Below are positions 1 through 33,006 of a stretch of DNA of 33,006 nucleotides, piece by piece. The stretch covers positions 1 to 33,006 of the IMG/VR virus record IMGVR_UViG_3300010430_000304; one strand, 5' to 3'. This DNA is from a virus. Positions within the stretch are counted from its first letter, which is position 1; every line of letters starts with the position of its first letter. The notes under the pieces were generated by a model. The model worked only from the letters and a program-made list of their open reading frames with translations. It did no database searches and was not told the DNA's origin. The translations under genes and the position numbers were made by a program.

Positions 1-16
1 CCTCTTTTTTTTTGCT

Positions 17-24
17 TATCTTTG
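17..24 (+). promoter_or_regulatory. Bacteroidota-type -7 element (TATCTTTG)
   Basis: TATCTTTG matches the Bacteroidota -7 consensus TAnnTTTG and ends 16 bases before the first start codon. The -33 box would lie outside the window, so it cannot be checked. The same type of element precedes the genes at 8623, 10681 and 12110, which supports a role in late transcription. Confidence 0.45.
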
Positions 25-40
25 TTTAAAATAAGTAGCA

Positions 41-769
41 ATGATAAACTCTGTACGAAATACAGTTTTAGCGATTATAAATAAAAATAACTACGGGTAT
101 ATATCTCCATCGGATTTTAACTTGTTTGCGAAGCAAGCTCAGTTAGATTTATTTGATGAGTATTTTTATTCATATAATCAACAAATCAATAAAGAAAATT
201 CACGTATATCAGGAACTGGATATGCCGATTTAAAAAAGGGGATAGAAGAGGTAATAGATACGTTTTCAGTTACACAATCTTTGTCTCAAAACGCTAATAA
301 CATTTTTTTCCTTCCTAGCGCATCTACCACAGGTTCTGATTATTACCTATTAAATAAAGTCTTATGTTCAACAGGAGGTGTTTATAAAGGGGAAGCAGAA
401 AAAGTGGGTCAAAGTAAAATAACTTTACTTAATAGCTCAATACTTACAACGCCCTCTATAACTTATCCTGCCTATAGTCAGGAGGCTTCTAGTATAACTA
501 TATATCCAAGTACATATAACACTTTTGGAGATGTTCAAGCGCAGTATATCAGGTATCCTAAAGACCCTAAATGGACATTCACTTCAATTTCTAATGGAGA
601 CCCTATTTTTGATCAAAGTCAACCGGATTTTCAAGACTTCGAGTTACCTATAGATGACGGTAATGATTTAGTGGCAAAGATATTGCAATATGCGGGCATA
701 TCTATTAGAGAAGGAGATGTAGTTAAATTTGGACAGATGGAAGAACAAATTCAAAATCAACAGCAATAA
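41..769 (+). CDS. putative virion connector/adaptor protein (242 aa)
   Basis: This is the first gene of the late arm, two bases before the next structural gene. The N-terminal part (residues 1-85) has the look of a conserved opening seen in structural genes of Bacteroidota podoviruses: a helical start, then a 'SPSDFNLFAKQAQLDLF' stretch and a 'GYADL' turn leading to a hydrophobic/acidic helix. The middle is beta-rich (Thr, Ser and Ile), and the C-terminus ends in a charged, Gln-rich helix. There is no signal peptide, membrane segment or enzyme motif. Its place directly before the tail and muzzle genes suggests a neck or tail adaptor. The family placement rests on recollection of related phage proteins, so the exact ring or connector position is unknown. 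Confidence 0.55.
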   Translation: MINSVRNTVLAIINKNNYGYISPSDFNLFAKQAQLDLFDEYFYSYNQQINKENSRISGTGYADLKKGIEEVIDTFSVTQSLSQNANNIFFLPSASTTGSDYYLLNKVLCSTGGVYKGEAEKVGQSKITLLNSSILTTPSITYPAYSQEASSITIYPSTYNTFGDVQAQYIRYPKDPKWTFTSISNGDPIFDQSQPDFQDFELPIDDGNDLVAKILQYAGISIREGDVVKFGQMEEQIQNQQQ

Positions 770-771
770 AC

Positions 772-1692
772 ATGGCATATATAGATCAAAAAAAATATTA
801 CACAAACGATGGTGTCGCACCTACAGATTCTAACTGGGGTTCGTATCAATATGTTAGTTTAGCTGATATAGTTACTAATTTTCTGTTGATGTATGACGGA
901 AACCATTCTTTAGTAAATAACGAGAATAGATATAAAATATTATTTCACGCAAAGCGAAGTATACAGGAGTTAAACTACGATGCATTTAAAGAAATAAAAT
1001 CTTTAGAGCTTACTGTTTATGACGATTTAAGGTTTGTATTACCTTCAGATTACGTGAATTGGGTTAAGCTATCTTTATTTAAAGATGGCGTAGTAAGAGA
1101 TCTTACTGAAAATATACAAGTACAGTCTGCCGTTTCTTATATTCAAACAGCTACCGCAGCATTTACTTATGATTCTGATGATAATGTAAACACAGAAACC
1201 TCTGCTATTGATACACAAAGATTAGATGGAAGTTTACAGAGCATATATTTAAATGATTCAATAGACGAAAATGTAAACCCAGGGGTCAACAATTTTGATA
1301 GTGATATATATAATTCTAGAATTGGCGCGAGATATGGTTTAAATACTGAGACTGCTAACATAAATCCAACTTTTACTATTGATAAAAAAGCAGGTGTAAT
1401 TAATTTTGATTCCACTATGGCTAATCAAAGCTGTATTTTACAATACATTTCTGATGGTATGGAAAACGGAGATGATAGTTTGGTTACGGTCAATAAAATG
1501 TTTGAAGAGTATATATACGCATATATAAGTTACGCTATTTTAAATAGTAAATTTGGAGTGCAAGAATATATTATTAATAGAGCTAGAAAAAACAAATCAG
1601 CACTTTTAAGAAATGCAAAAATTAGATTAAGCAATATTCATCCTAGTAGACTAATTATGAGTATGCGAGGTCAGAATAAGTGGATAAAATAA
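772..1692 (+). CDS. putative head-tail connector / tail tubular-type structural protein (306 aa)
   Basis: The gene starts two bases after the preceding stop and is followed after one base by the muzzle gene, so the three are very likely co-transcribed. The N-terminal half has a helical segment (about residues 25-75, containing 'ILFHAKRSIQELNYDAF') followed by a beta segment with 'FVLPSDYVNWVKLSLFKDGV' (about 88-107). The C-terminal 60 residues are helical and basic and end in 'RGQNKWIK'. This arrangement resembles P22 gp4-like / tail tubular A-like connector proteins that sit just upstream of the stabilization protein in crAss-like and flavobacterial podoviruses. No catalytic motif is visible. 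A structural role is fairly secure from context; the exact homology is inferred. Confidence 0.55.
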   Translation: MAYIDQKKYYTNDGVAPTDSNWGSYQYVSLADIVTNFLLMYDGNHSLVNNENRYKILFHAKRSIQELNYDAFKEIKSLELTVYDDLRFVLPSDYVNWVKLSLFKDGVVRDLTENIQVQSAVSYIQTATAAFTYDSDDNVNTETSAIDTQRLDGSLQSIYLNDSIDENVNPGVNNFDSDIYNSRIGARYGLNTETANINPTFTIDKKAGVINFDSTMANQSCILQYISDGMENGDDSLVTVNKMFEEYIYAYISYAILNSKFGVQEYIINRARKNKSALLRNAKIRLSNIHPSRLIMSMRGQNKWIK

Positions 1693-1693
1693 A

Positions 1694-2752
1694 ATGGCAA
1701 AAATTCAAAGAAACTTCATTAAGGGAAGGATGAATAAAAGCCTTGATGAAAGGCTTATAATTGATGGTGAATATATTGACGCGTTAAATGTTCGCTTAGG
1801 TTCTACGGAAGATTCTGAATATGGCTCTGTGGAAAATACTAAAGGAAACACCGTTTTAACGTCTTTAATATTTACAGACAGGGTAACACTTGTTGAGACA
1901 CCTTTAAGTTCCGCAGCAAGAACCTTGGGAGCTTATGATGATGGTGCGAATGAGACTATATATTGGTTTGTTCATGATCCTGAATTTCCTTTAGGAAATA
2001 CTGGAAAATGTGATATGATAGTTTCTTTTAACACGATAACAACTCAGTTAAATTATCATGTTATTAGTCTTGATGACGGAGGAGGAATACTTACTACTTT
2101 AAATTTTAATCCTCAAAACTTAATAACAGGTATAAATTTAATTGAAAATTTATTATTTTTTACAGATAATTTAAATCCCCCTAGATCTATAAATATAAAT
2201 AATAATTATGGTGATCCAGTTACCGGTACTCCTGCTTCAGTTCCAAGTTTAGCGTGGAAATTTACTGCTGGATTTACTAACGCTGTGTTAGTGGACGTTT
2301 ATGGATTTCATAGAGGGACTCTTCTTCCTTGCCCTAATCCTATTGGAGGTATAGGTGCGGGAGTAGCGCCTACTACAACTCAAATTGCTTTGCCGGGTAC
2401 AGACTGTTATACAATTCCTATTTCAGGGTCAGTGCTTACGGTTACCAAAGGATATGGCCTCCAAGGCAGCGGAAACGCTTCTAATTTTGCTTTAACTTCA
2501 TTTGTATATGGAGATAGTACCGGGGGTTTTGGTATAATTAATTCTTCAGGAGTTGGTAATCCAGGCTCAGGAACTTTGTCGGGCACTATAACTGGAGATG
2601 ACGGGTCAAGTGGAACTTGGTCGGTAAATTATGCGCCTGGATCAATATTTAATGATGGATCAGGTATAAATATACAGCCAGAATCGACAGGATTACTTAA
2701 CTTTACAAGTATAACTTTAGTTAATAATGTAACTTACACAATTAATATTTAG
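1694..2752 (+). CDS. tail stabilization/'muzzle' protein, N-terminal part of a split gene (352 aa)
   Basis: Residues 1-60 carry the hallmark start of the crAss-like stabilization (muzzle) family: 'RNFIKGRMNKSLDERL', 'YIDALNVRLGSTEDSE' and 'GSVENTKGNT'. Around residues 152-165 is the family segment 'LLFFTDNLNPPRSININ'. In related proteins, as I recall them, this is soon followed in the same chain by a 'VIKKPP..AP' segment; here that segment sits in the next ORF. Instead, about 180 residues follow that are rich in Gly, Ser, Thr and Asn, look like a beta domain, and end at a TAG. The next gene starts two bases later in a different frame. The family call is fairly strong; whether the split is natural, a sequencing error or a two-chain design cannot be decided here. 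Confidence 0.7.
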   Translation: MAKIQRNFIKGRMNKSLDERLIIDGEYIDALNVRLGSTEDSEYGSVENTKGNTVLTSLIFTDRVTLVETPLSSAARTLGAYDDGANETIYWFVHDPEFPLGNTGKCDMIVSFNTITTQLNYHVISLDDGGGILTTLNFNPQNLITGINLIENLLFFTDNLNPPRSININNNYGDPVTGTPASVPSLAWKFTAGFTNAVLVDVYGFHRGTLLPCPNPIGGIGAGVAPTTTQIALPGTDCYTIPISGSVLTVTKGYGLQGSGNASNFALTSFVYGDSTGGFGIINSSGVGNPGSGTLSGTITGDDGSSGTWSVNYAPGSIFNDGSGINIQPESTGLLNFTSITLVNNVTYTINI

Positions 2753-2754
2753 AC

Positions 2755-5700
2755 ATGGCTGCATATATAGATGATTTTAGCGCAGAAAGCCTTTTAGTAA
2801 TAAAAAAGCCACCCGTCTCTGCACCGACTGTTAGCGCATTTTCCTTGCCTACTGAAAATAACTTTTTAGAGGATCGGTTTATTTGCTTTGCTTACAGGTA
2901 TCAATATCAGAATGGAGAGTTTTCTGCAACTTCACAATTTAGTGACCCTGCGTTTACATCTAAATTTTTTACTTTTAGTTATGAAAGTTTTTTAAATGAG
3001 GGGATGATAAACTCTTCAAATGCTGTGCGAATATCTTACAACACTGGAGGAGCTTTAGTTACGGGAATAGAACTTTTATTTAAGGAGATGGATAATCCTA
3101 CTATTAAAGTTATAGAAAAAATAGACAAAGCGGCAGCAGGACTTGGAAACGACAATACAGAAGTTTATATTTTTGATAATCAAAAAATATTTACCATACT
3201 TCCTGAATATGAAATATTAAGGCTTTATGATAATGTTCCTAAAATAGCTCAAGCTCAAACTTTAATAGGAAACAGACTTGTGTATGGAAATTACGTAGAA
3301 GGATACAATTTATTAGATAGGTTTAATAACCCTATTAATTTTAATTATAGCGTTAACTTAGAGTCAAAAGATGTAGGCTTAGTAACTCTTACAGATACCA
3401 CTAATAGTGGTGTATATACTATAGGTGGAACTTCAGAGACAATACCTGACTCTATTGTTAGTGTAGATTTATCTGACTCAGAATTAATTCAAGGTTCAAG
3501 TATAAATTTTGAAATTCAATTTTTTCATTATTCTTTTTCAGGTCAAGCCCCCTTTCCAGACACAACGACTACAGCAAAAGTTATCACTATTGATTATGTT
3601 TTGTCTCAAAACTTTAATAGCGTTCATGACTTAGCGACAAGCGCTGATTTTATAGCGATAATTGGGCCTCCTATTAAAACTGTAGCAAATTCGTGCATTG
3701 GAGTTACGGTTACAGATGAGTTTAATTGTATTATACCAACTAACTTATCTAACTCAGGGACAACGTTTGTTAAAACTGCAAGTGGAATTTCTGCTGTAGA
3801 TCAAGCTATTGAAATAATAAGCAGCCCTGGAAGTAGTGTTATTAGTTTTCAAATACCGGCTATGAAGTTTGTGGATGATATAAACACTCCCACTCAAACT
3901 TTATATGAGTATTATCAGATAAATTCAGTTGAAGCTCGCTATGTAAAGTCATCTAATAATTATAGTCTACATAGTAATCGAGGATATGAAATAGGCATTG
4001 TCTACATGGATGAGTTCAATAGATCTTCCACTACTCAAGTTTCTTTAAACAACACTGTTCATGTTGCTTGCGAATATTCAGCTGCAGTAAACACTATACA
4101 GGTTACTATTCCAGGTGGATCTGGACCTAATTCTACGTCAGTTTCTCCACCTCAAATAGCGCCTTCATGGGCAAAAAGATATAAATTTGTCATTAAGCCT
4201 GACAAAACAACTTATAATACTATTTATGTTAGCACATACTATAAAGATCCAGATAGTAACGCTACTTTTTTCTTATTAGAGGGAGAGAATGCGGCTAAGG
4301 TCCAGACTGGAGATAGGTTAATAGTAAAAAGAGATAGCAACGAATACTTAAGGAGTTGCACATACGCAACAGTATTAGAGAAAGAAGCAAAAGGAATTAA
4401 CTTTATAAATATAGAAGATCCCTTAAATCCTGCTGCTGGAAGTGATCCTGCAGGAACAATTAACGTTCCTGCTGGAGCTTACATGAAGATAAATACTACC
4501 AACTTTTCGATAGCTTCTGCTGATGATGCGGGAGGGGTTTTGGTTGATCCAGGAAATATACAAAATAGAGTAAACGGAAGACCTGCCGTGGCATACCCAG
4601 TAAATGTAGTGAACACTTCAGGAGCTCCTTATGATTATATTGACTACACTGTAAATAATGGATCAAACGGTAGATTTAATTTTTTATTTAATAGGTGGGG
4701 TAGAAGTAATAGCTGCGGAAGAAGAACTTATAAATTAAATTTAGACGTTCGAGCTAGGGCTGATTATAATAACTTTAAAGATTATTGGGAAGGTGAAAGT
4801 ATTAATTTACTAATAGATAATGGACAGGGTACTTATGATGGAGATGAAACTGGGAGTCCCTTCATTAGTACTTACTATAATACACTTATTACTGCGGCTA
4901 GAAATCCTAATGGGACTGATTTTCCTAATGCAAATATAAATAACATTAGTTATCAGTTTTTTAGAAACACCACGACTAATCAATTGTTTTTAATTGTTGC
5001 TGGAGGAGTGGGTTGTGTTGGCAATCTTGGTCGAAGCAAGGCTTCTGTTGATGTTCAGATAATAGTAGATAGAACCGACGGTTCTACTATTGCTTTTGAG
5101 ACAGAGCCAGTTGAAGCTTTACCTGATGTTTGGTATGAAAACGACTTGTCTTTTGCTATTGACGATTTAGGTCAGCACACGGGAAATGTTTCTAATCAGC
5201 TTATTAATTTTAATAACGCAGGAACTACAACTCCTCAAGATGCTATTATTGACACTGGATTTTACAATTGTATATCATTTGGAAATGGAATTGAAAGTTA
5301 TAAAGTCAGAGACTCTTTAACGGGGAAGCCATTAAATTTTGGAAATAGAGTAAGCACTACATCTGCAGAAATATACAAGGAGGCTCACAGGTTTGCGGAC
5401 CTAACTTATAGCGGTATATTTAATGATGAAAGCAACGTAAATAAGCTTAATGAATTTAATTTAGGTCTTCTAAATTTTAAAAGTTTAGAGGATTCTTTTG
5501 GTCCTATAAATAAATTATACTCTAGGAAAAAAGACATACTAACGCTTCAAGAGGATAAAATATCTTACGTGATGACAGGTGTAAATTTACTTACAGATGC
5601 CTCTGGAGGTGGAGTCTTGACGTCTGTTCCTGAAGTTTTAGGATCGCAAGTTCCTAGAATTGAAGAGTTTGGTATAAGCTCTAATCCTGAAAGTTTTGTT

Positions 5701-7248
5701 TCTTATGGAGCGAATAAATATTTTACGGATTCAAAAAGAGGTGCTGTAATACAATTAACAGGAAACGATGTTGGGCAAGAACAATTACAGGTTATTTCTG
5801 AATTTGGGATGCGTGGCTGGTTTAGAGATTTCTTTATAAATACCATTACTAATCAGAAGCTTGGAGCTTTTGACCCTTACATGAACGAGTATGTTTTAGC
5901 TACTAATTCTCAAACAATCCCAGGTATGAGTAATTGTTTGGCTTGTGGTGTAACAGAAAATGTTTTAGTAAATCCAGAAGAAGAGACTATATACTGTGTG
6001 AATGTAGGTCAAGATATAGGATCAGTAGTTATTGATTATGTTATACCTAACGCTGCGCTAGAAGATGTTGTTAGCGAAATAAACACCCCCGTATCTCCCG
6101 GATTAGAAGATGTTCAGACTGAATCTGGTCTTGATATTGTTTCTCAATCTACAAGCAGTGGTTCGGATGGTTATATTATTAAGGCTTACTACAATGGAGT
6201 TGAATATACTAGCGGATTAGTATTTGTAAGCGGGACTATTACTATACCTAAAAATATAGTAGATGTTTCAGAAATTACCTTGGTGGTTTCTACAACTTCT
6301 TTAGTTGCGGACACTATACAAATAACAACTGAATGCCCTATTCAGGATATAATAACAATATATAATATTAGTGTTACTAGCAATAATGAAGCAACTCAAA
6401 CTATTCATAATCAATATAATTGGACAGATGGTGTATTTTCTTCACCATTACATTCCAATCAAGTTGATTTTGCGGCGAGCGATTTAATTCCTATTGTATC
6501 TCAATATAGTACCGTATCAGGTCCTATTGGAGCAGGAGTAGTTCCTAGTGAAGGAGCTTTAGTGAATATAATAAGCAATAAATTAACTACTGATGATTTT
6601 GTGTTTAATACCACATCTAATAAGTTTAGGTATTTAAGAACAGATATTGTATATAATAATACTTCATCAGATATATTGTCGTTAATAACCGCATCTTCTG
6701 AAGCCACTCCAATTGTAACAAATGGAGGTCAAAATTTTGCTAATTTTACTATGCCTGTTGGAACTACAACTCAAAATAAATTATATTTAATTTGGGATTA
6801 TAGAAGCTCAACTAGCGGTATATTAAATAAAGATAGTAACTACATAGATGCTTGCTGCCCAGCGACGCCTATAGGACCTACAATAGCTTGTGGCGTAGCG
6901 AATAGTTATAGCGGAGGTGCTGTCTTTCCTCAAACATCAAATATTACTTTAGGAGCTACACTTGGAGGAGTACTGTTAGATTTTAATATTACAGAAGTTC
7001 CTTCTAAAGTAATAGTTAAATTTGACGGGGTTGAAGTTATAAACACTGGATATAGAGGGGATGCTACTCAACAAGGAGCGTTAAACAATGCTCTTTCAGG
7101 AAGAGGATTACCTCCCGAGACTATTTCTGGAGTTGGTATTGGAACGGGAACATTTACTAAATCTACAGCAACAACATTTGCTACAGTGGAAGTGTATTCA
7201 CCGTTAAGTAATAACTCATGGAGTACAACATTAAACTGTCCAACTTAA
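2755..7248 (+). CDS. tail stabilization/'muzzle' protein, main C-terminal part (1497 aa)
   Basis: The chain begins with the missing family segment ('SAESLLVIKKPPVSAPTV', residues 9-26), then 'ENNFLEDRFICFAYRYQYQN', both typical of the interior of one-piece muzzle proteins. A later region (about residues 895-1045) has family-like features: 'NKLNEFNLGLLNFKSLEDSFG', 'ILTLQEDKISYVM', 'SNPESFVSYGANKYFTDSKR' and 'FDPYMNEYVLATNS', consistent with a beta-propeller-like core. The last 400 residues form several beta modules with paired cysteines, including a 'TGYRGD' loop near residue 1430 also seen in other flavobacterial phage tail proteins. There is no signal peptide. It probably forms the distal tail together with the 352-aa product. 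The start is the first ATG after the upstream stop. Confidence 0.7.
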   Translation: MAAYIDDFSAESLLVIKKPPVSAPTVSAFSLPTENNFLEDRFICFAYRYQYQNGEFSATSQFSDPAFTSKFFTFSYESFLNEGMINSSNAVRISYNTGGALVTGIELLFKEMDNPTIKVIEKIDKAAAGLGNDNTEVYIFDNQKIFTILPEYEILRLYDNVPKIAQAQTLIGNRLVYGNYVEGYNLLDRFNNPINFNYSVNLESKDVGLVTLTDTTNSGVYTIGGTSETIPDSIVSVDLSDSELIQGSSINFEIQFFHYSFSGQAPFPDTTTTAKVITIDYVLSQNFNSVHDLATSADFIAIIGPPIKTVANSCIGVTVTDEFNCIIPTNLSNSGTTFVKTASGISAVDQAIEIISSPGSSVISFQIPAMKFVDDINTPTQTLYEYYQINSVEARYVKSSNNYSLHSNRGYEIGIVYMDEFNRSSTTQVSLNNTVHVACEYSAAVNTIQVTIPGGSGPNSTSVSPPQIAPSWAKRYKFVIKPDKTTYNTIYVSTYYKDPDSNATFFLLEGENAAKVQTGDRLIVKRDSNEYLRSCTYATVLEKEAKGINFINIEDPLNPAAGSDPAGTINVPAGAYMKINTTNFSIASADDAGGVLVDPGNIQNRVNGRPAVAYPVNVVNTSGAPYDYIDYTVNNGSNGRFNFLFNRWGRSNSCGRRTYKLNLDVRARADYNNFKDYWEGESINLLIDNGQGTYDGDETGSPFISTYYNTLITAARNPNGTDFPNANINNISYQFFRNTTTNQLFLIVAGGVGCVGNLGRSKASVDVQIIVDRTDGSTIAFETEPVEALPDVWYENDLSFAIDDLGQHTGNVSNQLINFNNAGTTTPQDAIIDTGFYNCISFGNGIESYKVRDSLTGKPLNFGNRVSTTSAEIYKEAHRFADLTYSGIFNDESNVNKLNEFNLGLLNFKSLEDSFGPINKLYSRKKDILTLQEDKISYVMTGVNLLTDASGGGVLTSVPEVLGSQVPRIEEFGISSNPESFVSYGANKYFTDSKRGAVIQLTGNDVGQEQLQVISEFGMRGWFRDFFINTITNQKLGAFDPYMNEYVLATNSQTIPGMSNCLACGVTENVLVNPEEETIYCVNVGQDIGSVVIDYVIPNAALEDVVSEINTPVSPGLEDVQTESGLDIVSQSTSSGSDGYIIKAYYNGVEYTSGLVFVSGTITIPKNIVDVSEITLVVSTTSLVADTIQITTECPIQDIITIYNISVTSNNEATQTIHNQYNWTDGVFSSPLHSNQVDFAASDLIPIVSQYSTVSGPIGAGVVPSEGALVNIISNKLTTDDFVFNTTSNKFRYLRTDIVYNNTSSDILSLITASSEATPIVTNGGQNFANFTMPVGTTTQNKLYLIWDYRSSTSGILNKDSNYIDACCPATPIGPTIACGVANSYSGGAVFPQTSNITLGATLGGVLLDFNITEVPSKVIVKFDGVEVINTGYRGDATQQGALNNALSGRGLPPETISGVGIGTGTFTKSTATTFATVEVYSPLSNNSWSTTLNCPT

Positions 7249-7258
7249 ATTAATATAA

Positions 7259-8569
7259 ATGGCACAAGGAACTTATTATTTTGACACGGCTACTTTTGCA
7301 AGTGCTACTTCAATTTTTACAGATGCAAATTTAACTATTTGTGCAGGAGATGGGTATTATTCTGATGGAATTATATCTCGTCAATTGCTAGGATGTAGAT
7401 TACTTACAGCTGTTTTATGCCCTAACTGCGCGGCAACGCCTACACCAACGGCAGTTCCTACAGCCACACCTATTCCACCGACGCCTACATCGACTCCTGT
7501 CCCAACTCCGACACCAGGGCCATCTGTTGTTTACTACACGTTAGTTGGTTGTGTTGATAGTGCAGGAGTAACTCCAGATTCCGGATATATTGCTTCTTTG
7601 CCTGCGGACGAACCTGGTAATACTCAAAGGTATATTGATAGTAGTGCTACTCCGTCTAAGTTTTATACGTATAACAATACATTTCCAGCCTTGCCTTCAG
7701 TTAATCAGAGCTTGATACTTCCGTCTAGCCTAGAGGCTTTAACAGGTTTATTTGGATGTCCAGCTATTTCGACTACATTTACTTATCAACTTAGGGCTTG
7801 TTTAACTAATGAGACTGAATTTTTCTTTACTACAGAAGTTGAGTTTGGTATAGACACTAGGGTGCAACAATCTTCAGCTACAGGGGTGTTTTACACTGTT
7901 GAGGCGAGTGTTAGTTCTGTGGGAGCTACTTGGACAGAGTTGTCGGGCGTGGCTTGTGTTCAAGAAAATGGTATATGCTTAACGGGATGCCCTGCTTTAC
8001 CTCCAGATCCTGTTGCTTTTGTTTGTAGTGATGCAACATTTACCGTAGAAGACGGGACTGTTGGTCAGTCGGTTAGCGCAAGTATTGTTAATGGGAATAT
8101 TGAAGGGGCTATTACTCCTTCTACTTATCAGTCTGGATCTCAACCTCAAGCGTATAGTGCTAACATTAGAATTACAGCGACGTCTGTTGACAGAAGTGGT
8201 ATCGACACTCCTATTAATAATAATGGCGCTTTAATACCATGTAGCGCTAATGCTACAGCAACTGAGCCTCCGGTAACTCCTAACTGTACATTTTTCCCTA
8301 ATGTTTTAGGCGTGGCTAGAGGTTCTGCGACAACTTTATTTGCTACCGTAAACTGTAATACAAACTATTACATTAACTTCGCTAGTGGAGGCAACGCTTA
8401 TCTTTCTTTTACTGTAGATTCAAATACAGGCGGTCCAGGCGGAGGGCCGGTTAATATTTATTTTGACGGTAATCCAAATGCAACAGGTCTTGTACAGATG
8501 CAGTTAAAAGAGGGTAATAATGCCGGGGTAGTATTAGACACGTGTCAGATAAGTATTCAGGTTTTATAA
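7259..8569 (+). CDS. tail fibre-like protein with Pro/Thr-rich linker (436 aa)
   Basis: It lies ten bases after the muzzle gene and closes the first late unit. Residues 1-57 form a small Cys-containing module ('DGYYSDGIISRQLLGC', then 'CPNC') that recurs in tail proteins of Bacteroidota phages. Residues 59-88 are an almost pure Pro/Thr linker. After it come repeated beta-type modules with cysteine pairs and Gly-rich turns. The design (short anchor, stiff linker, adhesive beta domains) suggests a host-contacting fibre or appendage. No peptidase, lyase or chaperone domain is visible. The neighbouring glycosyltransferase genes make the Thr- and Pro-rich linker a possible modification target, which is inference only. 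Confidence 0.6.
   Translation: MAQGTYYFDTATFASATSIFTDANLTICAGDGYYSDGIISRQLLGCRLLTAVLCPNCAATPTPTAVPTATPIPPTPTSTPVPTPTPGPSVVYYTLVGCVDSAGVTPDSGYIASLPADEPGNTQRYIDSSATPSKFYTYNNTFPALPSVNQSLILPSSLEALTGLFGCPAISTTFTYQLRACLTNETEFFFTTEVEFGIDTRVQQSSATGVFYTVEASVSSVGATWTELSGVACVQENGICLTGCPALPPDPVAFVCSDATFTVEDGTVGQSVSASIVNGNIEGAITPSTYQSGSQPQAYSANIRITATSVDRSGIDTPINNNGALIPCSANATATEPPVTPNCTFFPNVLGVARGSATTLFATVNCNTNYYINFASGGNAYLSFTVDSNTGGPGGGPVNIYFDGNPNATGLVQMQLKEGNNAGVVLDTCQISIQVL
7433..7522 (+). repeat. Pro/Thr-rich linker coding segment
   Basis: The segment encodes residues 59-88 of the tail fibre-like protein. It consists of irregular TP, TPxP and PTAT units with no charged residue. A similar but longer stretch is found in the tail protein at 10681 (11131-11301), with the two glycosyltransferase-like genes lying between them. 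Confidence 0.8.
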
Positions 8570-8592
8570 TTTTTAATTTACAATATAATTAG

Positions 8593-8600
8593 TAATTTTG
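8593..8600 (+). promoter_or_regulatory. Bacteroidota-type -7 element (TAATTTTG)
   Basis: TAATTTTG matches TAnnTTTG and lies 22 bases before the glycosyltransferase start, in a 53-base gap that is otherwise AT-rich. There is no TTG at the usual 17-23 base distance upstream, so the -33 box is weak or absent. The octamer is identical to the ones before 10681 and, on the minus strand, before 31533. Confidence 0.45.
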
Positions 8601-8622
8601 TTTTATAATTAAATTTAATATA

Positions 8623-9852
8623 ATGGAAACAATCTTTATACAGATTGCTAGTTATCGAGATCCGGAACTTATTCCCACGATTGATAATATGCTGGAGAAC
8701 GCAGACAATTCAAGTGGTCTAAAAATATGTATTGCACATCAACATAGTAATGAAGATGAATGGGACACGCTTCTAAAATATGCTAATGATGATAGGTTTA
8801 TAATTATAGATATTCCTTACGGCGATTCTTTGGGCGCTTGCTGGGCTAGAAATCAAATACAACAACATTATAACGGAGAAAAATACACACTTCAAATAGA
8901 CTCTCATCACAGATTTGTAAAAGGCTGGGACACTATATGCATAGATATGCTGAAGTCTCTTCAAGATGAAGGTTATAATAAACCTCTGCTTACGGGGTAT
9001 ATGCCTTCTTATTTTCCAGAAAAAGATCCAGTTGAAAGAGGTGATAAGCCTTGTGGAATGAAGTTTGATAGATTTACTCCAGAAGGAGTTGTATTTTTTC
9101 TACCATATTATTTAGACGAAACTGTTACATCCCCTATTCCGGCTAGGTTCTATTCTGCTCATTTTGCTTTTACTGTTGGAGATTTCTGTAAAGAAGTTCA
9201 GCACGATCCTATGTTTTATTTCCACGGAGAAGAGATAACAATAGCGGTAAGGGCTTACACTTGGGGGTATGATTTGTTTCACCCTCATAAATTAATTAAT
9301 TGGCACGAGTATACTAGGGTGGGTAGAGTGAAGCAGTGGGATGATGACAAGGATTGGCATTCAAAAAATGAAATTGCTCATTCTAGAACTAGGCGACTTT
9401 TAGGGGTTGACGGTGAGGTTTGCTCTCCTTGTAATAAAAACGCATTTAAAGGTTATGATATTGGTAGTCATAGAACTATTATGGATTATGAAAAATACAG
9501 TGGCATACGCTTTAAGGACAGGGCTATAACTAACAGCTGTTCAAAAAACACACTTCCTTCTAAGGGATTAAATGAGCCTTATTTTTTAAAATCAAAACAT
9601 CAGTTAACTTTACGTAAAGATTTTTTTCCAGAAGATGATTATGAGTTTGCTGCTTTAATTTTTGAAGATAAAAACGGAGAGCCTTTAAATCGAGAGGATT
9701 TAAGCAAGGTAGAGATAAACAATCTGTTTGTAGGCACACAGGAGAGTTCTACTGTACGAAGAGAGTATAATGGACCTGACCCCCATCAGTGGGTGTTATG
9801 GCCTTACAGCACGTCTAAAGGGTGGATAAACAAAAGGGTGTTTGAAATATAA
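8623..9852 (+). CDS. GlcNAc-type glycosyltransferase (GT-A fold, PF11397-like, 409 aa)
   Basis: The first 110 residues fit the GlcNAc glycosyltransferase family: 'IASYRDPELIPTI' (8-20), 'CWARNQIQQHY' (73-83) and 'LQIDSHHRFVKGWD' (90-103), in which D93-x-H95 is the likely metal/nucleotide-sugar binding motif. The family includes the Dictyostelium Skp1 enzyme, which moves GlcNAc from UDP-GlcNAc onto a hydroxyproline of a cytoplasmic protein. The region 'FHGEEITIAVRAYTWGYD' (about 205-222) probably supplies the catalytic acidic pair. The C-terminal 110 residues look like an extra domain of unknown role. No signal peptide or membrane segment is present, so it should act in the cytoplasm. It begins a unit with the next glycosyltransferase. 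The target may be a virion protein or a host surface glycan precursor. Confidence 0.8.
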   Translation: METIFIQIASYRDPELIPTIDNMLENADNSSGLKICIAHQHSNEDEWDTLLKYANDDRFIIIDIPYGDSLGACWARNQIQQHYNGEKYTLQIDSHHRFVKGWDTICIDMLKSLQDEGYNKPLLTGYMPSYFPEKDPVERGDKPCGMKFDRFTPEGVVFFLPYYLDETVTSPIPARFYSAHFAFTVGDFCKEVQHDPMFYFHGEEITIAVRAYTWGYDLFHPHKLINWHEYTRVGRVKQWDDDKDWHSKNEIAHSRTRRLLGVDGEVCSPCNKNAFKGYDIGSHRTIMDYEKYSGIRFKDRAITNSCSKNTLPSKGLNEPYFLKSKHQLTLRKDFFPEDDYEFAALIFEDKNGEPLNREDLSKVEINNLFVGTQESSTVRREYNGPDPHQWVLWPYSTSKGWINKRVFEI

Positions 9853-9854
9853 TT

Positions 9855-10610
9855 ATGAACAAGCCTATTATAGTTACCGCGTTGTATGATATTGAAAGGG
9901 ATAAATGGAAAGAATATAATCTATCCATAGATACTTATTTGTATTGGATGAACAATCTTCTTCAGGTTAAGAATAAAATTGTTTGTTATACTGAAAAATT
10001 AAAAGATGAGATTGAAGCTTTAAGGCCTAGTAATATAGATATAATTGAACTACGCAAACCTGTATTGTATTCTACTTTAAAACATTTTTACGAATTAAAT
10101 ATATTGATGAATTCAGTTGAATTTAAAAACAAAGTGGTATTTCCTCAAGTTCCTGAGATGTGCGAAGTATGGTACAATATACTCATGTTTAACAAGTTAA
10201 GGTGGATGTTAGACGCCTCAACTATAACTGATGGGACTCATTATGTGTGGGTAGATGCGGGTTGTTTTAGAGATAAAGACGCTAGTGAATACAATGTAAA
10301 GTGGCCAAACCCAGCCAAGCTCAGTGATAAACCTATGTTTTTTAGTCATAACACACCAGTGCATATTTATAAAAACGACGAAGACCATTCTCTTAGTCAA
10401 TTTAGGAATATACAGGGAGGTTGTTTCTCTATACCTAAGAAAGACCTTAAATGGATGTGTGATGCTTTTGCTTATAAGGTAGAGGCTTGTATTATGAAAG
10501 GATATATTGGGTCTGATGAGAAGATATTTGATCTTATGTGGAATGATAATAAAGATAAAATAGAGCTTATAAAATCTGATTGGAGAGAGTATTTTGATAT
10601 TTTATCATAA
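9855..10610 (+). CDS. HtrL/YibB-family glycosyltransferase-like protein (251 aa)
   Basis: The gene starts two bases after the GlcNAc-transferase stop, so the two are probably translated from one mRNA. The N-terminus 'IIVTALYDIERDKW' (5-18), the acidic motif 'VWVDAGCFRD' (131-140), 'FRNIQGGCFSIP' (183-194) and 'GYIGSDEKIFD' (216-226) are the features I associate with the HtrL/YibB (WlaTC/HtrL) family, found beside surface-polysaccharide genes in bacteria and also in phages. D134 in the VDAG motif is the candidate metal ligand. The biochemical reaction of this family is poorly defined; sugar transfer is inferred from fold and context. No membrane segment is visible. Confidence 0.75.
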   Translation: MNKPIIVTALYDIERDKWKEYNLSIDTYLYWMNNLLQVKNKIVCYTEKLKDEIEALRPSNIDIIELRKPVLYSTLKHFYELNILMNSVEFKNKVVFPQVPEMCEVWYNILMFNKLRWMLDASTITDGTHYVWVDAGCFRDKDASEYNVKWPNPAKLSDKPMFFSHNTPVHIYKNDEDHSLSQFRNIQGGCFSIPKKDLKWMCDAFAYKVEACIMKGYIGSDEKIFDLMWNDNKDKIELIKSDWREYFDILS

Positions 10611-10654
10611 AGCTTTGACTTTACAAGAATCTGAATACATTAATAATAAAATCG

Positions 10655-10662
10655 TAATTTTG
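10655..10662 (+). promoter_or_regulatory. Bacteroidota-type -7 element (TAATTTTG)
   Basis: TAATTTTG lies 18 bases before the start of the second Pro/Thr-linker tail protein, inside a 70-base gap. A TTTG at 10614-10617 is 37 bases upstream, too far for a standard -33 box. The same octamer at 8593 supports it as a genuine late element. Confidence 0.45.
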
Positions 10663-10680
10663 TAGCTAGAATATTTACCT

Positions 10681-12072
10681 ATGAATTTTTATACCGAACT
10701 TACTACAACTTCATTTAATCCCAACACTGGATTTGAATATATAGGCAGAGGAAATGTTACTTATAGCGTGGTAGCTGTTAAGGAGTTTTTTCTTTCACTA
10801 CCTTTAGCTGCATCTCCTACTTACGGAGACACTCCTTTTATATCCGCACGATGGGATAATGGAAGTGGAGATGTGACTGCAAGAGGGGTTGTTATAAATG
10901 CAGCAGGGGAAGAGGTTATTAATTTTTATAGAAGTACGTCAGACGCTACCGCGTCTTCAGGGAACACACCAGTAAGCACTACAGGGATAATTACCGGAGC
11001 GTTAGGAAGTTATAACAGTTTGCCGGCTGGAAATTACACTATTTATTTGTTCCCATTACTATCAAGTGGCGGCTCTAACGTCACAGGGTCAGGTACTATT
11101 GCCGTTTCTGGCGTACTGTCAGGAACTAATCCAATTACTCCAGGTGGATCGCCAACAATACCGCCAACGCCGACACCAAGTCCGACGCCTTTACCAACAG
11201 CAACACCCATACCTACCGCAACCGTAACTCCACTTCCTACAGCGACACCAGCTCCGACTCCTGTTCCTACGAATCCTGTGCCAGCTCCGATAGTGCCTTT
11301 AGGTCAGCAATATACTTTGTCTTATAGCGAAGGGGTTAAAGGGTGGCCTTCGTTTTTTTCTTTTAGTCCTGACTATATGATCGGAATGAATAATTATTTC
11401 TACAGTTTTTCTGGAGGTAATTTATATAGACATAACACAAATGAGGTGCATAATAATTATTACGGAGCTCAATATAACTCTAGAATGACTAGCGTTATTA
11501 ATAAAGAGCCATTAACTAATAAACTATTTAAAACATTAACCTTACAATCAAATAGCTCTTGGAGTGCAGCATTATCCACTAACATTCAGAACAATAGCTT
11601 CATTAGCTCAAATTGGTTTGAAAAGAAGGAGGGGGCTTGGTTTGCTTCTGTAAAAAACACAACTCAAGTTCCTGCAATATTAGATACTTTTAATTTAAGA
11701 TCTGTAAACGGAATAGGAAGGATAACTAGTTTTAGTGGGCCGGATACTCAGAGGTTTTTTAACTTAACAGTAGCTATAGATTCTATAATTAGCGTTGGAG
11801 ATTACTTGTATTACAACAATGACAATACCAATACTCCCGCTTTAGCTGGTCAAATAGCAGGAATAGTCCCAGGCAGAATTACGGTTGATGCCACTATAGA
11901 AGGATCGACAGCTCCAACCACCGAGAATGCTTTTATATTAGCTTACAAAAACACATTAGCAGAGTCTCACGGAATATTAGGACATTATTGTTTGTTTACT
12001 ATCGAAAATACAGACACTACAGCTACCGAATTATTTGCCGTAGAGTCTCAGGTTATGAAAAGTTATCCTTAA
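10681..12072 (+). CDS. tail/receptor-binding-type structural protein with Pro/Thr-rich linker (463 aa)
   Basis: Three parts are visible. Residues 1-148 form a beta-rich domain with Gly-rich turns. Residues 151-207 form a long Pro/Thr/Ala linker with no charged residues. Residues 215-463 form a globular domain that opens with 'EGVKGWPSFFSFSPDYM' and 'NNYFYSFSGGNLYRHN'; this opening recurs in structural proteins of crAss-like, flavobacterial and T4-like marine phages. There are no enzyme motifs, and no signal peptide. The gene has its own TAATTTTG element and follows the glycosyltransferase pair. It probably sits on the tail next to the muzzle complex; receptor binding is inferred from its architecture only. 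Confidence 0.6.
   Translation: MNFYTELTTTSFNPNTGFEYIGRGNVTYSVVAVKEFFLSLPLAASPTYGDTPFISARWDNGSGDVTARGVVINAAGEEVINFYRSTSDATASSGNTPVSTTGIITGALGSYNSLPAGNYTIYLFPLLSSGGSNVTGSGTIAVSGVLSGTNPITPGGSPTIPPTPTPSPTPLPTATPIPTATVTPLPTATPAPTPVPTNPVPAPIVPLGQQYTLSYSEGVKGWPSFFSFSPDYMIGMNNYFYSFSGGNLYRHNTNEVHNNYYGAQYNSRMTSVINKEPLTNKLFKTLTLQSNSSWSAALSTNIQNNSFISSNWFEKKEGAWFASVKNTTQVPAILDTFNLRSVNGIGRITSFSGPDTQRFFNLTVAIDSIISVGDYLYYNNDNTNTPALAGQIAGIVPGRITVDATIEGSTAPTTENAFILAYKNTLAESHGILGHYCLFTIENTDTTATELFAVESQVMKSYP
11131..11301 (+). repeat. Pro/Thr-rich linker coding segment
   Basis: The segment encodes residues 151-207 of the tail protein, almost entirely Pro, Thr, Ala, Val and Ser in TPxP and PTAT units. It is the longer counterpart of the linker in the protein at 7259. 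Confidence 0.8.
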
Positions 12073-12079
12073 AAATTAG

Positions 12080-12087
12080 TATCTTTG
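12080..12087 (+). promoter_or_regulatory. Bacteroidota-type -7 element (TATCTTTG)
   Basis: TATCTTTG lies 22 bases before the acetyltransferase start, in a 37-base gap. It is identical to the octamer before the first gene of the window. No clear -33 TTG is seen upstream. It may drive the acetyltransferase and the three ejection-type genes behind it, since no further TAnnTTTG is found in the gaps before 12522, 13291 or 14917. Confidence 0.45.
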
Positions 12088-12109
12088 CTATTGAATCTAA
12101 TTTAATAGT

Positions 12110-12520
12110 ATGGAATTTAATATAAGAAAGTTAAAAGCTTCTGATTATGACGATTATTTAGTCAAATGGTGGAGAGATTGGGAGTGGGAAGCTCCATTAA
12201 AAGATTTCTTACCTGAAAATGGAGAAGGAGGACTAATAGTTTTAGACGGAGAAACACCTGTTTGCGCAGGTTTTATATATATGACAAATTCAAAAGTAGC
12301 TTGGGTAGACTGGATTATTTCTAATAAGGAATACAAAGAAAAAGAAAAACGCCAGGGAGCTTTGGATATTTTAATAGAAAGTTTAACTAAAACTTGTGAG
12401 TCTTCTGGGAGTAAATTTATTTATGCTTTATTAAAACATAATGGATTGATTAAAACTTACGAAAAAATGGGATACGTATCCGGAGATAACTACACACAGG
12501 AAATGATAAAATCAATATAA
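12110..12520 (+). CDS. GNAT-family acetyltransferase-like protein (136 aa)
   Basis: The protein has the size and secondary-structure order of a small GNAT enzyme: 'NIRKLKASDYDDYLVKWW' start; 'GLIVLDGETPVCAGFIYM' (about 42-59) as the central strands; 'AWVDWIISNKEYKEKEKRQGAL' as strand 4 leading to the acetyl-CoA loop (the usual Q/R-x-x-G-x-G/A appears only in degenerate form); then 'KFIYALLKHNGLIKTYEKMGYV' as the typical C-terminal strand, helix and 'GY' turn. Related GNAT genes are common in tail modules of marine phages, where their target is unknown. The ATG of the next gene lies one base after the stop. The substrate cannot be told from sequence. Confidence 0.65.
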   Translation: MEFNIRKLKASDYDDYLVKWWRDWEWEAPLKDFLPENGEGGLIVLDGETPVCAGFIYMTNSKVAWVDWIISNKEYKEKEKRQGALDILIESLTKTCESSGSKFIYALLKHNGLIKTYEKMGYVSGDNYTQEMIKSI

Positions 12521-12521
12521 T

Positions 12522-13265
12522 ATGGCAGCAGCAACAGCAATCGCAGCAGCAGGTTTAGCAATATCTGCAGGAACAGCAACAGCAAGCTTTGTACAAGCGG
12601 GGAAACAAAGAAAAAAGCAAACAGAAGCAGAAGAAGCCGCCGCTAAGGCTATGGAGTCCGCAAAGCAAGAACTTTCCGTTAACTACTATGAAGGGTTGTC
12701 TATTCAAAAAGAGGGCTATGAATTAGAAAGAGATGCTTTACTTCAGGGTGGTGCTCAATCTGTACAGGCTGCACGAGAAGGAGGGCGCGGATCTGCAGAA
12801 GCGATAGGACGAGTAGCACTAGCTCAACAAACTGGACAGGCTGGACAGAGAGTTGCTATGGGAAAAGAACTTTTCGATTTAGATAAGTTAGCCGCTAAAG
12901 AAGACTCTAGATTGGCGGGAAAAAGAGCGACAATAGATCAAGCAACAGCAACAGGCGCTCAAATGATGGCAGCAGACGCTAGGGCAGCCGCAAACGCAGC
13001 TAATACAGCCGGTTTTCAACAGGTTGGAAATTTAGCTAAACAAGGTCTTGGAATGGTTGGTCTATATGGAAGTGAAAACATAGACAACCCTAGCACTCCA
13101 AATTTATCTTATGGAGATTATAAACAAACAATGGCTGACAATGATGTTAGTGACTATACATTAAGCCGATCTGATTTTCGTCAGGGCGGCGGCGGAACTA
13201 ATGTAGGGAATGCTTTGGCGGCTGTAGGGGGAGGAATTAAAGATATTTTTGGAAGGATTTTTTAA
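12522..13265 (+). CDS. putative internal virion/ejection protein, gp14-like (247 aa)
   Basis: The protein is rich in Ala, Gly and Gln. Residues 2-24 form an uninterrupted hydrophobic/small-residue segment ('AAATAIAAAGLAISAGTATA') that could span or enter a membrane. It is followed by a long charged coiled-coil-like helix (about 28-140) and a Gly-rich tail. Size, composition and place (first of three genes ending in a very large one) match the smallest ejection protein of T7-like phages (gp14) by synteny rather than by clear sequence identity. Products of this kind are packed in the virion and released into the cell envelope during DNA injection. No enzyme motif is present. Confidence 0.55.
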   Translation: MAAATAIAAAGLAISAGTATASFVQAGKQRKKQTEAEEAAAKAMESAKQELSVNYYEGLSIQKEGYELERDALLQGGAQSVQAAREGGRGSAEAIGRVALAQQTGQAGQRVAMGKELFDLDKLAAKEDSRLAGKRATIDQATATGAQMMAADARAAANAANTAGFQQVGNLAKQGLGMVGLYGSENIDNPSTPNLSYGDYKQTMADNDVSDYTLSRSDFRQGGGGTNVGNALAAVGGGIKDIFGRIF

Positions 13266-13290
13266 AGTAAGTAAGAAATAAAATTATAAT

Positions 13291-14901
13291 ATGGCATACG
13301 GTTATGTAAGGGACGATGCGCCCACGCAAGTAGATTGGAATAAGGTTGGTAACGACATGACTAAGATTCTTGAAGACGAAGTTACTGATAGAGAAAATCG
13401 CAAAGCTTCTATTGATAAAATAGACGCGGATTTCGCATTATCTTTATTAGACCAGCCTCAAGGGGCTAATGCCGAGACCAATAGGTTTATGGCAGACCTT
13501 TCTAAAGATGCTGGTACTCAAATGGCTAAAGATATAGATGACTTGAGAAACGGAAGGTTATCTGAGAGAGATTATTACAAGAAAAGAGCAAACACGACAC
13601 AGGGTGTAGATATAATGTTTAAGGCGGGTAAATCTTTTAATGCCAACTTTGATAAAGCTATGAAAAGAGCTAATGATGGAACTAGTAGTAGCAGAGAGAT
13701 TTTTTTACGCGAACAGATGGAGGGTTTCTTGAAGTTTAGTAAGAGTGGTGCTTATATAAATCCTTTAACAGGAGAAATTAATGTAGCTGAAAGAACGAAA
13801 AATGACGACGGCACATTTTCTTTATCTACCACGCCAGGCAGTTTTGCTAATGCCTCAGAACTATTAAGATTATCTACACAAGAATATGATAAATTTGACG
13901 TTCAAGGAAACATCACGGGTGTTATTGAAAATCTAGGCACTATCATGATAAAGGATAAAATGGGAGTTACAACCGAGATGGCTTTTAATAATTTATATAA
14001 AGACAAAAAGTCTGTAGCTTTGATGAATGACGCTAAAGTTAATTTAATAGAAAGTGTTTTAGCCAATGATAATCAGAAGTCAAGCATCCTTTCTGATAGT
14101 ATGGGGTATGGCTTTACATACGATGAAGAAAAAGCTAAAAAGGACTCTAAATTACTTTTAATGTTACCTGACGGTTCAATTAAATTTACAGAAGCTCAAG
14201 ATAAAGAGGCGACAGCATATGTTGAGAGTTTATTTGAGGCAGGGTTGGATAAGAAAATAACAGAAAGAGAAGAACTTACTGAACAAGAGAAAGACAGGTC
14301 AGCAATTGAATGGGCCAAGTTAAAACAAAGACGAAAGGAGTTTAATAAAGGAGATGAAGATAAAGAGATAGAATTAAATGAAGAGGCAGAAATAGTGTCT
14401 ATTTTGTATTCCGGGACTCCAGAGCAAATAGTTTCTTCTTTAGATTACTTTAGAGACTATAAAGGTACTAATGATGTTAAATATGTAGAAAGAAATGAGA
14501 ATGGTATTAATTTAATAGTTGGAGATGGAGAAGGCGGAACTATAACTAAAGCAATTTCTTTTTATGCTGAAGTTGATAACCCTGATTATGATCCGAAGAA
14601 GCCAGAGACTAAAGGTAATGAACTTGGTAAACCTGGTTATGATCCGAAGAAGCCAGTGGTTAAGAGTAATGAAAAACGAATAAAAAAATTAAAAAGTGAG
14701 GCTGAATTTTTATTGTCTGCTGGGCAAGCGTTAACCGGAAAAAACTATAATAGCGTACTCGATGATCCTCTTTATTCTAAGAGCGGTTTTAACAGATCAT
14801 TGACAATAGATGAAACAAGGTCTTCTGAAACAAAAAACACCCCAGGGAAAGGTACAGCAAGGGAAGTTGAGGTAGATGACATTGGAATACAAATAAAATA
14901 A
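13291..14901 (+). CDS. putative internal virion/ejection protein, gp15-like (536 aa)
   Basis: This is the middle gene of the ejection-type trio. The protein is strongly charged and mostly helical, with no Cys-rich or hydrophobic segment. Residues about 314-355 ('EREELTEQEKDRSAIEWAKL' onward) are typical coiled coil. Residues 431-464 contain a 17-residue tandem duplication built on 'YDPKKP'. The C-terminus is Ser/Thr/Gly-rich and looks disordered. Order and size fit a T7 gp15-like role in the ejection machine, but this is positional inference; no homology can be shown by eye. The 25-base upstream gap has no promoter-like element, so it is probably read from the 12080 promoter. Confidence 0.5.
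   Translation: MAYGYVRDDAPTQVDWNKVGNDMTKILEDEVTDRENRKASIDKIDADFALSLLDQPQGANAETNRFMADLSKDAGTQMAKDIDDLRNGRLSERDYYKKRANTTQGVDIMFKAGKSFNANFDKAMKRANDGTSSSREIFLREQMEGFLKFSKSGAYINPLTGEINVAERTKNDDGTFSLSTTPGSFANASELLRLSTQEYDKFDVQGNITGVIENLGTIMIKDKMGVTTEMAFNNLYKDKKSVALMNDAKVNLIESVLANDNQKSSILSDSMGYGFTYDEEKAKKDSKLLLMLPDGSIKFTEAQDKEATAYVESLFEAGLDKKITEREELTEQEKDRSAIEWAKLKQRRKEFNKGDEDKEIELNEEAEIVSILYSGTPEQIVSSLDYFRDYKGTNDVKYVERNENGINLIVGDGEGGTITKAISFYAEVDNPDYDPKKPETKGNELGKPGYDPKKPVVKSNEKRIKKLKSEAEFLLSAGQALTGKNYNSVLDDPLYSKSGFNRSLTIDETRSSETKNTPGKGTAREVEVDDIGIQIK
14581..14682 (+). repeat. 51-bp tandem duplication in the 536-aa gene
   Basis: Two adjacent 51-base units start at 14581 and 14632. Their first 25 bases differ at only one position (both contain TATGATCCGAAGAAGCCAG), and the rest diverges. 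The reading frame is kept, adding 17 residues per unit (consensus Pro-x-Tyr-Asp-Pro-Lys-Lys-Pro). The uneven identity suggests a fairly old or partly corrected duplication. Confidence 0.85.
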
Positions 14902-14916
14902 TAATAACATACAATA

Positions 14917-17900
14917 ATGGAAGACGAATTATTATTTGAATCCCCTAATGGATCTGTAATTACTGAGAGTGAAGCTAAATCTAGATATGGAGATAGATTT
15001 CAAGGATTGGTAGATAGCGGAAATCTTAAACAAACAGATAAAACCGCTGATAAAAAAGAAGAAGTTGAGATTGATTTTGATCTTGATTCGTTTTATATTA
15101 GCCCTAATGGTACTGAAATAAAAGGAATAGATATTGTTAAAAAATATGGAAATCGTTCACAGTCTTTAATTGATGACGGTTCATTAAAAAAAAAAGAAGA
15201 AGCCAATACGGAATCCGGGTCGGAGGATGGTTCTTTGGCTTTGTCAAGTTTACAAAAATCTCAAAAACTATTTTTAGAGGAACAAGGGATTGAAGTAGAT
15301 TCAGGGAATATTTCTGGACAATACAACACTTTCTTAAACGAAACTGGGTCTAGAGAAGTACAAACTGATTTATCTATGCCCAATCTAACATCTTTACCAA
15401 GAGATTTAGAAGAAGGTTTGGAAATTAAACCTACTAAAGTTGATAAAAATATACTTAGCAAGCTAAATATTAATCAGGAAGATTACTCTAAATGGGAGCA
15501 ATTAACTCAAAGAGAAGAGTCTGACTCTTTTGAATTTTTAAAATACTCACCGACAACAGATGAAAATGAAGAGTATTTAAGAGAAAAAAAAGACTCTGAA
15601 AAATTACTCTCATATAAAGGGGAGGTAATAAAAAAAATTAGTGACGACTTAACCACTATCAACTCGAAGTTAATATTGTCTAAAAATCCTCAAGAGCAGG
15701 TTTTGCTTCTTAGAGCTAAAAAACAATTAGGGGAAAAGCTTATAGAGGAAACTAATCTTCTAAGCAAGATGGGTGAATTGTTCCCCACATATAAAAAATA
15801 CACTTCGGATTTAGATTTACAAAGACGTAAAAAAATATATGAAGCCGGACAAATAGGTGGATTTACACAAGCTGCGTATGAAGGGGCTGAAATTTTAAAA
15901 ACTATTCCTAACACCATAGCTAGCTTTGCTACAGGAACAGTTGCTGCGATTCCCAGTCTTCTTGATCAAGGATTAGCATCTTTAGGGGCTGATAAAAAAG
16001 GAGTATTAGCCGGAATTACTGAAGCGTTTTTAGACTCTAGCGAAGCAGCTGAAAAAGATATTGGTTCTGTTCGAAGATCTGGGTTTATTAGTGGAAAAAA
16101 GGTTACTGTAAACGGAAAGGAGTTTATTGTCACCGATGAGGGAGATGTGATAGATGATACTACTCATGTAAGTGTTTTTGGAATATTGTCAGAGGAAAAG
16201 ATTAAGCAAATAAAAGATCGGGCAAAGAGCATAAATAATTCTGAAACTTTTTATGACGGTGGAGCTTTTGTTCAATCTGGAGTACAAACGGTTGCAAATC
16301 TTTTTGCTTTAATATATAGCGGAAAAATATTTAGTAGTGGTTTAAAGGGCGTTAAACTTTCTAGTAAAGTCAAAGGGGCGATAGGAATGGGATCGGCTTC
16401 TTACGCTAGCACAGTGGCTCAATCAGTAGAAGATATGAGAGCTGACCTTGTTAAGGCAGGACTAACTGAAGATGAGGCCTTAGGCAAAGCTGTTATGGCG
16501 GGAAATGCTATTGCCTCTTTAGATGGTCTTTTTTCAGGATTAGCAGGGTCAAATATTAACCTAATAGGTGGTGGTTTAAAAACTATTAAATCTCAAATAA
16601 TAGATATAGTAAAGAACAAAGGTAAAGACTTCAGCAAGAAGAAATTATACGGTAAAATAAAAACCCTTGCCGCAGAAAACCTTAAAGAAGTTGTTGTTGA
16701 AGAACTGCCTGTTTATTTTTCAGAAAAAGGTATTAATGCAATTGTAAATGCAGCCACTGGTCTTGATGTTAGAAGTAGTAGTGTTAAAAAGAGTGAAATT
16801 ATAGAGACTATTGCTTTAACCATAGGCGCAACAACTGGCTTAGGAGGCTCTCAATTGCTTACATCAAACCAAAGGAGTGACGCTATAAGATTTGTGGCTA
16901 GTGAAGTGAGTGATCTAGACCAGTCTATTGAAGATTTAGTAAATAAAGAGTTGTTAACTCCTGAACAAGGCAAGGAGGCTTACGATGAAATTTATGCAAT
17001 GCAAACTGCAATAAATAGAACAAACGGTACGATTATAAATTCTGACAATATGTTAGAGGCTTCGGACTTACTTCAGCAAAGACTAAACCTTGTAAAGCAA
17101 AAGGAAGGACTAGAAGGGCCTTTAAAAGAAACTATAGATGAACAGATTGCTAACGTAGATGAGGAAATAAAAGCAGTTCAAGAAAGAGATAGCAAGCAAT
17201 CAAAACAAATTACTAATCCAGAGGGTGAATTAACAACTACACCTGATGGGGAACAAAGTTTTGAAGGAACTATTCAAGAAGCTCCTGCGTTAGAAGAAGA
17301 AAGACTTAGAGATAATCAAGTAGCAAAAGAAGCTGAGGTTTTTGAGGTTGATATGGAAAGTTCAGACGGAACTAATACAACTGTAGAGGTTAAAACAAAT
17401 TTAGACGGATCAAGAGAATTTACCATGATTATTGATGGTCAAAGAAGCGGAACAGAAGTATCAAAAGAAAATACTCTGTCTAATAAAGATTACATAGAAG
17501 CTAGTTATGGAGAAGTTATAACTTCTAAATCAAAGCCTATTACAGAAGTAATGTCTCAGAAAAAAATTGACGCATTATCTTCACGTCAGAAGAAAGCGAT
17601 TGGTTTAGAGACTACCACAGAAGCTGTATCGGACAAAAAAGACCCTGGCTTTATAACTAAGCCATCTATTAAAGAACCTTTTATAGTTAGATCTTTGACA
17701 GGAAGAAAGACTAGTACTCAGATAAATTTTAATGAAGAAGGTAAAATTGAATCTGTAATTAACACAAGAACAGGTAAGCCTGTGTCAGAAAAGGCGCGTA
17801 AAGTTGCAGAAAAAATATATTTAGAGTCTATTATTGATGTTAATCAAGGTCAGCGATCTCAATTAAATGAGGGTGTTTCTCCGGATCAAATAAACCAAGA

Positions 17901-20900
17901 GATTGCAGAGTCAAGCGATAGTGCTAAAGAGATTGCAGAGACAATTGTTAATGAGCAGAAATTAATAAAAGAAGGTAAGGCGCAGAGTCAAGAATTATTT
18001 GGATCTAATACAGGAGTAACAGGCATCATCGGGCTTAAGTTTACTCCAGAAAGCTGGAGACGAGTAACGGGTGTAGATCCTGGGGAATTTGGTCTCACAA
18101 GTACCTGGATCAGTAAAGACGGCGTCAGTTTAGAAGACGGATGGGTTGATGCTGTTGGACAAGAAAATGTAACTTTAGAGGAGGTTGTTGAGTTTATGAA
18201 AAACAATCCTAATAATCAAGCCATAAAAGAGCTTACGGGTATAACAGCTTCAACTGAAACCTTAAGAAATTTAAAAGACAAATTTAAATCTTTAACAGGT
18301 CTAGAGGCAACGCCAACAAATGTAAATACCGTATTAGAAGTTGATCCTAATCGAGAGCCGTTAAGTATTGTTGAAGAAAATGTTAAGTCTAAATTAGAAA
18401 AAGAAGCTCAAGAGCCTGGAATATTTGGCAAAAAGAAAGGTCCAACAACAAAGAGCGTAACTGATGGAAAGCCTAAAATTGTTACTGTTAACGAGAGTCA
18501 AGCTTTAAAAGATCAAATAAATCTTGAAGTAAAAGCAGCAAAAGATTCAAAATTAGATCAGACTAAAAGAAGAAAATCTCTGTCTGATGCCATAAAATCT
18601 TTAGAAAAGTTAGGATCAATAACCTTAAAAAAAGCAAACTCCTTAATTAACAAGGTGTCGGGTGTGAATTTAAACAACCCCCGCCTAGTGAGTCAAGTTT
18701 TAGAATATGTCGATAAAGTTAATACAGACGCGAATAACGCTAAGAAGTTTAGTGATGCTGATAGCTTATCTAGAAAAATAAAAAAGCTTTTAAAAAGCGA
18801 AAGTTTAGATGGAGAGGTTTCGATTTCTGCAAAACAATTTTTAAAAATTGATCCAGCATTAGTGAGTGATTTAGATTTATATTTAGAAAACGCACAAAAA
18901 GTTGTAGATGGTCTAACAAAAAGCAAGACTGATAAAGATGGTAATATTATTGTAGCTGACGCCGTGGATATAAAAGCCCTTGACAAGTATACATCTAAGG
19001 AGATAGCTAAGGAAAATAAAATAATAAGAAAAGCTGAAGCCTTGGCATTCAGTGATTTAACTGGATTAAATTCTAACGAATTTACTCTTGAAGAAATGCG
19101 TGAAATTCTTGAAGAAGGAGATGGAGATAAAGATATACAAGCTAAGGAGGACAAGCTAATAGCTAAGGAGTCTATTATAAATAAAGGTGTAAAGAAAGCT
19201 TTTAGTGTTTATCAAGGAATAGTTAATGATATTATAAAAAACAACATTGACCCTTTTACTGGAGAAAAAATAAATATAAGTAAACAAGATCAAAAAATCA
19301 TAAAAGATTTTATGAATATAGATCTTGACTTAATGAATACCACCAAAGATAAACTACAAGCTTTAGATGCTATGGTTAATTTTGTCGTTAATCAAGGGAC
19401 GGGCGGAATGGTTGCTACAACTAAGAGTAACGAAGGAATGAAGAACGTTATCAAGGCAAATAAATTATTAAGGCCGGCTAGACCATTGAAATTATTTGGT
19501 TCTAAAAAAGTTGCTAATTTTTGGTACAAAAAACTAGGTGCAATGCCTAGAATAATGGAAAACTTATTTAAAGGAACGTCTACGGCTAGAATATTTAATA
19601 AGTTATCTGGGTTTGATGGGTTTAGAAACGGAGTTGCAAAAGCTGAAAGGTTAACAAATGATATTTCTCAGGATTATGTAGATAAGTTCATCAAGCCCAC
19701 AAGTAAATTTAATGCAATAAAAGGCATTACAAGAACACAGCCCAACGGCACAGATTTTAACACGGCGGCTAATGATACAGAAAGAGGTTTATTTGCTTTC
19801 ATGAGAAGAACGGTAGATGGAACTAAAGAGGATCAAAGAATTGAATTTGAAAGACGTAAAGGCTTAGTTGAAGAAACTATTAAAACCTTAAACGACTCAG
19901 GAGAAACAAAAAAAGCTCAACTTATTAAAGAAGCTGCTGATAAAATACTGTCAGGATCTAATAGTATACAAGATATTGAAAATAAGGTTGACCCTACAAA
20001 TAAAGAAGCTGTTGAGTGGATGACTGCTGAGTGGTCAAAAATTAGACCTGATTTAGAAAATGTATCTTTAAACGTATATAACAAAGTTTTAGGTAAAGAT
20101 ATAAACTACACACCAGACTCATTTAGTTTATTGAAAGATCAAGCTGGTAGTACTGACCAGGAGATTGGAAGCCCTCAATTTCAAGGTACTTCACAAAAAA
20201 TTTACGATAAAGAATCAGGTGTTTTAATGGATGTTGTTAGACCTAAAAGACTTACAACTGGAAGAGTTGTAAATCTCGGGTTTGATTCTTCCAATATAAG
20301 CAATCTAAAAGATGCTTTAACAGATCTTGAAACAGCAGAAAGTATACAGGTAATGAAAGGATTTATGGGGACTTCAAAAAATTTGAACCCTGAGTTTAAA
20401 AAATTAGTTCCTGATGTAGATAATAGAAACCTTATTTTTAGCAAGTTTCAGAATTACGTAAACTCCAAAAGAGGGGCAAGTGAAAAAATTGAAGATAAGG
20501 AGACTATAAAGCTTCTTAATCAAATAGCTGGAATTGGTGTCTCTAGAGTTTTAGGTGGACCAACTCAATTTATAAAGCAGTTAACCCCTTTAGTGAATAC
20601 AGCGACAAATTTAATGTTTGATCTTGGTTCTGTTGGTCAAGGAATATCTTTAATAACTTCAAATCCTGATGCTAGAATTTGGTTAAATAAGTCGGGTTAT
20701 GAAATTGCTAATCGTGGCTTACAGTCTATAACAAATTTAGAAGGGACTAACACAAAAATGGATAAGGCTGCTGAAGGTAAATGGGAGCAGGCTGGTAATG
20801 TTTTGTTAGAAGCTAATAAATTTTATTTACAAAAGTTTTTAGTAAGTCCAGATAAATTTGCAGCTCAAGCCTCTTGGATGGCTTACTATATGAATGACTT

Positions 20901-21990
20901 AAAAAAACAAGGTGTAGATCCTTCTAATATTGATTGGTCAAATCATAAAGTAAATAAACAAGCAGGCGCTTTTGCTGAACAACAAGTGGGAAGGCAACAG
21001 AATGTTTCCGATATAGACTTACAGGGTGACTTATTTAGAAGTAAAAACGCTGTGAATCAAGTTGCGCGTAAAATATTTTTTCCATTCGCTAATTTCTTGT
21101 TAAATCAAAAGACAAGAATGTATACTGACTTCAATATAGCGCTTAGTAAAACAGCTACAAAAGAAGATAAAAGAAGCGCGTATCGTTCTTTAGCTGGTCT
21201 TGGAGTAGAAACCGCTACATTTAACTTAATAGGTCTTGCTGTTACTCAAGCTTTAGCGTTAATGTCATCTGCGATTACTGGAGATGACGACGAGGAAGAT
21301 AAAGAAAAAGCGTTTCAAAATAGATTAAAAGGTAGGGCGGGTAATGTAGTTAAGGATGTTTTATCACCTATACCTCCTTTAGATGACATAACCTTACAGT
21401 TGATCAATAAGGTCATAAGAACAGCTAGTGATGGAGATGACCCTTTTCAATTTTTTGCAAAAGATGAAAAAACATTTATAGAACAAGCAGGTGTTTTAGG
21501 TATACCGCTTAAAACTGCTGAGGATTTATTTCAAATGATAGGTATGGGGTCTACTGGAACTTACACGGATAATTATGGTAATGAGAAAAAAATTGATCCA
21601 TCGTTAAGAGGACCAATCGCTCTTAATGCATTAGCTTATTTTTTATATAGTCTCGGGGTTCTTCCATCTGAAGCAGGATCTATTATTAAATACAATGTCA
21701 AGTCTTATAAAAAAGAACAGCAAAAAGATGAAAAAAGGGAACTTCAGGGATATAAGAATAAATCTGAAATGAAAAGATATGATAGAGAGTTATGGGAAAT
21801 GACATACGGAGAAAAATCTCCCGGATACAAAGAAAGAGAAGCTGAAAGAGAAGCTAAAAAACTTGAAAGAAAATTATTGCAACAAGAGAGAGATAAAGAG
21901 TACAATTATACTCCAGAGGAGAAAAAGAAAAAGAAAACAAAAAGAAAGAAAAAAAACAATAGGTTTGGAGGGAAAAATAGATTTAATTAA
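14917..21990 (+). CDS. giant internal virion/ejection protein, gp16-like (2357 aa)
   Basis: This is the largest gene of the window and the last large gene of the late arm. Residues 7-38 and 60-91 are two copies of a motif with consensus SPNG-x(12)-YG-R-x-L-D-G-L-K. Hydrophobic, Gly/Ala-rich segments that could insert into membranes occur near residues 328-355, 450-480, 525-550 and 628-650. The middle (about 740-1450) is charged, helical and low in hydrophobic residues. The C-terminal third holds phage internal-protein-like segments, including 'FFPFANFLLNQKTRMYTDFN' (about 2053-2072) and a hydrophobic helix (about 2095-2122), and ends in a very Lys-rich tail. No transglycosylase or polymerase active site is evident. 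Size, place and composition fit the large ejection/cargo protein of podoviruses. Confidence 0.6.
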   Translation: MEDELLFESPNGSVITESEAKSRYGDRFQGLVDSGNLKQTDKTADKKEEVEIDFDLDSFYISPNGTEIKGIDIVKKYGNRSQSLIDDGSLKKKEEANTESGSEDGSLALSSLQKSQKLFLEEQGIEVDSGNISGQYNTFLNETGSREVQTDLSMPNLTSLPRDLEEGLEIKPTKVDKNILSKLNINQEDYSKWEQLTQREESDSFEFLKYSPTTDENEEYLREKKDSEKLLSYKGEVIKKISDDLTTINSKLILSKNPQEQVLLLRAKKQLGEKLIEETNLLSKMGELFPTYKKYTSDLDLQRRKKIYEAGQIGGFTQAAYEGAEILKTIPNTIASFATGTVAAIPSLLDQGLASLGADKKGVLAGITEAFLDSSEAAEKDIGSVRRSGFISGKKVTVNGKEFIVTDEGDVIDDTTHVSVFGILSEEKIKQIKDRAKSINNSETFYDGGAFVQSGVQTVANLFALIYSGKIFSSGLKGVKLSSKVKGAIGMGSASYASTVAQSVEDMRADLVKAGLTEDEALGKAVMAGNAIASLDGLFSGLAGSNINLIGGGLKTIKSQIIDIVKNKGKDFSKKKLYGKIKTLAAENLKEVVVEELPVYFSEKGINAIVNAATGLDVRSSSVKKSEIIETIALTIGATTGLGGSQLLTSNQRSDAIRFVASEVSDLDQSIEDLVNKELLTPEQGKEAYDEIYAMQTAINRTNGTIINSDNMLEASDLLQQRLNLVKQKEGLEGPLKETIDEQIANVDEEIKAVQERDSKQSKQITNPEGELTTTPDGEQSFEGTIQEAPALEEERLRDNQVAKEAEVFEVDMESSDGTNTTVEVKTNLDGSREFTMIIDGQRSGTEVSKENTLSNKDYIEASYGEVITSKSKPITEVMSQKKIDALSSRQKKAIGLETTTEAVSDKKDPGFITKPSIKEPFIVRSLTGRKTSTQINFNEEGKIESVINTRTGKPVSEKARKVAEKIYLESIIDVNQGQRSQLNEGVSPDQINQEIAESSDSAKEIAETIVNEQKLIKEGKAQSQELFGSNTGVTGIIGLKFTPESWRRVTGVDPGEFGLTSTWISKDGVSLEDGWVDAVGQENVTLEEVVEFMKNNPNNQAIKELTGITASTETLRNLKDKFKSLTGLEATPTNVNTVLEVDPNREPLSIVEENVKSKLEKEAQEPGIFGKKKGPTTKSVTDGKPKIVTVNESQALKDQINLEVKAAKDSKLDQTKRRKSLSDAIKSLEKLGSITLKKANSLINKVSGVNLNNPRLVSQVLEYVDKVNTDANNAKKFSDADSLSRKIKKLLKSESLDGEVSISAKQFLKIDPALVSDLDLYLENAQKVVDGLTKSKTDKDGNIIVADAVDIKALDKYTSKEIAKENKIIRKAEALAFSDLTGLNSNEFTLEEMREILEEGDGDKDIQAKEDKLIAKESIINKGVKKAFSVYQGIVNDIIKNNIDPFTGEKINISKQDQKIIKDFMNIDLDLMNTTKDKLQALDAMVNFVVNQGTGGMVATTKSNEGMKNVIKANKLLRPARPLKLFGSKKVANFWYKKLGAMPRIMENLFKGTSTARIFNKLSGFDGFRNGVAKAERLTNDISQDYVDKFIKPTSKFNAIKGITRTQPNGTDFNTAANDTERGLFAFMRRTVDGTKEDQRIEFERRKGLVEETIKTLNDSGETKKAQLIKEAADKILSGSNSIQDIENKVDPTNKEAVEWMTAEWSKIRPDLENVSLNVYNKVLGKDINYTPDSFSLLKDQAGSTDQEIGSPQFQGTSQKIYDKESGVLMDVVRPKRLTTGRVVNLGFDSSNISNLKDALTDLETAESIQVMKGFMGTSKNLNPEFKKLVPDVDNRNLIFSKFQNYVNSKRGASEKIEDKETIKLLNQIAGIGVSRVLGGPTQFIKQLTPLVNTATNLMFDLGSVGQGISLITSNPDARIWLNKSGYEIANRGLQSITNLEGTNTKMDKAAEGKWEQAGNVLLEANKFYLQKFLVSPDKFAAQASWMAYYMNDLKKQGVDPSNIDWSNHKVNKQAGAFAEQQVGRQQNVSDIDLQGDLFRSKNAVNQVARKIFFPFANFLLNQKTRMYTDFNIALSKTATKEDKRSAYRSLAGLGVETATFNLIGLAVTQALALMSSAITGDDDEEDKEKAFQNRLKGRAGNVVKDVLSPIPPLDDITLQLINKVIRTASDGDDPFQFFAKDEKTFIEQAGVLGIPLKTAEDLFQMIGMGSTGTYTDNYGNEKKIDPSLRGPIALNALAYFLYSLGVLPSEAGSIIKYNVKSYKKEQQKDEKRELQGYKNKSEMKRYDRELWEMTYGEKSPGYKEREAEREAKKLERKLLQQERDKEYNYTPEEKKKKKTKRKKKNNRFGGKNRFN

Positions 21991-21995
21991 TAATT

Positions 21996-22166
21996 ATGCC
22001 ATTTAGAAGCAAAGCACAAAGAGCGTATATGTATAAGAATCTTCCTGAGATAGCGAAGAAATGGGAGAAAGAAACAACTTCTGGAACATTACCTAAGCGT
22101 ATACACGCAAAAAGTAAAGCCCCTAACTTAATCTCTCAGCGACGCAGAAGGGTTAAGTCAAAATAA
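21996..22166 (+). CDS. small basic phage protein (56 aa, 'MPFRSKAQRAYMY' type)
   Basis: The gene is short but convincing: ATG five bases after the giant-protein stop, in the same direction, encoding a very basic peptide that starts 'MPFRSKAQRAYMYKNLPEIA' and continues with 'KKWEKETTSGTLPKRI'. This opening is a recurrent small-protein family in phage genomes (Arg/Lys-rich, with a conserved SKAQRxxMY...PEIAKKWE pattern), of unknown function. The C-terminus has five basic residues in a row. It may bind DNA or a virion partner; that is a guess from charge. Its last nine bases overlap the end of an opposite-strand small ORF. Confidence 0.75.
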   Translation: MPFRSKAQRAYMYKNLPEIAKKWEKETTSGTLPKRIHAKSKAPNLISQRRRRVKSK

Positions 22167-22250
22167 AAACCTATACAATAGATATAGCAGTAGCGTATTA
22201 AGCATTATTGCTAATATAAAATTTAATTTAGGGTGTTTAGGATCGTACAT
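22158..22250 (-). CDS. possible tiny single-pass membrane protein (30 aa)
   Basis: A minus-strand ATG at 22250 opens a 30-residue frame that begins 'MYDPKHPKLN' and continues with about 20 almost unbroken hydrophobic residues (Phe, Ile, Leu, Ala, Tyr), ending 'YRFLF'. It overlaps the end of the upstream gene by 14 bases, like other couplings in this arm, and its stop overlaps the end of the plus-strand 56-aa gene. The pattern of polar N-terminus plus one transmembrane helix is what a small phage membrane protein (lysis-related, envelope or exclusion) would show, but at this length chance is a real alternative. Confidence 0.4.
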   Translation of the reverse strand: MYDPKHPKLNFILAIMLNTLLLYLLYRFLF

Positions 22251-22623
22251 ATCTAAATTGTTTTTTGTTTGTATATTTAACCTCTAAGTCTACTTCTGAG
22301 TTTGACCAAGATATTTCGCCTGTAATGGTTTGAGGATTGGAATATATAATTCCATCAATGCATTTCCATATTACAACAGGATTTAATCTTTTATCTATAA
22401 GCTTTAGTATTTTTCTTGCAGATATACTCAAAGGGAATGAATCAGAGATTTTAGTATTTATAACCTTAATCTCTGCATAAGCGTATAAGTTCTTGTTTTG
22501 ATCAAACAATTTATAATCTATATCTTGAGCGCTTAGTTTCTTATAGCTACCTCCATTTAATTTTACATAAGTATTAATAGCTTCTTTTTCCTGGGTTAAG
22601 TCTTGTTCTTTTTCAAAAATCAT
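22237..22623 (-). CDS. putative PD-(D/E)XK-like nuclease fold protein (128 aa)
   Basis: An ATG at 22674 is possible, but the ATG at 22623 overlaps the metallophosphoesterase stop as ATGA, the coupling used repeatedly in this arm, so it is preferred. The chain has 'AQDIDYKLFDQ' followed by 'YAYAEIKVI', i.e. Asp, then a strand, then Glu-x-Lys, with later 'SISARKILKLIDKRLNPVVIW' as helix plus strand. This order matches the PD-(D/E)XK nuclease core. The length suits a minimal domain. Function as a nuclease is inferred from these few residues only; it could be an inactive relative or a binding module. It is co-directional with the metallophosphoesterase. Confidence 0.5.
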   Translation of the reverse strand: MIFEKEQDLTQEKEAINTYVKLNGGSYKKLSAQDIDYKLFDQNKNLYAYAEIKVINTKISDSFPLSISARKILKLIDKRLNPVVIWKCIDGIIYSNPQTITGEISWSNSEVDLEVKYTNKKQFRYVRS

Positions 22624-23339
22624 AGCTCCATTAAGCAGTTGATAGCAGTATGGCCTCCAATTACCACTCCACATCCAATCGCTGGCTTCTTTCCTGCTTT
22701 CGCGTAAGCCATCGCGTAAGTGTCAAAATCAATCCCGCAGCCCACTTGCATTCCAAAAACTTTAAAGTTCCTTCCGACTGAGAATTCAGTATAACACTGC
22801 GTATGCAAATGACCTTGAACTGTACTCATCATATCTGCTTTGCTTTTTGTTCGAGCGGTGCCTGCTTCCCCGTGTACATATTGTACGTTATCATAAACAA
22901 CTCGCTCTGTAAAGTTCCAGTTTGGAGTGTTTAGCACGTCTTTGTAGTCTTTTATCCATTGTTTAGGAACATTGCTTGTTTGAGCTTTTCTCATCACTAA
23001 ACGATCATGATTACCTATCGTAACGTCTGCATCTGGAAATTCCTCATACCACCTGGAAAGCCTATCTATAGCTAACTCCAGCTCATCCCCGCCCGATAAA
23101 CCGTTCGCGTCGGTCTCATGATAAGAACTATAATGATTATCAATCACATCGCCAATAAATACGACGCGATTGCAATTCATTTTTGCGTAAACTTGCTTAC
23201 AGTGATCAAAGTATTCCTCTAAATCAAAAGGAGCGTGTAGGTCTCCAATGATAAGAATACGTTGCTCGTCTTTGTTAAGGTTGTCGTATGCTATCTTTTT
23301 ATTTCCGCTTAGTCTAGGTCTAAAGTCTTTATATCTCAT
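22620..23339 (-). CDS. calcineurin-like metallophosphoesterase (239 aa)
   Basis: All core motifs of the family are present in order: 'IIGDLHAP' (D33, H35), 'FIGDVID' (D64), 'GNHDR' (N110, H111), 'VHGE' and 'QGHLHTQ'. These residues bind two metal ions and hydrolyse phosphoesters. The length is normal for a single-domain phage enzyme. There is no signal peptide, so it acts in the cytoplasm. The substrate cannot be told; phage members of the family include phosphatases and nucleases, and the adjacent possible nuclease gene leaves a nucleic-acid role open. It overlaps the upstream 62-aa gene by 11 bases and the downstream gene by ATGA, so it is probably in one operon with both. Confidence 0.85.
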   Translation of the reverse strand: MRYKDFRPRLSGNKKIAYDNLNKDEQRILIIGDLHAPFDLEEYFDHCKQVYAKMNCNRVVFIGDVIDNHYSSYHETDANGLSGGDELELAIDRLSRWYEEFPDADVTIGNHDRLVMRKAQTSNVPKQWIKDYKDVLNTPNWNFTERVVYDNVQYVHGEAGTARTKSKADMMSTVQGHLHTQCYTEFSVGRNFKVFGMQVGCGIDFDTYAMAYAKAGKKPAIGCGVVIGGHTAINCLMEL

Positions 23340-23517
23340 CTTGAAGGGAATCAGTTATTGCTTTTAGTTTTTTGCTCAAAGAAACCACCTCTGACTTAAG
23401 TAAGCTGTAGTCTTTGTCCATCAATAATTCATATATATTATCTAATGAATCATGAAGACCATTCATTATGAAGTTAATGTTTTGTATTCTTTTGCGTTCA
23501 ATGGGAGGTATTTTCAT
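23329..23517 (-). CDS. small helical protein of unknown function (62 aa)
   Basis: The frame overlaps the metallophosphoesterase start by 11 bases and has an AT-rich leader like other genes of this arm. The product is basic at the N-terminus ('MKIPPIERKRIQN') and then helical with regular Leu/Ile spacing, suggesting a short coiled coil or helical hairpin. I do not recognise a family. Its reality is supported by tight packing and direction rather than by homology. Confidence 0.55.
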   Translation of the reverse strand: MKIPPIERKRIQNINFIMNGLHDSLDNIYELLMDKDYSLLKSEVVSLSKKLKAITDSLQDEI

Positions 23518-23538
23518 TTAATTTAATTTAAAACACAC

Positions 23539-23554
23539 CTTTCCCCCCAGAAAG
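23539..23554 (-). other. G6-containing stem-loop in a short intergenic gap
   Basis: On the minus strand CTTTC-TGGGGG-GAAAG forms a perfect 5-bp stem between the 85-aa gene and the 62-aa gene. Six consecutive Gs are unusual in such AT-rich DNA. The element is followed by GTGTGTTTT, so it could be a weak terminator, a processing site or a translational control hairpin for the next gene. Confidence 0.35.
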
Positions 23555-23567
23555 TAAGTTTATTTAT

Positions 23568-23825
23568 TTATTTATTGTTTTCAGTTAAATCTTTTTCATT
23601 CATGTGCGCCTCTAGAAAATAACCATCTATGGGGCTAACTTGAGTTATAGCTCTATATATTTTTCTACTGGATGTCTTAGCTTTCTTTTTTTCAGCAGCC
23701 GTGGAATCTAAGCCAAGGTTAGTGTACATATAAGAGTCTATACGGAGAAGTGTATCTACTTTTTTCTTTATACTCCAGGTTTTAAACCGTGTTATTTTGC
23801 TTATATCGTCTATTGTGTAGTTCAT
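23568..23825 (-). CDS. conserved-looking small phage protein (85 aa)
   Basis: This is the first gene of the last early unit, 19 bases behind the best promoter of the window. The first half is helical and may form a helix-turn-helix-like bundle ('YTIDDISKITRFKTWSIKKKVDTLLRID'), followed by 'SYMYTNLGLDSTAAEKKKA' and an Arg/Tyr-containing helix. I have an impression of similar small proteins in marine phages but cannot name a family or role. Its 3' end runs into four TTTA units (23559-23574, plus strand) that supply several stop codons. Confidence 0.6.
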   Translation of the reverse strand: MNYTIDDISKITRFKTWSIKKKVDTLLRIDSYMYTNLGLDSTAAEKKKAKTSSRKIYRAITQVSPIDGYFLEAHMNEKDLTENNK

Positions 23826-23843
23826 TTTCTTATATTATATACT

Positions 23844-23875
23844 CAAATTTACTAAAAAATATAATAAGTTATCAA
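23844..23875 (-). promoter_or_regulatory. Bacteroidota-type promoter (TTG-N21-TAAATTTG)
   Basis: On the minus strand, TTG (23875-23873) is followed after 21 bases by TAAATTTG (23851-23844), a full match to the Bacteroidota TTG-N17/23-TAnnTTTG promoter. It lies 19 bases before the 85-aa gene. This is the only site in the window where both boxes are present. The -33 box overlaps a perfect palindrome, suggesting control. Confidence 0.6.
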
Positions 23876-23891
23876 TAATTAGGTAATTATT
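23874..23891. promoter_or_regulatory. perfect 8-bp inverted repeat, possible operator
   Basis: AATAATTA-GG-TAATTATT is a perfect dyad of two 8-base arms around GG. It lies between the stop of the DnaA-domain-IV-like gene and the promoter at 23844-23875 and overlaps that promoter's -33 TTG. It is a plausible operator for a dimeric repressor; as a terminator stem it would be weak because the stem is entirely A-T. Confidence 0.45.
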
Positions 23892-23894
23892 TAT

Positions 23895-24416
23895 TTATTT
23901 TAGTCCTAATATCTTAAAAACCCTTCCTCCGGTGCTACAATCGTACCCCTGTCCTTCTAGGTATTTTTTATGACTTCTTAATGAATCTTTCAGATTAACA
24001 ACAGTTTCAATTAAATCTTCACGGTTAGAAACAATCTCTTCATTTAATTTTTCTAGGTGTTTTATTTTAATTAAAGCCTCCTCTAGCGTTAGAGAGTCTT
24101 CTATTATATCTGCATCTTTTGCTCTGTATTTGTCTTTAACCCAATTAAATTTTATAGAAAATTCTTTGTCAAATTCCTTAAGATCCCTGCATCTCTTTAT
24201 GTTATGCAATACAGAGGTGTGGTCTTTTCTTGGCTCAATAGTTTTACCTAATTTATCTAAGCCATAAGAAGTAAACTCTTTAGCTAAAAAAAAATATATC
24301 ATTCTAGCGTCCAAATACACAGTCTTGCGGCTAATATTAGTAAACGGATCGTCAAGGTCTACCTTTAATAGGTCGTATATTACTTTCTTGATAGCTTCAA
24401 TTCTTAAATCATTCAT
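23895..24416 (-). CDS. DnaA domain IV-like DNA-binding protein with C-terminal coiled coil (173 aa)
   Basis: The ATG at 24416, four bases after the upstream stop, is preferred over one at 24467 because it opens directly with 'MNDLRIEAIKKVIYDLL'. Residues 30-80 read like the C-terminal DNA-binding domain of DnaA: 'SRKTVYLDARMIYFFLAKEF', 'YGLDKLGKTI' and 'RKDHTSVLHNIKRCRDL', the last matching the signature loop (R-D-H-T/S-T-V) that contacts DnaA boxes. No AAA+ ATPase part is present. Residues about 108-155 form a charged coiled coil. A stand-alone domain IV could bind the phage origin or compete with host DnaA; neither is shown. It ends the primase/helicase unit. Confidence 0.65.
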   Translation of the reverse strand: MNDLRIEAIKKVIYDLLKVDLDDPFTNISRKTVYLDARMIYFFLAKEFTSYGLDKLGKTIEPRKDHTSVLHNIKRCRDLKEFDKEFSIKFNWVKDKYRAKDADIIEDSLTLEEALIKIKHLEKLNEEIVSNREDLIETVVNLKDSLRSHKKYLEGQGYDCSTGGRVFKILGLK

Positions 24417-24420
24417 AGTT

Positions 24421-24753
24421 TTATTTTTTATGTAAATTAATATAGTCAAGGTATTGGTCTGAATCAATAATGTTTAACTTATGGAATAGAGGCCATACGT
24501 TTTTATAATTCATAAACTCTACACTGTAGAAGAACGGATCTTCCTCGCCAACTACACCTGCTACTATTCCAATCTCATCTTCGGATTGAATTCCATTATT
24601 TATTATATCTTCGGATAGTTCCTCTACTATTCCGTCTAGGTGTTTTATTATTGAAGCGCTATACTTCACTGGTAAGTTTTCTAGTTCTATTAAAAAATTT
24701 TCCTCCAGCTCATAATAAAAATCATCCCCTGTATACCTCTGCTTTGAATCCAT
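24421..24753 (-). CDS. acidic protein of unknown function (110 aa)
   Basis: The start overlaps the VRR-NUC gene end by 32 bases and the stop lies four bases before the DnaA-like gene. The product is acidic, helical in the first 55 residues, and ends 'NLHKK'. The central 'EIGIVAGVVGEEDPFFYSVE' segment could be a strand pair. I see no known motif. Tight packing within the replication unit is the main support for it being a real gene. Confidence 0.55.
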   Translation of the reverse strand: MDSKQRYTGDDFYYELEENFLIELENLPVKYSASIIKHLDGIVEELSEDIINNGIQSEDEIGIVAGVVGEEDPFFYSVEFMNYKNVWPLFHKLNIIDSDQYLDYINLHKK

Positions 24754-24961
24754 ATTTCTTTAATTCTTTAAGTCTATACTCTTGTAGTGCAGAAACTTTC
24801 CCCTTGCTTGTTTTGACCTCGTAGAATTCAATGCTCTTGTCGGGATGTAAAGCCAATAGGTCAGGTATCCCATTCTTATTAGTCTTTATAAGTTTTAAAA
24901 CATAATACCCCAGCTCTTCTAGCTCTTTAATCTTTTTCGACTGCACCTGTTGCTCTGTCAT
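24722..24961 (-). CDS. VRR-NUC domain nuclease (79 aa)
   Basis: The whole chain is a minimal VRR-NUC (PD-(D/E)XK superfamily) domain: an N-terminal helix ('QSKKIKELEELGYYVLKL'), the motif G31-I-P-D34-L, then 'FYEVKTSKGKVS' with E48-V-K50, and a final helix/strand with 'LQEYRLKELKKYGFKAEV'. D34, E48 and K50 form the metal-binding active site. Stand-alone VRR-NUC proteins in phages are thought to act on branched or flap DNA, often beside SNF2-type helicases, and here the SF2 helicase gene is two genes upstream. The start overlaps the preceding 77-aa gene by 35 bases. Confidence 0.85.
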   Translation of the reverse strand: MTEQQVQSKKIKELEELGYYVLKLIKTNKNGIPDLLALHPDKSIEFYEVKTSKGKVSALQEYRLKELKKYGFKAEVYRG

Positions 24962-25160
24962 CTTTAGGGTCTTTCATTTTGGTTAACGCCTCAGTTTTTA
25001 CTTCTGCAATAGCTTCTTCATAACCTGGCATCCTTTCTAAGGTTTTAAAAGTTCCTACTGACAAGTCGCCAAGGTGTGTCAGCTCTGTAATTACTTTTTT
25101 TAAAATAAGATCAAGATGTTCTACCTTGTTTTTCATTTCCACTAATATTTGTTCTTTCAT
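24927..25160 (-). CDS. small charged helical protein of unknown function (77 aa)
   Basis: Located between the helicase and the VRR-NUC genes. The first half has heptad-like hydrophobic spacing ('MKNKVEHLDLILKKVITELT'), and the C-terminus is polar with many Lys, Asp and Glu. It may pair with a partner through a short coiled coil. A TAAGTTTG at 25197-25190 (minus strand) could be a weak internal promoter, without a -33 box. Unrecognised family. Confidence 0.55.
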   Translation of the reverse strand: MKEQILVEMKNKVEHLDLILKKVITELTHLGDLSVGTFKTLERMPGYEEAIAEVKTEALTKMKDPKDDRATGAVEKD

Positions 25161-25186
25161 TATATTTGATTTTAATTAATTATTAT

Positions 25187-26413
25187 TTACAAACTTAGTA
25201 AATCTTTTTTAAAATGATTCAGCGTGTAATCTTTTTTATTTTTTACCGCGTTATATATTTTACCCTCTATGCCTCCTTTAGAAAATATCCAATAGACGTC
25301 ATTTTCTAGTCTATCCTTAGTTGTCATCCTATCTTTAGACTGCCAATAACTAGTTGCACTAAAATCTATGTTGTAATACACAAGGCAAGATGCTTGCTTT
25401 AAAGATATCCCTTCGCGCCCTGATACGATTTGCAAAGCTATAGATTTATCTGTAGCCTCAAACTCTACTAAGTCGTTAGTCAAACTATCCCCGTAAACCT
25501 CTTTTAAGGCGTTTAGCTCCTCTTTAAACTTATAGAAGATACCTACCTTCACGTCTTTAAAATAGTCTCTTATAAAGCCTGCTTTAGAATAATCTAAAAC
25601 CTGGGAATTTCCTCCTTCAAATTTAACAGTCCCGGAATATATCTGATGCAACTTCATCATTAGCTTAACGGGAGTGTCGGCTAGTATAACCTCTTCCCTT
25701 CCCTCTACAACTAAATCTTTTTTTAACATACTAGCAACTTTATAAGTTGTCGGCAACATCTCGACATAAAGAACTTTTTCAGTGGTTTTAACCTTAAACC
25801 CTGCTTCTTTTTGGCTATAATTAATAGTATAAGGCTTCATTTTGTCAAGTATTAATTCACTTCCTTTGGAATAATCCCTAATTCTTAAGCTGTTTATCAT
25901 TCGTTCTGTAACGTTTACATATTTACCACAAAACTTATAAAAGCTTTTATATTCTTTAAAAGGATTTCTCTTACACATATAGACCTGGTGATACATCTGA
26001 CTGTAAGATTCCGGGGTAGGAGTTCCTGACATTAAAATAACCATAGGATCTTGTTGCCCCACCAAGAGTTTTACTTGCTTTGCCCTTTTGCTAGGTTTAG
26101 GAAACGCTCCCATACAGTGAGCTTCGTCTAAGACGATTAAGTCATAGCTTCCGCTAATTTTATGTAAGCTTTCGTAATTTATAACTTCCATTTTAAAGTT
26201 AGGCTTTAATAGCTCGTAGTCTTTCTCTATTGAACTTATAGCCTTCTTCTTGGTTACAAATAAAACGCTATTAACTTTCATTTCCCCTGCAATACCTAAG
26301 CTAGTTAAGGTTTTGCCCGTCCTTACCTCCATTGCCAAGTACAAGAACCCATGCTCACCTAAAACATCAGCGCCTTTTTTTATGATTTCTAATTGGTATT
26401 TTCTAAATTCCAT
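25187..26413 (-). CDS. SF2 (SNF2-like) DNA helicase/translocase (408 aa)
   Basis: The protein shows the ordered SF2 motifs: 'FRKYQLEIIKKG' (Q-motif-like, 3-14), motif I 'MEVRTGKT' (28-35, an Arg replacing the usual first Gly), motif II 'VLDEAH' (94-99), motif III 'LMSGTPTPES' (about 127-136), and at the C-terminus 'VSGREGISLKQA' (V) and 'SYWQSKDRMTTKDR' (VI, with the arginine finger). At 408 residues it is compact, with no accessory nuclease or zinc domain, like phage SNF2-type helicases. It starts on the last base of the primase stop (TAATG overlap), so the two are translationally coupled. A likely role is replication, fork repair or recombination in the cytoplasm, perhaps with the nearby VRR-NUC nuclease. 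Confidence 0.85.
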   Translation of the reverse strand: MEFRKYQLEIIKKGADVLGEHGFLYLAMEVRTGKTLTSLGIAGEMKVNSVLFVTKKKAISSIEKDYELLKPNFKMEVINYESLHKISGSYDLIVLDEAHCMGAFPKPSKRAKQVKLLVGQQDPMVILMSGTPTPESYSQMYHQVYMCKRNPFKEYKSFYKFCGKYVNVTERMINSLRIRDYSKGSELILDKMKPYTINYSQKEAGFKVKTTEKVLYVEMLPTTYKVASMLKKDLVVEGREEVILADTPVKLMMKLHQIYSGTVKFEGGNSQVLDYSKAGFIRDYFKDVKVGIFYKFKEELNALKEVYGDSLTNDLVEFEATDKSIALQIVSGREGISLKQASCLVYYNIDFSATSYWQSKDRMTTKDRLENDVYWIFSKGGIEGKIYNAVKNKKDYTLNHFKKDLLSL

Positions 26414-28839
26414 TAAAATTCTATTGATGATTGAAATTCCATGTCGTGTTTAGTCTGAAACTCAATCCACCTTCCCGTAGAATCCCTGCCTTCTTTAGGG
26501 GTAGCTTCAAACTTATATACAGCAAACATGACTAACCACCTATAAAAGCCTGTTCGAGTAAACGCCCTAGACTTAACGGCTCTTGGAGCATAATCAGGAT
26601 TCTCTTCTATAAAATCATAGTATAATTCTTGTTTGTATATTTTAACATTTGGAATTAATCTGATATTTTTTTCTGTTCCTTTTAATATTCCACACCACTC
26701 TAAAAATTCATGACAGGTTGATTGTCCTAGTTGTCTTACGTTTAAGTTTACAAAATCACTCTTAATTAAACCGTTTTTTAAATAATTTTGCAGGCATTTG
26801 ATCATGTAATTATCAAACTTGCACCAATCAGAATCATCCCAATCTCCAAACATTAATTTACCGAATTCATCTAAAGGAGTGTAGTTTTTATTGTAATGCT
26901 GATGCAACTCTAACTCCCATTTTCTTCTAGTGAAAGAGTTTCCTGTCCCTCTAATCGCGTAATTTGTTGTTATAGCTATCTTAGGCGACTTACTAAACGG
27001 TATTGTTATGGCATCTTTATTTTTCTTCTCCAATGTGATACCCTCAGTAACAACACTAAAAAGTCTTTCAAAATCAAAATGTTTTTTTACATCATCAAAA
27101 GAAAGGATTTGAGTATCAGCAGAAACTAACTGATAAGCAAAAGACCTATCAAAAGTAAAAGCCTTACCATCTATCTTTACTAGCTTTTTCATGTGAGATA
27201 ACGCATTCATAAAAATTCCTTTACCCGTTCCCCCTTCAGGATTTTCGCTGATCACTTCGTCATTTAAGATTACTGCCGGACAATAAGATAAGTTCTTGTG
27301 TCCATGCATTAAGAAACCGATTGTTGACTCCATCGTTAATGTCCTTGAGTAGTCTTTTCCGCTTATATTGTTTATGAAGGTTCTATAATCACACCCATCC
27401 GTATCACTATCTCTATACATCCTGTCAATTACATGGTCTTTCCACACATAACCACCTAAATCCACATAATCTAACACAGTTATACTGTCATAAGTTATTG
27501 CTACTGCGCAATTTTTATAATACAAATAAGATGTTTCCTTAGTGTCTGCAATAAAATATATATCAATCGTAGATAACAAGGTTAAAAATTCATCTCTAAA
27601 TAACCTAGTTTGTTCTGCAAAATAATTATATATAGATATGTCATCCATTGCAAACAAATGATTTAATATAAAATCTTTTATTTCATTGTCAGTAATGTGA
27701 TCAATTAGATTGTTAGTTACTTTTACAAAGACATAGTTTTTACTGCCTTCTGGACAGTACTTGTAAAATCCATTATCTTCTAAGAATTTTTTAAACACAA
27801 CAGGAACAGCTTTTACAACTCCTTTTTCAGATTTAGTCCAAAACTTTAGACTTACATCCTCCTCTGCTCGCTCTAATACAGAGTCAATAACTTCTGTCTC
27901 AAGCATAGAGTCTTCTAAACTCCTGCGTATTTCAATCTTTGAATCTCCCCTCCTAATTCTTTGCCCTATCTCATCTAAAGCATCTTTGTCTTCGTAAAAT
28001 TTACTACCAAATCCGGCGGTATTTTGATAAGCTGAAGCTATAGTAGCCTCTATTTCTGATAAAGTAAAACTCGATGATTGGTATTGTCCGCATACAAAAG
28101 AAGCTAAACTCTTATTAACCCCAAAATCATTAAAAGCCATAGCTAGAATGAAAACATTTTGATTACGTTGCCCCTCTATAACTGGATATTTCTTTTCCCA
28201 CCACTTTAAAAGTATTTCAACTATTCTATTTTCATCTGTAATCTGTATAGTTGGAGGACTTTTCTTGAAAGACATCTCCTGATGCTCTTCTTCTTCAATT
28301 TTATTCCACTCCAAAGAATTTTTGTTTACAAACACCAAGGGATCATAAGACTCATAACATACTCTAGAAATGTTTTTGCTTGTTGTGTCAAAGTATTCCG
28401 ATCCTAGTTCTTTTTCTAAAGAATTAAAATACCTAGAATGATTGTCGGCTTCTCTCGGTATTCTTATTAATACTTTTAACCCGTTTCCTGATGGAGATAC
28501 AAAAACTGCGTAAACAAATTTGTTTTTTATAAACTTTTCTTTGTCCTGGAGTAAATCTTTTTGTTTTGAATAGCCATCATAATCCAAACATATTAAACCA
28601 CTGTGTTCAATTATTGAAGAATCTGATCGTTTATTAAACTTACCGCTAAAACAAACGGCAGGCAATTCTTTTTTTAACTCATTTCTTTTTGACTTATCTT
28701 TTTCTCTTCTAATGCTTTTGATTAAATTTTTAGATGATCCAATCTTTATTCTATTCAAGATATAATCTGTGTCCTTGAAGAAAGGAGTTTGGGTTTCTTT
28801 AATGTTTTTGAATATTGTAACTTCGTGTGTCGAGTTCAT
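26413..28839 (-). CDS. BT4734-type primase / SF3-like helicase fusion (808 aa)
   Basis: The N-terminal domain (about 1-190) has the BT4734/VirE-N type primase-like features 'GLICLDYDGY' (D86-x-D88) and 'SPSGNGLKVLIRI' (115-127). A PriCT-like helical region follows (about 205-270). The C-terminal half has an SF3/D5-like helicase core: Walker A 'EGGTGKG' (535-541), 'ILSFDDVKK' as the Walker B region, 'ITTNYAIRG' as sensor 1 and 'SFTRRKWELEL' as an arginine finger. Proteins of this design prime and unwind DNA in Bacteroidota mobile elements and phages. It opens its unit; a sigma70-like sequence and a strong upstream terminator lie in the 208-base gap. Its stop overlaps the SF2 helicase start. 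Confidence 0.85.
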   Translation of the reverse strand: MNSTHEVTIFKNIKETQTPFFKDTDYILNRIKIGSSKNLIKSIRREKDKSKRNELKKELPAVCFSGKFNKRSDSSIIEHSGLICLDYDGYSKQKDLLQDKEKFIKNKFVYAVFVSPSGNGLKVLIRIPREADNHSRYFNSLEKELGSEYFDTTSKNISRVCYESYDPLVFVNKNSLEWNKIEEEEHQEMSFKKSPPTIQITDENRIVEILLKWWEKKYPVIEGQRNQNVFILAMAFNDFGVNKSLASFVCGQYQSSSFTLSEIEATIASAYQNTAGFGSKFYEDKDALDEIGQRIRRGDSKIEIRRSLEDSMLETEVIDSVLERAEEDVSLKFWTKSEKGVVKAVPVVFKKFLEDNGFYKYCPEGSKNYVFVKVTNNLIDHITDNEIKDFILNHLFAMDDISIYNYFAEQTRLFRDEFLTLLSTIDIYFIADTKETSYLYYKNCAVAITYDSITVLDYVDLGGYVWKDHVIDRMYRDSDTDGCDYRTFINNISGKDYSRTLTMESTIGFLMHGHKNLSYCPAVILNDEVISENPEGGTGKGIFMNALSHMKKLVKIDGKAFTFDRSFAYQLVSADTQILSFDDVKKHFDFERLFSVVTEGITLEKKNKDAITIPFSKSPKIAITTNYAIRGTGNSFTRRKWELELHQHYNKNYTPLDEFGKLMFGDWDDSDWCKFDNYMIKCLQNYLKNGLIKSDFVNLNVRQLGQSTCHEFLEWCGILKGTEKNIRLIPNVKIYKQELYYDFIEENPDYAPRAVKSRAFTRTGFYRWLVMFAVYKFEATPKEGRDSTGRWIEFQTKHDMEFQSSIEF

Positions 28840-28949
28840 GTCGATTTATTGAATTAAATTACTTGGTATAACTGATTAGTGTCGATAATGTTATCTTTAT
28901 TTCTTGTATAGGAGAATAAAAAATATTATAAGTAAAAAAAACCCTTATA

Positions 28950-28978
28950 TATATAGTTAGAGGTGTTTTTATTGACAA
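28950..28978 (-). promoter_or_regulatory. sigma70-like promoter candidate (TTGTCA-N17-TATATA)
   Basis: On the minus strand TTGTCA (28978-28973) and TATATA (28955-28950) are 17 bases apart, close to the classic TTGACA-N17-TATAAT. It lies downstream of the terminator at 28997-29021 and about 110 bases before the primase start. No TAnnTTTG is present in this gap. AT-rich DNA gives such hits easily, so this is tentative. Confidence 0.3.
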
Positions 28979-28996
28979 TCGGCACAGTTATTTGGT

Positions 28997-29021
28997 AAAA
29001 AAAGGAGGTTTTTACACCTCC
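28997..29021 (-). terminator. intrinsic terminator of the recombination unit
   Basis: On the minus strand a 6-bp GC-rich stem GGAGGT/ACCTCC with a 6-base loop is followed directly by seven Ts. It lies 27 bases after the stop of the SSB-like gene. The stem is the most GC-rich element in this gap. On the plus strand CTTTT follows the stem, but no plus-strand gene needs it. Confidence 0.8.
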
Positions 29022-29047
29022 CTTTTACTCTTTAATAAAATTAATTA

Positions 29048-29311
29048 TTAAAACCCAATCTCTCCTTGAGAGTTGGTGGCACTGTTGTTAGCTTGAGGTT
29101 TTGGCTCAAACGTGTTCAACTCTGCGTAATACTTTCCAGATTTAGCCTGCTTCACTGTTGCGTTAACCCATCCGTTTTTAATGTTGGCATCCAAGAAATT
29201 TTTGAAGTCCTGAACCTTAAACGATAGCTCTGCAATAACAAAGTTAGGAGATCCATCACGTTTTTTAACGATCAGACCGTCTGCAAATACCTTTTCTTTT
29301 TGTTCATTCAT
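29048..29311 (-). CDS. SSB-like single-strand DNA-binding candidate (87 aa)
   Basis: The small protein is mostly beta: 'VFADGLIVKKRDGSPNFVIAEL', 'SFKVQDFKNFLDANIKNGWV' and 'NATVKQAKSGKYYAELNTFEP'. A flexible Gln/Asn/Ser tail follows, ending in 'GEIGF', which resembles the acidic-hydrophobic tip of bacterial SSB tails. It is of a type I recall from cyanophage and other marine phage genomes in replication modules. Its place right after the ERF annealing protein and exonuclease genes fits a single-strand DNA-binding helper. Binding itself is inferred; a small OB-fold is possible but not proven. A strong terminator follows 27 bases after its stop. Confidence 0.5.
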   Translation of the reverse strand: MNEQKEKVFADGLIVKKRDGSPNFVIAELSFKVQDFKNFLDANIKNGWVNATVKQAKSGKYYAELNTFEPKPQANNSATNSQGEIGF

Positions 29312-29336
29312 AATATATATATTAAATTAAATTAAA

Positions 29337-30107
29337 CTATAAAGGACTATTTATGATTAAATCCTCTATTTTTTCAGTGGCATCTTTGCTAAAATATTTT
29401 TCGTAATTTTGCATCGCCAATTCCACTTTTTCTTTTCCTTGTAAAACAAACTCTTCGGTAGTAGGGAAAACTCCTATATCAAAGTAAGGTATGTTAGATT
29501 TACCAAAATACTTTCTAGTCTTGCCAACCACAATAAACGTCATTCCGACCTCAAAAAGAGTTTGATATATAAAAGCTTGAGTATCATAACCGTACGTGTA
29601 GGCGTTTCTTTTGAATTTAAAAATATCACTTGTAGTTTTTAAATCAACACAGACTCCCTGGCTAATTATATCAGCTTTTCCTTTAAATGGTCTTCCGAAT
29701 ATCTCCCCTATCATAGGCTCTTCATACTTAGCGTCGAAGTTTGTGATCAAATCAGTAAGCACCTTGTCTTTACCTAAAAGGTAATCGACCATATCTTTTA
29801 TGTCGTCAGCTTCTGTTTTAGTAAGAGCAAACGTCAAATTGTTCTCTTCTAAGAAGCTTTTATAAGATTTAGTATTTCTACCCTTAATATCTACGATAGG
29901 GAACTCAAGGGCCTTATTTGGCTCTAGAATTAGCTGATGAAAGAACCTTCCCTTAGCAAAATTATCGTTATCGGGTTGAATTGCTCCAAACTGTTGAGGT
30001 TCGTAAATTAAATTTTTAATATCTGAGTTAGATATGTACTGTTTTCCAAACTTTCCGTAATAATGCTCATCATCACGAAGCTTTTCTATTATTTTTTCAT
30101 GTTTCAT
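29337..30107 (-). CDS. RecE-like PD-(D/E)XK exonuclease (256 aa)
   Basis: The protein has the core of the phage/RecE exonuclease group: 'SNSDIKNLIYEPQQF' near the N-terminus, 'AKGRFFHQLILEP' (51-63, with H57), 'EEPMIGEIFGRPFKGKADII' (129-148, with D146), 'VCVDLKTT' (152-159, with D155-x-K157) and 'YGYDTQAFIYQ' (172-182). D146, D155 and K157 are the expected metal-binding residues. It should resect double-stranded DNA ends to give single strands for the annealing protein encoded just upstream, whose stop overlaps this ATG by one base. The length is typical of the small phage versions of this family. Cytoplasmic. Confidence 0.85.
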   Translation of the reverse strand: MKHEKIIEKLRDDEHYYGKFGKQYISNSDIKNLIYEPQQFGAIQPDNDNFAKGRFFHQLILEPNKALEFPIVDIKGRNTKSYKSFLEENNLTFALTKTEADDIKDMVDYLLGKDKVLTDLITNFDAKYEEPMIGEIFGRPFKGKADIISQGVCVDLKTTSDIFKFKRNAYTYGYDTQAFIYQTLFEVGMTFIVVGKTRKYFGKSNIPYFDIGVFPTTEEFVLQGKEKVELAMQNYEKYFSKDATEKIEDLIINSPL

Positions 30108-30694
30108 TATTTATTTTTTTTAAGTTCTTTTTCTTGCTCTACTGATACATTGTATTTAGTCTTTAACGCTTTTATAATTGTCGCCCAAGCTTCTCCTCGA
30201 TCTCGTCTGCCTTTTATTTTTGCCAATACACCTGCCCAATCATCATCCTTTAAGTCTACTTTTACATTAGTCTGTACTTTACCAACTTTAATTTCTTTGG
30301 AGGTGCTTTTTTGTTCTCCATAAGCATCTAGGTCTTTGTCGGAAACTATGCCGAGTTGACTACTAAGTTGGTAACGTCTAAAATAAGTTGTTCCTGATCC
30401 AAAAGACTGATAAGCATTCATACCTTTCATTTCTACTAATGGTATATCTACTGTTGAACTGTCAGACTCTCCGCTTGCTGCATGAAATATAGCTGTCGTT
30501 AAGCAAGAGTTTCCCGTTTCATTATTAGTTCCTAGCTTTTGCGTGAATCCTAACCCATGTTTTTTCATTAAAGGGTTTATCTTATGCATAATGGTAGGTA
30601 AATCAACATAGGTATATCCGTAGCCTGATGTGGCTTTTAGTAACACGGGGCATTCTTGCTGAAACTCTGCGAGTGCTTTGTAATAATTCTTCAT
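30107..30694 (-). CDS. ERF-family single-strand annealing recombinase (195 aa)
   Basis: The N-terminal 125 residues fit the ERF family: 'YYKALAEFQQECPVLLK' (4-20), 'YGYTYVDLPTIMHKINPLMK' (25-44), 'HGLGFTQ' (46-52) and the diagnostic 'GSGTTYFRRYQLSSQLGI' (99-116) with 'SDKDLDA' after it. The C-terminal part is charged and ends in a Lys-rich tail, perhaps contacting a partner. ERF proteins anneal complementary single strands and, paired with an exonuclease, allow circularisation and recombination of phage DNA. The gene is coupled to the exonuclease behind it (TAATG) and to the gene before it (ATGA). Confidence 0.9.
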   Translation of the reverse strand: MKNYYKALAEFQQECPVLLKATSGYGYTYVDLPTIMHKINPLMKKHGLGFTQKLGTNNETGNSCLTTAIFHAASGESDSSTVDIPLVEMKGMNAYQSFGSGTTYFRRYQLSSQLGIVSDKDLDAYGEQKSTSKEIKVGKVQTNVKVDLKDDDWAGVLAKIKGRRDRGEAWATIIKALKTKYNVSVEQEKELKKNK

Positions 30695-31098
30695 AGTTTT
30701 TTTGATTTTTGAGTTAGTTTATAATATTTCTTTAATACTGTAACACGAGCAGCTTTATAAGTTTCTAAGCTTTTTGTATTTATACTCATGCTATTCATTT
30801 CGCGTTTAATGTTTTCGTTGAGCCTATCTATTGTTCTTTTATACTTGTCTAGGGATATTATGTTTACCGCTTTATTCCACCCATGATCAAAAAATAACTG
30901 ATACTGATGCTCATTCATTTCTATGTAATAATCTCCTCCCTTTGCGGGGTCATAAAGAGTAACGTCTCCACTCTCTATGTCTCTAGATATTTTTATACCT
31001 AGCTCCATTCTTGCTTCATAGCCATGCCAATCTAATTTAACTGAACCATAGCTTTTTTTAGCATCTTCAAATATCTCATCTAGTTCGTTAAATATCAA
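30691..31098 (-). CDS. protein of unknown function in the recombination unit (135 aa)
   Basis: The gene overlaps the DnaA-like gene by 11 bases upstream and the ERF gene by ATGA downstream, so translation is coupled. The first 75 residues mix helix and strands ('WHGYEARMELGIKISRD', 'DYYIEMNEHQYQLFFDHGW'), and the rest is one or two basic helices ending in a Lys-rich tail. No catalytic motif or metal site is evident. From context it may help replication or recombination, but I do not recognise the family. Confidence 0.6.
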   Translation of the reverse strand: MIFNELDEIFEDAKKSYGSVKLDWHGYEARMELGIKISRDIESGDVTLYDPAKGGDYYIEMNEHQYQLFFDHGWNKAVNIISLDKYKRTIDRLNENIKREMNSMSINTKSLETYKAARVTVLKKYYKLTQKSKKL

Positions 31099-31390
31099 TT
31101 TGTTTTAATTTAGAGATTATATAATTATAGTCTGGATCTTTTCGGATTGTCTCTTTGATACTTACTATACCTCTATCAATAGTTGATCTTTGAAAGTCTA
31201 TAGATGATAGGTTTTTAGTGTGTCTTTTAATTTCTGTTGGAGTCATTCCATGTTCGGAGCATAGAAACCAAAGTAATCTCCTGGCTTCAACAATGTGCCT
31301 TATTTTTGTTTTTTCAAGTATCAGATTATAATCTACTTCTAGATGTTTAGCGATTTTTTTTAGATATTGAATAAATATATGTTCTTTCAT
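31088..31390 (-). CDS. DnaA domain IV-like / helix-turn-helix protein (100 aa)
   Basis: The chain is all helical and resembles the C-terminal DNA-binding part of DnaA: 'IAKHLEVDYNLILEKTKIRH', then 'VEARRLLWFLCSEHGMTPTE' (35-54, the helix that in DnaA reads ARxIAMYL) and 'RSTIDRGIVSIKETI' (68-82) where DnaA has DHTTVxxA. The signature is looser than in the protein at 23895. There is no ATPase domain. It begins within the ATGA coupling to a 48-aa gene. It could recognise phage origin sites or act as a regulator; a generic helix-turn-helix is the main alternative. Confidence 0.55.
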   Translation of the reverse strand: MKEHIFIQYLKKIAKHLEVDYNLILEKTKIRHIVEARRLLWFLCSEHGMTPTEIKRHTKNLSSIDFQRSTIDRGIVSIKETIRKDPDYNYIISKLKQIDI

Positions 31391-31533
31391 TTGATTTTAA
31401 ATATTTGTTCCAATAAAGGAGCGGTTTCATTGTAAGTCAATGTAACTGAAGGATTTGTTTTTCTCTCTCTTTTTTTTATATATTCTTTGGACTGATAGTC
31501 ATCGTCTAAAAAAATATTTTCTAAATGTGTCAT
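31387..31533 (-). CDS. small protein opening the recombination unit (48 aa)
   Basis: An ATG at 31533 opens a 48-residue frame whose TGA overlaps the ATG of the DnaA-like gene (ATGA), as at many junctions in this arm. It starts 'MTHLENIFLDDDYQSKEYIK', continues with a basic 'KKRERK' stretch and ends 'LLEQIFKIK'. A TAATTTTG element lies 18-25 bases upstream of the start. Coupling, direction and promoter together make it a likely real gene of unknown function, possibly also a translational leader for the DnaA-like gene. Confidence 0.6.
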   Translation of the reverse strand: MTHLENIFLDDDYQSKEYIKKRERKTNPSVTLTYNETAPLLEQIFKIK

Positions 31534-31550
31534 TTGATTGAATTTAATTA

Positions 31551-31558
31551 CAAAATTA
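31551..31558 (-). promoter_or_regulatory. Bacteroidota-type -7 element (TAATTTTG), minus strand
   Basis: TAATTTTG on the minus strand, 17 bases before the 48-aa gene and about 46 bases behind a hairpin terminator. No TTG is found at the normal -33 distance. The octamer is identical to the late-arm elements at 8593 and 10655. Confidence 0.45.
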
Positions 31559-31604
31559 AACAGAAAAATATAAAATAGCTAATTTTTTTGTTAATATTTC
31601 AATG

Positions 31605-31629
31605 AAAAATTGGAAAAAACCAATGTTTT
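31605..31629 (-). terminator. candidate intrinsic terminator of the small-gene unit
   Basis: On the minus strand ATTGG-TTTTTT-CCAAT forms a 5-bp stem, extended by AAAA/TTTT with one bulged base, and ends in TTTT. It begins right after the TAG of the 66-aa gene. The stem is AT-rich, so strength is uncertain, but its place between a gene end and the next promoter element fits a unit border. Confidence 0.5.
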
Positions 31630-31631
31630 GT

Positions 31632-31832
31632 CTAAAAATTTAATAATTGATACCTTCGTTTGTATTTTTTTTGCAAATCAGTCAGCCTCCTCATCTCTTT
31701 TACACTTTCATCCTGATTTTCATCATTCATATTGAGTCTAAGGCTTCTACATTCGTTATCTATTTTTACTAAAAATTTATATATGTAATCTAAATGTTTT
31801 TGCTTTCGCTTACCTTTTAATATGTAACTCAT
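31632..31832 (-). CDS. small basic helical protein (66 aa)
   Basis: The ATG overlaps the stop of the upstream 50-aa gene (ATGA). The product starts 'MSYILKGKRKQKHLDYIYKF', is rich in Lys and Arg at both ends, and has a long helix with an acidic middle ('NDENQDESVKEM'). It could bind nucleic acid through its basic ends, but no fold is recognisable. It is the last gene before a hairpin terminator. Confidence 0.55.
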   Translation of the reverse strand: MSYILKGKRKQKHLDYIYKFLVKIDNECRSLRLNMNDENQDESVKEMRRLTDLQKKYKRRYQLLNF

Positions 31833-31981
31833 GATAGTTCGTTTATTCGATTGTAAAGATCAAAGTCTTTTTTGTACCAATCTAGGTTATTATTAAAATT
31901 ATCGGTGGCGTGTTTTAAAGATTTAAATAAATGTTCTTTAATTATTTTCGCCTCCGAAGATGTTATTGTGATCTTATTCAT
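31829..31981 (-). CDS. small protein of unknown function (50 aa)
   Basis: A 50-residue frame starting 'MNKITITSSEAKIIKEHLFK' and ending 'DLYNRINELS'. Its start overlaps the upstream zinc-protein gene by 8 bases and its TGA overlaps the next ATG as ATGA. The product looks like a short strand followed by two amphipathic helices with aromatic residues (Trp, Tyr and Phe) in the second. A plus-strand frame over the same bases (31872-32144) is much less likely, because it would run against the coupled minus-strand series. Confidence 0.55.
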   Translation of the reverse strand: MNKITITSSEAKIIKEHLFKSLKHATDNFNNNLDWYKKDFDLYNRINELS

Positions 31982-32126
31982 TTCTTTTTATTATATATAT
32001 TTTATCATAAAACTTAGTTCCCTCAGTACCGCAATCTTTACAGTAGTAAGTCTCTTTAGTATAGTCTCCCCTATATTCAGAAGTTTCTTCTGCTATTTCA
32101 GTACTGTTACAAGATTTACACTTCAT
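31974..32126 (-). CDS. zinc-ribbon microprotein (50 aa)
   Basis: The frame starts 'MKCKSCNSTEIAEETSEYRG' and has a second knuckle 'YYCKDCGTEGTKFYD'. Two CxxC pairs (C3/C6 and C29/C32) about 23 residues apart make a compact zinc ribbon, followed by a hydrophobic/basic C-terminal tail. The ATG overlaps the TGA of the preceding gene (ATGA). Phage zinc ribbons of this size can bind RNA polymerase, mRNA or DNA; which applies here is unknown. Zinc binding itself is a firm prediction from the cysteine spacing. Confidence 0.7.
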   Translation of the reverse strand: MKCKSCNSTEIAEETSEYRGDYTKETYYCKDCGTEGTKFYDKIYIIKRNE

Positions 32127-32260
32127 AACATTGAGGCTTCATAACAAAGACTAGAACATACGTCTGTGTCTTTATACATTTCTACTCCGCACTCTGAACA
32201 TTCAAATTGCGCCTTGTCTTCCCATGGAGGTGTTCCCCATGCATGATTCATGTAATTCAT
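32123..32260 (-). CDS. second zinc-finger-like microprotein (45 aa)
   Basis: The 45-residue frame begins 'MNYMNHAWGTPPWEDKAQFE' and has 'CSECGVEMYKDTDVCSSLCY', i.e. C-x2-C (C21, C24) and C-x3-C (C35, C39), a short treble-clef or zinc-knuckle layout. The 'HAWGTPPWED' opening is Trp/Pro-rich and could be a peptide ligand for a partner protein. Its TGA overlaps the start of the next zinc microprotein, so both are probably made together. A start at the internal Met4 is also possible. Confidence 0.65.
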   Translation of the reverse strand: MNYMNHAWGTPPWEDKAQFECSECGVEMYKDTDVCSSLCYEASML

Positions 32261-32263
32261 ACT

Positions 32264-32395
32264 TTAATTGTTTTCTTTGTAAGTTGTTACCCCTAACTCA
32301 TATGCTCCCATTCTGAAGTAATACTCTTTAGGGGTTATTTCTTTGTTTACATACTTAATCATTAAGTCTGTTGGATCATTGTTTTGTTTTTTCAT
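32264..32395 (-). CDS. small protein of unknown function (43 aa)
   Basis: A 43-residue frame starting 'MKKQNNDPTDLMIKYVNKEI' and continuing 'TPKEYYFRMGAYELGVTTYK'. It starts one base after the 108-aa gene and ends three bases before the 45-aa gene, filling the space between them exactly. It probably forms two helices. There is no recognised motif. Support is packing and direction only. Confidence 0.5.
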   Translation of the reverse strand: MKKQNNDPTDLMIKYVNKEITPKEYYFRMGAYELGVTTYKENN

Positions 32396-32396
32396 T

Positions 32397-32723
32397 TTAT
32401 TGTCGTTTAATATATTTATTATCAATTAGTGTTTCCATTATTTCTCCTTTATTTTCAATCATGTAATCCCATAGGGCATCGTTTATTACCTCAATGATCA
32501 TGTCCTGATTTTCGTAGATAGCATCTTGCATTATTCCTTGCAAATCTTCTCGTTGTTCTTCTGTGGGTTCATCGATTATCTTATAATCTTCTCTAAAGGG
32601 TTTTATTATGTTTTTAGCCCCATACTTACCCAACAATTCTACTTTATAAGCTACATCTGAAGCTGTCCAATTAAGACAATGATCTTTAACTTTTGTTTTA
32701 TTTAAATTTATTGTTTTTTTCAT
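32397..32723 (-). CDS. acidic helical protein of unknown function (108 aa)
   Basis: The first 30 residues are Lys-rich with one Cys and 'LNWTASDVAYKVELLGKYG'. The rest is acidic and helical ('PTEEQREDLQGIMQDAIYEN', then 'IIEVINDALWDYMIENKG'). The C-terminal helix has the same Ile/Val-x-x-x-Trp-Asp spacing as the end of the 68-aa protein encoded just upstream, so the two may be distant paralogues. No enzyme motif. It may be an acidic early protein that binds a host factor, which is speculation from charge and position. Confidence 0.55.
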   Translation of the reverse strand: MKKTINLNKTKVKDHCLNWTASDVAYKVELLGKYGAKNIIKPFREDYKIIDEPTEEQREDLQGIMQDAIYENQDMIIEVINDALWDYMIENKGEIMETLIDNKYIKRQ

Positions 32724-32740
32724 TTTATTATTGGTTTAAA

Positions 32741-32947
32741 TTAATTTTGGTCATTTATATCCATTAAATCATCCCATACACACTCATGGACTAGGTCTGA
32801 TACTGTTTGATAAATTACCTCCTCCAGCTGCTGCAAAAGTTGTTTTGCATCTTCCTCATTCAGTTTCTTAGTGAAAAGGTCTAAGTTGCCATCTATATGG
32901 CTCTGTGATATCTCTAGGATATCTTTTGTTGTGAATTTAATTGTCAT
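32741..32947 (-). CDS. small acidic helical protein of unknown function (68 aa)
   Basis: The frame's ATG overlaps the stop of a gene running in from the right edge (ATGA). It starts 'MTIKFTTKDILEISQSHIDG' and ends with an acidic amphipathic helix containing 'VSDLVHECVWDDLMDIN', similar in pattern to the last helix of the next gene's product. No known family is recognised. Confidence 0.55.
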   Translation of the reverse strand: MTIKFTTKDILEISQSHIDGNLDLFTKKLNEEDAKQLLQQLEEVIYQTVSDLVHECVWDDLMDINDQN

Positions 32948-33006
32948 TTTACTTGATTTTTAATTAATGTTACGGCTTTATTATAATCCTCTATAAAATA
33001 ATGGGA
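32944..33006 (-). CDS. C-terminal end of a gene cut by the window edge (20 codons seen)
   Basis: An open minus-strand frame enters from the right edge and ends in TGA at 32946-32944, overlapping the next ATG as ATGA. The visible part reads 'SHYFIEDYNKAVTLIKNQVK'. The coupling pattern supports it being a true gene; nothing can be said of its function. Confidence 0.5.
   Translation of the reverse strand, partial: SHYFIEDYNKAVTLIKNQVK

Follow-up and report, generated by a model that had tools for sequence, protein, structure and literature searches.

In Escherichia coli DnaA, the helix of residues 434–451 recognizes TnCACA through the major groove, and Arg399 recognizes TTA through the minor groove (PMC5742627). 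Outside DnaA, this domain IV has been reused as the Bac_DnaA_C tail of REP-associated transposases, where its target may have changed; it is fused there to a HuH nuclease, and the parts of the source cited here describe no origin module (PMC6006769). The Rickettsia plasmid pRF carries three DnaA-like proteins on one mobile replicon, where they have been suggested to initiate replication. pRF is, however, a plasmid of an unrelated host, and paired box modules are not described in the sections of that paper considered here (PMC1800911).

Stand-alone DnaA-like proteins are already known from phage annotations. Cellulophaga phage phi46:1 encodes gp40 ('putative DnaA protein') and MW202828 encodes a protein listed as 'dnaA' or 'chromosomal replication initiation protein', both annotated as DnaA by name only. 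They are the same kind of stand-alone protein as those described below, in the same gene neighbourhood, and gp40 matches our long family with E 6.7e-19. For phi46:1 there is one annotated copy, and a comparable box cluster was not seen. We found no description of a conserved pair with matching box modules in the literature searched, which is weak evidence of absence.

The window analysed here, a linear viral record 33,006 bases long, comes from a podovirus-like phage. Among annotated genomes the closest is MW202828 (60.85 kb, Manatee Spring), with a primase 65% and a structural protein 51% identical; the Flavobacterium elemo phages come next for the structural protein. In Elemovirus, the nearest cultured relative by structural genes, neither DnaA-like protein was present within the 31-kb stretch searched. 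The relevant genes of the window are:

31088–31390, minus strand: 100-aa stand-alone DnaA domain IV protein, the 'up' gene (PF08299, 26.2 bits, below cut-off)
29337–30694, minus strand: genes for an exonuclease VIII-like protein (DUF3799) and an ERF annealing protein, between the 100-aa gene and the origin-like module
29048–29311, minus strand: 87-aa small protein, SSB-like by position only, with no significant family match
26413–28839, minus strand: 808-aa VirE-N/DUF5906 primase-helicase (PF08800, PF19263; phrog_28855, 1074 bits)
23895–24416, minus strand: 173-aa stand-alone DnaA domain IV protein, the 'down' gene (PF08299, 33.7 bits)
24192–24401, minus strand: Bac_DnaA_C domain of the 173-aa protein, with the DnaA-box contact residues R30, R38 and H66 conserved

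An earlier note on this DNA had claimed two stand-alone DnaA domain IV-like proteins in two different gene units, and had proposed a profile search against the DnaA C-terminal family. The coordinates it gave proved correct. The profile search placed the 173-aa protein above the curated Pfam cut-off of 31.5 bits for PF08299 (Bac_DnaA_C), with E 3.6e-8 and 33.7 bits over residues 6–75, and phmmer matched it to E. coli DnaA domain IV (1j1v). The coordinates of this protein (24416–23895) are taken from ATG, and the mechanical open reading frame begins at an upstream TTG. According to profile alignment, with numbering derived from chain 1j1v, R30, R38 and H66 fall on E. coli R399, R407 and H434; across the long family Arg30 and Arg38 are nearly invariant and His66 is invariant. 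The 173-aa protein shares with bacterial DnaA (PF08299, 1j1v) the helix-turn-helix domain, the basic-loop Arg, the R407-type Arg and the DHT(S/T)VLH helix, here retained as DHTSVLH within RKDHTSVLH. Its C-terminal tail is coiled-coil-like.

The 100-aa protein by itself reached E 8.3e-6 and 26.2 bits, which is under the cut-off. All 43 aligned members of its short family nevertheless match PF08299 (E up to 0.01, best E 2.8e-11), several of them above the cut-off. The recognition helix of most short copies reads HS(T/S/N)I(I/L)(H/Y), for example GHSTIIH, whereas the source phage has a degenerate QRSTIDR; the R399-equivalent position is Lys by alignment. The note had described one close and one looser version of the box-reading helix; the loss of key residues in the 100-aa protein refines this. 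When profiles of the two families were searched against the PDB, DnaA chains came first for both the short family (Aquifex DnaA, E 1.8e-6) and the long family (E 7e-12), and hhalign aligned one family with the other along the domain (probability 98). Judged by these sequence profiles, both families belong to DnaA domain IV.

The absence of an AAA+ ATPase, also claimed earlier, was confirmed in that PF00308 matched neither protein. Across 16 related records there was no PF00308 match above the cut-off (one weak match, 13.6 bits). Unlike bacterial DnaA, the phage proteins are stand-alone with no AAA+ found, and their predicted box is TCRACA-type, not TTATNCACA. The two gene units were also borne out, as the 100-aa gene precedes the ERF/exonuclease genes and the 173-aa gene ends the primase/helicase unit.

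Using the primase, we collected 80 related viral loci and then searched 50 of their records for PF08299. Matches were obtained in 46 of the 50, often two per record, and fell into size classes of ~100 aa and ~130–190 aa. Most of the 50 records carry both: the ~100-aa copy lies before ERF/exonuclease, 2–3 kb before the primase gene, and the 130–190-aa copy lies 2–5 kb after the primase-helicase, by position in relatives. The long-copy alignment, in which five rows stem from a subgroup whose single copy lies before the primase, matches PF08299 in 44 of 45 sequences. In a tree the short family forms a clade (100/98) separate from the long family and cellular DnaA, while the unity of the long family is weakly supported for this short domain. 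By this tree the two families look like two old lineages and not a recent duplication, and the pair, by its distribution among these records, is an old and conserved trait.

A conserved origin-like module (28827–28985) lies directly upstream of the primase gene in the source record. It consists of an inverted box, very unstable AT-rich DNA, and the series TCGACAC -41 bp- TCGACAT -11 bp- TCGACAC:

28979–28985, plus strand: inverted box, TCGGCAC (GTGCCGA on the minus strand), read from sequence
28890–28975, minus strand: AT-rich, thermodynamically weak DNA (DUE-like), from the instability ranking
28879–28885, minus strand: box 1, TCGACAC, context TTATCGACAC, a DnaA box TTATCCACA with C6 changed to G
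28865–28877, minus strand: position of the IHF-type element of relatives, degenerate here (AATCAGTTATACC)
28838–28844, minus strand: box 2, TCGACAT, overlapping the primase start codon
28827–28833, minus strand: box 3, TCGACAC, within the first codons of the primase gene

The primase-helicase, which has a Walker-A-like GGTGKG motif in its sequence, follows immediately downstream. TCGACA occurs 3 times in the 239 bp of the primase-side region against 0.036 expected (p 8e-6). The boxes start at 28885, 28844 and 28833 on the minus strand, and the resulting spacings of 41 and 11 bp are identical in divergent relatives; this composite occurs once in the 33,006-nt record and in none of 300 shuffles. 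The inverted box is ~100 bp from box 1, and relatives have one at a similar distance. The least stable 60-bp stretch of the module region ranks in the top 0.4% of the whole record. Host-type DnaA boxes (TTWTNCACA, up to one mismatch) were not enriched in the record, with 84 found against 98.7 expected.

Modules in the relatives were located by searching the loci for clustered 9-mers in an unbiased manner and then reading the regions. Time and again the search gave TCGACA-type words immediately ahead of the primase gene, and the reading revealed one shared architecture. Counted from the IHF-type element as position 0, boxes are found at about -21/-12, +29 and +40, and in many cases at about +51 as well. 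One or two inverted boxes sit at about -110, the intervening DNA being AT-rich, and in a few lineages these positions are displaced by some bases. A scan for box-rich non-coding gaps revealed a second copy 6–11 kb before the primase in many relatives. The source record stops short of where this copy would lie. Throughout 1.5 Mb of relatives the box-41-box-11-box composite occurs nine times, at the two module positions. The IHF consensus WATCARNNNNTTR was found between the boxes in 10 of 19 non-redundant box-bearing primase-side modules, compared with 1.6% by chance, and no phage-encoded HU/IHF scored above cut-off in 16 records. The AT-rich module DNA is in the top 1% for instability in most genomes and weaker in G018, G020, G025 and G007.

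These modules share with bacterial oriC the unstable AT-rich DNA beside the boxes, boxes in helical phase and, in many relatives, an IHF consensus between boxes. They differ from oriC in that the putative phage module spans ~160 bp, is often present twice per genome, uses a private box and is next to the primase-helicase gene.

The source-phage box TTATCGACA resembles the DnaA box TTATCCACA with an altered sixth base. Boxes vary by lineage (TCGACA, TCAACA, TCGTCA, TCAGCA, ..ACAG), and when they were read by hand at fixed positions, the two modules within one genome agreed better than modules across genomes (13 lineages, p 3e-5). Independent drift would not give such concordance. The concerted change therefore indicates a reader that is shared by both modules and co-evolving, probably phage-encoded, and argues against host DnaA in this role. 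It was also proposed in the earlier note that the proteins occupy host DnaA boxes; this gained no support, since the phage boxes deviate from TTATNCACA at their sixth base and differ from phage to phage, the pattern that a private code would give. The idea of different binding signatures holds for the recognition helices, which differ, but the boxes of both sites in one genome match, which gives no support for distinct targets of the two proteins. Of the two sites or two steps also suggested, two sites fits the second module in relatives.

The box resembles a DnaA box in which the sixth base has changed, and this makes the DnaA domain IV proteins natural candidates for its reader. A subgroup whose one such protein is very DnaA-like (GRDHST) points the same way: its members have a single cluster of eight TCGACACA-type boxes, which in most of them lies ~0.8 kb upstream of the primase and in L081 ~2.5 kb. 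Loss of the primase-side boxes (L003, L007–L009, L033, L048) is confined to the clade whose 100-aa helix is degenerate, a hint that the primase-side module may be read by the short protein; the association falls in one clade and is therefore not phylogenetically independent and no independent proof. The source phage belongs to this clade yet retains its primase-side boxes. The 100-aa helix is degenerate in L053 and L064 too; both retain boxes, and no 173-aa homologue was found in either. A search across lineages for simple rules by which helix residues would specify box letters found none. L009 and L033 have the same 173-aa helix and different boxes, so the helix does not simply decode the box.

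We lean, with slightly better than even confidence, towards the view that the DnaA domain IV proteins mark the phage's own origins. Domain identity, the conserved pair, module geometry, unstable DNA and concerted box change are all read from sequence, and binding and replication are what we infer from them. Counting against this view are the degenerate 100-aa helix and IHF element of the source phage, the relatives that keep boxes with no detectable DnaA domain IV protein or with a degenerate short helix, and the sharing of one 173-aa helix by lineages with different boxes. That the proteins mark an origin for the primase-helicase had been raised in the earlier note, and circumstantial support for it is strong, in that unstable DNA and boxes form a conserved module right beside the primase gene, with a second copy elsewhere in relatives. 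The phage would encode two separately evolving stand-alone domain IV proteins, one or both of which most likely bind TCRACA-type boxes, a DnaA-box derivative, in its own origin modules. Binding on one helix face, given the 41- and 11-bp spacing, would expose the AT-rich DNA, and an IHF/HU-type bend may aid opening in many relatives. The adjacent VirE-N/DUF5906 primase-helicase would then load, unwind with ATP and prime, taking the roles that in bacteria fall to the AAA+ domain of DnaA and to its helicase. Proteins bound over the start of the primase gene would probably regulate that gene too, as the overlap of boxes with this start suggests feedback. More tentatively, and with somewhat less than even confidence, the phages may have rebuilt a split DnaA-oriC machine, with paired domain IV proteins, an orthogonal co-evolving box code, two duplicated mini-origins and a primase-helicase replacing AAA+.

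The main rival to origin marking is that the proteins are transcription regulators with a borrowed DnaA fold and the boxes operators for the primase unit and early promoters, the modules not being origins. DnaA itself is able to serve as a transcription factor (PMC8203912). In the source phage, boxes 2 and 3 fall on the start of the primase gene. In G018, G020, G015 and G045, four genomes in all, the second module's inverted box falls within or next to a Bacteroidetes-type promoter-like site, TTG-N17-22-TAnnTTTG. MW202828 has a perfect head-to-head palindrome of boxes, GTGTCGTTAACGACAC, ahead of several small early genes. An operator by itself, however, leaves the box-flanked unstable DNA, the fixed 41/11-bp geometry and the IHF element unexplained, and the promoter element TAnnTTTG was not found on the plus strand of 79 primase-side regions. 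We consider this explanation rather unlikely on its own; origin and operator roles are compatible.

It is less probable still that the reader of the boxes is the primase-helicase itself, or some other protein of phage or host, and that the DnaA domain IV proteins do something else, such as blocking host replication by binding host DnaA boxes. In favour of this, boxes are kept by two relatives in which no DnaA domain IV protein was detectable, L035 (a fragment) and L071/G048, and the primase gene adjoins the first module. Such a reader has to be reconciled with a DnaA-box-like box and proteins carrying the DnaA recognition scaffold, and with the confinement of primase-side box loss to the degenerate-helix clade, even if this is a single clade; a conserved host reader would fail to account for box changes that are concerted and lineage-specific. 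A chance likeness of unrelated helix-turn-helix proteins to DnaA is very improbable indeed: it could appeal to the sub-threshold score of the 100-aa protein alone, but has to contend with the 43 matching family members, the first rank of DnaA in the PDB profile searches and the alignment of the two families to each other.

What is new here is the conserved origin-like module directly upstream of the primase gene. If our preferred reading of origin marking is true, it would show that the DNA-reading part of a near-universal bacterial initiator can work without its motor, with a phage helicase taking over. The dozens of natural box and reader variants could then be used to study DnaA-type site choice. 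For uncultured phages of a widespread and mostly aquatic group, the modules offer candidate origins of replication, and together with the paired proteins they suggest a stripped-down phage copy of the way in which bacteria mark the start of replication.

In MW202828 (L083), the closest annotated genome, several small early genes are preceded, at 13232-14861, by a perfect 16-bp palindrome, GTGTCGTTAACGACAC, which is a head-to-head pair of boxes. Its half-site word, TAACGACA/TGTCGTTA, is rare across the other related records. In the second module of G018, G020, G015 and G045, all related viral records, the end carrying the inverted box is overlapped by a Bacteroidetes-type promoter-like site, directed away from the module.

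Homologues of both GroES and GroEL are encoded by MW202828 (9639-11529) and by another related locus, L202 (35281-37094). Close relatives of the primase were also found in metagenome-assembled bins labeled 'Gammaproteobacteria', 'Aliivibrio' and 'Aureispira' (L196-L199), which are probably mis-binned phage contigs.

The cultured Cellulophaga phage phi46:1 encodes one DnaA domain IV protein of the long family, gp40 (L200, 29088-29600), the gene for which lies downstream of the primase, helicase and VRR-NUC genes. The gene order in the window is the same, with the VRR-NUC gene located as follows:

24722-24961, VRR-NUC nuclease gene (79 aa), which shares a unit with the 173-aa gene and lies two genes upstream of it

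A subgroup of the relatives (L073, 7009-7218; L081, 4537-4745; and their neighbours) has a single, strongly DnaA-like protein of 150 aa, matching PF08299 with an E-value of 1.5e-17 in L081, and eight TCGACACA-type boxes in one cluster. This combination of one DnaA-like protein and an eight-box cluster is the system in its simplest version.
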